Source of the DNA: a bacterium
GTDB lineage: Bacteria > Arandabacterota > Arandabacteria > Arandabacterales > Arandabacteraceae
Direction: 5' to 3'
Assembly: GCA_029933125.1 (NCBI GenBank)
Contig: JAOZOU010000001.1
Coordinates: forward strand, 442,073-506,072
DNA length: 64,000 bases
Position 1 is the stretch's first letter; each line of letters begins with the position of its first letter. The notes under the pieces are model-generated. The model saw only the letters and a list, made by a program, of their open reading frames with translations, was not told the origin of the DNA and did not search any database. Positions 1 through 64,000 of the stretch are shown here, piece after piece. The translations under genes were made by a program, and so were the position numbers.

Positions 1-356
1 GAGATTTACGCTACTTGGGACTTACAAGTGAGGATCTGAGTGGTATTCCCATAATGGAAGGAGCAGGCTGTGCAAAGTGCGGAGGATCAGGCTATAAGGG
101 GCGCACAGGGATTCATGAAGTCCTTCTGCTCGATGATGACTTCCGTGATGCTATTCTACGCAAAGCCCCCTCAAAGGAACTGAGGATTGCAGCTCGCAAA
201 ATAAAGGGCTTCCTTACACTTCAGGAAGACGGCATGCTCAAGGTTGTTTCGGGCATAACAACACTTTCTGAGATAGCTGACAACGCACCGCGCGATCCAG
301 ACGCACGTCCCGTTGCGATGATCCGCGAGGTCGCCGCTATGAGGAGGCTTAAGTGA
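1..356 (+). CDS. Type IV pilus/type II secretion assembly ATPase (PilB/GspE family), C-terminal part
   Basis: The frame is open from base 3 and the start lies outside the window. The visible 118 residues are the C-terminal end of a PilB/GspE/PulE hexameric ATPase, which powers pilin or pseudopilin polymerisation at the inner membrane. The diagnostic piece is GCAKCGGSGYKGRTGIHEVL, the second CxxC pair of the zinc-binding tetracysteine motif with the conserved GYxGRxGIxE block, followed by the usual C-terminal helices (LxTLxEDGxxKVxxGxTTLxEI). Walker motifs lie upstream of the window. The stop overlaps the next gene's start region, so both are probably cotranscribed. PilB and GspE cannot be told apart from this fragment. 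Confidence 0.9.
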   Translation, partial: DLRYLGLTSEDLSGIPIMEGAGCAKCGGSGYKGRTGIHEVLLLDDDFRDAILRKAPSKELRIAARKIKGFLTLQEDGMLKVVSGITTLSEIADNAPRDPDARPVAMIREVAAMRRLK

Positions 357-1213
357 TGGACACTGAGACAATTGCTGTTGAGCCCCTTACTGATCAGATA
401 AGGAAGGCGGTTGAGGCTGGAAAACTCTCTCTTCCGCCACTACCAAGAATCGTTAACCAGCTCGAGGAACTTCTTGCTGATAGTGAGCGAGCAAGTTCGA
501 AGGAAGTCGCAAACCTCATACGCAATGAGCCTGCAATAGCAGCAAGTCTGCTGCGAATGGCCAATTCAGCTGCATTCGGTGGGCTTCATCCCATCTCCAA
601 TCTCACCCACGCTATAGCCCGACTGGGCTTCAAGCAGGTTTCATCTGTTGTGACAGCTCTGGCACATAGCAGCCACTTCCATTCTGATGATCCCGCAATG
701 AAGCGCTGGCTCGAAACCCTCTGGGGCCATGCAGTTGCAACTGCACTCGGAGCAAGAGCGGTTGCAAACCTTACGGCTGGTGATCCCGAAGAAGCCTTTA
801 TGGCTGGACTTTTGCACGATACAGGAAAACTCCTCGTTCTTAAGGCAGTTGACTATATCGAAAACAAACGCAAGCTGGCGGTGGTCACGCCCACGGTGCT
901 GGATGAGCTCATGGATATACTCCATACCGAACTTGGTCACCGCACACTTGTGGCCTGGCATCTACCTCAGGAGATTTGTGAGGTCGCTCTGCGGCATCAC
1001 GATAAGAACCTTGATCTCGGTGACTCACTCATAATCCGCGTGCAGGTCGCTGATGCGATAGCTCGCAAGATAGGGGAACATCCTGAGCCGAGGCCAGACC
1101 TTGATCTCCTTGAGGTTCCTGCTGTTGAGCAGTTAAGCCTTGACGATATTGAGCTCGCAAGCTTGACCGTTGATCTTGAGGACGAGATTGCTGAGGTCAA
1201 ACAGCTCCTCTAG
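356..1213 (+). CDS. HDOD domain protein (signalling/regulatory)
   Basis: About 285 residues covering one HDOD domain, a degenerate relative of HD phosphohydrolases used in signalling proteins for motility, chemotaxis and stress. The family core is visible: LPPLPRIVNQLEELL, then NEPAIAASLLRMANSAAFG, then the HD-like block HDTGKLLVL and a later ELGH/HH pair. HDOD proteins usually lack hydrolase activity and act by protein contact. ATG 356 is preferred over GTG 353 because AGGAGG at 342-347 is 8 nt upstream. The start overlaps the pilus ATPase stop, so a link to type IV pilus function is plausible but inferred. The residues after about 250 are acidic and of unknown role. Confidence 0.88.
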   Translation: MDTETIAVEPLTDQIRKAVEAGKLSLPPLPRIVNQLEELLADSERASSKEVANLIRNEPAIAASLLRMANSAAFGGLHPISNLTHAIARLGFKQVSSVVTALAHSSHFHSDDPAMKRWLETLWGHAVATALGARAVANLTAGDPEEAFMAGLLHDTGKLLVLKAVDYIENKRKLAVVTPTVLDELMDILHTELGHRTLVAWHLPQEICEVALRHHDKNLDLGDSLIIRVQVADAIARKIGEHPEPRPDLDLLEVPAVEQLSLDDIELASLTVDLEDEIAEVKQLL

Positions 1214-1259
1214 GAGATCTCGTCAAAGCCGATATGATATTGCCTGAGAAAAATCTCCA

Positions 1260-2267
1260 TCATGAGACAACTATGTTGAGCTTCTCGCCGCACTCACTGC
1301 AAGATGTATCTTTGAGGCCAACTTTGCGGGATGTAAATCCATAGCGCTCTATGACGAGGTTCCCACACTTCGGACACCATGTATGCTCATATCTGCCACC
1401 CGGCAGATTTCCAGCATAGACATACTTAAGCCCCCTGGCTTTTCCGATTTCAAGCGCTTTGAAGATACTTTCGGGCTGCGTCCAGGGCTTGCTTCTCTGT
1501 TTATAGTGAGGATAGAAACGCGAAACATGCCACGGAATCTCCGGTGAAACCGATACTATGAAGTCCGCGATCTCAGTTATTTCATCAGGTGAGTCATTCT
1601 CCCCCGGAATCAAGAGGGTTGTCACCTCAAGGAAGATGCCAGCTTCGTGCATTGCCTTGATCGCCTCAAGCACAGGGCGTAGGCGTGCGCCACATCTCTC
1701 TCGATAGAATCGATCACTGAAGGCTTTGAGATCAACATTGGCTGCATCGATAACTCCTGCCATCTTATCAATTGCATCTCGTGACTCATAGCCATTGGTT
1801 ACAAAGATGTTCTTGAGACCAAGATCGTGCGCAATCCTTCCGGTATCGATTGCAAATTCGAAAAATACCGTCGGCTCAGTATAGGTATACGCTATGCTCT
1901 GGCAACCCCTCTGGCGGGCGTCACCAGCGATCTCCTCAGGTTGAAACTCTTCACCATAAATCCTGCCGCCGTCATGGGAAACCTGGGATATCTCCCAGTT
2001 CTGGCAGAAATCACAGAAGAAATTGCACCCAACAGTTGCAATTGAATACGTCATCGTGCCTGGCAAGAAATGATAGAGAGGCTTTTTCTCAACGGGATCT
2101 ATCGCTCGCGTGATGAGCTTACCGTAGACGAGCGAATAGAGCGTGCCGTTGGAGTTAAGTCTGACTCCACAGATTCCCCGCTTGCCATCGGCTATCACAC
2201 AGCGATGGGCACAGAGAAAACAAAGCACATCGCCATTTTTCTTCTTCCAGAGCATTGCTTCCTTCAT
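1260..2267 (-). CDS. AmmeMemoRadiSam-type radical SAM enzyme (AmrS/PflA-like)
   Basis: 335 residues if started at ATG 2267, which has GGAGG 5 nt upstream; the longer open frame to 2303 lacks a ribosome site. The radical SAM [4Fe-4S] motif is clear as CNFFCDFCQNWEISQ (CxxxCxxC), preceded by the N-terminal cysteine block CFLCAHRCVIADGKRGICGV and followed by TYTEPTVFFEF, all typical of the AmrS/PflA-activase family. A C-terminal CxxC...CxxC (CPKC, CSEC) probably binds zinc or iron. The family is widespread in anaerobes and its substrate is unsettled. The usual AmmeMemoRadiSam partners (AmrA, AmrB) are not adjacent. The gene is convergent with the HDOD gene. Confidence 0.88.
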   Translation of the reverse strand: MKEAMLWKKKNGDVLCFLCAHRCVIADGKRGICGVRLNSNGTLYSLVYGKLITRAIDPVEKKPLYHFLPGTMTYSIATVGCNFFCDFCQNWEISQVSHDGGRIYGEEFQPEEIAGDARQRGCQSIAYTYTEPTVFFEFAIDTGRIAHDLGLKNIFVTNGYESRDAIDKMAGVIDAANVDLKAFSDRFYRERCGARLRPVLEAIKAMHEAGIFLEVTTLLIPGENDSPDEITEIADFIVSVSPEIPWHVSRFYPHYKQRSKPWTQPESIFKALEIGKARGLKYVYAGNLPGGRYEHTWCPKCGNLVIERYGFTSRKVGLKDTSCSECGEKLNIVVS

Positions 2268-2344
2268 GCTTGCCTCCACGCAACATGGTAGCCATTTCAC
2301 CATCTAATGTAAAGGAGGAGGAAAGGATGGGAAAAACCAAAGCA

Positions 2345-2372
2345 TTGACACTTCCTCTTTCCCGGGTAATAT
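2345..2372 (+). promoter_or_regulatory. Putative sigma70 promoter of the rubrerythrin gene
   Basis: TTGACA at 2345-2350 and TAATAT at 2367-2372 are separated by 16 nt, placing the start of transcription about 15 nt before the rubrerythrin ATG at 2394. The -35 is perfect and the -10 matches 4 of 6. Seen by eye only. Confidence 0.55.
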
Positions 2373-2393
2373 AGCAAGTGAAAGGAGGATGGA

Positions 2394-2846
2394 ATGTCAA
2401 ACTCAAGTGTTGATGAGATTCTCAAGTTTGCAATCGATAAGGAAAGGGATGCCATAAGTTTCTATGAGCTGTTGGTGCAAAAGGTTGATGATCCTCTTGT
2501 GAGGGATGAGATTCTCAAGATGGCTGATGAGGAACGCAAACATGAGAAGCTCCTCAAGAACATCTCCCCGAAGCAAATATCTATGGCACATCAACCTTTT
2601 GAGAGTGATATGAAGATTGGTGACTATGTGGACGATGTCTCCGTTAGAAAAGATATGACCTATCGCGAACTTCTCATGATAGCCATGAAACGCGAGAAGA
2701 TGGCTTACGACTTTTACACAGAACTTGAACTGAGAGCCTCAGACGATGCTACACGTAAGGTCTTCACACTTCTCAAGGGGGAGGAACTGAGACACAAAAC
2801 CAAACTCGAGAAGGAATATGAAAAAGGCATAATGCGAGAGGATTGA
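2394..2846 (+). CDS. Rubrerythrin/ferritin-like diiron protein
   Basis: 150 residues made of two ferritin-like helical hairpins. Diiron ligand motifs are visible as ERDAISFYELL, DEERKHEKLL, KREKMAYDFYTELE and GEELRHKTKL (E...ExxH twice). Rubrerythrin-like proteins reduce H2O2 in anaerobes or store iron. No rubredoxin (CxxC) domain is present, so it would need a separate electron donor. The start is secured by AAAGGAGG a few bases upstream. A second family member lies at 27060-27527. The function as a peroxidase is inferred from the family. Confidence 0.88.
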   Translation: MSNSSVDEILKFAIDKERDAISFYELLVQKVDDPLVRDEILKMADEERKHEKLLKNISPKQISMAHQPFESDMKIGDYVDDVSVRKDMTYRELLMIAMKREKMAYDFYTELELRASDDATRKVFTLLKGEELRHKTKLEKEYEKGIMRED

Positions 2847-2852
2847 ATCAAG

Positions 2853-3506
2853 TTGCTGACCGGCAAGTCCATCCCTTTCTTCCGAAGATCTTTTACACTG
2901 CTTCTCCTTCTGCCCCTTTTTGGGCAAGTTGCCAATGCATCCCCACCCCCTCCATCACGCTTTTTCTCTGTTGATGCGGGATATGTCACAACAAGTAGCT
3001 CAAACTACGGTAACGGCTTAGTTTATGGAATAAGCATCATAGAGGGTGAAGGGAGAATTGGCTTTGCAATTGTGACGTCAGCCTTCTCAAACTCGATCTT
3101 CTATGATGCAGAAGTTATGTCGGGTGAGGCACAAAAGATTTACCGTTATGAGGAGAAGTTCTCCGACTTTTACATTACCATTCTAGCAACTTTTCGACCC
3201 AGTATCTTCGATAGCAGCAGCCGGATCCTTGGCGGAATTGGTCCTCAGGTCCATTTCCTGAGAGCAACCAAGTACTATATCACTGATGGCTATTCTGTAT
3301 CAGCTCGGGATTTCCGCCTTGGCATGGGCATCTGGTTAAGATTCCATAGGCAGATCCACATCTTCGGGAATACCGCTATCGTGATAACTGCCACCCATTC
3401 GTGGGCTCAAGGCGCAGGTGAAAATATTGAACCATTTGAATACACGGTTCCGGATGAGGGATTGGCTTTCCCAGCAGTAACTGCTGGGCTTGCTTTCCCT
3501 TTCTAG
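2853..3506 (+). CDS. Secreted protein, possible outer-membrane beta-barrel; unrecognised family
   Basis: About 217 residues from a TTG start at 2853, 6 nt after the rubrerythrin stop; the start is uncertain because no strong ribosome site is visible. The N-terminus is a signal peptide (two Arg, then SFTLLLLLPLFGQVANA). The mature part has alternating hydrophobic/polar strands (FSVDAGYVTT, IGFAIVTSAF, FYITILATF, RLGMGIWLRF) and ends in ...AGLAFPF, a terminal aromatic as in many outer-membrane barrels. I do not recognise the family. A surface location is inferred from the signal peptide and strand pattern. Confidence 0.6.
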   Translation: MLTGKSIPFFRRSFTLLLLLPLFGQVANASPPPPSRFFSVDAGYVTTSSSNYGNGLVYGISIIEGEGRIGFAIVTSAFSNSIFYDAEVMSGEAQKIYRYEEKFSDFYITILATFRPSIFDSSSRILGGIGPQVHFLRATKYYITDGYSVSARDFRLGMGIWLRFHRQIHIFGNTAIVITATHSWAQGAGENIEPFEYTVPDEGLAFPAVTAGLAFPF

Positions 3507-3515
3507 TCGAGCACC

Positions 3516-4214
3516 ATGTCTCTTCTTGAAGACCTTATTGCAAGTGTGCACTCGAGCAACGATCGCGTGAAACGTATCGTCTACGGGCCCCGCTGGATAC
3601 TCGTTGAGGGTACAAGGTGCGGACTTGCTCGCAACTTCGGAAACCCCGAGACCCCACGTATCGATCAAACCCTCGCTGGAAAGCCTATGGCAGATCTCCT
3701 CAAGATGGCGTTGTCCGACGAATCATGTGAAGCGGCAGTGGGGCTGGCTAGTCTAAACAGTCTTCTCATAGCGAAGGCGGAGTTTGAAAGTTTTCGTATT
3801 AGCTATCTGCCGAGAGCAAGCGGAAAGCGCGTAATGATAGTAGGTCAGGTAAGTTTTATGGACAACCTTCGCGAAACAGCAGCTGAGGTGCGAAGTGTAT
3901 CTCCAGAGGAGATTCGAAACTCGCAAGATCTTGAAGCTGCCAGACGAGACATGGTCCTCATCTCAGCCAATCATGTGCCCCTAGACGAAATTGAGAATCT
4001 ACTCGAGCTTACAGGCAGTGCCTATACAATCATATTTGGTGCTCCGACACCGCTTTCACCACTTGTTTTCAACTACGGCTGTGATCAGCTTGTAGGTGCA
4101 ATGGTAACCAATCCAGAGCAAGCCATAAACCAGGTGCTCAAGGCTGACGAGGATTTCGAGCTTTCAGCAGCTTTCAGACCTGTTGTAATGGCAAGACATC
4201 AGCAATCGAGGTAA
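3516..4214 (+). CDS. DUF364/DUF4213 domain protein (putative heavy-metal chelation domain)
   Basis: 232 residues. The N-terminal third (YGPRWILVEGTRCGLARNF) matches the DUF4213 pattern, and the C-terminal part (VMIVGQVSFMDNLRE, MVLISANHVPLDEIENLLE, IIFGAPTPLSPLVFNYG) matches DUF364, a Rossmann-like domain that in some genomes sits beside metal or cofactor genes. The molecular function is unproven. The 3' end overlaps the convergent glutamine synthetase gene by 16 bp, so the two transcripts are complementary at their ends. The start at ATG 3516 has only a weak ribosome site. Confidence 0.75.
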   Translation: MSLLEDLIASVHSSNDRVKRIVYGPRWILVEGTRCGLARNFGNPETPRIDQTLAGKPMADLLKMALSDESCEAAVGLASLNSLLIAKAEFESFRISYLPRASGKRVMIVGQVSFMDNLRETAAEVRSVSPEEIRNSQDLEAARRDMVLISANHVPLDEIENLLELTGSAYTIIFGAPTPLSPLVFNYGCDQLVGAMVTNPEQAINQVLKADEDFELSAAFRPVVMARHQQSR

Positions 4215-5632
4215 AGCTGGATCTCGATAGGATGGGGATGGCGCGAGATTTCACGCACCTCTTTGGTTTTTATATCTATCCAGGTCTCAATGAGATCACG
4301 TGTAAAGACATCTCTTCTGAGCAAGAATTCATGATCTTCACGCAAGGCCTCAAGTGCCTCTTGGAGACTGAAGGGAACAGGCTGAATACCTCTCGACTCC
4401 ATATCGTTGAGCCCGAAAACGTTGAGATCATAAGGTCCAAAACCCTCTTCCTCTGGATCGATACCCTGGATTATGCCGTCAATTCCTGCCAGAAGCATTG
4501 CAGCCATGCTAAGGTAGGGATTGCCGCTAGCGTCAGATGGGCGGAATTCAACTCTTGCCTCCCGCGCAAGTGCCAGACCCTTCGGGATTCTCACCGCTGC
4601 GCTCCTATTGCCAACACCGTAAACAAAACAGGTTGGAGCCTCAAATCCTGGAACAAGCCTGCGATATGAGTTGGTGCTGGCACATGTGAAGGCGAGTAGA
4701 GATCTACCATGCCTAAGTAAGCCGCCAATATAGTTGAGAGCGATCTTGCTCAGATTGCCATATCCACCCTTCCTGAAGAAAATGTTCCTGCCTCGCTTGA
4801 TGAGATGCTGATGAAAGTGCATCCCATTGCCTGGCTGACCATGGAGGGGTTTGGGAATGAAGGTTGCTACAACGCCTTCCCGAGCTGCCGCTATCTTTAT
4901 AAGGTACTTGGCAATAAGGATGTGGTCACCCGTAAGCCTGGGAGTATTGGGCCGAATTTCAATTTCGCACTGACCGGCTGAACCCACCTCGTGATGTGAG
5001 TACTTTACCGGGATACCTGCTTGCTCCATAGCAGAGACCATTGAGCACCGTAATGCCCAGAACTTGTCACCGGGAGGCATAGCATGATAACCCGCCTTAT
5101 CAATCAGCCATGGGAAGTGCCTGCTGTAGGACGACGGCACAAGACCCGCTTCACCTGATGTGATTGCATAGCCTGTGGCGTGTGGTAAACCCAACACCTC
5201 AACGTCATCAAGAAGGTTGAACTCAAGCTCCGGCATGAAGAAAGCCTTATCAGCAATTCCTGTTGTCACCAGGAAGCGTTCAGCTTTTTCAACAACAAGT
5301 CTTGGGTCTCTTGAGAAAGGCTTGCCAGTATCCACCTCGACACAATTACAAATGAAACTTGCCGACCGCGTTGAATCGCCCTCCTCAATGAAATAGGTTT
5401 CGGGATCTGGTATCAGTCTGAGATCACCACTTTCAAGGCGGGTAAAGCCAGCTACACTTGAGCCGTCGAATGCCACACCTCTGTCAAAAGTGTGAGGGCC
5501 AAAATTCGAGATGGGTACTGTAACCTGATGCCATCTACCAATAAGATCAGCAAATCTCAGATTTACATATCCAGCATGCGACCGCTTGATAGCATCTATC
5601 GCGCGCTTGATAGCATTGGCCCTCCGTGCCAT
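4199..5632 (-). CDS. glnA: Glutamine synthetase, type I
   Basis: 477 residues from ATG 5632, chosen because GAGGTGGAAAGG precedes it; the GTG at 5641 has no ribosome site. The enzyme makes glutamine from glutamate, ammonia and ATP. Family blocks: AFDGSSVAGF (N-terminal beta-grasp), a metal-binding E in PELEFNLLDD, NGMHFHQHL (the GxHxH-type active-site block), RLVPGFEAPTCF and NRSAAVRIP, then VEFRPSDASGNPYL. The Tyr-adenylylation loop of enteric enzymes (NLYDLPPEE type) is not evident, which suggests the GlnA form controlled by feedback instead. It begins 11 nt after the alkaline phosphatase stop, so the two are probably cotranscribed. Confidence 0.93.
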   Translation of the reverse strand: MARRANAIKRAIDAIKRSHAGYVNLRFADLIGRWHQVTVPISNFGPHTFDRGVAFDGSSVAGFTRLESGDLRLIPDPETYFIEEGDSTRSASFICNCVEVDTGKPFSRDPRLVVEKAERFLVTTGIADKAFFMPELEFNLLDDVEVLGLPHATGYAITSGEAGLVPSSYSRHFPWLIDKAGYHAMPPGDKFWALRCSMVSAMEQAGIPVKYSHHEVGSAGQCEIEIRPNTPRLTGDHILIAKYLIKIAAAREGVVATFIPKPLHGQPGNGMHFHQHLIKRGRNIFFRKGGYGNLSKIALNYIGGLLRHGRSLLAFTCASTNSYRRLVPGFEAPTCFVYGVGNRSAAVRIPKGLALAREARVEFRPSDASGNPYLSMAAMLLAGIDGIIQGIDPEEEGFGPYDLNVFGLNDMESRGIQPVPFSLQEALEALREDHEFLLRRDVFTRDLIETWIDIKTKEVREISRHPHPIEIQLYLDC

Positions 5633-5642
5633 CCTTTCCACC

Positions 5643-6845
5643 TCACTTGGATGGTTGGAATCCCAGAATTGATCTTATGATGGCGTTAAGGTCAGTATTA
5701 TCGTGTATGCCACCAAACATCTTATTTCCAGGGCCACTTGCAAAAACCGGGACCATGTTGCCAGTGTGGTATCCAGATGTCCACTGCACTATGGGACACT
5801 GCTCACCTACAAGACTCTCGAGGTCATCATAGGATGGATACCCATATTCGTCACCGGTGATTCCAGGTCCACCACAGTCATGGTCAGCTGTCACAACTAT
5901 GGTAAAGAGAGAATCCTCCTCCTGGAAATGCATAGCCCTTCCGATTGCGTCATCAAATGCCAGAAACTCTCCAATTGCATCACTTATGGAATTATCATGC
6001 TCAGCATGGTCGATCCTTCCACCCTCGACAACGAGGAGAAACCCATCAGGGTCCTGAGACAGAACATCGAGTGCAACTTGTGTCATCTCACCAAGTGAAG
6101 GCACCTCTGTTTCAAGTCTTGATCGCTCGAAGGGAAGATTCTCGCGACTGAATAGTCCGAGGATTCTCTCTCCGTCAAAATCGAGAAGCCCCTTACGATC
6201 AAGCACGACTTCGAAACCATTCTTCCTTGCGACTTCGAGAAGATCCCTTCCATCATCCCGCATACCACTGTCTGGAGGTAGAAAGTACCAGTAGCCGCCA
6301 CCGAGAACAACACTCGCAGGTCCGCCAATGATCTGTTCAGCAATTTCAGGGTGCATTTCACGTGCGGGTACATGGGCTAAGAACGATGCAGGAGTTGCAT
6401 CCGTTACAGATGTGGTGGTAACAACCCCCACTGACATCCCCCCCCTGGCAGCCACCTCGAAAAGATTCTCAAGAACAGTACTATCCCGGCTCATGCCAAC
6501 CATACCGTTAGCAGTCTTGTGACCAGTTGCAAGAGCAGTACCTGAAGCAGCCGAATCTGTGACAGGACCTGTAGCAGAATGCGTGGTTACATAGCCAGAA
6601 GTGCCAGAGTTAGCAAGATCGATGAGGTTAAGCTCAGTACCAAGCGAGATCTCCGAGTAGATCTTTGCTATGCTTAGGATGCCCACACCCATTCCGTCCC
6701 CTATGAAGAGAACCAAACTGTGACTCTGCGGCAGTCTCGATTGTTCTGCTGGCTCGCTGTGCTCATATGTACGAAAGCGTGCTGGCGCACAAGCCAGACT
6801 GATGAGAAGCACCCCAACAAAAATCAATCCAAGACGTCGTATCAA
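5643..6845 (-). CDS. phoA: Alkaline phosphatase (PhoA family), exported
   Basis: 400 residues with a signal peptide (MIRRLGLIFVGVLLISLAC); the Cys could be a lipobox residue, although the -3 to -1 residues SLA are atypical. Catalytic features of the PhoA metal-dependent phosphomonoesterase are intact: LFIGDGMGVG (metal Asp), the nucleophile Ser in TDSAASGTALATGHKTANGM, VEGGRIDHAEH, VVTADHDCGG and SGYHTGN. It hydrolyses phosphate esters outside the cytoplasm. The gene lies 54 bp after the hydrogenase operon's last gene on the same strand and immediately before glnA, so read-through is possible. Confidence 0.92.
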   Translation of the reverse strand: MIRRLGLIFVGVLLISLACAPARFRTYEHSEPAEQSRLPQSHSLVLFIGDGMGVGILSIAKIYSEISLGTELNLIDLANSGTSGYVTTHSATGPVTDSAASGTALATGHKTANGMVGMSRDSTVLENLFEVAARGGMSVGVVTTTSVTDATPASFLAHVPAREMHPEIAEQIIGGPASVVLGGGYWYFLPPDSGMRDDGRDLLEVARKNGFEVVLDRKGLLDFDGERILGLFSRENLPFERSRLETEVPSLGEMTQVALDVLSQDPDGFLLVVEGGRIDHAEHDNSISDAIGEFLAFDDAIGRAMHFQEEDSLFTIVVTADHDCGGPGITGDEYGYPSYDDLESLVGEQCPIVQWTSGYHTGNMVPVFASGPGNKMFGGIHDNTDLNAIIRSILGFQPSK

Positions 6846-6899
6846 TCCTTACCCCCTTTAGACGAGGTTAGCTAATATCAGCACCAAGAGCAACAAATT

Positions 6900-7364
6900 C
6901 TAGGCAGCAATTATCTCATTTATGATAGCAGCGAGCTCGTGCGCTGCATTCTCCACGGCTTCACTCATCGCCTCACCCACTCTCGTTGTCTCGGGCTGTA
7001 TGGCGAGAAAGAAAACTGTAGCTCCCGACTGACACTCAATGTAGTCAGAAAAAATGGTAAGAATTGCATCGTGGGTCGATGCTCCACCACCAGTTATTTG
7101 CTCCTTACGAACAAGCCTGATTTCACCAGGTTTGCCCCCAAAGTAGGCAGCATCGATTATCACTACCTTCTCAGGTTTGAGATTTGCTATCTTGCCCAGG
7201 AAATTCTCAGGCGTCTCCCCACAATTTATGACCTTCACCCTATCTGTTTCCTCAATAAGCCGAGCAAGCAGAGGTCCCACTGCATCATCTCCACGCATCT
7301 CATTACCGATGCAGGCAATTACAACCTTCCCTGAAAGAATGCTGGCGAGGGCTGTTCGATCCAT
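6900..7364 (-). CDS. hycI: [NiFe]-hydrogenase maturation protease, HycI type
   Basis: 154 residues. This endopeptidase removes the C-terminal tail of the hydrogenase large subunit once nickel is inserted. The HycI signature is complete: GNEMRGDDAVGPLLA with the metal-sensing Asp, NCGETPENFLGKI, IIDAAYFGGKPGEIRL and ASTHDAILTIF with the Ni-binding His. It is the last gene of the hydrogenase operon. The large subunit at 13830-15050 carries the matching substrate: a HycE-like tail after DPCYCCTER, so cleavage after that Arg is expected by analogy with E. coli HycE. Confidence 0.92.
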   Translation of the reverse strand: MDRTALASILSGKVVIACIGNEMRGDDAVGPLLARLIEETDRVKVINCGETPENFLGKIANLKPEKVVIIDAAYFGGKPGEIRLVRKEQITGGGASTHDAILTIFSDYIECQSGATVFFLAIQPETTRVGEAMSEAVENAAHELAAIINEIIAA

Positions 7365-7382
7365 GTTGAGATGCGCCTTGCC

Positions 7383-7991
7383 CTATGCCCCCAGCTGAAT
7401 CTTGCGGCGACACTTGGCGCAAAGCATCCTAACCACATCGTGCCTGCCAGGTTCAAGCTCCTTTTCTCGAGGAGGTAGTTGATCAAGAACCTTGGTATCT
7501 TGCAATGCGGTAAGTATCAGGGTGGGATTTGAGAAGGCAAGTGGACCAAGTCGCTTGGTGACCCAGCGAATATGATCTTTGGTCGAGATCACATCACCAC
7601 AAACTTCACAAAGAACCAATTCCTTCTCGACACTTGTTCTGGCCTGACTTCTATCAAAATAGATCATGTCGTATTCACGTGTCAGCTTAACTCCCTTACC
7701 AGTTATGCAATTTGCCTCACACTGCCCACACTGGATACATTTATCATAGTAGAGGGTAATAACGCGTTTGCGCTCGTCAAGATTGTCAACAACCTTGATA
7801 TCATTCGCGGGGCAAACCATTGCACAGGCTCCACAGCCCACACATTCGTCATCATCGAACTTAGGCTTACCTCTAAATCGCTTCTGGGGTTCCAAAGGCT
7901 CTTTGGGAAAGGGATGAGTATACGGTCCTTTGAAAAGGGCAGTTAGTGCCTCCTTAAGTAGCGTTGCCTGAAGAATCCCTGGTAACTTCAT
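7383..7991 (-). CDS. Hydrogenase ferredoxin-like subunit (HycF/NuoI homologue)
   Basis: 202 residues. Two [4Fe-4S] motifs, CVGCGACAMVCP and CIQCGQCEANC, form the 8Fe electron wire that feeds the proximal cluster of the small subunit, as NuoI does in complex I. The N-terminal LKEALTALFKGPYTHPFP resembles the amphipathic membrane anchor of NuoI/HycF. A C-terminal CEVC...CAKC pair could bind a further metal. The start ATG 7991 overlaps the MrpG stop (7988), showing tight operon packing. Confidence 0.88.
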   Translation of the reverse strand: MKLPGILQATLLKEALTALFKGPYTHPFPKEPLEPQKRFRGKPKFDDDECVGCGACAMVCPANDIKVVDNLDERKRVITLYYDKCIQCGQCEANCITGKGVKLTREYDMIYFDRSQARTSVEKELVLCEVCGDVISTKDHIRWVTKRLGPLAFSNPTLILTALQDTKVLDQLPPREKELEPGRHDVVRMLCAKCRRKIQLGA

Positions 7992-8353
7992 TTTGCCTCC
8001 CCACTATAAGATTTCTTGATTTCCTCCGCCCTCTGCTCAAACTTGTTGGTTACACTCTTGTCCCAAAGCTTCACACCTGAAAGATAGGATCCCCGAGCCA
8101 GCGCATGTGCTCCAGTTGGAGATGTGATCAAGATAAATAGCGCACACAGAATTGCCTTTATAGCAATAGCCGGAGTCGCTGTTGCCACAGCAGCACCAAC
8201 AAGTATAAAGATTGTTCCAAGTGTTACACACTTGGTCGCCGCCTGGAGTCTATTATAAACATCTGGCAATCTGACCAATCCCATACAGCCAAAGAAATCG
8301 AAAACGGCACCAATGCATATCAAGATATAACCTACAATTTCATGGCTACTCAT
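7988..8353 (-). CDS. mrpG: Mrp Na+/H+ antiporter subunit G homologue
   Basis: 121 residues from ATG 8353; the longer open frame to 8428 lies inside mrpF and is not used (GGGGAGAAG precedes ATG 8353). Three membrane segments, with the family blocks FDFFGCMGLVRLPDVYNRLQ, GAAVATATPAIAIKAI and LITSPTGAHALARGSYLSG, identify MrpG/MnhG. In Mrp-linked hydrogenases this subunit is part of the sodium-translocating module. It overlaps mrpF by 8 bp and hycF by 4 bp. Confidence 0.9.
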   Translation of the reverse strand: MSSHEIVGYILICIGAVFDFFGCMGLVRLPDVYNRLQAATKCVTLGTIFILVGAAVATATPAIAIKAILCALFILITSPTGAHALARGSYLSGVKLWDKSVTNKFEQRAEEIKKSYSGEAK

Positions 8354-8609
8354 CGAATCTTCTCCCCTCGAGATGTTTTGAGAGGGCAAGGGTACCGATG
8401 AAACTGACCAGTGCCCAAGCAATTGCAAGATTCATGTAGAAATCCTTATGCATTACGACAGCTGAAAGAGCAACGAAACCAACAACAACTGTTCCAAGAA
8501 TGTCGATTGCGACACTCCTATCGGGTGCAGTCGGTCCGTGACCGATGCGATATAGACACATGAAACAGGCAGCAGCGAGTACACTGGCTATGAAATATAT
8601 GAACGTCAT
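8346..8609 (-). CDS. mrpF: Mrp antiporter subunit F homologue
   Basis: 87 residues with three predicted membrane helices. The MrpF hallmark is RIGHGPTAPDRSVAIDILG, in which the conserved D-R of the second helix is retained (PTxPDRxxAxD). The protein is a small structural/ion-path subunit of the Mrp module. Its start overlaps the mrpE stop by 4 bp. Confidence 0.9.
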   Translation of the reverse strand: MTFIYFIASVLAAACFMCLYRIGHGPTAPDRSVAIDILGTVVVGFVALSAVVMHKDFYMNLAIAWALVSFIGTLALSKHLEGRRFDE

Positions 8610-9115
8610 TCAAAAATCCTCCTCAGAACTGGCTCGAATCTTGAAACTATGTGGTGCGTTGCCTGTTCAATGTCATCACTCTTGACATTTATCCAGTGAA
8701 TGTAAAGATAACCGTCGTCAGTTATGTCAACAGTTAGAGTTCCGGGGGTAAGAGTTATGGAGTTGGCGAGCATAACCCTTCCAGGTGTACTCTTCAAAGA
8801 AGTTTTAACCTTCACAATGCCCGGATGGATTGGCATATCCGGATGTATGACCCGGTAAACTACGTCAAGATTTGCAAGAAGTACATACCAGAGAAACATG
8901 GGCACATATACGATGAGCCAGAATATCCGCTTGATAACGGTACCCGGGCTCAGTTTGGCTGGGATTCTATCACCAAGCAACAATCCCACAAAGATAGCCA
9001 CCACCAAACCTATTATGGTGCTCTCAAGATCAAGAGCTTTGGTGACTGGATCAAATGGCCAGACAAGCAAGAACCATATGATGAACCCGAGTATGATGAG
9101 GGTTACCTTTCTCAA
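8606..9115 (-). CDS. mrpE: Mrp antiporter subunit E homologue
   Basis: 169 residues. Two N-terminal membrane helices (ILGFIIWFLLVWPFDP, IIGLVVAIFVGLLLGD), a further one (IFWLIVYVPMFLWYVLLANL), then the soluble MrpE domain with LANSITLTPGTLTVDITDDG, the family signature. It belongs to the sodium/proton antiporter module embedded in the hydrogenase operon. The mrpD stop lies 12 bp upstream. Confidence 0.9.
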   Translation of the reverse strand: MRKVTLIILGFIIWFLLVWPFDPVTKALDLESTIIGLVVAIFVGLLLGDRIPAKLSPGTVIKRIFWLIVYVPMFLWYVLLANLDVVYRVIHPDMPIHPGIVKVKTSLKSTPGRVMLANSITLTPGTLTVDITDDGYLYIHWINVKSDDIEQATHHIVSRFEPVLRRIFE

Positions 9116-9127
9116 ACCAACTCCCCC

Positions 9128-10609
9128 TTACATTCCTAATATGTTTGAAGCATAGTTCAAACCTTCCTGAAGCACGCGTGCAGCTGGCATCAGGAAAGTG
9201 TCCCTAGCCTGAGGTAGCCAGAGGAATCCCATTACAATACACAGAACTGCAAGCCCTATCATCGAAGCTTGCATTGTCCCCGGCACTTCCTTGGCTGTCT
9301 GCGATGCCTCACGAGGCTCCCCAAAGAAGGCTCTTCGTTGCAACCTCATGAAGGCAGCCAAAGTAAGCACGCTAACGGCAGCTGCCCACGTGGCAAAGCC
9401 ATAGCGCTGAGCTTGAATAGCAGCCAGTATTATGAAAAGCTTGCTCCAGAAACCGCTGAAAGGCGGAATCCCAGCAATTGCCATAGAGCCAATGAAAGAT
9501 GTTGTCCCTGTAACGGGCATCTTCTCCCTGAGACCCCCCATCTTGTTGAGATCACGCGTACCTGTTGCATATTCGATCGCACCTGAATTGAGGAACAGGA
9601 GCGATTTGAAGACAGCGTGGTTTATAAGATGGAAGAGTCCGGCAGCTATAGCAAACCTCGTTCCGATACCCATTGCCAGGACAACATATCCAACTTGACT
9701 GATGCTCGAATAAGCAAGGAAACGTTTTATATCATCCTGCCCCATTGCAAGCAGGACTCCAACAATCATTGAGATTGTCCCCAGAACCATGAGCACATAG
9801 GAGATCAGAGGTGTCATGCCTACCACATTGAACATCACCCTCGCCATCGCATAAACACCAATAGTCTTGATGAGAACACCAGAGAGCATAGCAGATATGG
9901 GTGCAGGTGCTGATGGATGGGCGTCAGGCAACCAGGCATGGAAGGGAACCAGAGCAGCCTTAAGCCCAAAGCCAGAGATGAAGAGGGCAACAATAAAGAG
10001 ATGAATGGGCTTGAGATCCCCACCAATCATAGCCGAAACCTGAGCCATGTTAAGGCTCCCGGTCACTGCATATGTCATAGCTACACCGAAGAGGATGAGT
10101 GTCGATCCAACGCTCCCAAGGACAAGATACTTAAATGACGCCTCGAGCTCCTCATGCTCACATCCAAAAGCAACAAGCGCATAGGATGCAATGGAAGCTA
10201 TTTCAAGAAAAACATACAGATTGAAAAGGTCACCTGTCAGGGCAACACCATTCATGCCGGCAACCATAAGCAGGAAGAGAGCATAGAATCTCGCCTTGGC
10301 AGTGAATTTGTCCATGTACTGGATGGAGTATATCGTCACAAGGAAGGATATCAGGGTTATTGTGATAAGCATGAAGACCGAGACCCCGTCAAGAACAAGA
10401 TCGATTCCCAGCGGGATATGCTTGAGAGGTCCCCAGCCACCCATCCAGTAAACGCCATTCTTACCTATCACAGATATTGCCATAAGAAGCAGGGCTAAGG
10501 TGGTCAAGTTGGCAAGCGTATCCGCTACACGGGGCCTCTTGCGTGCAACCATAGGAATGAAGAAAGCTGCCCCAAGCGGAATTGCCACAAACAGTGGAAT
10601 CATCTGCAT
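9128..10609 (-). CDS. mrpD: Mrp subunit D / NuoN-like proton-conducting antiporter subunit
   Basis: 493 residues, about 14 membrane helices, of the complex-I/Mrp antiporter superfamily. Residues of the proton path are visible: Glu in FNLYVFLEIASIASYAL (helix 5), Lys and charged residues in GFGLKAALVPFHAWLPDAHP (helix 7), and Lys in MGQDDIKRFLAYSS. The protein pumps or exchanges H+/Na+ driven by conformational coupling to the redox arm. It is one of two large antiporter-like subunits in the operon, the other being at 12022-13839. Confidence 0.92.
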   Translation of the reverse strand: MQMIPLFVAIPLGAAFFIPMVARKRPRVADTLANLTTLALLLMAISVIGKNGVYWMGGWGPLKHIPLGIDLVLDGVSVFMLITITLISFLVTIYSIQYMDKFTAKARFYALFLLMVAGMNGVALTGDLFNLYVFLEIASIASYALVAFGCEHEELEASFKYLVLGSVGSTLILFGVAMTYAVTGSLNMAQVSAMIGGDLKPIHLFIVALFISGFGLKAALVPFHAWLPDAHPSAPAPISAMLSGVLIKTIGVYAMARVMFNVVGMTPLISYVLMVLGTISMIVGVLLAMGQDDIKRFLAYSSISQVGYVVLAMGIGTRFAIAAGLFHLINHAVFKSLLFLNSGAIEYATGTRDLNKMGGLREKMPVTGTTSFIGSMAIAGIPPFSGFWSKLFIILAAIQAQRYGFATWAAAVSVLTLAAFMRLQRRAFFGEPREASQTAKEVPGTMQASMIGLAVLCIVMGFLWLPQARDTFLMPAARVLQEGLNYASNILGM

Positions 10610-10621
10610 CGCTTCTCGCCC

Positions 10622-10969
10622 CTAACCTTTCAGCCTCTTTATCTCCTGAATATCGTAGGTCCCATATCTCTCATACAAACGCATGGCTATTGCAATTGTC
10701 ATCGCCGTTACTCCCAGACCGATAACAATTGCCGTAAGCACGAGTGCCTGCGGGAGTGGATCCACGGTGCGCCTGATAAATTCCTGATGCTCCATCGTCT
10801 TGTTGAGAATAGGTGCAATCCCATTCTTGCGATAGCCGATCATCACAATGAAAACATTTACGGCACTTTCCATTATGATGAGGCTGATTATTATCTTTAT
10901 GAGATTACGTTTTACCAGAACCCCATAGAGTCCAACCATGAACAGCAGGAAGCACAAGGCGTAAAGCAT
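10622..10969 (-). CDS. mrpC: Mrp subunit C / NuoK-like subunit
   Basis: 115 residues and three membrane helices. NuoK/MrpC features: GLYGVLVKRNLIKIIISLII with conserved Glu in MESAVNVFIV and DPLPQALVLTAIVIGLGVTA. The carboxylates in helices 2 and 3 of this family form part of the ion channel linking antiporter subunits. It lies 12 bp from each neighbour in the Mrp block. Confidence 0.92.
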   Translation of the reverse strand: MLYALCFLLFMVGLYGVLVKRNLIKIIISLIIMESAVNVFIVMIGYRKNGIAPILNKTMEHQEFIRRTVDPLPQALVLTAIVIGLGVTAMTIAIAMRLYERYGTYDIQEIKRLKG

Positions 10970-10981
10970 ACCTATCTCCTT

Positions 10982-11449
10982 CTATGCCCTCTCACCAGGA
11001 CCATGTATGACCCTCATGAGAACAAGAAGTATGAATACCATAAACAGTGAACTTGCAACCTTGAGTGCTATGGCAATATTGCAGAGCGGTATTATGCCTG
11101 AACTGAAAAGGGTAAAGGGCGTACCAGGATTTGCCTTGGCAATGTAGTTGATAAAGAACCTGCCGCCAAGGGTGCCCGCGATTCCGAGAACTGCTATCAC
11201 TAGAAACATAAGAGCACCAACGCTGTCGAGCTCCGATGCCACACCTATGCGGAAGCGCCTGAGCGATTCCTCCTTACCGTAGGCAAGCGTAAGAAGGACA
11301 AAAACCATTGCCAGGATCACGCCACCAGCGAAGCCGCCACCAGGTGTGAGGTGCCCATAAAGGACAATGTAGATTCCGAAAATCATTATAAGACCCTTAA
11401 TCCAACCTGTTATCGTCTTGACAATTGGAGTCATTCCCTTCTCAGCCAT
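10982..11449 (-). CDS. mrpB: Mrp antiporter subunit B homologue
   Basis: 155 residues from ATG 11449 (MAEKGMTPIVKT); the open frame extends 12 nt further but that would deepen the overlap with the upstream gene. Four membrane helices. The MrpB/MbhF motif YGHLTPGGGFAGGVILA is intact, and VASELDSVGALMFLVIAVLG follows. The start overlaps the stop of the MbhD/E-like gene by one base, which suggests translational coupling. Confidence 0.9.
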   Translation of the reverse strand: MAEKGMTPIVKTITGWIKGLIMIFGIYIVLYGHLTPGGGFAGGVILAMVFVLLTLAYGKEESLRRFRIGVASELDSVGALMFLVIAVLGIAGTLGGRFFINYIAKANPGTPFTLFSSGIIPLCNIAIALKVASSLFMVFILLVLMRVIHGPGERA

Positions 11450-12018
11450 TACTCCTCCCATTCTCCAACTTCAGGCTCAGTGGGTTTCTTACGCGCTTTC
11501 TTACGAATGACTGCAATTGCACCCATAATCGCTGTGAAGAGAACAGTCGCCTCACCAAGTGTATCGTATGCTCTGTAGTCGAGCAAAACGGCTGTAACGA
11601 TATTTGCTGCACCGGTCTCCTTTAAGCCATTGGCAATGTAGAGTCTTGTTGGTGCATCAGCGATTCGCTGCATCACTGGATGACCAAACGGAGGAAAATC
11701 GTCGAAAACCCTGATTCCGGCCAGGAAGATAACAGCCAGCATAGCCATTGTAACCATCATGCCGAAGAAGTCACGGTTCCCAATGAAGGTTCGCAAGCCT
11801 ACCCTGAGGGTAGCCCTTATCAAGATTATCAAGATGAGAACCTCAACCACTATTGGCACTATTGCAACATCAGGTGCCCGCATGTAAAAGAAGGCTATGA
11901 TAACACCAAAACCAACCGCCGTTACCGATATAACAGCGGCCAGTAGGTCACGTGTCTCGATGGCAACTATTGCAGCTATCACCATAAAGAGCAGCAATAG
12001 ACCAATGAATTCAAGCAT
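11449..12018 (-). CDS. Mrp subunit A C-terminal homologue (MbhD+MbhE fused)
   Basis: 189 residues, about five membrane helices. The first half (TRDLLAAVISVTAVGF, FYMRAPDVAIVPIVVEVLIL) is the MbhD/DUF4040 segment, and the second half (NIVTAVLLDYRAYDTLGEAT) is the MbhE segment. In Mrp antiporters both are fused to the C-terminus of MrpA; in Pyrococcus Mbh they are separate genes; here they are fused to one another but split from the NuoL-like subunit. This intermediate arrangement is useful for classifying the complex. Confidence 0.87.
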   Translation of the reverse strand: MLEFIGLLLLFMVIAAIVAIETRDLLAAVISVTAVGFGVIIAFFYMRAPDVAIVPIVVEVLILIILIRATLRVGLRTFIGNRDFFGMMVTMAMLAVIFLAGIRVFDDFPPFGHPVMQRIADAPTRLYIANGLKETGAANIVTAVLLDYRAYDTLGEATVLFTAIMGAIAVIRKKARKKPTEPEVGEWEE

Positions 12019-12021
12019 ACA

Positions 12022-13839
12022 TCACCTCAGCAATATGATGATTAGAACCATTATCCCTGCAAGCATCCAGCTCAGGTAATGTGGCAATATGCCAGTGTGA
12101 ATTGCACGGAATCCTCTAACAAAATAGAAGGAGAATTTTTGTCCTATGTCATATGTGTCAAAGGCATGCTTCTGGGCTGCCCTGTATATCTGACGGAAGA
12201 ATCCCATATCACTCACTGTGTTATAGAAATCCGTTCCTGTTACTCGCACTTCGGCTGGGATGATCTCGCCGCCAACATACATAGAATCTGTTCGTGTGGC
12301 TTTGAGCCTACCTGCCAGATAGATTATCAATCCAATCACAATCCCGACTACAATGAACAGGGTCGCAAGTCCTGGACTCCACCAACCTAGCCAGGCACTT
12401 ACCTCAGGCATACCGAGAACTCTCTGAACAGCTGGAAGTATGAATCCCCTGAGTGGTATAGAATAGGCAAAGATGCCAAAGCCGAGGCACAGGATGGCGA
12501 GCACAAGCATGGGTATCGCCATTGTTGGACCAACTTCCTTCGGGCTCTCGCCCTTCTTGGATCTCACCCCGAGAAAGACTGTGTGAAGAACCTTCATAAA
12601 GCTAGCAAGGGTTAGAGCGGATCCGAACATGGCAGCAACGAGCCATATGACCCAGGCGTGCCCACCACGCTTGCCTAGTTCAATAACACCCTGATAGACC
12701 ATCCATTTGGAAACAAATCCATTAAGAGGTGGAACTCCAGAAATTGCAAGGGCAGCTATTACGCAGCTGAAGAACGTAAGTGGCATATAGCGAGCTAGAC
12801 CGCCAAGCTCATCAAGATTGGTAGTCCCCTCACGTTTCTCAACAGAACCACCACACAGGAAGAGACAGCCCTTGTATATGGCGTGGTTTACCATGTGGAA
12901 GAGGCCACCTGCAACTCCGATCGGGTTCAAGGTGCCGACTCCCAGTACCATGTAGCCAACCTGGGAGACAGCATGATAGCTTAGCAGACGCTTCAGATCA
13001 TGCTGGACAAGCGCCATCATTACAGCAGCTATTATGGTAAATGCACCGACAATCAGCAGCAGGAGCATCATACCGCCGCTCAGATTGAAAAGATAAAGTG
13101 AAACCCGTGCAAGGAGGTAGATTCCCAGAAGCTTATCAACTGAAGCGGGCAGGAAAGCAACAACTGAAGTGGGAGCATGTTCTGCCGTATCGGGTATCCA
13201 GCTATGAAATGGCATAGCACCAGCTTTAGCAAATGCGGCACAGGCGAAGAGGATAAAGGCAAAAACTGAAAGCCCGGTTATTGTTGGAATCGAGGGCTGG
13301 CTAAGACTGGTTGAGCCCGTAAGCACCCAAACAAGGGTTACTGCAAGGACAAGCAGTGCATCGGTCCCGCCAACAATAACCATTGTCTTTTTGGCAGCAC
13401 CAGAAGCTTGAGGTCCCCCTGTCTCAATCAGCATGAAAAGTGTGAGCCCTAAGAAACCCCAGAAGGAGAGCAGAACAACGAGATCATTGGCAAGGACTGC
13501 ACCAAAGGCACCACCAAGAGTAAATAGCATATAGGCGTAGTATTGCTTGAGGTAAAGTTTGCCTCGCATGTAGCCCAGAGAGTAAAGAACCATTATAAGC
13601 CCGAAGAAGCCAACCCACAGAATGACAAAGGACGATAAGGTATCAACCTTAAAAATCACTCTCCCGAAGTATTCGCTCTCGAGCCAACCCTGACGGAAGA
13701 GCAAGATGGAAATGTAGAAGGTAACTGCTGAAACAATAAGAGCTATGCCTTCTTTGAGCCCCTTGAAGGCATCAGGAATTATTCTGACAATTGCGCCTGC
13801 TACAAGTGGAACGACAATCAAGTATCCAACTAGATCCAT
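12022..13839 (-). CDS. NuoL/HycC-like antiporter subunit of the hydrogenase
   Basis: 605 residues, about 16 membrane helices, of the NuoL/MrpA/HycC family. Visible ion-path blocks: ANDLVVLLSFWGFLGLTLF, AKAGAMPFHSWIPDTAEHAP (helix 7 Lys) and MALVQHDLKRLLSYHAVSQ. The C-terminal extension (FYFVRGFRAIHTGILPHYLSW) resembles the lateral-helix/last-helix region of NuoL. It bridges the hydrogenase core genes upstream and the Mrp block downstream. The start at 13839 overlaps the large-subunit stop by 10 bp. Confidence 0.9.
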   Translation of the reverse strand: MDLVGYLIVVPLVAGAIVRIIPDAFKGLKEGIALIVSAVTFYISILLFRQGWLESEYFGRVIFKVDTLSSFVILWVGFFGLIMVLYSLGYMRGKLYLKQYYAYMLFTLGGAFGAVLANDLVVLLSFWGFLGLTLFMLIETGGPQASGAAKKTMVIVGGTDALLVLAVTLVWVLTGSTSLSQPSIPTITGLSVFAFILFACAAFAKAGAMPFHSWIPDTAEHAPTSVVAFLPASVDKLLGIYLLARVSLYLFNLSGGMMLLLLIVGAFTIIAAVMMALVQHDLKRLLSYHAVSQVGYMVLGVGTLNPIGVAGGLFHMVNHAIYKGCLFLCGGSVEKREGTTNLDELGGLARYMPLTFFSCVIAALAISGVPPLNGFVSKWMVYQGVIELGKRGGHAWVIWLVAAMFGSALTLASFMKVLHTVFLGVRSKKGESPKEVGPTMAIPMLVLAILCLGFGIFAYSIPLRGFILPAVQRVLGMPEVSAWLGWWSPGLATLFIVVGIVIGLIIYLAGRLKATRTDSMYVGGEIIPAEVRVTGTDFYNTVSDMGFFRQIYRAAQKHAFDTYDIGQKFSFYFVRGFRAIHTGILPHYLSWMLAGIMVLIIILLR

Positions 13840-15050
13840 ACCCTATCCATCCTCGACTTGTATTTCTCCATGAGTTTGCGAGTTTTCTCCTGCGAAAGCC
13901 TTAGAAGCTCTTTCCAACCCATGAGTTGCTTACCGCTGTCTGCATCAACCACAATCGTTCTTTCAGTACAGCAATAGCACGGATCGATGGCTGCCAAAGT
14001 GATGGTTGCATCTGATACTGTATAGCCAACAACTGCACGATTGTTTGTTGGCACATTCATAAAGCTGGGTGCCCTGATCTTGTATCGGATGGGGCGGTTA
14101 GAACCATCAGAACGCACATAGTGGAAAACCTCACCACGTGGAGCCTCATGATGACCGATTCCCTCACCAGGTGGAATTTCTTTGTAATTGGCATCAATAC
14201 CGTCTCTTACTTCTCTCAGTTTCTCAAGGCACTGTTTGCATATCTTGACCGACTCCAGCATCTCAAGCACACGAACGACAACTTTGTCAAAGACATCACC
14301 ATTCTCGGTAGTCACAACATCCCATTCAACCAAATCATATGCCGCATAGGGATGATCTCTTCTCACATCCCATGGCACACCCGATGCTCTCGAGGTTGGT
14401 CCAAGTGCTCCAAGCTCAACACAATCCTCATATGTCAGTACACCAACATTCTTCAGCCTTGCCTGCAGCACTGGATCAGCCATGGCAATCTTGGCAAACA
14501 TAAGAAGCGGTCTCTCAAGCCCATCGAGTATGCGCATAGCAGTTGGTAGGTCTTCATCCTCAAAGTCTCGCCTCACACCACCTGGCTTGAACATGGCATA
14601 ATGGTTGCGGTTACCAGTAAGAAGTTCGAAACAATCGAGCACTGGCTCACGATATTTCCACGCCCACATCCACACGGTGTTATAACCGAGGAAGTGCCCT
14701 GCGAGTCCAAGCCAGAGCAGATGCGAATGAATGCGCTCAAGCTCTCCGACGAAAGTTCGGATATACTTGGCTCTCTCGGGAATATCGAATCCCCCTACGT
14801 CTTCAATCGCATTGACACATGCAAAAGGATGAGATGTGGAGCAGATTCCACAAACCCTCTCAACAAGAAAAGGTACCTGATCATATGTCAAGCCTTCGGC
14901 GAGCTTCTCTATCCCCCTGTGGTTATAGCCTATTTCTATGTCGAGCTTTACGACCTTCTCACCTTCGACATGGAGCTTGAAAAACTCAGGCTCCTCCTGC
15001 AGCGGGTGATACGGGCCTATGGGAATGATCTGGGTCCTATTCGGTGTCAT
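13830..15050 (-). CDS. Group 4 [NiFe]-hydrogenase large (catalytic) subunit, HycE-like
   Basis: 406 residues from ATG 15050, which has GGAGGGGTGGGGAGC just upstream and overlaps the NuoC-like gene by 14 bp. Both nickel-binding motifs are intact: RVCGICSTSHPFAC near residue 65 and DPCYCCTER near the C-terminus, so this is a catalytic hydrogenase rather than a complex I NuoD. After DPCYCCTER there is a tail of about 40 residues resembling the tail that HycI removes from E. coli HycE. The operon supplies that protease. Sequence and operon content suggest an Mrp-linked group 4 hydrogenase; the exact subgroup needs phylogeny. Confidence 0.93.
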   Translation of the reverse strand: MTPNRTQIIPIGPYHPLQEEPEFFKLHVEGEKVVKLDIEIGYNHRGIEKLAEGLTYDQVPFLVERVCGICSTSHPFACVNAIEDVGGFDIPERAKYIRTFVGELERIHSHLLWLGLAGHFLGYNTVWMWAWKYREPVLDCFELLTGNRNHYAMFKPGGVRRDFEDEDLPTAMRILDGLERPLLMFAKIAMADPVLQARLKNVGVLTYEDCVELGALGPTSRASGVPWDVRRDHPYAAYDLVEWDVVTTENGDVFDKVVVRVLEMLESVKICKQCLEKLREVRDGIDANYKEIPPGEGIGHHEAPRGEVFHYVRSDGSNRPIRYKIRAPSFMNVPTNNRAVVGYTVSDATITLAAIDPCYCCTERTIVVDADSGKQLMGWKELLRLSQEKTRKLMEKYKSRMDRVWI

Positions 15051-15501
15051 GCTCCCCACCCCTCCATTCTTTCCAATCTCGCCGTAACGGGTAATTGCCC
15101 TCAAGCCAGTCATCGCTTAAGAGCAGGTGTCTCATATCAGGATGATTCCTGAACTCTATACCCAGGAGCTCCCACATCTCTCGCTCTATCCACTCAGCTG
15201 CAGGCACCCGCTTCGCAATCGATTCTATCGAAGGCTTCTCAGGATCGAGAATCACTCTGAGGTTGATGATTCTGTTAGCACGATCCATGGCGAAGTGATA
15301 AAGAATTTCAAATCCGTATTCCATGTGCATGCCTGAACAGATCTGAAACCGACAGGCAAGATCCTTATAGCAGTATTCGGCTATATCGGGCAATCGAGCT
15401 GGATCAACTGTGATGAAGGTGCGCCTGCTACTTTTCTCATATACATCCTTTATGGCATCCCCAAACTTCGCCTTTATCCCTTCAACAACCTCATCCGCCA
15501 T
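15037..15501 (-). CDS. NuoC-like 30-kDa subunit (HycE N-terminal domain homologue)
   Basis: 154 residues. Contains the complex I 30-kDa family core: FEILYHFAMDRANRIINLRV, VPAAEWIEREMWELLGIEFRNHPDMRHLLLSDDWLEG and the terminal YPLRRDWKE. The typical ERE-x-x-D/E-x-x-G-I signature is present (EREMWELLGI). In E. coli HycE this domain is fused to the large subunit; here it is a separate gene whose 3' end overlaps the large-subunit start. It helps assemble the small and large subunits. Confidence 0.9.
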   Translation of the reverse strand: MADEVVEGIKAKFGDAIKDVYEKSSRRTFITVDPARLPDIAEYCYKDLACRFQICSGMHMEYGFEILYHFAMDRANRIINLRVILDPEKPSIESIAKRVPAAEWIEREMWELLGIEFRNHPDMRHLLLSDDWLEGNYPLRRDWKEWRGGEHDTE

Positions 15502-15518
15502 CTCTCAGCCAATCCTCC

Positions 15519-15950
15519 TCATTTCTTGAGTGCTGCAAGCTGTGCCTGTATCAAGGCGACAACGCCCTGAATCATAGCCTCTGGTTTCGGAGGACATCCG
15601 GCAATGTAAGCATGCACCTCTGAAACATTATCAAGGCATTCCATCTGATTGTATGAGTTTGCGAACATCTCCATAGAGCAAGAGCAATTGCCAATGGCTA
15701 TCACAAAGCAGGGTTTGGCCGCCTGAGCGATAACACGCTTAAGCCTCTGCCTCGCTTTTCTATTCATCGAACCTGTCACCAGAATTGCATCTGCATGCCG
15801 CACACTGCCGACGAGTTGTATACCGAACCGCTCTACATCATATCTTGGTGTAAGCAGATCAAGGATTTCGATGTCACAATTGTTACAGGGGCTTGCTGCA
15901 AGATGAAATACCCAGATTGACTTTGTAAGTGCTTTGATCTTAAGACTCAT
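15519..15950 (-). CDS. [NiFe]-hydrogenase small subunit (NuoB/HycG-like)
   Basis: 143 residues. Ligands for the proximal [4Fe-4S] cluster are seen as SPCNNCDIEILDLLTPRYDV, IAIGNCSCSMEMF and AGCPPKPEAM. It receives electrons from the NuoI-like ferredoxin and passes them to the NiFe site. It is short and single-clustered, as in group 4 enzymes and complex I, without the medial and distal clusters of respiratory uptake hydrogenases. Confidence 0.92.
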   Translation of the reverse strand: MSLKIKALTKSIWVFHLAASPCNNCDIEILDLLTPRYDVERFGIQLVGSVRHADAILVTGSMNRKARQRLKRVIAQAAKPCFVIAIGNCSCSMEMFANSYNQMECLDNVSEVHAYIAGCPPKPEAMIQGVVALIQAQLAALKK

Positions 15951-15959
15951 ACCTCACCC

Positions 15960-16895
15960 TCATAGACCCAGAAATGCCAGGATAACAGCAACTATAGCAA
16001 TTGGCGTTATCTTAGCCCAGAAGAATTTCATAATCTGATCTATCCTCAACCTTGGATTTGTGTTTCTGACCAGCGTTATGAAAAGCAATATGCCTATGTA
16101 AATGAGTGCCGCCCAAACTATATTTAGCCATGACTGGCGCCAGTTTACAGCTCCAATGAAGAGCATCATGAGGAAAAATGGCACAACAAACATCATCATC
16201 CACTGGGTAAGCTTGAAAAGACCAAGTGCTGCACCGGAGTATTCAATGTAAGCACCGCCCATTATCTCGGTCTCAGCTTCTGGCACATCGAATGGCACCT
16301 TGGCAAGTTTAGCCTGCATACAGATAAGACTGATTACGAAGGCGATCACTCCCGAGATCGAAGCAATGACGGCACCCTCGGTCGCCTGATGCTGAAGAAT
16401 AACTCCTAACTTGATTGTCTCACCAGCCTTAATTACCGGCACGAGTATGGCAAGCACAAAAGGAAGCTCGTAAGAGAGGATGAGCTTCATTTCTCGTGAT
16501 CCACCAAGAGACGCCAATGGGTTAGCAGAGGCAAATGCACCCAGAATAACAGCCTGAGAAGGAATGGTGAGAAGGTAGATGACAACGATAAGGTCTCCGA
16601 GAAAAGTCTGCTGGGGGAATATCACTGTTCTTATCAATAAGGCTGAAACAACAGACACTGCAGCAAGTCCGAAAAGCGGAGCCGAAAGGAAAAGAAATCT
16701 TGAAGCCCCCTCTGGAACTATGACTTCTTTAGCAAGGAGCTTGACGAGATCATAGACTGGCTGGAAGAATGGAGGGCCAACACGCCACTGAACCCTTGCC
16801 GTTATCTTCCTGTCAAACCAGTGGGCGAACATCCCGATTATTGCTGCAGCAAGAAAACCAATTACAAGATATCCTATGCCCTGCACTATGCTCAT
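15960..16895 (-). CDS. Hydrogenase membrane subunit (NuoH/HycD-like)
   Basis: 311 residues, eight or so membrane helices. NuoH-family blocks: FDRKITARVQWRVGPPFFQP, DLVKLLAKEVIVPEGASR and the acidic PFDVPEAETEIMGGAYIEYSG loop that lines the redox-to-membrane coupling site. It anchors the peripheral hydrogenase arm to the antiporter arm. It lies 9 bp from each neighbour. Confidence 0.92.
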   Translation of the reverse strand: MSIVQGIGYLVIGFLAAAIIGMFAHWFDRKITARVQWRVGPPFFQPVYDLVKLLAKEVIVPEGASRFLFLSAPLFGLAAVSVVSALLIRTVIFPQQTFLGDLIVVIYLLTIPSQAVILGAFASANPLASLGGSREMKLILSYELPFVLAILVPVIKAGETIKLGVILQHQATEGAVIASISGVIAFVISLICMQAKLAKVPFDVPEAETEIMGGAYIEYSGAALGLFKLTQWMMMFVVPFFLMMLFIGAVNWRQSWLNIVWAALIYIGILLFITLVRNTNPRLRIDQIMKFFWAKITPIAIVAVILAFLGL

Positions 16896-16904
16896 ATCAA
16901 TCCG

Positions 16905-17450
16905 CTACCTTTTCCAGACACTTGATTTGACAACAAGATGGTCAGCAACTTTATAAATCCCCCTCTCCTCGTCCTCCTCAATCTCTTTGTACTCAATCGC
17001 CCCTTCAGGACTTGTCTTGACACAAAGTGGCTCCTCACCCGGCTTAAGACGCTCTAGACAAAAGTCACACCTTGAACCCAGGTAAGGCACAAGCTCGGGA
17101 TAGATGGTACCAAAGGGACAGGCTACGACACATGAGCGGCAACTTATGCACCTCAGATTATAGCGCCGCAAGATCCCTTCCTCGTCTTTCTCAAGTGCCT
17201 CTTTGGGACATGCATTGACGCAATTGGAATTCTCACATCTGCGACACACGATAGCATAGATTGCAACTTCACGCAGCGATGCAATCCCATCATTGCTCCG
17301 ACTGTCCTTAGGAAGATCTGCATCACCCTCACGCCTGAACCTGCGATCGAAGGGAGTGTAATCGTGATAAGGATAGCTGCATTGAATTTCGAGCTCGCCC
17401 CTATGCTCGAGTTCATCTAGCTTATCCAAATCGATAAATACCTTCTTCAA
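16905..17450 (-). CDS. Polyferredoxin electron-transfer subunit (HydN/CooF-like)
   Basis: 181 residues with several [4Fe-4S] motifs: CRRCENSNCVNACP, CISCRSCVVACP, and CDFC with a later Cys (PLCVKTSP), as in the HydN/CooF/DmsB family. It is well placed to wire the diaphorase-like subunits encoded just upstream to the hydrogenase core. The number of clusters (three or four) cannot be settled by eye. Confidence 0.87.
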   Translation of the reverse strand: MKKVFIDLDKLDELEHRGELEIQCSYPYHDYTPFDRRFRREGDADLPKDSRSNDGIASLREVAIYAIVCRRCENSNCVNACPKEALEKDEEGILRRYNLRCISCRSCVVACPFGTIYPELVPYLGSRCDFCLERLKPGEEPLCVKTSPEGAIEYKEIEEDEERGIYKVADHLVVKSSVWKR

Positions 17451-17469
17451 TTCAAATTCCCTCTCACCA

Positions 17470-18303
17470 TCAATCCCATATTCCGGGTTTATCCTTGATC
17501 AGGTCATATGTCAGAACTGGACCATCCTGGCAAACCATATATTCACCGAGCATGCAGTGTCCACACTTGCCTACACCACAACTCATATTCTTTTCCATCG
17601 AAAGGTATATTGAGCTCTCAGGATAGCCAAGCTCAAGCAGCTTGAAGGTTGCAAACTTCATCATTATAGGTGGCCCACAAACAACAGCAACACTACTCGC
17701 CAGATCCAATCCAAGATCTCTCACCACAGTTGTAACAACGCCAACATTGCCCTTCCAGGTTTCGTCACCCTCATCGACGGTGAGCCTTATCTCCACCTTC
17801 TTGGGATCTATCTTGGGCCACTCTTCCATTATCTGCTTCTTATAGACTATATCCTTTGGAGTACGAGCACCATAGCAGTAAAGGATCTTCTTGAAATCAT
17901 CGAGCCTTTCGGTAAGAGCAAGGAAAAGAGCTCTTAGCGGCGCGCCGCCTACTCCACCGCCAACTATACAAATCTCCTTGCCTTTCCAGGCATCGAGAGG
18001 ATAGCCTTTGCCAAGGGGACCCCGCACACCCACAGTGTCACCTTTGCGCATCCTGTGAATTGCTTCGGTGACCCTGCCGACCTTCATTATAGTGAAGTCG
18101 ATAGTTTCCTTCACATTTGGAGACGAAGAAGGCGTAAAGGGAGCCTCGCCCACACCTGGCACTGTAACTTCCATGAACTCACCAGCTTGAAAGCCGATGG
18201 GCTGCCTCGGACGAACAACAAATGTCTTTATCGTCGGGGTCTCGTCTATGACCTCTAATATATCAGCAGTTACGGGCTTATAAATGTTCTTCACGACTTG
18301 CAT
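17470..18303 (-). CDS. FAD/NAD(P)-binding reductase subunit (HydG/AsrB-like)
   Basis: 277 residues of the ferredoxin-NADP reductase superfamily in the HydG/AsrB/dihydroorotate-dehydrogenase-K branch: FAD-binding FMEVTVPGVGEAPFTPSSSP, nucleotide-binding ICIVGGGVGGAPLRALF, CGPPIMMKF, and a C-terminal [2Fe-2S] motif CGVGKCGHCMLGEYMVC. Such subunits exchange electrons with NAD(P)H in sulfhydrogenases and anaerobic sulfite reductases. No sulfite reductase catalytic gene is present; instead the partner is the hydrogenase. The start overlaps the next gene upstream by 13 bp. NADH versus NADPH preference is not evident. Confidence 0.88.
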   Translation of the reverse strand: MQVVKNIYKPVTADILEVIDETPTIKTFVVRPRQPIGFQAGEFMEVTVPGVGEAPFTPSSSPNVKETIDFTIMKVGRVTEAIHRMRKGDTVGVRGPLGKGYPLDAWKGKEICIVGGGVGGAPLRALFLALTERLDDFKKILYCYGARTPKDIVYKKQIMEEWPKIDPKKVEIRLTVDEGDETWKGNVGVVTTVVRDLGLDLASSVAVVCGPPIMMKFATFKLLELGYPESSIYLSMEKNMSCGVGKCGHCMLGEYMVCQDGPVLTYDLIKDKPGIWD

Positions 18304-19310
18304 ACTTCCTTCAGAACCTTTCTCATGTCAATTTTGCCGGGACAGGCGACTATGCATCTCCCGCAACCAGTGCAGGCTTCAAAACCATAATTCTTAGGGA
18401 AATAATCAAGTTTGTGGTAATAACGATGCCTGAAACGCTCCACAAGATGCGGGCGTGGATTAGCACCACCAGCAACCTTAGCAAAGTTCTTGTAAGCGCA
18501 TGCATCCCACATTCTTAAGCGCTTATATCTATCACCCGCTCTTTCATCATAGAGCAAGAAACATTGGCAGGTTGGGCAAATGAAAAGGCAGGCTGCACAT
18601 TCAACACAGGTCTCAACATTACGTGCCCAGGCAGAATCATCAAAAGCCTTCGCCAAGATTTCGCGCCAAGCGCCCGATGGTTTAAACTCCTTACTTTGCT
18701 TCTCTACTGTGGCTTTGACAGAAGAACGAATCGCATCCCTTTGGGAGAGATGATTCTCAGTTGCAGGCTTGAAGATCTCCTTGTTGGCTTCCACTACCTC
18801 CTTACCCTTCTCACTGCCAACCTCAACAACATAGCCACCTTCAATCTTACTCAGATTGAGATCGAAATTCTTCTCGGGGTAAGGATTGTTGCCCATGATT
18901 ACACAGAAGCATGTCTCAAGTGGCTCGGTGCAATCAAAGCCGATGATGAGACTCTTGCGACGGCGTTCCTCATAGAAGGGATCCTTGAACTGACCTTCAA
19001 GAAAGACGTGATCAAGAGCTTCTATTGCTCTTATATCACAGCTTGCAGCACCGAGTATGCTAAAAGGCTTTATCTCTCTAAGGGCTTCTTCTTCGGTTGG
19101 ATACTCTGCAACTTCTTCAAGCAGGGAGAAGAAAAGGGGTTTAAGTGGCTGATATGCTCGAACGCCTGGGTAAGTGAACTCACCAACTTCGCCAAATGGT
19201 TTTATACTAACCTGGTCATCCTCACGACTGGCAACGTAGAGATCACCGCGGTTCTCAAGCCATGAAAGAAGTTTTATGAAGTCGGCTTCACTTACGTAGT
19301 GGGTTTCCAT
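18291..19310 (-). CDS. Iron-sulfur subunit of the diaphorase module (HydB/AsrA-like)
   Basis: 339 residues. The C-terminal half carries two [4Fe-4S] motifs, CVECAACLFICPTCQC and CTGCGRCIVACP; the N-terminal half has the HydB/AsrA-type block ILGAASCDIRAIEALDHVFL with further cysteines (FDCTEPLETCFC). In sulfhydrogenases this subunit passes electrons between the FAD subunit and the hydrogenase. It is the first gene of the 17-gene operon, about 70 nt downstream of a near-consensus promoter, and GGGGGAGG lies directly before ATG 19310. Confidence 0.88.
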   Translation of the reverse strand: METHYVSEADFIKLLSWLENRGDLYVASREDDQVSIKPFGEVGEFTYPGVRAYQPLKPLFFSLLEEVAEYPTEEEALREIKPFSILGAASCDIRAIEALDHVFLEGQFKDPFYEERRRKSLIIGFDCTEPLETCFCVIMGNNPYPEKNFDLNLSKIEGGYVVEVGSEKGKEVVEANKEIFKPATENHLSQRDAIRSSVKATVEKQSKEFKPSGAWREILAKAFDDSAWARNVETCVECAACLFICPTCQCFLLYDERAGDRYKRLRMWDACAYKNFAKVAGGANPRPHLVERFRHRYYHKLDYFPKNYGFEACTGCGRCIVACPGKIDMRKVLKEVCKS

Positions 19311-19384
19311 CCTCCCCCTTCCTGGCTACCATTTTCGCCTGAAAATGTTCAGAAGTAAACCCGGCACACCACTAAGACCGAGAC

Positions 19385-19412
19385 ATTATATTCAAGTGCC
19401 TCTCTTTGTCAA
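19385..19412 (-). promoter_or_regulatory. Near-consensus sigma70 promoter of the hydrogenase operon
   Basis: On the minus strand TTGACA (19412-19407) and TATAAT (19390-19385) are separated by 16 bp. Both hexamers are perfect. Transcription would start near 19378, leaving a leader of about 68 nt before ATG 19310. No clear operator palindrome overlaps the hexamers. Confidence 0.78.
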
Positions 19413-19452
19413 GCGAAAAAAATCGTGCAAACTAAAAATTTTTTTCGGGATC

Positions 19453-20097
19453 CTAAGATTGCTTGCTTTTGCGCTCAAGTAGCTGCCTTATCGATCGAAG
19501 CTCACCAAGAATCGCGTCAAGTTTTTCGGTCTCAGATCCATCACGAACTTTCACTGATTCTCCCTCTAAAGATGAGGACACAGATTTAAGCATCATCGCT
19601 ACCTTGGCGTGAACTCTTTCCCACTCAGCCAGTCCATTGAGACACGCCTCATAGCCTGTCTCGCCGCTCTTGCCAGCTGTCTGGATTTTTATACTTCCCA
19701 GATTCACAAGGTGTCTGTCTATGAGATCCCGGCTTTCAACCATGTTGGTTATGTTGCGATAGGGAATTGTTTTGACAACCTTCGTAAATACCCCCTTACG
19801 CACGATTACACCATCTCGGGTAAGTTCATAGGATATCGATCGAAAGTAGGAAGGAATCAAGGCAACCACAATAACCCAGAAGGCAAGAGTTGTGATTCCG
19901 AAGACGAGATAGAAGGTCTTAGCTGTGGCTGACGTCAAACTTATTCCCCTGGCAACCATAGTAGCAACGAAAGGGATAAGGATAGCGAGTGCAGGTATTC
20001 CATATGCCAGAGCCGCGACTATGAAAAGCTTGCGCTGGTATCTCTCGTCGGGAAGTATTATCTCTGTTTGCATTCTTGTCTCAGAGATTGCCTCCAC
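19453..20097 (-). CDS. Bacterial PH-domain (YdbS/bPH2-type) membrane protein
   Basis: 214 residues from a GTG start; a shorter start at ATG 20073 is possible. Two hydrophobic helices (FIVAALAYGIPALAILIPFV, YLVFGITTLAFWVIVVALI) precede a bPH2 domain (ISYELTRDGVIVRKGVFTK, TIPYRNITNMVESRDLIDRHL, GSIKIQTAG). The C-terminal 45 residues are charged and helical. The family's role is unclear, often linked to envelope stress. It reads in the same direction as the hydrogenase operon, but a strong promoter separates them. Confidence 0.85.
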   Translation of the reverse strand: MEAISETRMQTEIILPDERYQRKLFIVAALAYGIPALAILIPFVATMVARGISLTSATAKTFYLVFGITTLAFWVIVVALIPSYFRSISYELTRDGVIVRKGVFTKVVKTIPYRNITNMVESRDLIDRHLVNLGSIKIQTAGKSGETGYEACLNGLAEWERVHAKVAMMLKSVSSSLEGESVKVRDGSETEKLDAILGELRSIRQLLERKSKQS

Positions 20098-20178
20098 CGC
20101 CTGGTATGTCCCCCTACATTGAAAACATATCGAGGAGAAAGTATCTCACCTTGATTTTGGCAAGGTCAAGGACAATAA

Positions 20179-20207
20179 TTGAATCATCTCTTGAGTCTCG
20201 CTATAGT
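20179..20207 (+). promoter_or_regulatory. Putative sigma70 promoter for the HycI-fold gene
   Basis: TTGAAT at 20179-20184 and TATAGT at 20202-20207 are separated by 17 bp (4/6 and 5/6 matches). The predicted start is about 26 nt before ATG 20240. Confidence 0.5.
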
Positions 20208-20239
20208 TAGGTTTCGATGCAAACCAGAGGCGGTGGGTG

Positions 20240-20695
20240 ATGCGAGTAGCAGTTGTGGTCTTCACTCGAGATGACAATCATAGCCTTGGAAGTCGCATCT
20301 TCGAGACCATTGGTAACAAGCGCCTAGGTGACGAAGTCGAAATCGTGGATGCCGGCACGGATCCCCTTCATACGCTTGAATCCTTGAGCGATTTTGATGG
20401 GATAGTCATAGTCGATGGAGCCGAGATGGGGGAGCCCCAGGGTAGTGTGAAGGTTCTTGACTTCAACGAGCTCGCTTTCTTTGGTTCTCCAAGAGAGGTT
20501 CGCTTCAACAATCTTCGACAGAGTGATCACCTTTTCTATGCTAGCAAGTATCTGAGTCTTCCTCCCGCCCTGATTGTTGCTTTTGAGTCAGCACTTAATG
20601 CGGACTTGCACCTTTCAGACGAGACGCTTGTAATCGCTAGATGCATCCAAGCAATAAGATCAGCAATTGCAAAGCTTACCAGTAGGGAGGTATGA
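20240..20695 (+). CDS. HycI/HyaD-fold protein, divergent hydrogenase maturation protease
   Basis: About 151 residues, ATG 20240 (GTG 20237 in frame). The order of elements follows hydrogenase maturation proteases: FTRDDNHSLGSRIFETI in place of the usual GNxxRxDDGxG, EVEIVDAGTDPLHTLESL, IVIVDGAEMGEPQGSVKVL, and a His in RQSDHLFYASKYL. The two Asp and one His positions that sense nickel appear kept, while the N-terminal GxGN loop is lost. It lies beside but opposite to the hydrogenase operon, which has its own canonical HycI. A protease for another hydrogenase or a non-catalytic paralogue are both possible. Confidence 0.62.
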   Translation: MRVAVVVFTRDDNHSLGSRIFETIGNKRLGDEVEIVDAGTDPLHTLESLSDFDGIVIVDGAEMGEPQGSVKVLDFNELAFFGSPREVRFNNLRQSDHLFYASKYLSLPPALIVAFESALNADLHLSDETLVIARCIQAIRSAIAKLTSREV

Positions 20696-20717
20696 AATAA
20701 CCGAAGCCAAGAAATCG

Positions 20718-20930
20718 TTATGTGCGTTCTGTGCGCTTGCGTACTTTGGCAGTTACAGGCTCTCCCGTAGGAAGCGTGTCAGCAGGCACAGCCTCCCCCG
20801 CCACAAGTCTCTTGTAAATCCCACAATCATGGTAAATGGTTCGACAGAACGCCCAGGCAAGATGGGATTTGTCAGCCTCATCGGAAATGGAAGCATAGGC
20901 TGGACAAACCTTCATCAAGGGACAGCTCAT
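20718..20930 (-). CDS. Small Cys-rich protein (SCPLxxxCP family-like)
   Basis: 70 residues, ATG 20930. The N-terminus reads SCPLMKVCPAYASIS, followed by CRTIYHDCGIYKRL, a CxxxxxC...C...C spacing seen in short uncharacterised iron-sulfur or zinc-binding-like proteins of anaerobes. It lies on the strand opposite to the small overlapping frames and has a GAGG 12 nt upstream. The frame stays open upstream to a stop near 20988 without an ATG, GTG or TTG, so 20930 is the only usable start. A second start with a good ribosome site (GGGAGGGTG, ATG about 21019) opens a 28-residue peptide ending just before, possibly an upstream coupled ORF. Confidence 0.55.
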   Translation of the reverse strand: MSCPLMKVCPAYASISDEADKSHLAWAFCRTIYHDCGIYKRLVAGEAVPADTLPTGEPVTAKVRKRTERT

Positions 20931-21118
20931 AATCTCAACATACCTCTTCGCACCAACTGCCTCCCCTTTGTTTTTCGGCGTTTCGTGGCACTACCTTTAG
21001 AAGCATGCCATCAATTCTCTGCATCACCCTCCCATCCACAATGAAGTAATTGCATCAACCGAGCACCATAATTTACACTAATACAAGCTACGCTTGTCGG
21101 CAAGAGAGGAGCACAAAG

Positions 21119-23854
21119 ATGAAGCCTTCAAGATACCTAAAGATCACCATTCCGATTGCAATTGGGATTTTCTTTATCTTCGCATTCATCCAGTTCATAC
21201 CAACTGGCTATGTCGGTGTTGATGAAAGTGGGCAAGTGATCTCCAGACGCGTATGCCTCCACAAACCTTTTAAGGCATTTGACATATATCCAGTCGAGGA
21301 ATCAGAAATAGCGCTCAAGGCCCACGTGGTGACGCCACAGGGAGATATAGACTTTCGGGTGGCAGTCACCGTCTCCGTTGACCCTGATCATATTTTGAGA
21401 TTGCACAATGCATATGCCGGTAACTACGTTGATCTCCTCATAGCTCCTCTCGTTGAGGATTTCCTGAGAAGAAAGTGGGCAGGGGAGGCAACCGAAGAGC
21501 TTGCCGGTTCAATGGCGAAGCAGCTTGCACCCTCGCTTGCTGTCTATGGAGTCAATCTCTTCGGTGCAAGAATAGAATCTGTGAAGAGGCAAACAGGTGC
21601 TGAGGATGCTGCCATAGCAGCACGGGCAAGAAAGTACGGTGGCAAGGTCATCATTATCGGGAGCGATGCCTTTGACTGGGAGATATTTAGACAGGTCTCT
21701 TCCAAGCGCAAGCTTCCGAATATTGAGAAGATGATCAGGGAAGGAGCCTCGGGAACACTCCTCTCAGTAGAACCTCTCATATCACCAATGATCTGGACAA
21801 CAATGGCGACCGGAGTTGAGCCCCAGGTCCACGGAATCGTCGATTTCGTAGTTCATGATAGAGCCACTGGCGAGGATATCCCGATAACAAGTGATATGCG
21901 CCGTGTGCCTGCTCTGTGGAACATAGCCACAAGATTTGGACTTTCCTCAGGTTTTGTAGGGTGGCTCGGATCCTATCCAGCTGAACCCGTGACGGGCTTC
22001 GTGGTCTCAGACAGAATAGTTTATCATGTCTTCGATCCCCGCTGGCAGAAAGGTGAAGTGACAGATGAGACTCAGAACGCCGAGGGACTTGTCTATCCCC
22101 CGGAACTGCTCAATGATCTCAAGTCTTTAGTTAGAGGACCCGAGGATATCCTGTACGAGGAATTGGCAGCCTATGTCCACATAGCTCCATCCGAGGCAAT
22201 AACTGAGGGCAAAACTTTCGATCGCCTTGATCCGATTAGAAACCTGAAGCTGGTAATAGCTGCTAATACAACTTATGAAAGGATTGCCGTGGCAGCTTAT
22301 GAGAAGTTTCATCCTCGAGTGATGGGTGTCTACCTGGACATGGTTGATACCATGTGCCATCTTTTCATAAAGCATATGCCACCCCATACACCAGATGTCT
22401 CGGAGGAAGAGGCTCGCAAGTTTGGTGACGCTGTGGCTGCTGCCTATGCCCACACCGATAGCGTGATTGGGGAATGGCTCAAGATCATGGATGACTCAAC
22501 CACACTTATTCTCATATCAGACCATGGTTTCAAAAGCGGTGCCATAAGACCCAAAGGTCCATCAGCAATTGGTGCAGGACAGCCTGTCAAATGGCACAGG
22601 CTCGCTGGCTCTATTGCACTCTATGGTTATCACATAAAGCCTGGTGTAAAGCTAACAGATGCATCGGTTTTTGACGTCTGTCCAACTGTCCTTAGACTTT
22701 TAGGCTTACCACCAGCTGAGGACATGCCTGGCAGAGTGCTCGAAGAAGCAATGGATCAGGAGTGGCTCAAGGAGTCTTCCGAGATTGGTACAGTCAAATC
22801 CTATGGAACTCGAGGCTCACATGGCAAAGCGACCCGTCGCAAAGAGGAAGAAGAAGCCATACTTGATAGGCTCAAGGCACTTGGCTATGTCGGAAGAGGC
22901 TCAACAGGTCTTAAGCGCATAGCCAGCGGGCATTTTGCGAGAGGTGAATTCGATAAGGCGATTGAAGTGTGGAAAGAAGTGCTCAAGGAAGAGCCCGAGA
23001 ATGTTGAAATCATGACAGCAATTGCAAACGCGCTCATTCACAAGGGTGAGGCTGATGAGGCTATCCCATTGCTTAAGAAGGCAATTTCAACGAAACCTGA
23101 CTTTCTTGATGCCCACAACATGCTTGCTATCGCCTACATAAACCTCAATCGGCTCGATGACGCTGCAAAAGTTAGCGAAGGGGTGCTTGCTAGGGATCCC
23201 AGGAATGCCGAGGCGCACTTCAATCTGGGCGTCCTATATGACAAGCTGGGAAGATACGATCTTGCTCTTGGGTCGTTCAAACGCTCGGTCGAGCTGCGCC
23301 CTGACTATGATGAGTCACGAATCAACCTCGCCAACGAGTATCTCCGGCGTGGTAGCTACCTCAAGGCGAAGAAACAGCTTGAGGTTGCCGTAGAGCTCAA
23401 CCCAGCAAGTGCACAAGCCCTTTATCTTTTGGGGAAGGCTGAGCTCGGACTTGGTGATGTCTCGGCTGCAAGAGAGCGCTTCGAAGAATGCCTGAGACAG
23501 AATCCCGGATTCAATGCTGCAAGGATAAGTATTTCCGTACTTAAGGCGAAGGAAGGTGATCTTGAGGGTGCTCTCGAGACGCTAAAGCGAGGGACCTCGT
23601 ATCCATCTGATTTGCATATGGTCTATACAAACATAGGTGTTGTCGAATACAAACTAGGTAGGAAAGATGAAGCTGAAAGAAGTTACAAGAAAGCCATCGA
23701 GTCCGATCCATCTTACCTCGCTCCAAGATTTCATCTTGCTCAACTTTATATCGAACAAAATAAGAAGGAACTAGCTTCAGAACAACTAGAGTCCATTCTT
23801 AAGATTGATCCAGCAAACGATCAGGCAAGAAAGATGCTTTCACGGCTGGAGTGA
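21119..23854 (+). CDS. SPFH-like + alkaline-phosphatase-superfamily phosphodiesterase + TPR fusion
   Basis: 911 residues from ATG 21119, which follows GAGAGGAG. Domain order: one membrane helix (about 9-28), an SPFH/band-7-like domain (about 33-165: VRVCLHKPFKAFDIYP-type start, DIDFRVAVTVSVDPDHILRL, YGVNLFGARIESVKRQ), a type I phosphodiesterase/nucleotide pyrophosphatase domain (about 172-590) with metal and nucleophile motifs IIIGSDAFDWEIF, PMIWTTMATG, GVYLDMVDTMCHLF and LISDHGFKSG, then about eight TPR units (about 604-911). The catalytic part would face outside if the helix is an N-in anchor. Substrate unknown. This domain order is unusual to me. Confidence 0.85.
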   Translation: MKPSRYLKITIPIAIGIFFIFAFIQFIPTGYVGVDESGQVISRRVCLHKPFKAFDIYPVEESEIALKAHVVTPQGDIDFRVAVTVSVDPDHILRLHNAYAGNYVDLLIAPLVEDFLRRKWAGEATEELAGSMAKQLAPSLAVYGVNLFGARIESVKRQTGAEDAAIAARARKYGGKVIIIGSDAFDWEIFRQVSSKRKLPNIEKMIREGASGTLLSVEPLISPMIWTTMATGVEPQVHGIVDFVVHDRATGEDIPITSDMRRVPALWNIATRFGLSSGFVGWLGSYPAEPVTGFVVSDRIVYHVFDPRWQKGEVTDETQNAEGLVYPPELLNDLKSLVRGPEDILYEELAAYVHIAPSEAITEGKTFDRLDPIRNLKLVIAANTTYERIAVAAYEKFHPRVMGVYLDMVDTMCHLFIKHMPPHTPDVSEEEARKFGDAVAAAYAHTDSVIGEWLKIMDDSTTLILISDHGFKSGAIRPKGPSAIGAGQPVKWHRLAGSIALYGYHIKPGVKLTDASVFDVCPTVLRLLGLPPAEDMPGRVLEEAMDQEWLKESSEIGTVKSYGTRGSHGKATRRKEEEEAILDRLKALGYVGRGSTGLKRIASGHFARGEFDKAIEVWKEVLKEEPENVEIMTAIANALIHKGEADEAIPLLKKAISTKPDFLDAHNMLAIAYINLNRLDDAAKVSEGVLARDPRNAEAHFNLGVLYDKLGRYDLALGSFKRSVELRPDYDESRINLANEYLRRGSYLKAKKQLEVAVELNPASAQALYLLGKAELGLGDVSAARERFEECLRQNPGFNAARISISVLKAKEGDLEGALETLKRGTSYPSDLHMVYTNIGVVEYKLGRKDEAERSYKKAIESDPSYLAPRFHLAQLYIEQNKKELASEQLESILKIDPANDQARKMLSRLE

Positions 23855-23881
23855 CCGTCAGAGGTGCCGAGCGTATTATAG

Positions 23882-23910
23882 TTGACATCTCACCATTCAA
23901 ACGTTAACTT
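23882..23910 (+). promoter_or_regulatory. Possible promoter upstream of the tyrosine recombinase
   Basis: TTGACA at 23882-23887, 17 bp, then TAACTT at 23905-23910. The -35 is perfect but the -10 matches only 3 of 6, so this is weak. Confidence 0.3.
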
Positions 23911-23968
23911 AAAACGTTTTTCGGGACGCATGTCAAGGTTGCACGTAGAAGACGAAAGGAGCAGCGAC

Positions 23969-24838
23969 ATGCCAGCAGAAAAAGCGAACTCTGAGATTGC
24001 CGAGCACATAAGGAGGTTCAAGGAGGATCTCATCAAACGTGATTACAGCTCAAGGACGGCAGAGGTCTATGCAACTGCAGTTGCATCGTTCCTCAGGACA
24101 GTACCGAATCCAACCTCACCTACTGCAGAGGATGCCGACGCCTACATAGGGAAAGTACTGGAGGGTTCCCCGGATGCCCAAGCCTCCCAATCTTCAGTCG
24201 GCATAGCAGCGAGTGCCATGAAACTCTATTTCAAGCACATGCTTGGTAAACCTCTTAAGCTCTCAGTCGAGCTTAAACGAAGGGCAAGACCGATTCCGAC
24301 AATCCTCAGCAAGGAAGAGATTCAGAAGATAGTGAGTGTTACTCGCAACGTTAGTCACAGGCTGATATTCCAGCTCATGTATTCATCCGGACTCAAGCTC
24401 GATGAACTTCTCGGTCTGAGAGTGAAAGATGTTGATATCGAGGGCAAAAGACTTGTAGTGAGGGGTAACTCTACAGGTGGCCGCAAAGCCAAGCGCAAGA
24501 GGGAGACAATTCTTTCTGAGAAGGTCGCCCCGATGCTCCATGCTTTTATCGTTGATAGGGATCCCGATGATTTTGTCTTCCCAGGCATAGACGGTGGACA
24601 CATGACTCCGAGAGCTGTCCAGAAAGCTTTCAAACAAGCTCTTAAGAAGGCTGGTATAGCTAAGCGAGCAAGTTGTAATTCGTTGCGTCATTCATTCGCT
24701 GTCCATTTACTTCAGCACGGAATCGACATAAAGCACGTGCGACGCCTTCTGGGTCATGCTCGCACTGAGACGACTTCAATCTATAAGAAGCTGGTAAGCG
24801 ACGGAAATGTCAAAATAAAGAGCCCACTCGATATGTAA
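23969..24838 (+). CDS. Tyrosine recombinase (XerC/D-like) with altered catalytic residues
   Basis: 289 residues from ATG 23969, preceded by AAAGGAG; the longer frame to 23882 lacks a ribosome site. A SAM-like N-terminal core-binding domain (AEHIRRFKEDLIKRDYSSRT) precedes the catalytic domain. Compared with XerD, catalytic Arg I is replaced by Lys (SSGLKLDELLGL instead of GLR), and the first His of HxxR is Asn (SCNSLRHSFAVHLL). The second Arg, the LLGH His and the nucleophile Tyr (TTSIYKKL) are kept. It stands alone, not beside an evident phage or integron, so a host role or a decaying function are both open. Confidence 0.85.
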   Translation: MPAEKANSEIAEHIRRFKEDLIKRDYSSRTAEVYATAVASFLRTVPNPTSPTAEDADAYIGKVLEGSPDAQASQSSVGIAASAMKLYFKHMLGKPLKLSVELKRRARPIPTILSKEEIQKIVSVTRNVSHRLIFQLMYSSGLKLDELLGLRVKDVDIEGKRLVVRGNSTGGRKAKRKRETILSEKVAPMLHAFIVDRDPDDFVFPGIDGGHMTPRAVQKAFKQALKKAGIAKRASCNSLRHSFAVHLLQHGIDIKHVRRLLGHARTETTSIYKKLVSDGNVKIKSPLDM

Positions 24839-24856
24839 ACCCACACGAGCGGTTTT

Positions 24857-24880
24857 GGGGGGCAACACCTGTTGCTCCCC
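24857..24880 (+). terminator. Hairpin after the recombinase gene, possible terminator
   Basis: GGGGGGCAACA at 24857-24867 can pair with TGTTGCTCCCC at 24870-24880 around a very short loop, giving an 11-bp stem with one mismatch. The following run is pyrimidine-rich (TCGCTTCTTAT) rather than pure T, so termination strength is uncertain. Confidence 0.55.
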
Positions 24881-25094
24881 TCGCTTCTTATGCTATTGCA
24901 GTTGACATCATCCTTCCAAGGCGATAGGCTTTTTGAGCAATAGGAACGCTTCCGCTGGTAGCTTCCTGGCAATGGAATTGGAGACTGATCAATGTGAATC
25001 CGAGCTCACCCATTTCCTTGCCACCACAAAACCATGAAGCACTACACAACGAACTCGCATCAAAATAGAAGAAACCCTAAAGGGGGAGGGCAAA

Positions 25095-25802
25095 ATGAAT
25101 CTTAAAGTGCTGCACAAGTGCACCTATGGGCTTTATATCGTCACATCTAAGAAAGGTGAAGCCTTCAACGGGCAAATTGTAAATACTGTATTTCAATTGA
25201 CATCTGATCCGCCAACAGTCGCCGTCAGCATAAACAAAGAAAATTACACCCATGAGTTCATAACAGCGAGCAATGTTTTCGTAGCAAGCATCTTATCAAC
25301 AGAGGCTCCGATGACATTCATAGGCAAATGGGGATTCAAGTCCGGCAGGGAAATTGACAAGCTCAAAGAAACAAACTTTAGAATTGGTAAAACAGGTGCA
25401 CCAATCGTGCTCGACTATTGTGTCGGTTACATTGAGGCACAAGTGATCAAAACTGCTGATGTGGGTACTCACACTCTTTTCATTGGGAAAGTCGTGGATT
25501 GTGATGTGATGGCTGAAGGCGAACCCATGACCTATGCCTTTTATCATGAAGTCAAGAAGGGTAAGACGCCAAGGAGGGCAGCGACATATGTTGAGCAATC
25601 TCAGACGAACAACCAAGAGGAGAGGACGATGGAAACTGGACAGAAAAGATACACATGCACAGTGTGTGGCTATATTTACGATCCAGCTAAGGGCGACCCT
25701 GAAAACGGTATAGCCCCGGGAACGCCATTTGAAGACTTACCTGACGATTGGGTCTGCCCTGTCTGCGGGGTCGGAAAGGATAAGTTCGAGCCAACTACTT
25801 AG
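25095..25802 (+). CDS. hrb: High-molecular-weight rubredoxin (flavin reductase-rubredoxin fusion)
   Basis: 235 residues. Residues 1-165 form an FMN-binding flavin-reductase/flavoredoxin domain ([40 protein letters not shown]); from about 187 a rubredoxin follows with both iron knuckles, [16 protein letters not shown] and [16 protein letters not shown]. This is the Hrb architecture described in Moorella, which passes electrons from NADH to the flavodiiron protein FprA. FprA is the next gene here, supporting the role. The ribosome site GGGGGAGGG lies 5 nt before ATG 25095. Confidence 0.93.
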
Positions 25803-25862
25803 GGTAACACCTGCGGGAAGCGTAGCTCAAGAAGTGAGGGCTAAGAAAGGAGAGTCACGAGC

Positions 25863-27047
25863 ATGGCAGTAGCAAAAATAGGCGACAATACGTTCTTCGT
25901 TGGGGCGATTGATTGGCATCGAAGGCTTTTTGATTCACTTATCCCCCTTCCTGAGGGCACAAGCTATAATTCCTATCTCATCAAGGGAAGCGAGAAAACC
26001 GCTCTAATCGATAGCGTCGATCCATCGAAATATGAAGAGCTTCTGGGTAATCTTGACTCAATTGGTGTGAAAAAAATTGATTACATCATCTCCAACCATG
26101 CCGAGCAGGATCACTCCGGCTCCATACCGCAGCTCTTGGCAAGGTATCCGCATGCCAAGGTCGTGACCAATGCTAAATGCAAGGTTCTACTGGAAGAACA
26201 TCTCGGCGTCGATCCGGAGCGCACAATAACTGTTGCGGACGGTGAAAGCCTCACCCTTGGAGATAAGACTCTAAAGTTCATCCTGGCTCCATGGGTACAT
26301 TGGCCTGAAACAATGTTTACCTACCTTGAAGAGAGGAAAATCCTTTTTACATGTGACTTCTTAGGTTCCCACCTTGCACCGAGCAAGCTGCTTGTCAATG
26401 ATATCTCGGAGTTCTACGAAGGTGCCAAGCGCTATTATGCAGAGATAATGATGCCATTCAGGTCAAGTGTGCTATCACATCTCGAAAGACTAAAGAGCTA
26501 CGAAATAGCTGTCATTGCCCCAAGTCACGGTCCCATTCATCTCAATCCTAAGCTCATAATGGATGCCTACCAGCAATGGGCATCTGATGCTGTCAAGAAT
26601 CAGGTTGTGCTGCCATTTGTTTCAATGCATGGTAGCACCCAGAAGATGGTTGAATTCCTGACTGAGAAACTTATCGAGCGAGGCATAGAAGTAAAGCCCT
26701 TTGATCTGGTAGTAACCGATGTCGGCAAGCTTGCAATGTCACTAGTAGATGCTGCCACCTTAGTCATTGGTGCTCCAACTGTTCTTGTTGGACCTCATCC
26801 TCTTGCCATTTACGCAACTTATCTTGCTAATGCCTTGCGTCCCAAGACGCGCTACCTTGGAATCATAGGTTCATTCGGATGGGGTTCGAGGATGCTCGAT
26901 GTGCTCAAAGGGATGATCACAAATCTAAAAGTTGAAATCCTATCACCTGTTATAGTAAAAGGATATCCAAAGGAAGATGATCTCAAAGCCATTGAGGAGC
27001 TGGCAGATGAGATCCTCTCCAAGCACAGAGAGGCAAAGATACTCTAA
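25863..27047 (+). CDS. fprA: Flavodiiron protein FprA (O2/NO reductase)
   Basis: 394 residues: an N-terminal metallo-beta-lactamase-like diiron domain and a C-terminal flavodoxin domain. Diiron ligands are present in SNHAEQDHSGSIP, APWVHWPETM, FTCDFLGSH and APSHGPIHLNP. The FMN loop is FVSMHGSTQKM and later IGAPTVLVGPHP. The enzyme reduces O2 to water or NO to N2O, using reduced rubredoxin from the upstream Hrb. The pair plus the rubrerythrin and thioredoxin reductase downstream form an oxygen/peroxide protection operon. Confidence 0.95.
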   Translation: MAVAKIGDNTFFVGAIDWHRRLFDSLIPLPEGTSYNSYLIKGSEKTALIDSVDPSKYEELLGNLDSIGVKKIDYIISNHAEQDHSGSIPQLLARYPHAKVVTNAKCKVLLEEHLGVDPERTITVADGESLTLGDKTLKFILAPWVHWPETMFTYLEERKILFTCDFLGSHLAPSKLLVNDISEFYEGAKRYYAEIMMPFRSSVLSHLERLKSYEIAVIAPSHGPIHLNPKLIMDAYQQWASDAVKNQVVLPFVSMHGSTQKMVEFLTEKLIERGIEVKPFDLVVTDVGKLAMSLVDAATLVIGAPTVLVGPHPLAIYATYLANALRPKTRYLGIIGSFGWGSRMLDVLKGMITNLKVEILSPVIVKGYPKEDDLKAIEELADEILSKHREAKIL

Positions 27048-27059
27048 AGGAGGAATGGG

Positions 27060-27527
27060 ATGGATACCTTCAGAGCGAATGAAGTTTTCGAGATCGCTAT
27101 CAAGATTGAGGAAAATGGAGAAAAATTCTATCGATATGCAGCGGATCTGGCTGAGGAAAGAAATTCCAAAGAGATGTTCACCTTCCTTGCTGGTGAGGAA
27201 GTCAAACACAAGAAGACGTTTGAAGCGATGCTCTCTGGGGTGGAAGATTATCAACCATCCGAAAGCTATCCAGGTGAGTATTTTGCCTATCTTCGAGCCT
27301 ACGCTGAGGGACTGATATTCACACCTGAGAAACTCCAAAGTGAGTTAGCAGAGGTAAAGACAGTGGAAGATGCAATCGACTTTGCAATTCAAAGAGAGAT
27401 CGAGTCCATTCTTTATTACATCGAGGCAAAGAATCTTGTTCCAGGCAATCAGAAAGACAAGATTGATGAGATAATCAACGAGGAAAGGCGTCATTACCTG
27501 AAGCTCGTTGGTGCAAAGAAGAAGTAG
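27060..27527 (+). CDS. Rubrerythrin/ferritin-like diiron protein
   Basis: 155 residues, 12 bp after fprA, with AAAGGAGG upstream of ATG 27060. Ferritin-like ligands: IKIEENGEKFYRYAADLAEE, LAGEEVKHKKTFEAML, AIQREIESILYYIEAKNL and INEERRHYLKLVG (E...ExxH twice). No rubredoxin domain. It probably handles peroxide or iron in the same stress operon, with Hrb as a candidate electron donor. It is a paralogue of the 2394-2846 protein. Confidence 0.88.
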   Translation: MDTFRANEVFEIAIKIEENGEKFYRYAADLAEERNSKEMFTFLAGEEVKHKKTFEAMLSGVEDYQPSESYPGEYFAYLRAYAEGLIFTPEKLQSELAEVKTVEDAIDFAIQREIESILYYIEAKNLVPGNQKDKIDEIINEERRHYLKLVGAKKK

Positions 27528-27587
27528 TCCTCAGGGTGAATCACTATACACTGGCCGCGGAGAAGTTGCACGCAGAAGGATAGAGCA

Positions 27588-28499
27588 ATGCATGACCTAG
27601 TGATCATTGGGGCCGGACCAGCGGGGATTACAGCCAGCATCTATGCTGCAAGAAAGAAGATGGATCTTGTCGTCGTCTCCGAGAATGTCGGGGGGCAGAC
27701 AATCCTGAGCTCAGATATTGAGAACTACACAGGTTATCAATTCATAACTGGGATTGAGCTGAGCCAGAAGTTTCGGGAACATCTTGAACAGTTTGAGATC
27801 AATGTCAAAGAGGGTGAGGTGGCAACAAGGGTGGAGCGTGTTGATGATAGGATTGAGATCGAAACGAATGCAAACAGGTATGAGGCAAGAACTGCAATCA
27901 TCGCATCAGGTCGCATTCCACGCAAACTCAACGTTCCTGGCGAGGAGGAATTCAGGAATAGGGGTGTGACCTATTGCGCAACCTGTGACGGTCCCGTTTT
28001 TGCTGGTAAGGACGTTGCCATAATCGGTGGCGGAAATTCAGCTTTCGAAGCAGTGCTGCAGATGATGAAAATAGCTACACATGTTTATGTTTTTGAGGCC
28101 ACTGATAGATTTCGAGCTGATCCGGTGATGATGGAAAAAGCCGAGAAGAGTGAAAATGTGTCGATGTTCACCAAGAGCAAAGTTGTTCGGATAGTCGGCG
28201 ATAGGCTCGTATCAGGCATCGATGTAGAAATCAACGGGGAAGATAAGCACTTTGATGTTGGGGGTATCCTCATAGAAATCGGCTCAAGCCCTGCATCCGA
28301 ATTCGTCAGAGGCGTCACCAAGAATGAAACGGGTGAAATCGTCGTTGACTGCCGATGTGCAACCAACATCCCCGGCATCTTTGCTGCTGGTGATGTAACA
28401 GATGTCTATGCAAAACAGATAGTTGTGGCTTGTGGCGAGGGTGCGAAAGCTGCACTTGCTGCGTTCGAATACTTGAGCACCAGGCCTCAGGGAAAATGA
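27588..28499 (+). CDS. trxB: Thioredoxin-reductase-family flavoprotein
   Basis: 303 residues. FAD motif VIIGAGPAGITASIYAARKK, redox pair CATCDGPVFAGKDV, second dinucleotide motif AIIGGGNSAFEAVL and C-terminal IFAAGDVTD. The NADPH-recognition motif HRRxxxR of classical TrxB is absent; the region reads VYVFEATDRFRADPV, closer to the NADH-using AhpF branch. So NADH, or another donor such as ferredoxin, is likely. No thioredoxin or peroxiredoxin gene is adjacent in the window. Confidence 0.88.
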   Translation: MHDLVIIGAGPAGITASIYAARKKMDLVVVSENVGGQTILSSDIENYTGYQFITGIELSQKFREHLEQFEINVKEGEVATRVERVDDRIEIETNANRYEARTAIIASGRIPRKLNVPGEEEFRNRGVTYCATCDGPVFAGKDVAIIGGGNSAFEAVLQMMKIATHVYVFEATDRFRADPVMMEKAEKSENVSMFTKSKVVRIVGDRLVSGIDVEINGEDKHFDVGGILIEIGSSPASEFVRGVTKNETGEIVVDCRCATNIPGIFAAGDVTDVYAKQIVVACGEGAKAALAAFEYLSTRPQGK

Positions 28500-29944
28500 T
28501 GCCAAAACCCACCAATGGCACTGAGGTGGATCCAGGCAGAAGACAGGGATTTTGGGAACCTGCCTGGCTTATGTCCATCCTCTATGGAGCAGGCTTCCTT
28601 CATTGGCTACTCTTTTTCAAGTTCGGAAATCTCACCTTCAGGGCTCACGATTGGGCTAAGGAATTCATTTACCTCTCACTTCTCAAGCAATGGACCCTTA
28701 CCGGTAAGATCCCGTATCACGTTAACCTCGCCTTTCATGGTACCCATAGATTCCTGGCGATACCAGAGATCAATCTCTCCCCTCAGATACTGCTCCTGGC
28801 TTTCCTAGATGTCGGAAAGTTTATCTTAGTGAACACCCTCATTCTTTACTCACTTGGATTCCTTGGCTGCCTCCTTTTGAAGCAACGCTATGGCCTTAAG
28901 GCAACAGGCTTTACCTTTCTTTTTCTGATTTTCAATTTCAATGGCCATCTCATAGCTCACATAGGTGTTGGGCACTCCATGTGGGTGGGCTATTTCCTGT
29001 TACCCTTCTATCTGGTTTTCCTCCTTGAACTCTTAGACCGACCCTCTTCTAAGTCCTCACCCCTGAAGCTTGCTCTCATCATGCTTGTGATTTTGCTTCA
29101 GGGGGCATTTCATATTTTCATATGGTGCCTAACGTTCCTCATTCTCCTTTTGATTTTCAATTGGAATCTCTTTCGGCCCCTTATCAAGGCAATTGGCTTA
29201 AGCCTCGTTGCTGGGGCTTTCCGACTCGTCCCTGCTGGCTTCGCTCTGATAGGTAAGAAGGAGAAGTTCATATGGTCATATCCTACAGTCAGGGATCTAC
29301 TTGACTCCTTGGTAACGATAAGGGAGCAAACCCCTGAGAGGCTTAAACCCTGGGGGACAACTGGCTGGTGGGAATATGACGTCTATGTTGGCTTGATAGG
29401 GCTCGCCCTTATCGTCACCTTTGGAATTCTGATGCGCTTCTCGAAGAGGAAAGAGATCGAACGCTATCGCTACCCTGAGCTCGATCTGCCGAGCTTCGCC
29501 ATGGCTGTCCTTTCAATCAGCTATATCCATGCCTTCATCACGAGGATTCCCTTCCCGGTTCTCAAGTCGGAAAGGGTTGCAACTCGCTTCATCATAATAC
29601 CTTTTCTTGTGGTCACAGCGCTTGCAGCTATTCGTATGGACAAGTTGCTTGAACACTTGAAATCTAGCCTCAGGTTCAAGGTAATAGCTGCTGGACTTGT
29701 GGCCCTGATGGGGCTTTCCTTCGTGGATCATTCTTATCTGTGGTCAGTGGCTCGGCTTGAACGAATATATGCAAAGCGAGTTGTTGATTTGAGAATTCCT
29801 GCTTTATTCAGCAAGGCAGATGTCACATACAAGAGTATTCTCTGGATTTCTCTTGCAATTACAGTTGCCTGCGTAGCCTATCTTGTGAGAAATTTGGCCG
29901 CTCAGGCCAAAAAAGCGGGGGGAGCAAGGACTAAGAAATCTTGA
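28496..29944 (+). CDS. Polytopic membrane protein, GT-C-like; unrecognised
   Basis: About 482 residues; ATG 28496 overlaps the trxB stop (ATGA), so translation is coupled. Around 11 membrane helices. An early luminal-type loop contains FRAHDWAKEFIYLSL and PEINLSPQILLLAFLD, and the second loop FNGHLIAHIGVGHSMWVGYF, a layout like YfhO and other GT-C fold glycosyltransferases. I cannot name a family or donor. Its coupling to a redox operon is unexplained. Confidence 0.6.
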   Translation: MMPKPTNGTEVDPGRRQGFWEPAWLMSILYGAGFLHWLLFFKFGNLTFRAHDWAKEFIYLSLLKQWTLTGKIPYHVNLAFHGTHRFLAIPEINLSPQILLLAFLDVGKFILVNTLILYSLGFLGCLLLKQRYGLKATGFTFLFLIFNFNGHLIAHIGVGHSMWVGYFLLPFYLVFLLELLDRPSSKSSPLKLALIMLVILLQGAFHIFIWCLTFLILLLIFNWNLFRPLIKAIGLSLVAGAFRLVPAGFALIGKKEKFIWSYPTVRDLLDSLVTIREQTPERLKPWGTTGWWEYDVYVGLIGLALIVTFGILMRFSKRKEIERYRYPELDLPSFAMAVLSISYIHAFITRIPFPVLKSERVATRFIIIPFLVVTALAAIRMDKLLEHLKSSLRFKVIAAGLVALMGLSFVDHSYLWSVARLERIYAKRVVDLRIPALFSKADVTYKSILWISLAITVACVAYLVRNLAAQAKKAGGARTKKS

Positions 29945-29952
29945 TAATCGCT

Positions 29953-30654
29953 CTATTTGCCCTGTCCGATTCCAATCTCCTCAAGAGCGCTTGCTACCAT
30001 TCCACTTGCCTTGTCAATATCAATTATGGTTGAGCCTTGAATGTACTCACGTGTTTCATACCTCGTTATAGACTGGAGCTTTCGCGTAACCCTTATCATA
30101 CTCCTTACGGCATCGAGTATTCGTGAAACCTGCTTATGGATTAGACTCCCAGGTGCAACCTCTCTCAGAATCAGTTCACAATAGCCCGAGATTACCTGCA
30201 TGGGCTGATTGAATTCATGACACGTAGCACCAGCCATCTCGAGCACCCCACGCAGTTTCTCGCGCTGGAGGAGTTCGGCTTGCATCTCGAGGATGCGCCT
30301 GCCCGCCCTAATACGAACCTTTAGCTCATGAGGATTAAAGGGCTTAGTAACGTAGTCATCAGCTCCGGCTTCGATTCCCTCGACAATGTCTTTCTTGTGA
30401 TCACGGGCTGTAAGCAATATTATGTAAACGTAGTTTGATCGCGATTGTTTACGAAGCTCTCTGCAAACCTCAACACCATCCATCCCGGGCATCATCCAAT
30501 TGAGTATCGCGAGGCTGGGCGAATCATCACTGTGAAGCACCTGCCATGCCTCGGCTCCGTTGCTACAACTAACGACTTCGTAGCCCCACGATGTCAGCTT
30601 CCTCTCGAGTAGCTTTCTCGCTACGCGATCATCCTCTGCAATTAGAACCTTCAT
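29953..30654 (-). CDS. Receiver-DHp protein without kinase ATPase domain
   Basis: 233 residues. An N-terminal CheY-like receiver (LIAEDDRVARKLL, ILLTARD, DDYVTKPFNPHELKVR) is followed by a histidine-kinase dimerisation/phosphotransfer segment with an H-box (TCHEFNQPMQVISGYCELIL). The protein ends there: no HATPase domain. The phospho-acceptor Asp of the receiver is Asn (AILNWMMPGMDG). It overlaps the hybrid kinase gene by 4 bp (ATGA). It could act as a phosphotransfer or dimerisation partner of that kinase; this is inference. Confidence 0.8.
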   Translation of the reverse strand: MKVLIAEDDRVARKLLERKLTSWGYEVVSCSNGAEAWQVLHSDDSPSLAILNWMMPGMDGVEVCRELRKQSRSNYVYIILLTARDHKKDIVEGIEAGADDYVTKPFNPHELKVRIRAGRRILEMQAELLQREKLRGVLEMAGATCHEFNQPMQVISGYCELILREVAPGSLIHKQVSRILDAVRSMIRVTRKLQSITRYETREYIQGSTIIDIDKASGMVASALEEIGIGQGK

Positions 30655-33600
30655 TTGGATTCCCTCCCGAGAGCAACAAGTGCAGGCTTGAGACGTTCCA
30701 ATTCCTGCTCAAGCTCCTCATATGCTTGCTCGGCACGACTTAAATCAAACTTTCTACCAATATGCTCAAGTTTCTGTGCAGCTTCATAAGCCCTTCTTGC
30801 AGCGAAGTTGCTCACTGACCCCTTCAAGGTGTGAGCTGCTCGTTCAAGGGTATAGGCATCACCTTCAGCCATGGCTTTCTTCATACGAGCCATGAGTGTA
30901 TCGCTCTGATCAAGGAAAACCTCAGCCATCTCCTTGAGGAGTTCGACATCACCTTCAAGATGCTTGATGGCAGCTGACCAGTCCATTGTAGGCTCGCCGC
31001 CACTCGAATCAGCTGCCTCTAAGGCACTTTTGCGTCCTATCTTGACGACTGATTCAATGGTTTCGAAGAGCTCACCAGCCCTTATGGGCTTGGCTACGTA
31101 GGCATCCATGCCTGCCTGAAGACAACGTTCGCGATCACCCTTCATGGCATGGGCAGTCATGGCTATGATAGGTATGTGACGTCCTGTCGCACGTTCCTTG
31201 GTTCTAATCGCCTCCGTTGCTTCGAAACCATCCATATCTGGCATCTGAACATCCATAAGGATCACATCAATTGGATAACGCTCGTAGGCAGTGAGAGCCT
31301 CATGGCCATTGGTTGCTTGAATGACAGTGTGACCGCGCTTCTCAAGCAGACGAACAACAAGCTTCATATTCACAGGACTATCTTCGGCAACAAGAATCTT
31401 AAGCCTTCGGCGGCTCTCCCTGAGTGAATGCTGAGTTATCAGTGTAGTTGTCTTACCATCCTTGGGCTTGCTTCCAAGCGCAAGTTTTATTGCCTCCCAA
31501 AGATCGGCTTTCTTGATGGGTTTCATGAGATAGCCTGATATGCCCAGCTCGCGACATCTCGCTCCGTCCCCGGATTTTCCAGCTGATGTGAGCATAATGG
31601 TTGTAGGCATGGGTATCTCAGACATGTTTCTCATGCGCTCAACGAGCCCAAAACCGTCCATACCAGGCATGCGCGAGTCAATGATTGCAAGCTTGTATGG
31701 GTTGCCTTCTTGAGCTGCGCGTGCAAGAGCTTCGAGCGCTTCATGGCCACTGCTGACAGAATCGGGCTCCATATTCCAGCTATTCGCCATCTCAACCAGC
31801 AATCTTCTTGTGGTTGGATTGTCATCAACCACGAGTATACGCAGACCTTCAACATTCACCTCGGTTAAAGTCAGAGGATCTAACTTCCCGTGCTCGATCG
31901 GGAATTCTATTGTGAAGTGGAAGGTGCTACCCTTACCCACTTCACTTTCAACACCAATTTCACCACCCATCATCTCAACAAAGCGCTTCACGATCGCAAG
32001 TCCGAGACCCGTTCCACCATAGCGCCGTGTTGTGGTGGCATCAACCTGAGTAAAGCGATCGAAAATGATGGAGAGACGATCCTTGGGAATTCCTATACCT
32101 GTATCTTTGACTTCAAATCTTATGGTCGCAGTGTTAGGTGTCTCCTTTACGAGCCGAGCTCTTACAATGACCTCCCCTTCCTCGGTAAACTTGACAGCAT
32201 TGCTGGCAAGATTGAGGAGCATTTGACGTAGTCTTCCAGGATCACCCCTGAGCCGAGTTGGTACCTCTGGATCAACATAGCACATCAGTTCAAGGCCCTT
32301 CTCCGCTGCCTTTTGTCCAAGCACATCCCCTACGCTTTCAACAACGCTAACAAGGTCAAAATCAATCGATTCAAGTTCCATCTTGCCAGCTTCTATCTTT
32401 GAGAAATCGAGAATATCGTTGATTATCCCAAGAAGCGCTGTGCCACTGCTGTAGATGGTGCTAACGAAATCCCTTTGCTCTCCCTGAAGTGTTGGATCAC
32501 CGAGAAGCAATTGCGAGAATCCTAAAATCCCATTGAGAGGAGTTCTTATCTCATGACTCATCATTGCGAGAAATTCACTTTTAGCTGCATTGGCTGCACG
32601 TGCCTGCGCCGCCATCTCCCTTGCAAAGATGGTTGCCTCCTCGAGGTGTTTGTTTGTCTCACGCAAGCGCAGATTGGCTTGCTCTGCAGCCTCCTTCGCA
32701 CTCTTAAGCTCCTGCTCAACCTTCTTGCGTTCGGTTATGTCACGGGCAACGCACACCAGCGCCAGGAACCTACCCTGCTCATCCCGCATTACCGAACTCG
32801 AGAAAAGGACAGGGATCTTGCTTCCATCCTTTGCCCTGTAGAACCTTTCAACATTCCTGACTACTCCCCGATTGATAAGATCATCGGACAGCGAGGAGTT
32901 CTCCGCAGCTCCATCTATGATGTTCTCGAAAGCTTTACCAACAAGCTCATCATCAGCATACCCGAGGAGATCGACAGCAGCCTCATTTACCATTCTTATT
33001 GTTCCATGCTCATCAACTATGATGAGGGCATCATTCATCGATCTTATGATGTTGTCTACAAATGCCTTTGATACGGTTGTCTCGATGAGCCCGCGCGTCA
33101 TCCGCTTAAACGAGGCAACCAGATCACCGATCTCATCCCGACCTGGAACTGGAATGTTCACATCATAGTCAAGCTTACCTCTGGCGATCTCTGAGGCTGC
33201 GCGGGAAAGAGCCCTTATGGGTATGACAATGCGTTCTGAGAAGAATGCGACAAGGAGAACGAGACCTACTAGACTTCCGAGACTTATTATGAAAGCCTTT
33301 AGCCATCGCTCTCGAGCAACGACACCAGCTTTTGAAAGAGCATCAGCAAGCATTCTTGACTGAAGAATTGCTATCTCGTTGAGACCAGCAAGAATCCGCT
33401 TTTCCGCCTGAGATAGCTCGGTTTCGATCTCTCTGCGGCGAGCCTCGAGATCGCTCCGCTTGCCAACTTCATTTGAATCAAGCGAAGCCCATTCAAGTGC
33501 AAGAGCATAGTAGTTGTCAAAGTCGAGAGGCAGATGTTGGACCTCAGGCGGTGCACTTTGAGGAAGGGATCGAACGAGGCGTTCCGATTGCGCCAGGAAA

Positions 33601-33869
33601 GGAACCTTCTCACGTTCTATTTCTCCGATCTTACCTGGATCACCAACAAGAATGGCTTGATCCACACTGCGTGCAACCTCGCGAAATGATTCAATCAGTC
33701 GAAATGCCTGAGAGCGGCGCTCAAGTGCCATGAATTCAATGTCTTGGAGATAACTACTCACACGCTCGGAAGCCATATAGGTCATGGCCATGGTCACGCC
33801 AATTCCTGCAACGAAGCATATGAGCAGCAATCCGAACTTAAGCCTCAATGGACATCGCAGATGTTTCAT
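30651..33869 (-). CDS. Hybrid sensor histidine kinase, BarA-like phosphorelay
   Basis: 1072 residues. Order: membrane helix (9-31), periplasmic sensor of about 155 residues (long helices, DUF3365/CHASE3-like but not assigned), second helix (about 190-212), HAMP, PAS (about 270-385), coiled coil, HisKA with MMSHEIRTPLNG (His about 436), HATPase (DTGIGIPKDRL, YGGTGLGLAI), receiver 1 with IIDSRMPGMDG (Asp about 730), receiver 2 with ILMDVQMPDMDG (Asp about 871), and an HPt domain with AAHTLKGSVSNF (His about 1013). The presence of all relay sites suggests a full multistep phosphorelay. The input signal and output regulator are not in the window. Confidence 0.93.
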   Translation of the reverse strand: MKHLRCPLRLKFGLLLICFVAGIGVTMAMTYMASERVSSYLQDIEFMALERRSQAFRLIESFREVARSVDQAILVGDPGKIGEIEREKVPFLAQSERLVRSLPQSAPPEVQHLPLDFDNYYALALEWASLDSNEVGKRSDLEARRREIETELSQAEKRILAGLNEIAILQSRMLADALSKAGVVARERWLKAFIISLGSLVGLVLLVAFFSERIVIPIRALSRAASEIARGKLDYDVNIPVPGRDEIGDLVASFKRMTRGLIETTVSKAFVDNIIRSMNDALIIVDEHGTIRMVNEAAVDLLGYADDELVGKAFENIIDGAAENSSLSDDLINRGVVRNVERFYRAKDGSKIPVLFSSSVMRDEQGRFLALVCVARDITERKKVEQELKSAKEAAEQANLRLRETNKHLEEATIFAREMAAQARAANAAKSEFLAMMSHEIRTPLNGILGFSQLLLGDPTLQGEQRDFVSTIYSSGTALLGIINDILDFSKIEAGKMELESIDFDLVSVVESVGDVLGQKAAEKGLELMCYVDPEVPTRLRGDPGRLRQMLLNLASNAVKFTEEGEVIVRARLVKETPNTATIRFEVKDTGIGIPKDRLSIIFDRFTQVDATTTRRYGGTGLGLAIVKRFVEMMGGEIGVESEVGKGSTFHFTIEFPIEHGKLDPLTLTEVNVEGLRILVVDDNPTTRRLLVEMANSWNMEPDSVSSGHEALEALARAAQEGNPYKLAIIDSRMPGMDGFGLVERMRNMSEIPMPTTIMLTSAGKSGDGARCRELGISGYLMKPIKKADLWEAIKLALGSKPKDGKTTTLITQHSLRESRRRLKILVAEDSPVNMKLVVRLLEKRGHTVIQATNGHEALTAYERYPIDVILMDVQMPDMDGFEATEAIRTKERATGRHIPIIAMTAHAMKGDRERCLQAGMDAYVAKPIRAGELFETIESVVKIGRKSALEAADSSGGEPTMDWSAAIKHLEGDVELLKEMAEVFLDQSDTLMARMKKAMAEGDAYTLERAAHTLKGSVSNFAARRAYEAAQKLEHIGRKFDLSRAEQAYEELEQELERLKPALVALGRESK

Positions 33870-34094
33870 AACGCGCCCCGCTTGCTTCTAGAACCAATCC
33901 AAGCGACGCCTCTCCCTAAGGACAGTCACCTCATCCTGGAACAAGGGCTTACCGAAATCATCGGAAAGTGCTATTGACCCAATCCCCTGTCAGTCAATTT
34001 CTATCGGCACTTTAAGGATGGGAGCATAGCTTTTTTGATTAGCCATGCTCAAGGGTCGGGCTGTACAGAAAGGAGGGCTACTGAGGTAGGGGGA

Positions 34095-36452
34095 TTATTC
34101 ATTCACAAGACCAGAATCAAGATCGTATATCTTCCAGGCAAGGCTGTTAAGCTCATCAAGGAGATTACGTGAAATGGGGCATGTGGATTCCTCTATCCGT
34201 TTAACAAGCTCTTCCACCTGCCTTGCAAGTTTTGATCTTGAGGACTCTTGTGGATCAGGAATTGGTATCATCCTAAGTTTGGAAATCTTTATCTGCGGGA
34301 ATGCCCTCTGGTTGATTTCGGGTGAGATTGCCGCAAGGAGGAGTCTGCAGACATCTGAGTTCAGTATCCCCAGGAGATATTCTATCGAATAACCATCTGG
34401 CACCTTTAGTCCCAGCAAGCTATTTCGGAAGTAGCACCTAAATCTGTGCCTGGCAGCAATAGGTCGAGAGGCTGTCTGACGCAAAAGGATATCAACTTCT
34501 TTGTAGGCCTCCGGTGAAGCTATTCGAAAGTATTCGCCTTTGCTCCGCTTATATCTCACGTTTAACCATTTGAGGGGTCGCTGGCAGCGGAAAAGCTTAA
34601 CACGCTTGCCTTCAAGGAGCTCAACCCAACCTGGTCTTGGCGCTGAATGCACAAGTTTGTGAGCCACGTTACCAGTGTGAACCCCAATGTCTTTGTAGCC
34701 ATCTATGGGTTTATGCTTTGTAGAGGCAATCTCGTAGAGCCGCCGCAGACGGGATGCGTACCAGGCTTCCCCATTTAGGGGAGAAAATCTCGAACTACTC
34801 TTGTGAAAAACACAGAGAGCGCTTTCTGCCTTCTCCCCCTTGCGCAAGCAAAACGTCATACTCGGCGTTATAGCTTTTGGGAAGACACCCTCGCCCCAGT
34901 AACGCACTTCAACCAAATTGCCAGCCCTAAGCATTCGCTGCCTTATGTCAGCATAGCCATCGAGATAGCCAACCTGATCAGGCACAACCATTGCAATGAT
35001 TCCACCATCCTTGGCAAGCTCAACGCCCCTCAGCATGAAGATGGAATGGCTTGCTGGCCAGCCCTTGATTCCATATCTTGCTCTTAGCTTTTCATAATCT
35101 GTGCGGTGAGACTGCTGGTGCCTGCCTGAATATGAAAGGTAGGGAGGATTGCCAATAACGACATCGAAACCTTCGTGCAATCTTGCTTGGCTGAAGGTGT
35201 ATTCACTGCCACAAGAGGAAGATTGTGCTTCAAGATCACACAACACATTATGAGCCACAAGATTCCGTTTGAGGGCATCCACAAGTTCCCGACTCCATCC
35301 AACATGGAAAACTACAAGTAGCCTCGCGATCTCAACAAAATCTGTTTCAACATCAATTCCATAAATACACTGGGTACCTATTGCTTTTCTAAAAGCCTCA
35401 CTTTCACTTGAATCGTCCGAAGCACTAAGAGCCCAAGCCGTGTTCCTAAAGGTTGCTCCATAAAGCCAGTCAATTGCAGCAAGAAGAAAATGCCCAGCAC
35501 CCATCGCAGGATCCAGAATCCTCATCTTGAGTATTCTTCGCGATGACAACTTCGATCTCCTCGAATTGGCAGAGAACAGATGCACGGTGAGAGCTCTATC
35601 AACGAGATAGTCTACAACGGCTGGGGGAGTGAAAAAGATGCCACGCCTCCGAACACTTTCTGACGAACAAGGCTCAAGAATGAAATTATGGGGTTCGCGA
35701 ATGAAAATCTTCCCAGAGTCATCGTGGAAAAGATCGACTTGCTTGCCGACTGGTTGTGCCTTGGGTGGCTGAGGGCTTGCGAGTGAATCTGAATGAGTGA
35801 TGTGGAAACGTTTGCGTCTCAGACTCACGCTCGTTACGACTCCCTGTGAAACCATCTTTGGCTCAAGCGTGATCAAAGTTTCGAAGACATAGCCGAGATC
35901 CGATGCGGTCAGATTTTCCATTTTGAGCTTCTTTCGCTCGATGCTACACTTAAGGGCTCTAAGCAAACTCATAAGAAAGGGTGGCGTAAGGCCTTCCAGG
36001 AACTTCTCATCTGGGAAAGCATCTGTAGCTTCGAGCAATCTCCTTATACGAAGATGAGTATCATGGGCGTGCTCGCCCATACCTTCCCTTGCAAGCCAGA
36101 CGAGGCAGAAGCTCACAAGAAGACTCGAATGATAAATCTTCCGAAGGCGCTCTTTGACCGAGGTGCCTTGAAACAATTTTGAATCTTGCCTCTCGCTATG
36201 CTCCGAGATCTTGCCTCCGACGAGCTCGCTAAGAGCAATGATCATTGAGGCAAGGCTTAGCCCATCTCGCAAGAGTTCCCCATCTGAGCCGACGAAGATC
36301 GATTCGTGAGTTGGTGAGAGACTCAAGCCCTCTCTTGTGCTATGAAGATCGATCTCACTCCTCATCTTTCTATCAGCCACATGGGCAATTTTGGGGGCAC
36401 TCTCTGGGTCAGCTGCCATCTCTTCATTGGTTCCCGCATTCTGCGAACCCAA
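34095..36452 (-). CDS. Type IIG-like N6-adenine DNA methyltransferase (Eco57I-like)
   Basis: About 785 residues; the start is uncertain (TTG 36452, or ATG 36419 or 36365). Motif I ILDPAMGAGHFLLAAIDW near residue 311 and motif IV FDVVIGNPPYLSY near 432 identify an N6-adenine methylase of the Eco57I family. A C-terminal target-recognition region follows, with FPQIKISKLRMIPIPDP, a TaqI-type C-terminal signature. I see no clear PD-(D/E)xK nuclease in the N-terminal 300 residues, so it could be a methylase only. No partner restriction gene is adjacent. Confidence 0.82.
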   Translation of the reverse strand: MGSQNAGTNEEMAADPESAPKIAHVADRKMRSEIDLHSTREGLSLSPTHESIFVGSDGELLRDGLSLASMIIALSELVGGKISEHSERQDSKLFQGTSVKERLRKIYHSSLLVSFCLVWLAREGMGEHAHDTHLRIRRLLEATDAFPDEKFLEGLTPPFLMSLLRALKCSIERKKLKMENLTASDLGYVFETLITLEPKMVSQGVVTSVSLRRKRFHITHSDSLASPQPPKAQPVGKQVDLFHDDSGKIFIREPHNFILEPCSSESVRRRGIFFTPPAVVDYLVDRALTVHLFSANSRRSKLSSRRILKMRILDPAMGAGHFLLAAIDWLYGATFRNTAWALSASDDSSESEAFRKAIGTQCIYGIDVETDFVEIARLLVVFHVGWSRELVDALKRNLVAHNVLCDLEAQSSSCGSEYTFSQARLHEGFDVVIGNPPYLSYSGRHQQSHRTDYEKLRARYGIKGWPASHSIFMLRGVELAKDGGIIAMVVPDQVGYLDGYADIRQRMLRAGNLVEVRYWGEGVFPKAITPSMTFCLRKGEKAESALCVFHKSSSRFSPLNGEAWYASRLRRLYEIASTKHKPIDGYKDIGVHTGNVAHKLVHSAPRPGWVELLEGKRVKLFRCQRPLKWLNVRYKRSKGEYFRIASPEAYKEVDILLRQTASRPIAARHRFRCYFRNSLLGLKVPDGYSIEYLLGILNSDVCRLLLAAISPEINQRAFPQIKISKLRMIPIPDPQESSRSKLARQVEELVKRIEESTCPISRNLLDELNSLAWKIYDLDSGLVNE

Positions 36453-36477
36453 GAGACCACATGAGTCCCAAAGCTAC

Positions 36478-37830
36478 TCACACCACCTTGAGAAGTTGGC
36501 GAGCGGCGATATGAATGGGATCCCACGTTGGCGAAAAAGGTGGTGAATAGCCAAGATCAAGGTTGACAAGATCTTCAACTGCCAGCCCTGCCTGCAGAGC
36601 TGTGGCAAGGATATCAATGCGCTTGGCAGAGCCCAGGCCTCCAACTATCTGTCCTCCCAAGAGCCTTCCTGTCTTTTTCTCAGCGAGGAGCTTCACCGTG
36701 ATAGGTTGCGTTCCAGGAAAGTATCTTGCCAAAGTGTGACCTGTTATCTTGGCTGATACAAAGTCGATACCGAGTCCCTCTAGCTCATGTTCACTAAGGC
36801 CTGTACGAGCAAACTCAGTTTCGACGAAACGCGAGATCGCAGTTCCAACAACTCCTGGGAAGTTTACGTCATTACCTGCAACATTTAGTCCTGCAACTCT
36901 GCCCTGCTTGTTGGCAACAGTCCCGAGTGCAATCCAGGTTGGCTTGCCGCTTACGAGATGATGAGATTGAGCACAATCACCAGCTGCCCAAACGCCATCT
37001 ACCTGTGTCTTGCAGCGGCTATCGACAACAATGGCATCCTTGATGCCGAGCGGGATTCCCGCAGATTTCGCCAAAGCGGTATTCGGGCGTATTCCAATAC
37101 CGAGTATGGCAATGTCCGCTGGAATCTCTCGCTTATCGGTTACAACTGCATTTAACTGCTTACCAGTTGTATCAAAACCTGTAAGTTTCTCACCGAGATA
37201 GAGACTTACACCTTCTTTGGCAATTGCGTCGGCAAGCAGCTTGGCCATATCCGGATCAAGCGTCCCCATTACTTGGGGAAGCATATCAATCAATACAATT
37301 TCGAGATCCCATCGCAGTAAGGCCTCCGCCATCTCGATTCCGATATAGCTTCCTCCGATGATGGCTGCTCTCTTTGCCTTTCTTTCCTCGAGCACCTTTC
37401 TCAAGGCAATCGCATCTTCGAGTGTCGTCACTTCATAGATACCTTCAGCACCTATGCCTGGAACATTTGGTCGAATCGGAATTGCTCCAGTTGCAATCAC
37501 AAGATAGTCCCAGGCTTGGGTAATCCTCTTCCCACCGTTTGGACGTTCAATCACAATCTGCCGCCCCGTGAGATCAATCTCGACAACCTGGCTACCTGTA
37601 CGAACGTCAATCCCCTGTTTCTCTTTGAATTCCTCAGGGGTTCTGACGATGAGCTTTTCAATCGTGTCGACAAACCTGCCGACGAAATACGGGATACCTC
37701 AGGCAGCATAGGAGACGTATCTTCCGGCTTCAAAAACGATAACTTCGAGGTCAGCTCGCTGGCGTTTCGCTTGAGAAGCTGCTGACATGCCAGCTGCACT
37801 TCCACCTATTACGACAAGTCTTGATTTCAT
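36478..37830 (-). CDS. CoA-disulfide reductase/NADH oxidase family selenoprotein candidate (in-frame UGA at the redox Cys)
   Basis: Read as one gene of 450 residues with Sec at residue 44. ATG 37830 is preceded by GGAAGGTGGGAG. The N-terminal FAD motif LVVIGGSAAGMSAASQAKRQ leads to RYVSYAA-U-GIPYFVGRF, where UGA (37701-37699) stands exactly where the catalytic Cys43 of CoA-disulfide reductases and Nox enzymes lies (SYxxCGxPY). Downstream the frame is intact: LVIATGAIPIRPNVPG, AAIIGGSYIGIEMAEALL, VWAAGDCAQSHHL, and the C-terminal YSPPFSPTWDPIHIAA. No other stops or frameshifts occur. A SECIS-like hairpin follows at 37685-37662. The likely role is NAD(P)H-dependent reduction of CoA disulfide, polysulfide or O2. 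Otherwise it would be read as a nonsense mutation. Confidence 0.82.
37662..37685 (-). promoter_or_regulatory. Putative bacterial SECIS element
   Basis: The mRNA after the UGA folds as UCGU-CGGC, hexaloop AGGUUU, GUCG, a two-base AC bulge, then ACGA. Eight base pairs, one of them G-U. The loop begins 21 nt after the UGA, inside the 16-37 nt range known for bacterial SECIS, and has G at its second position. The E. coli fdhF loop is AGGUCU, one base different. Confidence 0.7.
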
Positions 37831-38006
37831 AGGCTCCCACCTTCCTCTGCACTGCCTCTCGTTCCTCTACATTTTTGTATTTTCCTCTATATTGCGCTCA
37901 AGGCTAACATTTCTTGTAGCAATCGTCAACGCTTGCACTTGACAGAAATCGTTGACAAAGGTTGATTCGGGGTGCTAAGTAAAGCTTCCCAAAAGGAGGA
38001 AGGCTT

Positions 38007-38225
38007 ATGGAGAAAACTACAAAGGCTAAGATGATAGTCGGTATAGTCGTTGGAGTCCTTGGTGCGATCATTGCACTTCAGAATCTCGAACCGGTTCAAA
38101 CTATGGTTTTGCTATGGCGCTTCACCATGCCTCAGGTTTTGCTTCTTGCGATAATGCTCGGCGCGGGTTTTGTCCTGGGGATAACAATTGCTATCATGCT
38201 CGGAACAAGATACCTCAGCGAATAG
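38007..38225 (+). CDS. LapA-domain small membrane protein
   Basis: 72 residues. Two membrane helices (MIVGIVVGVLGAIIALQN, VLLLAIMLGAGFVLGITIAI) separated by LEPVQTMVLLWRFTMP: the DUF1049/LapA pattern, in which Q-N and V-x-V-x-L-W-F-x-x-P residues are conserved. These proteins are associated with envelope or LPS assembly scaffolds. AAAAGGAGGAAGG lies upstream of ATG 38007. Two TTGACA hexamers at 37939 and 37952 may belong to its promoter, but no good -10 follows. Confidence 0.85.
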   Translation: MEKTTKAKMIVGIVVGVLGAIIALQNLEPVQTMVLLWRFTMPQVLLLAIMLGAGFVLGITIAIMLGTRYLSE

Positions 38226-38541
38226 CTCATAGATGAAAACTGATGGTTCGTGAGTGATCGCTTGACTCCGGATGAATTGAGAAATTATCAAAATAGTATT
38301 TCTTGAGCTCCCACCTAAGCCTTGTTGGGCAACAATAACTCTTAGACAGCGAGCCCGCCCTTCTTGGGTTATCTTGTGCATCGCTATCCCCAAGGGGTTT
38401 TCCTTGGTATCTTCGGCTGCTACGATCCCTGAACACCCTCACCCTCAAGCTCACAAAAAACCGAGACAAATTCGACGAATTGTGGTATAATGCACGAGCG
38501 GGGACAGCGGGGGCTGGGTGGATTTTTGTATTTGGAGGCAT
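38226..38541. other. Gene-free stretch with a promoter-like sequence
   Basis: No convincing gene in 38226-38541. GAGACA at 38463-38468, 17 bp, then TATAAT at 38486-38491 looks like a sigma70 promoter reading right, toward the small ORF at 38542 and, further on, the peptidase gene at 38921. Confidence 0.5.
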
Positions 38542-38733
38542 ATGTTACTAAGACCGAAGACAACTTGCTCGCACGGGATATTCCTTTGCTCGATCGAGGC
38601 CCCTCCCCATTTGAGCGATGTGGATCACTCTGAGACGCCTCCGGCAGTGAGATTACGCAAGGTGCGGCGGAATCGTGAGGATGGCAGGCGTTGGTCAGTA
38701 TTGAGGATGGCCTGGACTGAAAGCCTTTGGTAG
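38542..38733 (+). CDS. Short hypothetical ORF
   Basis: 63 residues from ATG 38542, preceded by TTGGAGG and, 51 nt further up, a good -10 (TATAAT 38486-38491). The peptide (TTCSHGIFLCSIEAPP at the start, then a basic stretch RLRKVRRNREDGRRW) matches nothing I recognise, has no signal peptide, and its composition is not strongly protein-like. The region 38734-38920 after it holds no gene. It may instead be part of an untranslated leader for the peptidase gene. Confidence 0.3.
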   Translation: MLLRPKTTCSHGIFLCSIEAPPHLSDVDHSETPPAVRLRKVRRNREDGRRWSVLRMAWTESLW

Positions 38734-38920
38734 TATTGGGCGAAGGATATTCGGGGGCTTCCGATACGAGTGCGCAGGTGTAAGATATTAGTGAATTCAC
38801 AGCCCGAGCCTGTGCACAAGATTCAATGCCCATGAAAATATCCGGGTGCTGAAGATACATTAACCGCATCCAGGCACCTAAACGAACGGAAGAGATTTCG
38901 AGCAAAAAGGAGGGAAACCG

Positions 38921-41900
38921 ATGCTACGCCTGGTTTGGGTACTAATTCTTACTACGATTTTCGTTCTGGCGGCTGTTAGCTTCGCCTTTGTTCCTCCTCA
39001 GCAAGGTTCTCAGGCTGAGTGGCACAAGGTTCCTGTGTTTGAGAAAGCACCTCCGACTCCAGAAGCTCAGGCCTCGTGGGCCAGTTTCACAGCAAGGCAG
39101 GGGCAAGCGTGGCAGGCACTATGGAATCCACTTACAGCGACACCGCATCGCATAATAGGAAAAGGAATTCGTCTTGCACAGGTTGTAACCCCTGCCAATG
39201 TGAGGAATCTAACAGATAGCTTCTTAAATTCCGAGAGCGACCTTCTTGGAGTCGATCCCCAAGATCTTCGGCTGCTGAGTCAGGAGAAACATGGGGCAAG
39301 ATGGTACACCGACTATCAGCAGACCTATCATGGGCTTGATGTCATTGGCGGCAAAGTCCATATAAGACTGCGTGAGGATGGTAAGGTAACTGTTTTCGGT
39401 TCTGACTTCTACAATGGAATCGATATTTCAACCTCCCCGACACTCGACAGTGAACAGGCTCTGAGGCTTGCCAAGCAGGATGTGAATTACAACGAGAAGA
39501 CCGACGAAGTGCGTTCATCAAGACTTGTAATTCTACCGGTTGTGGAGATGAAGACCGTCTCGTTCCATCTTGCCTATGAGCTAAGGCTCTTTGTGAAGCA
39601 GACTCCGGCTCTTTGGCGCATCTATGTTGATGCTCATGATGGATCGATCCTCAGGAAAGTTAACGAAATCCACTACGATATGATCGACGGTAGTGTCAGT
39701 GGTTACATCAAGCCAATGTACATATCTGATCCCGATGCGGAGGAGGCTTTCATAGACCAATTCGTAACCGTAACTGGGTATGGTACTGACACAACCGACG
39801 CATCCGGATACTACGCAATTGAGGCTGGAAGCGGTGGGACACGCGAACTCAAGGCAGCACTCTCAGGCAGATGGGCCATCGTTACAAACAACAATGGACC
39901 AGAGGCATCTTTCCTAGATTCGATTTCCCCTGGCAACACAGTCTCAATTGTTTGGAACGATTCAATCTCGCGAGCAGATGAACGCAATGCTTACTACCAT
40001 ACAAACATGGCTCATGCCAGGATAAAGGCCATAGACCCATCCTTCACAGGGATGGATCGTCAGACACCCATAAGAGTAAATCAGCCCGACTACTGTAATG
40101 CATACTGGGACGGCAACGGAATTACCCTTGGGGCTGGTTCGGGAAGTTGCCAGAATCTTGCTATGTTCTGTGATGTTATCTATCACGAATATGGACATGG
40201 CATAACGGATTTCATCTATCGTCCACTTGCACCATCGGGTGCAATGCATGAAGCTTTCTCAGACTACTTCGCGTGCACCATAACCAATGAACCTTTGATC
40301 GGTGAATACGTTATCGGCTCTGGCTACTTTCGCAACCTCGATAACAACCTCAAGTATCCTGACGATCTTACGGGTGAAGTTCACGACGACGGACGGATTC
40401 TTGCCGGATCACTCTGGGATATGAGGCAAGCTCTTTTGCCCGATGTTCACCTTGCTGATTCCCTCTTCCATTATGCGCGCTATGGCAAGGCAGACAATTT
40501 CTTTGATTATTACTATGACGTCCTTGAGACAGATGACGATGATGGTGATCTGACGAATGGTACACCACATTATTACGAGATTGTTGAAGCCTTTGGCAAG
40601 CACGGGATTGGACCTGGTCTTTACATCAAGATAGCCCATGAACCTGTCAAGGATACAGAGGATTCAACCCAGAGTTTTGTTGTTGTTGCTACAATAACTT
40701 CAAATGTGACTCTCAATCCCGATTCCCTGATGGTCTTCTACTCTGTCGGGGCTGGATATAGCACACTCCTGATGAACCCAACTGGCAATCCAGATGAGTA
40801 TTCTGCGACAATTCCAGCTCAGAGCTATGGAACAACAGTGAACTATTACATTTATGCTCAGGGGTTCGACATAGGCTTGATTGCGACAGATCCTGACAGT
40901 GCTCCCACCTATGTTCACAGTTTCTCAATCGGGACAGACACAGAGCCTCCGACAATCGTACATATGCCGCTTGAAGACCAGCCCGATGCGGCATGGCCCG
41001 TAACAGTCTCGGCTGAGGTCACAGATAACCTTGGTCTTGCATCGGTAGTACTTGAGTACAGCAAGAATGGTGTTCCTCAGACATCTATTCCCATGAGCAA
41101 TGTGAGCGGGAACACGTATGAGGCTACCTTCGCTGTGGCTGCCTCTGTGGGAGACCAGATCGCCTATCGAATTGTTGCAATGGACGCCTCTGCTGCGGCA
41201 CATGTTACCTATGAACCTCCAACAGGTTACCACGATTTTGGTATAGCTCATGCCTATTATTACACATTTGAGTCAGGTGACGAGGGGTGGACACATCGTG
41301 CTGGCACAGGCTGGAATGATGAGTGGCACTTGAGCACCGAACGCAATCATACGGACGGTGGAAATACAAGCTGGAAGTGTGGATCTTCAACTGGAGGAGA
41401 ATATGGCGCAAACCTCAAGGCCTTCCTTGAGTCGCCCGTGATTACTCTGGGCCCAGGTGCAAAGCTTGTCTTCTGGCATTGGATTGATGCCGAGACCTAT
41501 GAACCTGTTCAGGGATCGGGCCTTGCCTGGGATGGAGCCGCACTAAGTCTTATTGATTCCGCTGGAAAGGCAACACCGATCGATCCAGTCGATGGTTATC
41601 CCTATCGCATCCTCGAGCAATCAAGTGCACCTTTTACTGCCAACAAGCCTGTCTATTCAGGACACAGCGATTGGCAGGTAGCCATTTTCGATCTCTCATT
41701 CTATGAAGGACCTTGCCAGTTTAGACTCAAGTTTGGCTCGGATGGCTATGTTGGGGGTGAAGGCTGGTACATCGATGATGTGATGATTTGGAGCCAGGAT
41801 GCTCTGGCAGGCCTCCCTGCTTGCGATGACAATTGCGATCAGGATCTCGGTGTTCCCCTTGAGTTTGGTCTGGGCCCAGCAATTCCCAACCCCACACGGG

Positions 41901-42139
41901 GTTCAGTTAAAATCGCCTATGCCGTGCCTTCAGCCAGTGACCGCATAGTCATCAAGATCTACGACATCCAGGGCAGGCTTGCAGCAAAACTCCTCGATGG
42001 AGCAAAGACTCCAGGCTGGTATTCAGTAACCTGGGATGGCAGCAATGCCAGCGGAACACGGGTAGCACCAGGTATCTACTTTGTTAGAATGGAAGCTAAG
42101 GACTTCACAAGATCAATGAAGGTTATGCTTCTTAAATAG
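38921..42139 (+). CDS. Secreted M4/M36-like metallopeptidase with FlgD-type C-terminal domain
   Basis: 1072 residues with GGAGGG before ATG 38921. Signal peptide (VLILTTIFVLAAVSFAF), an FTP/PepSY-type propeptide (YQQTYHGLDVIGGKVHIRL), then the gluzincin catalytic site VIYHEYGHGITDFIY (about 422) with the third ligand in HEAFSDYFACT. Next come Ig-like domains, a MAM/jelly-roll-like module (TFESGDEGWTHRAGTGWNDEWH) and, from about residue 985, a FlgD Ig-like domain (PNPTRGSVKIAYAVP, VTWDGSNASGTRVAPGIYFV). Such C-terminal domains often act as sorting or anchoring modules in FCB-type bacteria. The protein probably degrades extracellular protein. Confidence 0.9.
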   Translation: MLRLVWVLILTTIFVLAAVSFAFVPPQQGSQAEWHKVPVFEKAPPTPEAQASWASFTARQGQAWQALWNPLTATPHRIIGKGIRLAQVVTPANVRNLTDSFLNSESDLLGVDPQDLRLLSQEKHGARWYTDYQQTYHGLDVIGGKVHIRLREDGKVTVFGSDFYNGIDISTSPTLDSEQALRLAKQDVNYNEKTDEVRSSRLVILPVVEMKTVSFHLAYELRLFVKQTPALWRIYVDAHDGSILRKVNEIHYDMIDGSVSGYIKPMYISDPDAEEAFIDQFVTVTGYGTDTTDASGYYAIEAGSGGTRELKAALSGRWAIVTNNNGPEASFLDSISPGNTVSIVWNDSISRADERNAYYHTNMAHARIKAIDPSFTGMDRQTPIRVNQPDYCNAYWDGNGITLGAGSGSCQNLAMFCDVIYHEYGHGITDFIYRPLAPSGAMHEAFSDYFACTITNEPLIGEYVIGSGYFRNLDNNLKYPDDLTGEVHDDGRILAGSLWDMRQALLPDVHLADSLFHYARYGKADNFFDYYYDVLETDDDDGDLTNGTPHYYEIVEAFGKHGIGPGLYIKIAHEPVKDTEDSTQSFVVVATITSNVTLNPDSLMVFYSVGAGYSTLLMNPTGNPDEYSATIPAQSYGTTVNYYIYAQGFDIGLIATDPDSAPTYVHSFSIGTDTEPPTIVHMPLEDQPDAAWPVTVSAEVTDNLGLASVVLEYSKNGVPQTSIPMSNVSGNTYEATFAVAASVGDQIAYRIVAMDASAAAHVTYEPPTGYHDFGIAHAYYYTFESGDEGWTHRAGTGWNDEWHLSTERNHTDGGNTSWKCGSSTGGEYGANLKAFLESPVITLGPGAKLVFWHWIDAETYEPVQGSGLAWDGAALSLIDSAGKATPIDPVDGYPYRILEQSSAPFTANKPVYSGHSDWQVAIFDLSFYEGPCQFRLKFGSDGYVGGEGWYIDDVMIWSQDALAGLPACDDNCDQDLGVPLEFGLGPAIPNPTRGSVKIAYAVPSASDRIVIKIYDIQGRLAAKLLDGAKTPGWYSVTWDGSNASGTRVAPGIYFVRMEAKDFTRSMKVMLLK

Positions 42140-42166
42140 GTAAGTTGACATCTGCAGAGTCCACGT

Positions 42167-42192
42167 GAGGGAAGCGCTAAGGAGCTTCCCTC
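42167..42192 (+). terminator. Rho-independent-type terminator after the peptidase gene
   Basis: GAGGGAAGC (42167-42175) pairs perfectly with GCTTCCCTC (42184-42192) over an 8-nt loop, followed by a T-rich stretch (CTTGCTTCTTGGTTTG). It begins 28 nt after the peptidase stop. Confidence 0.72.
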
Positions 42193-42335
42193 CTTGCTTC
42201 TTGGTTTGCTTGCTTCGCCTCTAGTTTGGAATTTCGACTCTATTTCTCCAAGAACGCTTTTCCGCGGTGTAGTTTCCCAAAGACTTTGATCCCCCGCCCG
42301 CACCCTCTCCAAAATGGTCTACGCATCGAAGTGAG

Positions 42336-43202
42336 CTATACAAGTGTTTCCCCACGATAAAAAGGTGAGGCTGGATCATCTTCCGCCGGAGAAGTCTCTT
42401 CAGCGGGTATAGCCAACAGCTCCCCATAGAATTCAGGTCGCCTGTCCTTGAGAACATGATTACGCTGGGTTATCATCTTGTTGTTGGCAAGGTCCGGTTC
42501 AATTTCAATGACTCGCAAGCCCTCTTCGGTATCATCAGCGCGCACCAGCACCTCACCACGCGGACCAACAATCTGGCTCATTCCGATGAACCTAAGTTCC
42601 AGCCCAGCCCTTGCCTCCGTTCCTACTCGATTGACTGTGACCGCAAAGACTCCATTCTCAATGCACCTTGTAATCATTGCTCTTGGACAATAGGGGAGAA
42701 CAAGATTTGATGGATGGCAAATAATCTGTGCCCCCTTGAGGGCAAGGATACGTGTGACCTCGGGGAATATCCAGTCGAAGCAAATCATGAGCCCGACTTT
42801 AGCACCCCTCACTGAAACCACATCAAGAGATAGGTTGCCAGGTGTGAAAAGTTCCTTTTCACGATCAAAGAGATGAAGCTTGCGATACTTGGCTCTTATG
42901 TCTCCATCTTCGATAAGATAGCAGGAGTTATAGCATTCCCCATCAGCCCTTTCCGCAATCCCAGCCACGATTGCCATATTGAGCTTCAGTGAGAGTTGCT
43001 TAAGGAAGGTGAAAGTTTCACCTGCCTCGTCCTCTGCTAGCTCAAGGAGCTCGTCTTTAGATTCGAAGATGTATCCTGTTGAAAAGAGCTCCGGCAAGAC
43101 TACAAGATCTGCCTTGGCTCCTTCGAGAAATTGCTCAACACGCTCAAGGTTAGCTTTCTTATCTCCGAAAGCAGGCGCAAACTGCAGAAAACCAATTCTC
43201 AT
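42336..43202 (-). CDS. Carbon-nitrogen hydrolase (nitrilase superfamily amidase)
   Basis: 288 residues. The catalytic triad of the superfamily is complete: Glu in LVVLPELFSTGYIF, Lys in AKYRKLHLFDREK and Cys in VGLMICFDWIFPEV. The last 25 residues are an acidic/proline tail not needed for the fold. Members hydrolyse amides such as omega-amidase or carbamoylputrescine substrates; the substrate here cannot be told. It is convergent with the peptidase gene. Confidence 0.9.
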   Translation of the reverse strand: MRIGFLQFAPAFGDKKANLERVEQFLEGAKADLVVLPELFSTGYIFESKDELLELAEDEAGETFTFLKQLSLKLNMAIVAGIAERADGECYNSCYLIEDGDIRAKYRKLHLFDREKELFTPGNLSLDVVSVRGAKVGLMICFDWIFPEVTRILALKGAQIICHPSNLVLPYCPRAMITRCIENGVFAVTVNRVGTEARAGLELRFIGMSQIVGPRGEVLVRADDTEEGLRVIEIEPDLANNKMITQRNHVLKDRRPEFYGELLAIPAEETSPAEDDPASPFYRGETLV

Positions 43203-43439
43203 TTTCCCCTCCCAGGTTATCTCCCGTTCAGTTCCACATGAATCTTAGCCCATTCTCCTCACAGAGATGAGTGTATCAATTAGACTTGGGGCTTTTGACC
43301 CATCATCTGGTTCATCTCACCCAGACTCACTAGTCTGAGAAGTCCTCCCACCACAACCAACTCGCTACCCAATGTAGCATATCTCCTTACGCATAAACAA
43401 GTTCCTCGAAATCTTTCAATGGCAATAATTGCATCTTCG

Positions 43440-43575
43440 TCTGGCACGGTCTGTGCTACAGCAACACAGTGGGTCGCGCACTCCTTTTAAGGAGAAGATG
43501 AGCGGCTCGGGGGTTCGCAATAAGCCCCGCACATCAAGGTGCTCCCGCAACCATCAAGCGAACCCCCAGCCCTCA
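43440..43575 (+). ncRNA. Structured leader or small RNA candidate
   Basis: Upstream of ATG 43595. GGCT(C)GGGGGTTCGC (43504-43518) can pair with GCGAACCCCCAGCC (43558-43571), a 14-bp stem with one bulge. Inside it GCAC-ATCAAG-GTGC makes a second hairpin. CTCCTTTTAAGGAG (43482-43495) forms another. The rest of 43203-43594 holds no gene. Not matched to a known riboswitch by eye. Confidence 0.45.
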
Positions 43576-43594
43576 TCCAAATTGGAAGGGAAAG

Positions 43595-44350
43595 ATGGAA
43601 GGCAAAGAGTTCTATTTCGATCTTAAAGATAAGCACACCGAACCCACTTTCTTCTTTATGCTCAACTGTGTACTCATGACTCGCGCTCAGAATGAAGTTG
43701 AAGATGGAGGCAGATTCGAAGAGGAAATCAATGTGTATTTGGCAAATCTTCTATCGGCTTTCGCAAACCCATCCTACATTGAGCATCTTAAACCTTATCT
43801 TTCTGATCATGACATTGAAGTATTCAAGCGGCTTGAGAAATCCAATGATGCCAGGCTCAAATATACGATCTACAAGGCAAATGCTGATTTCTTGCTCTTC
43901 TCAATTGGCATCTTCGATGCTGAGGGTGAGAAAGCCCTTCCCTTGGGGCCTGAGTTCAGACACGGTCATCAGGGACAGATGGGAAAGGGGCAGACCTACT
44001 ACCACTTTGCCTTCTCTTACAGTCAGCGCCTTCCGGGACTGGGTGATACCATACCGCATGTCCTTGAGCAGCTCAGCAAGGGCTTCGAAAAGTATGTCAC
44101 AATTCTTTCTTACCTGAGAGGGGAATACTTCGACATTGTGCGACGCCTCTCTGACGGCGAGATCTATCATCTCATGCGTTCAGTTCAAGCCTCTGGCAGG
44201 AAGATGCAACTCGAGCAAAAGCAAAATGAATTCCTCGATGCCTACCTTGATTGGAAAAACCTAGGTACGGAAGAGGCGAGGCAACGGGTGCTGGCTCTTG
44301 CTGAGGAGCTAAGAATCCTTGATCCCACCTTCTCGTATAAGCTTGAATAA
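43595..44350 (+). CDS. Conserved-looking hypothetical protein
   Basis: 251 residues, cytoplasmic, mainly helical. GGAAGGG lies just before ATG 43595. Notable stretches: YFDLKDKHTEPTFFFMLNCV, PEFRHGHQGQMGKGQTYYHF, and a charged C-terminal helix (RKMQLEQKQNEFLDAYLDW). No signal peptide, no membrane helix and no known catalytic motif. I do not recognise the family. It is preceded by a structured RNA candidate, which might control it. Confidence 0.7.
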   Translation: MEGKEFYFDLKDKHTEPTFFFMLNCVLMTRAQNEVEDGGRFEEEINVYLANLLSAFANPSYIEHLKPYLSDHDIEVFKRLEKSNDARLKYTIYKANADFLLFSIGIFDAEGEKALPLGPEFRHGHQGQMGKGQTYYHFAFSYSQRLPGLGDTIPHVLEQLSKGFEKYVTILSYLRGEYFDIVRRLSDGEIYHLMRSVQASGRKMQLEQKQNEFLDAYLDWKNLGTEEARQRVLALAEELRILDPTFSYKLE

Positions 44351-44935
44351 GGGATCTTGATTTGGGGGCTGGGAACTCAGGGCTTCCGGGATTTCGGCAT
44401 TTCGGGATCTCGGGTTTTTGCCGTCTTCGTATCTGGGGGATTGAGGATATCGGCTTGTGGCTTTCGGCTTAAGGCTCCTATCGAAGATTTCTGTTACGGC
44501 CTTGCGACCCAGAAACTTTCACTCAGCGATTCAGAGTTTCGGGTTTTCGCCCCGACCATCCACGGCTGAACGATTTCTGCTCGGTATTTCGCTTGAGGAC
44601 GTGCGTTTGGGAATTCCCCGTCAGGGTCTTCGCCAGCACGCGAGCAAATAGCAAAATCCCCGCCGGGTGCCGCGTGTTCAGGTTATTCCTGACCCGGATT
44701 CATCCAGGTGGGTGCCCGCACTCACGCTTCATGTCTTCTGACCCGAAGCCAGACCCGCAATCCACGTGAGGATTTAAGGCTCCCTTATGTTGCGCTGTTG
44801 GCTCAGAATACACTGGCAACATCGCGTGCAACGGCAGGGATTTTGTTTCTATTCAATTCTCACATCCGCGACCCTTCCGCGACCCTTTATGAGTATACCA
44901 ATCCCCAACCCCAAAGTCAACCACGCGATCTTCGT
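44351..44935. other. Gene-free, word-repetitive stretch left of the IS256 copy
   Basis: No supported gene. The first 250 bases are built from recurring words (TTCGGG, CGGGATTT, TCGGGTTTT, CGGCTT), as in decayed minisatellite or degenerating intergenic DNA. It ends where the IS256 terminal repeat begins. Confidence 0.5.
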
Positions 44936-45180
44936 GGTAGTGTACGATAGAGTTCGCAGATTTGGCTTTGAAGGAGAAACAAGAGGGGTGTAACCTCCGG
45001 GAAAAACCCTAAACGAAAGGAGGCGACACCCCATGAAAGAACTCTATCTGGATGATAGAGATATCAATGAGGTTTGGCAAGAGTTTAATCAGCTGGGGTG
45101 GCAGCAGACAGAGCAGGACATGTCAAGGCTATTGAAGGAGATGTTGGAGCACTTCAGTCATGAGGAGTTAGTTAGGCAGA

Positions 45181-45207
45181 CCTGCCTGTGCATTGCACGC
45201 AGACAGG
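45181..45207 (+). repeat. 27-bp palindromic element, copy 1 (inside IS256 transposase)
   Basis: Begins CCTGCCTGTGCATTGC and ends ACGCAGACAGG; forms an imperfect hairpin. In frame it adds TCLCIARRQ to the transposase. Deleting it restores VRQIGAGWYEH, the expected IS256 sequence. Confidence 0.85.
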
Positions 45208-45784
45208 TAGGGGCTGGCTGGTATGAGCATAGTGACATGAGGCGAGGTTACAGGAGTGGGAGGAGGCTGAGGCGTGTTGTGACCAGATGGGGGACAGTGG
45301 AGTTAGAGATCCCGAAGGTTCGCAAGGGAGGGTTTGTGCCAAGTGTTTTGCGTAGGTATGAGCAATACCGGGAGGATGTGGAGAAGTTGGTGAGGGAGAT
45401 GTTTTTAAGTGGAGTCTCCACCAGGCAGATAGGACCCATAGTATGGCGTCTTACCGGCAGTGGGATGAGTGCAAGTACAGTTAGCAGGATAGTTAGAGAG
45501 TTGGACGGTATGGTGCGGGAGTATAAGAGTCGGGAGTTGAGAGATGAGTATGTGTATTTACTGTTGGATGGAGTGAGTCAGAGGGTGCGGACCTCGGTTG
45601 GAGTTAAGCGGCGAGTGGTGTTGTGTGCGATAGGGATAAGAGCGGATGGTACCAAGGAGGTAGTCTCATATAGGGAGGCTCAAGCGAGATAGTGTCTCTG
45701 GGTGGGAAGCATTTTTGAGGGATATGAGCGATAGGGGCTTACGGGGCAAGGGCTTGAGGTTGATAGTGAGTGATAATGCGCCTG

Positions 45785-45811
45785 CCTGCCTGTGCGTTGC
45801 ACGCAGACAGG
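45785..45811 (+). repeat. 27-bp palindromic element, copy 2 (inside IS256 transposase)
   Basis: CCTGCCTGTGCGTTGC...CAGACAGG. It adds CLCVARRQ-type residues between Ala-Pro and Gly-Leu of the motif SDNAP-GLMRAL; deletion restores that motif exactly. Confidence 0.85.
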
Positions 45812-46279
45812 GGCTGATGCGCGCCCTTGAGATGGTGTATCCGTGGGTGGCACATCAGTTGTGTTGGGTGCACAAGATGTGGAATGTTTTGGGGAAGGTT
45901 CGTAAGGTGGATCATGAAGGCCTTAAGCGGGGACTCAGGGCGATATATGAAGCCCGGAGCCGCAAGGCTGCCTTGGAAGCCTATCTTAGGTGGGCGAGGA
46001 GGTGGAGACCGAAGTATCCCCGAGCTGTAAGGAGTGTGGAGAGGCATCTTGAGGAGTTGCTCAACCTGTTTCTGTGCCCTGCCCATCACAGGCGCTATAT
46101 AAGGAGTGTGAACCTGATTGAGCGGTCATTCAGGGAGGTCAGGAGAAGAACAAGGCCCATAACTACATTTACCAATCCTGACAGTTGTGACCGTATCATC
46201 TTTGGAGTGATATCTAAGTTGAATATGCAATGGAGGAGATCACCCCTCAAAGAATTTGCGAACAAACCTTGACCCCACC

Positions 46280-46960
46280 TCTACTTCGACTTTAAATACA
46301 TTTATTGATGCCTTAAACTTTTTCGGATCGAAAGATCCCCAAAAATCCTATCGATGGCATCAAGCGTCCCAAAAGGATAGGAAACTGCCGGTAGTGTTAA
46401 GTGGGGAGGAGATTGCAAAGATCTTACCATCTGTGGATAATGTAAGACAGAAGGCGCCTCTTGTCTTGGCTTATTGAGCAGGGTTGAGAGTCAGTAAAGT
46501 AGTAAAATTAAAGCCAGAGGATATAGATGCAAATAGAAAACCAAGTGTTGTAAAAGGAAGTAGGAGCAGAAAAGAAAGATATACTGTGCTTTCCAACACA
46601 GCGATCGATGTTTTGAGAAACTACTAGATAAACATATAGAAAAGACAAATGCTTATTTGAAGAGGAAAAAAGGAATGCATCTTTCAACAAGGAGAGCAGA
46701 TAAGATATTCACAAGTGCTTGTAAGAAGACGGCAATCAACACGGGAGTCTCATTCCGCAGATTGAGGCATGGTTTTGCCACTTGCCTGCCTGTGCGGGCG
46801 AGCCGCACGCACATGGGTCTTTTAGAATCTGGTAAGGATCTAACATATATCCAAGAATTGTTAGGGCATGGTCATAGCAAAACGATCGAGATTCATGCCC
46901 ATGTCAGCAGAAAGAATCGGGAAGGCACTGTTAGTCCAATCGATACCACAGGCCTTCCTA
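46280..46960 (+). pseudogene. XerC/D-like tyrosine recombinase, truncated and broken
   Basis: Three pieces of a tyrosine recombinase in order. RKLPVVLSGEEIAKILPSVD ends at a TGA (46475-46477), then AGLRVSKVVKLKPEDID and YTVLSNTAIDVLR follow up to a frameshift near 46620. The last piece is FRRLRHGFAT with YIQELLGHGHSKTIEIHAHV. The N-terminal core-binding domain is missing where the IS256 copy abuts, so the insertion probably truncated it. The nucleophile Tyr position reads His (EIHAHV). A 27-bp element interrupts FAT-HMGLLESG. Clearly inactive. Confidence 0.82.
46783..46809 (+). repeat. 27-bp palindromic element, variant copy 3 (inside XerC-like pseudogene)
   Basis: TGCCTGCCTGTGCGGGCG...CGCACG. 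Reads CLPVRASRT in frame. Its removal restores FATHMGLLESG, the expected recombinase sequence. The arm differs from the other copies (GGGCGAGCCGC core). Confidence 0.75.
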
Positions 46961-47122
46961 ATGGAGGCGCTAGGCGACAGTGTTTCTAAAATCAAAGCAT
47001 TCTGTTTGTTCCTGCAGAGGAAGTATATCTGTGCTAGGTGCGGATATGAGCACCTTGGGCGTAATTCGGCACACGCTGATAAAGCAAGAATCTTGTCAAT
47101 CTGCTTGTTCTCACGCTAGCCT

Positions 47123-47890
47123 ATGATTGTTGTCCATAAGATAAGAACTGGATTCAAAGCTTTGCGGATAATAGAAAATTGGTTTACATTTGCGCTCGAC
47201 TATTTTGGACTAATTGATCGTCCATACGTGATATTTAAACTCAGAACCGGGATTCAATACAAAGCGAGAGCAAGAACCCGGGAAAGACATATGATAACGG
47301 ATATTTGGATACATCAAGTCTACACCAAAGAATTCGATATAGAGAAGAATGATATTGTCGTAGATATTGGTGCAAACATTGGTGTCTTTTCAGTCTTTGC
47401 ATCCTATTTCGCCAAGAACGGCACAGTCTACGCATTTGAACCAGAGCCAGAAAGTTTCGAATTGTTAAGAGAAAATGCAGAAAGTAACAATATGAGTAAT
47501 ATTCGCTTGATTAACAAAGCAGTTTCTGCTCGATCCGGAAAAAGAGATTTCTATGTAGGTCGTCCTGGATCCGGAGGTCATACTTTTTGCCGAATAAAAG
47601 GCAGAAAAATTACAGTTCAGACCATCTCATTAGAAGATTTCTTCAAACGATATGAATTGCCAAAATTAGATTTTTTGAAGATGGATTGTGAAGGGGCAGA
47701 ATACGAAATTCTATTCAATTGTCCCAGAACTACATTAGCCAAGATCAAAAAGATATCTATGGAATACCATGATATTGATAGAGACAAAAATGGAAATTCA
47801 TTGAAGAAATTCTTAGAGAATAACGGATTTACAGTAAAAAAAACCGGAAGAACTGGTGAGAAAATAGGTTATCTTTATGCCAAGAGGTAA
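47123..47890 (+). CDS. FkbM-family methyltransferase
   Basis: 255 residues. SAM-binding motif I is IVVDIGANIGVFSVFASYFA, followed by VYAFEPEPESFELLRENAES and the later FLKMDCEGAEYEILF, the FkbM pattern. Members O-methylate sugars or other hydroxyls, often for surface polysaccharides. The gene is visibly richer in A+T than its neighbours and sits between IS256 copies beside a broken recombinase, so horizontal transfer is likely. The stretch 46961-47120 just upstream has only a fragment with CARCGYEH, not assigned. Confidence 0.88.
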   Translation: MIVVHKIRTGFKALRIIENWFTFALDYFGLIDRPYVIFKLRTGIQYKARARTRERHMITDIWIHQVYTKEFDIEKNDIVVDIGANIGVFSVFASYFAKNGTVYAFEPEPESFELLRENAESNNMSNIRLINKAVSARSGKRDFYVGRPGSGGHTFCRIKGRKITVQTISLEDFFKRYELPKLDFLKMDCEGAEYEILFNCPRTTLAKIKKISMEYHDIDRDKNGNSLKKFLENNGFTVKKTGRTGEKIGYLYAKR

Positions 47891-48181
47891 ATAAGGATCG
47901 CTCTCTCGGAACCCTCGGCTCACATTCCTTCACTGCGGTCCTAACGAACAGGCCCAACAGCAAATACACTGGGAATGTGTGCTCTGTTTGATTTCACCAA
48001 ATCGCCTCCGGCGACTTGGCATATTTGCAATGCAGCATCGGAAATTGCTGCTGAATACGATGGGGTTGTCAACAATGATTTCCAAGCATCAAGAAGATCA
48101 TCTTGGAAAAAATCTTCCTAACGGATCCTGACATCATAGAGCATTTGTTGGTCCTGCTGGGAAATATGACCTTGTTAGTGC
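47891..48181. other. Gene remnants between FkbM and IS256 remnant
   Basis: About 290 bp with no intact gene. A short open piece (LEKIFLTDPDIIEHLLVLLG) near 48100-48180 looks coding-like but is not recognisable. Confidence 0.35.
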
Positions 48182-48999
48182 AACGGTCATAGAGACACGG
48201 ACGGGGTTTGGCAAGAGTTTTATCGGCTGTGGTGGCAGCAGTATGAGTGCATCTACGGTTTGCAGGATAGTTAGAGGGTTGGATGGTATGGGAGTATAAG
48301 AGTCGGCAGTTGAGAGATGAGTATTTACCGTTGGATGGAGTGAGCGAGGGCCAGTTGGAGTTAAGCGGCGAGTGGTGTTGTGTGCGATAGGGATAAGAGC
48401 GGATGGTACCAAGGAGGTAATCTCCTATAGGGAGGCTCAAGCGAGATAGTGTCTCTGGGTGGGAAGCATTTTTGAGGGACATGAGCGATAGGGGCTTACG
48501 GGGCAAGGGCTTGAGGTTGATAGTGAGTGATGATGCGCCTGCCTGCCTGTGCGTCGCACGCAGACAGGGGCTGATGCGCGCCCTTGAGATGGTGTATCCG
48601 TGGGTGGCACATCAGTTGTGCTGGGTGCACAAGATGTGGAATGTTTTGGGTAAGGTTCGTAAGGTGGATCATGAAGGCCTTAAGCGTGGACTCAGGGCGA
48701 TATATGAAGCCCGGAGCCGCAAGGCTGCTTTGGAAGCCTATCTTAGGTGGGCGAGGAGGTGGAGAGGCATCTTGAGGAGTTGCTCAACCTGTTTCCGTGT
48801 CCTGCCCATCACAGGCGCTATATAAGGAGTGTGAACCTGATTGAGCGGTCATTCAGGGAGGTCCGGAGAAGGACAAGACCCATGAGTACATTTACTCCTG
48901 ACAGTTGTGACCGGATCATCTTCGGAGTGATATCTAAGATGAACATGCAACGTAGGAGATCAGCCCCAAAAGAATCTGCGAACAAACCTTGATGCTACC
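48182..48999 (+). mobile_element. IS256-family remnant with internal deletions
   Basis: Matches the element at 44936-46279, but large parts of the 5' half are missing (the join lies near 48240). It keeps the catalytic-region DNA and the right terminal repeat, ending CTACC at 48999. It shares the frameshift at CAAGCGAGATAG. A further 34-bp deletion between two GTGGAGA repeats lies near 48765, and a small deletion near 48895. Cannot encode active transposase. Confidence 0.85.
48542..48568 (+). repeat. 27-bp palindromic element, copy 4 (inside IS256 remnant)
   Basis: CCTGCCTGTGCGTCGC...CAGACAGG at the same site in the transposase as copy 2, so this insertion predates duplication of the IS. Confidence 0.85.
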
Positions 49000-49015
49000 G
49001 GAAGACCGCACATTC

Positions 49016-50365
49016 TTAAGTTACAGCGGGGACGTCCGACGGCGCACGCCACATTGTATAGAGCATCGCACCACACAGTAGGAACAGAGCATATAGGCTC
49101 CCGCCGGTAACAACCGGTCCTAATGGCCACTTGAGAAGCATTGCCCAGAGGTGATTGAGGCGTGAAAGTCCGACCAGCGAATAAGCAACAACGGTTATGG
49201 TCCGATAGTTTATGCCTCGCTTCCAAAGCCATGCCATCGCTGGCATTAGAAGGACGTGGTTGTACCTCTCCATGTGAGGGAAGCAGACCAGAACAAGCAT
49301 GGCAAACAGGTACAGCAGTGGTTCTGGATCAGCACCAGGCTTCCTGAACACCAATGCAAAGAAAAGACCCAGTAGGAAGAGGACGATGAGTCCACTAATT
49401 ATCGACACTTGGGTGCTGGATAACTCCCAGGCAGGCTTCCAGATTACCCTCACGCGCTTCTCCGGATCCAATGCTGGTATCGAATACTCTCTTGACTGGG
49501 ATAGTCTGGCTATGAAGCTGCGGAGTCCCTGATCATCAATATAGACATTCTGAGTTAGTTTCTCGGTTCTCGCCGGCAGAAATCTGGTCCAGTACACCTT
49601 CGACATCGAATACCTGTGAACAGTTGTAGCACCGAAGGCAACTGCTACCAGGGCTAGTGATAACACAACAAACTTCCGTCGGCGCAAGATGAGCAAAGGA
49701 ACAATCCACATAAGAGGGAACACTTTTGCTGCGGAGGCAAACATATATCCGAGTGCGCCTCCAGCGGAGAAAAGCTTGTCCGAAGCGAGGGTGCGACCAA
49801 TCAATAGCACTGCTGGAAGCAACACGATTGAGTTTTGTCCAAGGGTAAGCGACAGCATGCACGGACCGAATGAGATGACACATGGGCTCAGGATAGCAAC
49901 GGCAGTTATCTGCCTAGACCGTCGCTTTGAAGCAAAGGATGGGTTCGATATCCTCAGGAGGATATATGCAGAGTATATGAGCATCACAAGTAGCAGGATC
50001 AACCAGAGTTTTGCCGCTATCGGGAACCGGAGCTTCGTGAATGGATAGTTAAGAGCCGCCCAGGTGGGAGTACTATGATATGTAGGAACATCCAGGTAGA
50101 GCCCTTCGTTGGTTGTCAATGAAGCTATAAGATCTGGCTCAAACGGGTAAGGCAGGCTATCGAGTCTGTACGCCCATGCTGCAACGTAATAAGAGGCAAA
50201 GTCAACCAGTTTTGGCTTCGGAACGAGACGATCCAATCTCAGGACGGCGGTCCCGAAGTTAGTTATTACCCCGATCAATGCCAATATCAGAAGGAGTAGC
50301 CACTGGTTTCCAAGGCTTTCCTTCAAGCGAGTGACCAAAGCGGGCAAAGAGGAATCCCCCAGCAA
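49016..50365 (-). CDS. GT87/DUF2029-like polyprenol-linked glycosyltransferase
   Basis: About 449 residues, start uncertain (TTG 50365, no clear ribosome site). Around ten membrane helices, with DFASYYVAAWAYRL early and a large loop holding YHSTPTWAALNYPFTKL, then ILSPCVISFGPCMLSLTLGQNSIVL. The G-Q-N block after a helix is the DUF2029/GT87 hallmark. Such enzymes add mannose or related sugars from polyprenyl phosphate on the outer face of the membrane. It ends 17 bp from the IS256 right end. Confidence 0.75.
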   Translation of the reverse strand: MLGDSSLPALVTRLKESLGNQWLLLLILALIGVITNFGTAVLRLDRLVPKPKLVDFASYYVAAWAYRLDSLPYPFEPDLIASLTTNEGLYLDVPTYHSTPTWAALNYPFTKLRFPIAAKLWLILLLVMLIYSAYILLRISNPSFASKRRSRQITAVAILSPCVISFGPCMLSLTLGQNSIVLLPAVLLIGRTLASDKLFSAGGALGYMFASAAKVFPLMWIVPLLILRRRKFVVLSLALVAVAFGATTVHRYSMSKVYWTRFLPARTEKLTQNVYIDDQGLRSFIARLSQSREYSIPALDPEKRVRVIWKPAWELSSTQVSIISGLIVLFLLGLFFALVFRKPGADPEPLLYLFAMLVLVCFPHMERYNHVLLMPAMAWLWKRGINYRTITVVAYSLVGLSRLNHLWAMLLKWPLGPVVTGGSLYALFLLCGAMLYTMWRAPSDVPAVT

Positions 50366-50545
50366 GAATGCCTATTTATGGAATCTCCCTCTCGAATCTA
50401 TACACTGTAATGAATAGTGTTGTCAATGCAGAGCCTTGAAAGAGGTAAATCGGGCTCACATTTAGTGCAGTTGTTCTTCCCTCAAATAGACGATATTGCA
50501 TCTTAATTGTTGAAGTGGCACAGGATTGGTTAAGTTTGACCATTG

Positions 50546-50775
50546 GGTAGTTTACGCCAATGTTCGCAGATTTGGGTTTGAAGGGGAGGGAAGTGGGGTG
50601 TCCGCCCGAGAGAAAACCCTTTGGGAGAAGGAAGACACCCCATGAAATAACTTTACTTAGGTCATAGAGACGTCAATGAGGTTTGGTAAGACTTTAATCG
50701 GCTGTGGCAGCAGCAGGCAGACAGTGATATGCGTATTTTGCTGAAGCGGATGCTTGAGCGATTCAGTGTGGTCCA
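50546..50775 (+). mobile_element. IS256-family left-end remnant
   Basis: Starts with the same left terminal repeat (GGTAGTTTACG...GTTCGCAGATTTGG) and the transposase leader and first codons, then stops abruptly at about 50775. About 230 bp remain, with several point changes, including an early stop. It lies three bases from the end of the beta-propeller gene. Confidence 0.8.
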
Positions 50776-50777
50776 TC

Positions 50778-52227
50778 CTACTCCCTGGATCTCACCGATT
50801 CCCGAATGAACAGCGTGTATATGTCTCCTTCAGCTGAGAAGGCGATCTGCGTTCCATCAGGCGACCATGCAGGCCACCGCTCGATAAGATCAGGTGTATC
50901 TGTAAGCCGGACTCTGCCTGTTCCGTCATAAGCTACAATGTAGAGATCCGATGCCACGATGGTCACTCCATCATCCCTTGTAACCTCGTAAACAAGTCTA
51001 TGCGCGTCAGGTGACCAGCTGGGATTGCTTCCGTATTCCAGGTTGACTCTCTGCGTGCCATCAACTCTGGCTACACCTATGCTACCGCCATGTTCCAAGC
51101 AGCCATGGCAGACCCTGTGGCTATCCGGAGACAAAATGGGATTGAAGCAACGCTCATCAGGTCCAGAGACGGCAATTCTGTCGCCCCCGTCAGGTCGGGA
51201 GACAAAGATCTGGAGATTCAGTAGAAGTGCTGGCGACCATGGCAACGGGTTCCCTCCGGATCAGCGAGACCGCCAGATCGGCGCCATGAGCCTGTCCGAG
51301 GGTACCGTTTCGATCCGCTTGAAACGCAATGGTCCCGTCCTCAGAAATCCACTGAGGGGCTCTTAGGAACCCTTCAAAATCAGTTATCTGCCGGACCTCC
51401 TTATCTTCCGTATCTATCACCTTGATAGCGAAATACCGCTCGCCCTCGACCGTCTTTTCCGCCAAGTAGGCAATGTAGCGACTATCTGGTGACCAGGCGA
51501 ACCCGTGGGTGGGAGTCCGATCGGACGTCAACCGCTCAAGCCCTGTTCCATCCGAGCAGATCTTCCAGATACCCATCCCGTTACCTTGAATCATGGCAAT
51601 AGACCGTCCATCCGGAGGCCAAGTTGGACAGATGAATCCACGGCGCTTCCATTCGCCGGAATATCGCGTCAGTCGCAACAGACGAAGAGGCTCAGCTACC
51701 GGGGGTGGATCACCGTTTATGCCACCACCGTAGGCTCTGATGGCGTCAATCTGCTTGTGTGACCTATCGAGAAGCAGAATCCTCTCCACACCGTCGATCT
51801 CCACTGGTCTAAGCCTGATATAACCCAGTGATGCCCTACCTTCCCTGAGCCACAAGTTCCAGTAGCCTACACTCACTGGCACCTTAGCAGCTCGACCAGA
51901 AATCTCAGGAAATTCCTCATCAGAACCAAGCAACTCCCAGCCACGGGAGGGATGAAAACCTCCAACCATCACAACTAAACTATCCTCTGAAACCAACTCA
52001 TAGCCCAATTGATAACCACTCACCAAACAACCAGGGATGCTCTCTATCACAACATGGGCACGTATGATACCTGACCCATGGTAGGCATCCACAATCTCTG
52101 TAAGGTCAGGCTGAAGTGAGTTGCTGAAGTGGATTCTTACAACACCACCCTGATCTGCCATCGCTGTTGGGCAAACCAAGGCAACGAGCAATCCGAACGC
52201 TGTAATTGCTGCCAGGCAGCTCCTCAT
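50778..52227 (-). pseudogene. Secreted PD40/TolB-like beta-propeller protein, frameshifted
   Basis: Two overlapping frames, 51190-52227 and 50778-51245, make one protein of about 480 residues. It has a signal peptide (SCLAAITAFGLLVALVCPTAMA), an unassigned N-terminal beta domain, and repeated PD40 blades (FAWSPDSRYIAYL, APQWISEDGTIAFQAD, LPWSPALLLNLQIFVSRPDG, PSWSPDAHRLVYEV, PAWSPDGTQIAFS). The shift falls near 51260-51266, where dropping one base gives SGGNPLPWSP. A single indel could be a sequencing error or a true break. Confidence 0.75.
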
Positions 52228-52476
52228 GCAGCCCCTCCAATCAATTCAGTTACACGATACCGAATCAGACACCACCGTCAAGCAAGAACGCATTCCCGTT
52301 TGCGCGCCGAATCGCTGAGGTGGTGAGGAGATGATGACTCACATGGGTTAAGCGGGGTCCCCTCAAATCTCCATCTGGAGTGAAAGAAGGATTGTATTCG
52401 AATGAGGCATGCGAAGGGTATTTCTATTCTTACTTAGAGAGTCACATGATCTGCCAGATTCTTCGGAGATGATAGT
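52228..52476. other. Gene-free stretch upstream of the propeller gene and the MscS relic
   Basis: 249 bp without a supportable gene; it contains the divergent upstream regions of the propeller gene and the MscS remnant. No clear promoter hexamers were found. Confidence 0.4.
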
Positions 52477-53207
52477 ATGCTTCCAGACATTCCGTCTGTG
52501 GTAGGAATTATCACAAGCCGCAACCTTGTGATATCGACTGCCATAGTGGTTGTGTCCGGGGTTGCAGCAAGGATACTCACAGCAATACTTGTCCGGCTGC
52601 GGGCTTCGCTGAGCAATGTCAGCAACCCGATCTGTGTTCTCGTCTTCACAATCTCGATCTTCATCGGCTCAAGAGGACTCAAGGTGAGTGAGAACATCGC
52701 CCAAGTGAAGACGCAGTTGCGTATGTTGCAATTGTGCTTGCCTCCGCCTACCTCGTGACAAAGATATCCCAGGTGTTCTTGCTCTGGTATTCGTCCAATG
52801 TTGCCTCGCGCACTGAAACAAGGATTGATGATGAGTTTCTACCCCTGTTTCAACTTCTCATCAACACAAGTGTGTAAACACTTGCCCTTGTCATGATACT
52901 CGCTCACCTTGGGCAGAACATATGGGCAATAATCACAGCTCTCGGTGTAAGCTCGTTGGCCATTGCACTGGCTTCCAAGGAGATACTATAGAACACCTTT
53001 GCCGGCTTCATAATCCTGATTGATCGACCCTTCACAATCGGTGACAGAATCAAACTCGCCCGTGGGGAGATAGGCATCATCAAGTACATTGGTCTCTGGA
53101 ATACAAAGATCCGAATGGAAACCGATGACAGGCAGCTCCTGATCGTTCCCAACCTCGAGATAATGCGCACCCGAATCCAAAACTTCACCGAAGAAAAATT
53201 CCAATAG
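52477..53207 (+). pseudogene. MscS-type mechanosensitive channel, decayed
   Basis: Frame 1 encodes membrane helices (VVGIITSRNLVISTAIVVVS) to about 52700. After a frameshift near 52705 another frame continues with DAVAYVAIVLASAYLVTK, LFQLLINTSV, TAA (52875-52877), TLALVMILAHLGQNIWAI, ASKEIL, TAG (52989-52991), and NTFAGFIILIDRPFTIGDRI, the MscS beta-domain signature. One frameshift plus two stop codons and a missing C-terminus show it is dead. Confidence 0.85.
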
Positions 53208-53633
53208 TGGGTCTGAGTAAGAAACTGCGGAGACAATTAGCCGTAGAACCCCCGAGGATATCTAAGCATGCCCAGGTTCCGACGTTCCGGGCAGTGCGCA
53301 CCCTCTATTCGCTTCATAAAGAATGCGCAACCACCCCAAAGGACAGAACTATTTGGACCAAATAGAGGAGGCACGTGACCACGGGTAGCCGCTTGAGCGA
53401 TGATGGGCTATCACCCCAGGCAAACCTCCACAAGAGATTGTGGTGTCCCCTAGCGGGAACCAATGTAAACCTACCTGACACGAGTGTCAAAAATGATTAC
53501 ACCGGCGTGGTACGCACTGCTACACTCACCCGGCTCACAGCTCTGCGAATTAGACTACCCACATTCGTCTACGAATTCCCGACAATTGATGGCCTTTGAA
53601 CAGTCGGAAACACTGAACCCTGGTTCCCCATAG
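53208..53633. other. Gene-poor stretch
   Basis: About 425 bp after the MscS remnant. One open frame (53375-53599, GTG after AGAGGAGG) would give 74 residues with no recognisable features; I do not support it as a gene. Confidence 0.35.
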
Positions 53634-53933
53634 CTATCCTCGGTCATGCTTCCTGAGCAGCTTCCGCCACTCCCACAGCAGCACTATAAGCACCCAGGTC
53701 GGACCGGCAGGAGCCAGCAAACGAAGCCAAGAGGGTCCTAGATCACGATTGACCAGCACCACCGAGATGGTTACAAGTACAGTGGTTACAGACACAAGCA
53801 GAAGAAGTGCCTGCAAAAGTTTTTCTCTCGTCCAGCCGTAGTGTAAAGCAGCCAGGTGAATAATCGTTACAGCTATGCCAGCACCGGCCCCTGTCAAACT
53901 AGCCATCCAGGCTCCAACTGGAATTTCCTCCAT
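53634..53933 (-). CDS. Small three-helix membrane protein, hypothetical
   Basis: 99 residues, ATG 53933 with GGAGGGG 6-8 nt upstream. Three hydrophobic segments (GAGAGIAVTIIHLAAL, LLLLVSVTTVLVTISVVLV, APAGPTWVLIVLLWEW) and a basic tail (RKLLRKHDRG). No family recognised. It follows the Cys-pentad gene on the same strand by 70 bp, so the two may be cotranscribed. Confidence 0.6.
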   Translation of the reverse strand: MEEIPVGAWMASLTGAGAGIAVTIIHLAALHYGWTREKLLQALLLLVSVTTVLVTISVVLVNRDLGPSWLRLLAPAGPTWVLIVLLWEWRKLLRKHDRG

Positions 53934-54003
53934 GACACACCCCTCCAGCTAAAGCTACCTATCCATCCAACAATGTCCCTAAGGCCTGAAGGCCCTACAG
54001 GTA

Positions 54004-54435
54004 CTATGATTCAGGACATACTGGGCAAACTGTGGCACTTCCAGGCAACGTAGGATCAACCACCATCGGCGGAGTGTTGTCTCCGCATTCTCTTAGACAC
54101 AACGTCTTAGGTACACATCCCGAGATGACGCAGCCGCTCATCAAGCACGCACTCCCCAGACAGGTACTCCCTGAGCAACCCGAGCCAAGACAGATGCTAC
54201 CAAAACAACCGCTCCCAATGCAAACGCTTCCAAGACAGATACTCCAGGGCGGCACCACGCTCGGAGCCAGGTCATCCCCCTGGGGAGCCTCTTCCCGGGC
54301 ATCATCATAGGTCTTCTCCCAGCTCGTAAGAGTTGCCTCAAGCTGGGCAGCAAAGAGTGGTGAGTAGTCGCCTGTCCGAGCAACGGGAGCGACTAAGCCA
54401 ATCACTAACAGAAAGACTAACAGCTTAAGCCGACA
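54004..54435 (-). CDS. Secreted cysteine-pentad repeat protein
   Basis: 143 residues from ATG 54435 (GGAGGTGAAAGTG just before); the longer frame to 54606 is not needed. Signal peptide (LLVFLLVIGLVAPVARTG), an acidic helical spacer, then nine Cys spaced exactly five residues apart with a consensus C-x-G-S-x (CLGSVCIGSGCFGSICLGSG and on). A tenth Cys, a CGD and a terminal CPVC follow. Such regularity suggests a beta-helical or tightly crosslinked/metal-binding structure, or a precursor peptide that is modified. No modification enzyme is adjacent. Family not recognised. Confidence 0.7.
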   Translation of the reverse strand, partial: CRLKLLVFLLVIGLVAPVARTGDYSPLFAAQLEATLTSWEKTYDDAREEAPQGDDLAPSVVPPWSICLGSVCIGSGCFGSICLGSGCSGSTCLGSACLMSGCVISGCVPKTLCLRECGDNTPPMVVDPTLPGSATVCPVCPES

Positions 54436-54843
54436 CATCACTTTCACCTCCCACTGTGTTCCCAAGAGGGTCTTAACCTCGCTTGCAGACTGAGCAAGAA
54501 TCGTGCCAGCATTCCACATGCCCACTGGGTGGAGTGAGGAGGCTACATTCACGAGATCAATGGATAGCGTACCGATCAAGGGTGTTCTCCTCACGCTGTT
54601 TCCCATCCCTCGCTAATGTGGCTACGGTACGGATTCCCACTCCGGAAGATTGGCGACTGGCATTCATTGAAAAAGCAGATGTGGATATCCCGATTTGCCA
54701 GGTGGAGATGCTTGCATTGTAAACACTGGGGCATCGGTACCGTCGTCATATCGCCATCCCGATGCTATACCCATCCTCTGTGAGCCCGCCTGCCTTCGAA
54801 ACCATACATCGTGCTGAAGAAAGCCTTGCTGTCGCGCCTTGCT
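54436..54843. other. Gene-free stretch
   Basis: About 400 bp between the Cys-pentad gene and the restriction-modification gene. Open frames here are short and look like chance; no repeats or clear hairpins seen. Confidence 0.4.
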
Positions 54844-57800
54844 CTACTGCGATGTTTCTGGCGATAACCTGATGACATTCTCCTCCACCGACGGATACAG
54901 AGCGTCAATATCCTTCTCGATCTCAAGGGTCAGCTTCAGTGCTGTTACTATACGACAGTAGGTACGAATCTCTTCGATGGTAAGCCTACGATCATTACGG
55001 TCCCTACGATCCTTGAGCCACTTTTCACAGACCTGATAGCCGCCAATCTGATACTCCCATACGTCTTGGGGAACCGGGGCGAAGTATTGAGTAGCGCTGA
55101 TATAGACACGCTGCGCCCGCGGATCGTAGCGCAAGCCTTTCCTGCCTTTGCCAATGTTGCTATCGCCATCACCTTCGAAGCGGCAAGATGGCGGATCGAG
55201 CTCCGGCGACTTGAGAAGATGCATTGCAACCAACCTTCCGCCGAGCACCGCCATCTGCTCAAAGATGGAAGCATCGGAGGTGAAGGGTACACGCGGAAAG
55301 TCTCTCCTCAGGAATTCAGCGTACTTGGTCCGGTACGTTGGAGCATACAAGACTGCGTAAACGTAGTGCAGGATCTGCTCAGGGCTGGGCGCTTTGCCGA
55401 GTACCTTGCCGAGTGCTGAAACAAGCGAGGACTTCAGGTTCGGAGCGCGATCGGCGCAGATGTGAGGCTGTTCGCCCGTTGGATAGGTGTAAGCGGGACA
55501 ACTGAGGCTGCCGCCTCGATAGAAAAGGTTGAAATCGATAATAAACTCTGAACAGAATGCTAGGTTCCACCCTTGAAGCCCAATAACCTGCCCTTGGCGG
55601 CCAACGCTAAGCGCCAAATTCTCACCAGCAATCATGTGTTGCATAACTTCTGGTCGGGGCATACAGATGAAGCCTCGCGAGTGACCCGTATAGTAGGTGT
55701 AGCGAATGTCGAATGGGCGGTAAAGAATAGGCACAATCCGATCCCGAGTCGGACCGGACGCAAGCAGATCCTTTTGAGCGAGGGTGACTCTCCAGTCGCG
55801 GACATCTTTCCCCAAGCCATATGCCTTGCGAGCCAGTTCAGGATCCATTCTGCAGAAAGATCGAACCCTGTTCCACATCTCATCTGCGGTCCAGGCGATC
55901 GCCAGCTTGTCGCGCGCTGTGACTATCCCGACACTGTTGATCGGGAAGACCTCAGGTATTGGAACATAACTATTGTATCGCGCCTCAAGTGACACGTCAT
56001 AAGGCACGAAAAGATAGAGCGGTGAGGATGGCTTCAGCTCTCTCCATTCGGTCTGCGCTACATCGTGCTGATCAAGCCAGGCGTACTTTGCGTGACGTGT
56101 ACCCCAGAGATCGGCATGGTACACTACAGCTTCATCCCGCGTTCCGCCATCACGCTTGACAAAGAAAGCGATAGCCACACCCTGCCTGATATCGAATACA
56201 TTTTCGTCAGGGCTGCCGTCCGGGCACGTTTCCTTCTTCAGCGAGTTCCCGTGAAGATCGAGGATGTAGATTTCATCGAATGTGCGCATGAGGCTCTGCC
56301 TCATACCTCGGAACGTAGGATTGTCAAGATATGAATGATTCGTAATCATGCCGACAACGCCTCGACCGGCTTGCTCGATCTTCCACTGGGCGAACCGTAA
56401 GAACTTGACATAATCATCCTGAAGCCACTTAGGATTCTTTTCCCCAAGCGGACGTTCATCGACAAAGTAGTAATCTCTGATGAGGCGTCCTATGAATGTC
56501 GGCTGCTTCCTCATGCCCAGGTCACGCCTGGCGACACGAGTAACTGGCTCAGCACCACCTCCCCGCTTCGGTTTCCAGCCGACGATGTACTGAGTGCCCC
56601 CGTTGATTTCGACAGGCTTTTCACTAGGGTTGCTAGAATGTCCAGAGTACGGAGGGTTTCCAAGAATAACGAGAATAGGTATCTCCTTCTTCACCTCACC
56701 AGCCAGATGGGATTCCTCAGCCAGAGAACGGTAGAATGGCATTTCTGCCTGAGGGGACTCCTCCACTTCAAGAGCATTGGTAAGATAGAACGGCATGCGT
56801 TCATCCTCGCCAAGGCGGTGCCCAAGTTCTTCAAGGAAAAAGCCCATCTTGAGATGCCCAACAGCGTAGGGAGCCATCATGAGCTCGAAGGCGTAGAAGT
56901 TCTTCAGAATGTGGTCCTTCACGAAATCTCCCTTTCCTCCGCTTCCATAATTCTTCTCGAATTCAGCAACTGCCTCCTGAGCAGCCTTAGCAACAAAGGT
57001 CATGGTGCCAGCCGCAGGATCGAGGAGTGTGACCCCTCGAGAAGCTAGCCCGTCGCACTTTTCGAACTTCTCCTTAAGAAGGTCATGCAGTGATCGGACG
57101 ATGAAGTTAACAACTGGCTCTGGAGTGTAGTAAACCCCACGCCTCTCACGCTCCTCCGGATCATATTGTGCCAGGAAAGTCTCATAGAAATGGACAATCG
57201 GATCACTGCCCCTACCCTCACGGTAGTATCGGCTAAGGATACCCCTCACGTCAGCAATCGCCAGCACTTCGGTTATGTCATCCACACACCAGGCAAGCTC
57301 GTTCGGGAGATCCTCGAGTGAGATGAAACGGAAAAGGTCGCGCAATACACCTATAGTGCGAGGGATGTTATCAAATGCAGACCTACGGGTGAACCCCTCA
57401 TCTGTGCGCGTGCGAGCAGCGAAAAGCCCATAGGTAATAGTCTGAGCAAAAAGATCGGCAAAGTCTTGCTCTGCTAGCGTGGCAATGAGATAGGTTCGAA
57501 AAGCCTTCATGAAACCCGAAAGGCGGGCCCCCTTTTGCCTCTCGTCTGCCTTCAGCCTTTCCTTCTCAAGCTCCTGCAAGATGACATCTCGCAGGAAGCG
57601 TGTGCGTTTAGCGAGTTCGACTGCTAGCGATTCAGCAGTAGGAGGGCTGGGGAGTGAGAAGCCCAGAAAGTGGTCGAGAAGAGACCATAGTTCGTCAGGC
57701 TTCTGTACAGGAGGAGTTGCGCGCACTTTGTTTAGGATCTTAGGGATCCCCGCCTTTACCTCTAGCACTGGCTCACTATTTCGGTACAACCTGAATTCAA

Positions 57801-58146
57801 GGAAGTTCGTGAGGACAAGATTGGGGAATGTTGAGCGGTATCGCTCCACCTGGTCGGAATGCTCTACATTATCCAGCTTCGCCGTTGGAGGCTTTGCCTC
57901 GATGTAGCCGATGATGCGGTCCCTGCCATTCCATATGCGAAAATCGGGATTCCCTGCATCTGTCGGTTTGGGAAGTACCGTAATGTGCACCTCTGTCCTT
58001 CCCAGAGCCTTGGCAACCTTCTCCAACATTTCCTTAAGCACGTGGTAGAAACTCTCCTCTCGAGCGTCGCCTTGCACGGCAACGGCCGACAGCCCTCTGA
58101 GGTATTTCTCAAAGATCTCTTTGGGACGTAGGTAATTTCTTTTCAT
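54844..58146 (-). CDS. Type ISP/IIG single-chain restriction-modification enzyme
   Basis: 1100 residues. The N-terminal nuclease region contains NPDFRIWNGRDRIIGYIEAK (D-(X)n-ExK, about 62-85). Helical coupler next, then the N6-adenine methylase with VYYTPEPVVNFIVRSL, motif I VTLLDPAAGTMTFVAKAA (about 373) and motif IV ILVILGNPPYSGHSS (about 495). The C-terminal third is the LlaBIII/type ISP specificity domain (LYRPFDIRYTYYTG, CMPRPEVMQHM). The SF2 helicase of true type ISP enzymes is not seen between nuclease and methylase, so it is closer to type IIG. It cuts unmodified foreign DNA and methylates its own site. All motifs look intact. Confidence 0.9.
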   Translation of the reverse strand: MKRNYLRPKEIFEKYLRGLSAVAVQGDAREESFYHVLKEMLEKVAKALGRTEVHITVLPKPTDAGNPDFRIWNGRDRIIGYIEAKPPTAKLDNVEHSDQVERYRSTFPNLVLTNFLEFRLYRNSEPVLEVKAGIPKILNKVRATPPVQKPDELWSLLDHFLGFSLPSPPTAESLAVELAKRTRFLRDVILQELEKERLKADERQKGARLSGFMKAFRTYLIATLAEQDFADLFAQTITYGLFAARTRTDEGFTRRSAFDNIPRTIGVLRDLFRFISLEDLPNELAWCVDDITEVLAIADVRGILSRYYREGRGSDPIVHFYETFLAQYDPEERERRGVYYTPEPVVNFIVRSLHDLLKEKFEKCDGLASRGVTLLDPAAGTMTFVAKAAQEAVAEFEKNYGSGGKGDFVKDHILKNFYAFELMMAPYAVGHLKMGFFLEELGHRLGEDERMPFYLTNALEVEESPQAEMPFYRSLAEESHLAGEVKKEIPILVILGNPPYSGHSSNPSEKPVEINGGTQYIVGWKPKRGGGAEPVTRVARRDLGMRKQPTFIGRLIRDYYFVDERPLGEKNPKWLQDDYVKFLRFAQWKIEQAGRGVVGMITNHSYLDNPTFRGMRQSLMRTFDEIYILDLHGNSLKKETCPDGSPDENVFDIRQGVAIAFFVKRDGGTRDEAVVYHADLWGTRHAKYAWLDQHDVAQTEWRELKPSSPLYLFVPYDVSLEARYNSYVPIPEVFPINSVGIVTARDKLAIAWTADEMWNRVRSFCRMDPELARKAYGLGKDVRDWRVTLAQKDLLASGPTRDRIVPILYRPFDIRYTYYTGHSRGFICMPRPEVMQHMIAGENLALSVGRQGQVIGLQGWNLAFCSEFIIDFNLFYRGGSLSCPAYTYPTGEQPHICADRAPNLKSSLVSALGKVLGKAPSPEQILHYVYAVLYAPTYRTKYAEFLRRDFPRVPFTSDASIFEQMAVLGGRLVAMHLLKSPELDPPSCRFEGDGDSNIGKGRKGLRYDPRAQRVYISATQYFAPVPQDVWEYQIGGYQVCEKWLKDRRDRNDRRLTIEEIRTYCRIVTALKLTLEIEKDIDALYPSVEENVIRLSPETSQ

Positions 58147-58276
58147 CTGTATTCTAGCGTTTCGACCTAACTGCTAAGGCATCTCTGCTGAGCAATTCCT
58201 TGCCAATTAGCAACCCGAAGGCGTCTGACGTACCTTTCGCACTCGCCAGGCTACCCGTGGGCTCCCTCCAGTCAAC

Positions 58277-58720
58277 TCAACGGTCATAGAGTGCCTTGAG
58301 CCGTCCCCAGGTGTTGCCTTCGCAGGCTGTGCCACACTCAACTGTAGCAACGAGTGTATCGGCAAAGACAGTGGGACCTCCCAATGAATCTGCAACTGTC
58401 ATCACATACGGATAGATCGCGTCTGCAACGAACTGTCCGGAATTGTCTCTGCCGTCCCAGCAAACCATGTGGAACCCAGCTGCCAGGTACCCCTTGACGA
58501 GACTTCTCAACACCGCAGTTGTGTCAGGAGTCCAGACTTCGAGTGTCACATACGCGGCCCGTGACATTTCAAACAGAATGCATGTGGTCGTATCCACCTG
58601 GGCGCAAAAAGGATTTGGTTCGTTCTGATGAAGTACGAAGGATTGTTGCATTGGGAACTGAGCCAAGACAGCAGTTGAAATGGCAAGAATCAGAAAACCA
58701 GCCATTAGAATGAGACGCAT
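58277..58720 (-). CDS. Small secreted protein with FlgD Ig-like domain
   Basis: 147 residues. Signal peptide (MAGFLILAISTAVLAQ), then a single FlgD-type Ig domain: LHQNEPNPFCAQVDTTTCIL, AYVTLEVWTPDT and HMVCWDGRDNSGQFVADAIY. This domain is the usual C-terminal module of larger secreted proteins (compare the peptidase at 38921-42139); here it stands alone, so the protein may be a degenerate or freestanding surface adaptor. Extra cysteines (CEC-like pair near the end) could form a disulfide. Confidence 0.78.
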   Translation of the reverse strand: MRLILMAGFLILAISTAVLAQFPMQQSFVLHQNEPNPFCAQVDTTTCILFEMSRAAYVTLEVWTPDTTAVLRSLVKGYLAAGFHMVCWDGRDNSGQFVADAIYPYVMTVADSLGGPTVFADTLVATVECGTACEGNTWGRLKALYDR

Positions 58721-59067
58721 CGGTCACCTCCTCATCAAACAGTTCAACACCGGCACCGCTATTGCAACCCATGGGCTTGCTAAGGTGTCGTCACGGAAAC
58801 CGGAACCAAGCGGCTTCAACCTTCCACTCGCATCCGCCTCTTCGCGCACAGGGTGAGTGCAGCAGACTCACCCCATAGTACCATAGCCGGGATCCACAAT
58901 CAAGCTCCCTCCAAAGTGGGGGGAATGGGTGGGGACATGGTGGATGGGGACATGGTGACCCACCTGGGGTGGTGAGAATTGGGTGCCTTGGGGATGTGAG
59001 TTGGAAGGCGGTTCAAGGGGTAGCTCAAGGTGCTAGACCGGTGGCTGCAGATGCCGAGGTGGTGGCT
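58721..59067. repeat. Gene-free stretch with a short direct repeat
   Basis: No gene. Near 58930-58960 the word TGGGGACATGGTG occurs twice, 16 bp apart, within GGTGG-rich DNA. No clear function. Confidence 0.4.
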
Positions 59068-59259
59068 ATGGAACTCGAGGAGGAAGTTACCATTGAGATC
59101 GACCCTCTGAAAGACTGGAACCACTATCAGTCACCAGAAGACATCAACATCATCGATGCGAGGGAATCTGGCTGGGACCTGCTGGCTGATGAAGATACCA
59201 TCTGGCATGAACCATCAAGACAGACCCTGGCAATCTTGAGGAGACTTCTTAAGGGGTGA
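59068..59259 (+). CDS. Short acidic hypothetical protein
   Basis: 63 residues, ATG 59068 with GAGG 5 nt upstream. Acidic N-terminus (MELEEEVTIEID), then DWNHYQSPEDINIIDARESG and a helical LAILRRLLKG. Small size and acidity fit an antitoxin-like or orphan protein, but no toxin gene is adjacent and I do not recognise a family. Confidence 0.4.
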   Translation: MELEEEVTIEIDPLKDWNHYQSPEDINIIDARESGWDLLADEDTIWHEPSRQTLAILRRLLKG

Positions 59260-59320
59260 TCCAATAAAATGAGGGGCACAATAAACAATATAGGGTTTCT
59301 CCCCCAGAAAGGAGATCAAC

Positions 59321-59668
59321 ATGTGCCCCGTAAGTTATTATACCATGATGAGAGCAAAAGACAAGATGTTTGATCTGAGATTGGCTATGGTCAAGCCTGC
59401 CTGTGCGATGCACGCAGACAGGCCTGCCTGTGCGTCGCACGCAGACAGGTATGCCAGAGCCCACGGCATAAGGCCTGCCGCAAGAGCCTTCTCAACCACA
59501 GAAACATGGTATGAAAGCTTGCGGGTGGTGATGGCTCTCTCCAGGTATCCAGAGCCAAGAAAGGCCAAAATCCGGATGGAAACACCCCAAATGCACCTCT
59601 TCATCACTCGCAATCACAAAGCAATTCTTAGCAAAACAGACCTATTCGTCGGGAAACAATTCTTATAA
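59321..59668 (+). pseudogene. IS481-like transposase, N-terminal fragment
   Basis: Starts MCPVSYYTMMRAKDKMFDLR with AGAAAGGAG upstream; DLRLAMVK + YARAHGIRPAARAFSTTE is the HTH region of IS481/integrase-core transposases. Two tandem 27-bp elements interrupt it in frame between MVK and YARAHG. The protein ends at 59668 without a catalytic DDE core, so the gene is truncated. Confidence 0.7.
59396..59449 (+). repeat. 27-bp palindromic element, two tandem copies (copies 5 and 6)
   Basis: Units 59396-59422 and 59423-59449, differing only in the loop bases (GATGC versus GTCGC). They add 18 residues (PACAMHADR and PACASHADR) without changing frame. Removing both restores LRLAMVKYARAHGIRPAARA. Confidence 0.88.
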
Positions 59669-60043
59669 TAGCTGAGAATGTTTGTTCTATAGTACAAAGG
59701 CAGAGAAAGAAAAGCTAAAGTCTCCATAAATGCACAGCGATACATTAAATAGGGTTAAGGACTGTGGGGATTGTGCATTATGTGCATCAATAGCCAAACA
59801 TTGCCCTCTATCTCCAAGAGTTGCATCGCGCAAATATGTTCAGAGAGAAACAATCTGCATCCTACCCATCCGGGTCTTGAAGCATATTGCAGAAGCCCTG
59901 CCAGGACGAATTTTCACGGAAACTGCATGTGTCAAGGGATAATCGTGGCTGGATTCGAGGAGGGTATGGCAAGTGAGCCTTAGAGCGATGGGAAAACCTA
60001 GCAAGAGTAGGTTCCTTGTATCCCAGGTTCGTGGTGATCATCA
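59669..60043. other. Gene-free stretch
   Basis: About 375 bp without a supported gene; includes the lost remainder of the IS481 copy and an A+T-richer segment upstream of the 60044 gene. Confidence 0.4.
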
Positions 60044-60517
60044 ATGAAAGCCATCGTATGCGTCCTGATCTTGCTTCTTGCCGAAGCCAACCCCATCATA
60101 GCAGGTGACATAGTTGCCACTGGCGGTTGGACTGAAGCCATAGATGGCAGCGACCTTGCATCCGGTGCTGGCAGCGACTTGCAAAGTACCTACGAGAGCG
60201 CCACCGATGCAACCGTCCTCGACGTTAACCCATCATCTGAGTTCTACAGAGTTGATGTCCATAGATCTGATATCAATTGGCCTAGCAGCCTTACGCTTTA
60301 CATAAAGCGTACGAGTGATGGTACAGGAGGGGGATCGATCTCCTTCGGCAAGACTTACAGGGAAGTGACACCAACAGATGCCTCCTTCTTCAATGGATAT
60401 CTAAGCCGATCTGGCATTAACGTTCAGTACAAAGTGACAGGGATGTCAATAGATATCCCGCCCGAGACATATTCCACGACAGTTGTTTTCACAATTGTAG
60501 ATACCGGTGGTCCCTAG
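60044..60517 (+). CDS. Small secreted protein, hypothetical
   Basis: 157 residues with a signal peptide (MKAIVCVLILLLAEANPIIAG). The mature region is Ser/Thr/Gly-rich and beta-stranded (YRVDVHRSDINWPSSLTLYI, GGGSISFGKTYREVTP, VQYKVTGMSIDIP), resembling a short adhesin- or pilin-like beta domain, but no family can be named. Ribosome site weak (TGGTGA). The region 60518-60773 after it has no gene. Confidence 0.6.
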   Translation: MKAIVCVLILLLAEANPIIAGDIVATGGWTEAIDGSDLASGAGSDLQSTYESATDATVLDVNPSSEFYRVDVHRSDINWPSSLTLYIKRTSDGTGGGSISFGKTYREVTPTDASFFNGYLSRSGINVQYKVTGMSIDIPPETYSTTVVFTIVDTGGP

Positions 60518-60773
60518 TGAAGTAGACTCCAATTGGACCAAGATATACAAAAGCACATGATCGAATTCATAAAAGAGGAAATTGGTCTCCAGTGCATTGG
60601 AGGCCTGTTATTCTCCTTCAAGAATCTCATTCATGCTCATTATTATCGGGATGGATCTGCGTCCAAAATTGGCTCCAACTATCCTGCGCTCTGTCGATAT
60701 GTTGCAACCTTGACAATGAAATGACTATGACGGGAGCCGATCCCTTAACATCCTGAAGGAGAATCTTAAAGAC

Positions 60774-61553
60774 CTAGTCAAGATATACTACTCGCGTCTG
60801 TTCTGGTATCATCACCTCAGCATTGATGTAAGCACGATGCCATCCTTCGAGTCTAATTGTGGCATGGTCAGCATGACGCACATAGCCTCGAACATATACG
60901 TCCGGATTCATCACCATGCGTCTGGCATATTTTGCGAGAAAGATGTCTTCCTTGCTCAACCGTGCATACTCTTCGGGCGTATATGTCCGATCGCGGAAAA
61001 CGTAGACAAGCTCGCCACCGAGCCTCACAAGCTCTTCACAAATGTGAGGTTTGCTGCGGGGTGTGCGCTGCAAGGGTTCATCCTTGAGGATGACTGTCTT
61101 ATTGAACTGCTTGTCGGTTGGCACGAAGAACCACTCACCCTGTCGCTTGAATACTTCATTACGCCGTTTGTTGATGATGTCACGTCGGGCCTTCCTAATC
61201 TTTTCCTCAAGTGCAGAGGGAAGCAGCGATTCCTTGGCAGCCCTGACTGTGCTAACACGATCCCCAATGGCAGCAACAAACCAGTGCCGCTCATCATGTC
61301 CACAAAGGAACCTTCTACCATCCCTTGCGTAAAGAAGCAGATGGCGCTCCTTGGGAACAGTCTGCAGAACTTCAAACTCAGGAGCCTTGTCCGCCAGGGC
61401 GAGCTCAAAATACTCCCCTCGGCGGTCAGTCTTGATGTCGATGCGGTACTCGTCGGAGTCATGCACAGGGCGTCCCATCAGATCCGTGAATTCAACGAAC
61501 TTTACCCTGGCACCTATCGCTTCAAAGTGCTTAACTAGGACGTCGAAGCGCAT
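60774..61553 (-). CDS. Hypothetical cytoplasmic protein, 259 residues
   Basis: ATG 61553 with GAGGGGTG upstream. The start resembles the glutamine-synthetase beta-grasp lead (VKFVEFTDLMGRPVHDSDEY), but the rest does not follow. Central part: ERHLLLYARDGRRFLCGHDERHWFVAAI, and a basic helix (KIRKARRDIINKRRNEVFKR). C-terminal GYVRHADHATIRLEGWHRAYI. The mix of basic helix and His/Cys-rich block hints at nucleic acid association; that is guesswork. Not recognised. Confidence 0.65.
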   Translation of the reverse strand: MRFDVLVKHFEAIGARVKFVEFTDLMGRPVHDSDEYRIDIKTDRRGEYFELALADKAPEFEVLQTVPKERHLLLYARDGRRFLCGHDERHWFVAAIGDRVSTVRAAKESLLPSALEEKIRKARRDIINKRRNEVFKRQGEWFFVPTDKQFNKTVILKDEPLQRTPRSKPHICEELVRLGGELVYVFRDRTYTPEEYARLSKEDIFLAKYARRMVMNPDVYVRGYVRHADHATIRLEGWHRAYINAEVMIPEQTRVVYLD

Positions 61554-62173
61554 CTTCTACACCCCTCTCTGGCTAAAAGTTGAGCAACTAGGAGTCGCAC
61601 CAAGGAGATGCAACCAGACAGGAATCTCGAAGAGCCGTCGTTCAGTGTGCGAACTGATTCGAAAAGGACCTCTCGCAACCTGCATTCTTAACTTAAGCGA
61701 TTATGCCTCAGATGTCAATAACTTTTTTCGAGCTGTCATTGCAACTCAAGAATGTCATCTTGCTTGCAAAGTAGAAGTGTCACCCTTTGTGAGATCTCTT
61801 TCCCCAGCTCCTAACCACCAGTCTTCCTTACCTCCAGGGGCAACCTTGTAGAACTTAGGTGGGAAGATGCAGTAGATAAAGAGGGAGACACAATAGATAC
61901 AGTGAGCGGTGCTTGCCGCAGAACGGGAAGGAGATAGAAATCGTCATCGGATAGTTAGCAGGTCATGATCCAATGGGGCTGCCAATCCTCATTCGAGAAT
62001 GATTGTCTCCACTGATTCCTCGTGCGGAGCATCACTGTTAAAGAGCCATAAGATGGCAAAGGTAAGCCCCGCTAGCCACTGGACACCGTATCTGGCTGTA
62101 GAGCAAGCGGAGATGGGTGCGGGCCATCTAATCCAAGCCACGCATGCTACCAATTGACTCAGTCTAAGTGGCT
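61554..62173. other. Mostly gene-free stretch
   Basis: About 620 bp. An open frame at 61989-62177 (minus, 62 residues, TTG start overlapping the DUF2007-like stop) has one hydrophobic helix (YGVQWLAGLTFAILWLF) and could be a coupled small membrane protein, but support is weak. Nothing else seen. Confidence 0.3.
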
Positions 62174-62398
62174 TCAAGGCATGGATCTGCCCTTGCGGAT
62201 TTCTTGCTGGATCGCTTTTATTTCATCAGCGTATCGCTCAGGCGCTTCAACGTGGCCCCACCCTTTTTGCGCCTGGAAAATGCCATCGTAGGCTGAATCA
62301 TGGTAGCTACGGATCAAGTGTGGAATGCCCCGCTCCTTAAGAATCGTCTCCACGAGTTTGGCTTCAAACTCATTCTCAAAAACGACTATCTTTTTCAT
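62174..62398 (-). CDS. DUF2007-like small signal-transducing protein
   Basis: 74 residues: IVVFENEFEAKLVETILKER, GIPHLIRSYHDSAYDGIFQ, then GWGHVEAPERYADEIKAIQQ. This is the DUF2007 layout (ferredoxin-like fold proposed to bind a small ligand or PII-like partner). Function unproven. Ribosome site weak. Confidence 0.7.
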   Translation of the reverse strand: MKKIVVFENEFEAKLVETILKERGIPHLIRSYHDSAYDGIFQAQKGWGHVEAPERYADEIKAIQQEIRKGRSMP

Positions 62399-62646
62399 AC
62401 GATCCGATCTACAAAGTGCACGCCTTTTTCGCCTGCCGCCCGCAAGCCATACTCTGATCCGCCTAGCTTCACTGATCTCTCGAGATTGGCAGAACCATCA
62501 CCTAGTATCACAAGTATATCCAAAAGCCGGCGAAAATCAAATGCCACTTCGAAACAACACCGTAGATTGACATTACAGATGGGAGCCAGCAGGCTCTCTC
62601 GACAGCCATCAGCCAAAGGCTAATGAGGCTCATTTGCGCACGATCG

Positions 62647-62745
62647 GATTTGGCGATTTTTAGCTCCGACCCCAAAATGGGCGATTTGGCGATTTTTAGC
62701 TCCGACCCCAAAATGGGCGATTTGGTGATTTTTAGCTCCGACCCC
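62647..62745. repeat. 36-bp direct tandem repeat, about 2.75 units
   Basis: Units start at 62647, 62683 and 62719 (GATTTGGCGATTTTTAGC...), nearly identical, without spacers. The third unit overlaps the 3' end of the membrane-protein gene at 62732. No other gene in 62399-62731. Confidence 0.85.
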
Positions 62746-64000
62746 GGAGGATGTGCATGGTGTAGGTTAGGCCTGTGAAGGGATCGTCGTAGGCAAAGCC
62801 GGACTCCAGGGTAAAATCAATATCAGGGGGGAGTCCAAGCGCCTTGCGAAAATCATCTCCGCCAACCGCATCCGAAGACACGAATACTCTGTTACCACTT
62901 TTGAGAGCCTCAATTGCAGCTTGCCTTGCCTCGAGATTCATACGCAGAAAGGGCTCCCGCTTACCCCGCCCACCTCTTACGACAGCATAGACTCTGAGAC
63001 CGTGACCATAATAGTCGAGCAGCCTGTAGATCCTGCTGTCGTGTACGATGACGACATCAGGGGGCTGAGCTCTTGCAAACAATTCCATCAATACCACAGC
63101 CCTATCATCATAGCTGTGGTGACGCACGAGAATGCCACCAAAGAGGTTCCCGAAGATGAGACAAGGGACAAGAGCGACGCCAACAATTGTGCCCAGGCTT
63201 CTCATCTTAGCCCGTTGCGCTATCCACTCATAGCCCCTCCCAACAAGAACAAGCAGTGAGACGATTACGGGTGTCCAGAAGGTGCGATTATGTGCTCCCC
63301 ACCATATCCCAACTGCGCCAAAAACAACTATGAAGGCAGCAAGCAATCGATCTTCATACTTCCAGCTCCTGAGGCCACATCCCCTAAGAGCTCCAGCAAG
63401 TCCCAGCAAGAGATAGGCACCAAGCAAGAAAAAGGGTAGGGCGGCAAGATAAAAGCCAGCATCCTTGGCCTTTCCCCAGAGAAGATAGGGCTTGAGATTC
63501 ATTCCACCCAAAAAGGCTCCACCCAGGCCTCGCCCAATTAGACTGAGCCTCAAATTACTGAGAGTGCCATATTGGGTGCCGCGAAACAGATGAAGATAAT
63601 CAGTCATCCATCTCACCAATCCACCAGTCGTTCCTGCACGCATCAGGTATTTCCCCGCAAGAAGATAGGGCAGGGCAACAAGTGCCCCGAACAAAACCAG
63701 ATAGGTCGCAATCAATTGAGATCTTCGAGGCTTAAGGCACAATGCGAAAATCACAAAAGGTGCGACGAGAGCAAGCTCTTGATGGAAGAGCACACCCACA
63801 CCACTTACAAGAGCAAGAAGACACGCGTCTTTAAGGCGTGGCTCTTTCGCCATGACATCAATCAAGACGAGAAGAGAAAGCACTGTGAAAAGCACAAAGA
63901 ATGGAACAGGCTCACCTTGTGTCGAAAAGCTCCAGACAAGATATGCAAATGCGAAGGATACGAGCGTGATCACATAGGCGAAAGTAGCTTTGATCAGCCT
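62732..64000 (-). CDS. GT-C/GT39-like polytopic membrane protein, N-terminus beyond the window
   Basis: The frame is open to the window edge (upstream of GTG 63973 it reads ATFAYVITLVSFAFAY), so the start is outside. About ten membrane helices. The N-terminal visible half has GEPVPFFVLFTVLSLL, LLALVSGVGVLFHQELALVAPF, and the soluble C-terminal part VVIVHDSRIYRLLDYYGHGL and KSGNRVFVSSDAVGG. Layout is that of dolichyl/undecaprenyl-linked mannosyltransferase-like GT-C enzymes, which glycosylate lipids or proteins outside the membrane. Substrate not predictable. The first Asp-rich loop lies outside the window. Confidence 0.7.
   Translation of the reverse strand, partial: RLIKATFAYVITLVSFAFAYLVWSFSTQGEPVPFFVLFTVLSLLVLIDVMAKEPRLKDACLLALVSGVGVLFHQELALVAPFVIFALCLKPRRSQLIATYLVLFGALVALPYLLAGKYLMRAGTTGGLVRWMTDYLHLFRGTQYGTLSNLRLSLIGRGLGGAFLGGMNLKPYLLWGKAKDAGFYLAALPFFLLGAYLLLGLAGALRGCGLRSWKYEDRLLAAFIVVFGAVGIWWGAHNRTFWTPVIVSLLVLVGRGYEWIAQRAKMRSLGTIVGVALVPCLIFGNLFGGILVRHHSYDDRAVVLMELFARAQPPDVVIVHDSRIYRLLDYYGHGLRVYAVVRGGRGKREPFLRMNLEARQAAIEALKSGNRVFVSSDAVGGDDFRKALGLPPDIDFTLESGFAYDDPFTGLTYTMHILRGRS

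Follow-up and report, generated by a model that had tools for sequence, protein, structure and literature searches.

A probable selenocysteine form of a CoA-disulfide reductase-type flavoprotein in Candidatus Eisenbacteria, with a conserved SECIS hairpin

The gene and its in-frame UGA

Does an in-frame TGA within a flavoprotein gene stand for selenocysteine (Sec), or is it a lesion, and which reaction would the full-length enzyme catalyse? The gene lies on a 64-kb stretch of DNA, referred to here as the window, from a genome whose nearest named relatives are Candidatus Eisenbacteria. Gene integrity, the Sec column, the Sec machinery, the SECIS constraint and the protein fold were assessed computationally.

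On the minus strand, the frame running from 37830 to 36478 opens with ATG and comprises 450 codons; TGA occurs in frame once, at codon 44, and again as the terminal stop. The codon-44 TGA (37699-37701, minus) is the sole interruption of a 450-residue flavoprotein of the CoA-disulfide reductase (CoADR)/NADH oxidase type, an FAD- and NAD(P)H-dependent oxidoreductase. An earlier note on this DNA had described a gene at 36478-37830 that is intact but for one UGA, and its coordinates, strand and frame are all correct. The residues around codon 44 read SYAA-U-GIPYFVG, with the UGxP motif present as UGIP. A listing of open reading frames under the standard code yields just the downstream 358-aa fragment of this gene. 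Upstream of the ATG, a purine-rich segment at 37834-37847 (minus) is probably the ribosome-binding site, judging from the sequence. The N-terminal FAD-binding Rossmann motif VVIGGSAAGMSAA is encoded at 37777-37815 (minus; Pfam Pyr_redox_2 at residues 4-310) and the NAD(P)H-binding Rossmann motif AAIIGGSYIGIEMAEA at 37321-37368 (minus; Pfam Pyr_redox at residues 154-231).

In a six-frame scan of the 64-kb window, inspected by eye, this was the sole in-frame TGA with both sides forming one recognisable protein. The in-frame TGAs at positions 15507, 12024 and 2844 of the window were rejected as ordinary stops or gene junctions.

Conservation of the UGA and exchange with cysteine

Three genes from two other genome assemblies of the same bacterial family, at 59-62% protein identity, have one TGA each, at the same codon, and no other stop. 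A same-genus copy ends at a contig end ahead of codon 44. These genes bear on the reading of the UGA as a nonsense mutation or as a base-call error of a Cys codon. A single-base change from TGT or TGC to TGA would be enough for that, and one assembly alone would be compatible with it. Against it stand the shared position of the UGA at about 60% protein identity, the lack of any further lesion in these genes, the complete Sec machinery and the frozen synonymous sites in the hairpin, both described below. A pseudogene or sequencing error was rejected on the conservation of the UGA across diverged genes, and we regard it as extremely improbable.

The earlier note had proposed to look for alternation of Cys and Sec across homologues, and such alternation is seen at the codon-44 column. 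Among 80 homologous loci from named genomes (81 homologues together with the window gene), 72 have Cys, encoded by TGC or TGT where read, and 8 have UGA. The UGA loci comprise three from Eisenbacteria, four of Thermomicrobia type and one from Desulfofustis glycolicus; the window gene brings the Sec sequences to nine. UGA at other, unconserved positions in related genomes had been named as a sign against Sec; the relatives carry UGA solely at the same conserved column within the gene. This column is C or U in 32/32 aligned sequences.

Three changes of the Sec state are required on a maximum-likelihood tree, and well-supported branches force at least two of them; the tree does not tell Sec gain from Sec loss, and each change may be in either direction. 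The Sec form is a minority, since a broad scan of 386 genomes gave UGA solely in Eisenbacteria genes among the strong matches.

Besides these genes, an Eisenbacteria relative has a distant (29%) NADH-oxidase-like gene (757-2076, minus, of locus L050, on contig C72 of genome G002) in which UGA occupies the corresponding catalytic column (FIVR-U-ALPHV). A TAG precedes this UGA by eight codons, and the gene may be a further Sec form or may be damaged.

The SECIS hairpin

A hairpin begins 15 nt downstream of the UGA, with the DNA sequence GTCGGC-AGGTTT-GTCGAC at 37666-37683 (minus). In its core, GUCGGCA-GGUU-UGUCGAC, seven base pairs form the stem and the GGUU loop (37673-37676) lies 22 nt past the UGA. 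The count in the earlier note, an AGGUUU loop 21 nt from the UGA, was right; at minimum free energy an additional A-U pair forms, and the two descriptions refer to the same structure. Like the SECIS of E. coli fdhF, the element is a hairpin just past the UGA with G-G-U in the apical loop, and the two differ in the loop, which is AGGUCU in fdhF and AGGUUU (or GGUU) in the window.

Published constraints on bacterial SECIS elements are an upper stem of 4-16 bp, a loop of 3-9 nt with G in the first two positions, a distance of 16-37 nt from the UGA and a minimum free energy of at most -7.5 kcal/mol (PMC13188914). The hairpin lies within all four, with 7 bp, GGUU, 22 nt and -9.5 kcal/mol, the energy being that of the surrounding 24-nt stretch. 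This energy is modest in relative terms (z -2.4 for 24 nt and z -1.6 for 43 nt), and folding energy measured against synonymous shuffles separates Sec from Cys homologues weakly (p = 0.05). Some hairpin that passes loosened SECIS rules also occurs in 18 of the 72 Cys homologues.

Because folding energy discriminates weakly, codon conservation was used as the main test of the SECIS. In the four Eisenbacteria Sec genes, conserved degenerate codons are identical at 5/5 positions within the hairpin vs 22/184 elsewhere (p = 4e-5). Across all nine Sec genes from three lineages, the codons V-GTC, V-GTC and D-GAC are fixed, 3/3 vs 7/120 outside (p = 4e-4). Both p values are approximate, as codons were treated as independent and kinship among the sequences was left uncorrected. 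At the same stem codons the Cys homologues use GTG, GTT, GTA and GAT freely. Codon conservation across relatives puts the hairpin beyond chance. An 18-nt element, GUCGCCGGUCUGGUCGAC, is common to the Thermomicrobia and Desulfofustis genes, whose proteins are only 57% identical; its loop is GGUCU and it has a bulged U.

Selenocysteine machinery

The earlier note had named selA, selB, selC and selD as the genes to look for, and all of them are present in the same genome: selA (580 bits), selB (398 bits), a tRNA-Sec with anticodon UCA and two copies of selD. In one selD the catalytic position is itself encoded by an in-frame UGA ('...CAGUASK'). This Sec-type SelD gene (C171:209908-210825) is located immediately upstream of the tRNA-Sec gene (C171:210944-211036), and the second, Cys-type SelD is found elsewhere (C76:20148-21071).

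selA was found in seven of the eight genomes of the phylum that were searched, and in four of the five genomes outside Eisenbacteria that encode the Sec form. It was not found in the 2.1-Mb assembly of one Sec-encoding relative, an HR32 MAG (locus L095).

We consider it highly probable that the UGA at codon 44 inserts Sec in this enzyme family. SelB with Sec-tRNA(UCA) would recode the UGA to selenocysteine, directed by the SECIS hairpin.

Protein family and activity

The read-through protein matches Pyr_redox_2 with 216 bits (gathering threshold 26.1) and Pyr_redox_dim with 58.6 bits (threshold 25.3) in Pfam. Its best-scoring NCBIfam families are CoA-disulfide reductases, with scores, taken with Cys put at the Sec position, that stay below the curated equivalog cut-offs of TIGR03385 (457 vs 578.8 bits) and NF007123 (426 vs 458 bits). 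Because of these scores, CoA disulfide is not established as the substrate. Substrate preference within the single-Cys CoADR group is hard to predict from sequence alone (PMC6026696). The domain search detected no C-terminal rhodanese domain of the kind found in CoADR-RHD and Nsr, and the protein stops at residue 450.

Aligned with the solved CoADRs 6ruz, 4fx9 and 5l1n, codon 44 falls on their catalytic Cys, confirming the earlier statement that the UGA sits exactly on the conserved redox Cys, at residue 44. The Cys contexts aligned with Sec44 are 'vsygaCGlpy' in 6ruz and 'vshapCGipy' in the Pyrococcus protein 4fx9. Further features are of the CoADR type, namely a single active-site residue (here Sec) followed by G-x-P, the segment YSPPFSPTWDP (motif YxPPFxPxWDP) and two C-terminal tyrosines, Y370 and Y428. 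Tyr370 (36721-36723, minus) is invariant in 32 sequences and aligns with a Tyr of the Pyrococcus CoADR; it is a candidate equivalent of the partner-subunit Tyr361' of CoADR. Tyr428 in LDLGYSPPFSPTWDP (36547-36549, minus) is nearly invariant and a candidate equivalent of CoADR Tyr419'.

The AlphaFold model of the protein (mean pLDDT 93, pTM 0.90) matches CoADR and persulfide reductases over the whole length, with Z of about 50 and rmsd of 1.3-2.0. The NADH-dependent CoA disulfide reductase 6ruz has the same fold, length and catalytic column and is 44% identical where the structures align (Z 50.7). The Archaeoglobus fulgidus NAD-dependent persulfide reductase 6pfz and the Pyrococcus horikoshii CoA persulfide/polysulfide reductase 4fx9 also share the fold (Z 50.5-50.8) and the catalytic column, and 6pfz has about 100 additional C-terminal amino acids that the window protein lacks. 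All three have Cys where the window protein has Sec.

NADH oxidases (Nox) and NADH peroxidase (Npx) share this fold as well (Z 46-48), together with the single catalytic Cys, and 'NADH oxidase' is a name given to this selenoprotein family in the literature. The enzyme might then insert Sec and work mainly as a peroxidase or oxidase through Sec-selenenic acid chemistry, instead of as a CoA-dependent disulfide or persulfide reductase. However, the sequence is closer to most CoADR and persulfide reductases (up to 44% identity) than to Nox/Npx (27-29%), with the S. aureus CoADR equally distant at 27%, and both C-terminal tyrosines, like the YxPPFxPxWDP motif, match the CoADR type. Moreover, Npx and Nox carry a catalytic His10 in the region that matches the N-terminal segment VIGGSAAGM, and there is no His in this segment. 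We judge a mainly peroxidase or oxidase function to be fairly unlikely; the reduction of CoA disulfide or CoA persulfide is probably the main activity.

In the single-Cys enzymes, tightly bound CoA is part of a Cys-S-S-CoA centre; NAD(P)H reduces this centre via FAD, and the centre reduces di-, per- or polysulfides (PMC6026696). For the window enzyme, we infer selenium insertion, the bound CoA and the substrate. The product would be an FAD enzyme of the single-cysteine group of pyridine-nucleotide-disulfide oxidoreductases, expected to be a homodimer, in which electrons would pass from NAD(P)H through FAD to the redox centre. Where Cys enzymes have Cys-S-S-CoA, the Sec44 enzyme would have Sec-Se-S-CoA, and this centre would reduce CoA disulfide, CoA persulfide or polysulfide, with O2 or peroxide as less likely substrates.

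Gene neighbourhood

In two related Eisenbacteria genomes, genes for a thioredoxin (WCGPC) and an SLAC1-type anion channel directly adjoin the Sec gene (L048, 2820-4249; L049, 4414-5762). Such an arrangement might point to an enzyme that reduces thioredoxin or works with thioredoxin, and not on a CoA substrate. The two genomes are close relatives with 87% identical proteins, however, and the window has a peptidase in that place, the neighbours in other lineages are unrelated, and the Sec44 protein has no CxxC reductase motif. A thioredoxin-linked role is very unlikely. It is quite unlikely, too, that the Sec enzymes form a subgroup with a function of their own, such as a dedicated CoA-persulfide/polysulfide reductase coupled to thioredoxin and the anion channel in Eisenbacteria.

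Genes for a nitrilase and an uncharacterised protein also lie beside the thioredoxin and SLAC1 genes, and have counterparts in the window at 42336-43202 and 43595-44350. The window keeps this pair, with the peptidase replacing thioredoxin and SLAC1. No recurring neighbour was seen at the three non-Eisenbacteria Sec loci examined. The neighbourhood was rejected as a guide to function; the thioredoxin/SLAC1 arrangement was seen in two close Eisenbacteria genomes.

Directly downstream of the selenoprotein gene is an Eco57I/TaqI-type restriction-modification methylase (34095-36452, minus). Elsewhere in the window are a 6S RNA (RF00013, 81 bits) at 44653-44843 (minus) and, at 10982-18303 (minus), a cluster that appears to resemble a membrane-bound [NiFe]-hydrogenase/Mrp-type complex with an FNR-like NAD(P)H subunit.

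Known selenoproteins and significance

In 2006 Zhang et al. listed 'NADH oxidase' among the selenoprotein families, with a single member from Geobacter metallireducens (PMC1794560), and the GOS survey likewise had one member (PMC2398784). A 2022 review tabulates a Sec FAD-dependent oxidoreductase (CoA-disulfide reductase) (PMC9312934) and a 2026 review a Sec CoA-disulfide reductase with the motif UGxP (PMC13188914). The reading of the window gene as a selenocysteine version of a CoA-disulfide reductase, put forward in the earlier note, is supported, and its novelty was overstated, as UGxP Sec forms of the family have been published since 2006. Compared by family and motif, the Sec FAD-dependent oxidoreductase WP_011365774.1 and the window protein both belong to COG0446/TIGR03385, with the UGxP motif and one Sec per protein, and differ in the host phylum, which for the window is Candidatus Eisenbacteria. 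The main texts of the 2026 review (PMC13188914) and of the deep-Sep paper do not name this phylum.

The Sec form of the family is already known, and what is added here is the Candidatus Eisenbacteria phylum, a well-constrained SECIS and the exchange of Sec and Cys across lineages. Standard ORF calling would truncate the Sec44 gene. The hairpin illustrates well, in a natural gene, how an RNA constraint can override codon choice. The selenoprotein family, counted once among the genomes surveyed in 2006 and once in the GOS survey, is extended to a deep, uncultured phylum. Sec and Cys have replaced one another in more than one lineage at the catalytic residue of CoA-dependent disulfide/persulfide reductases.
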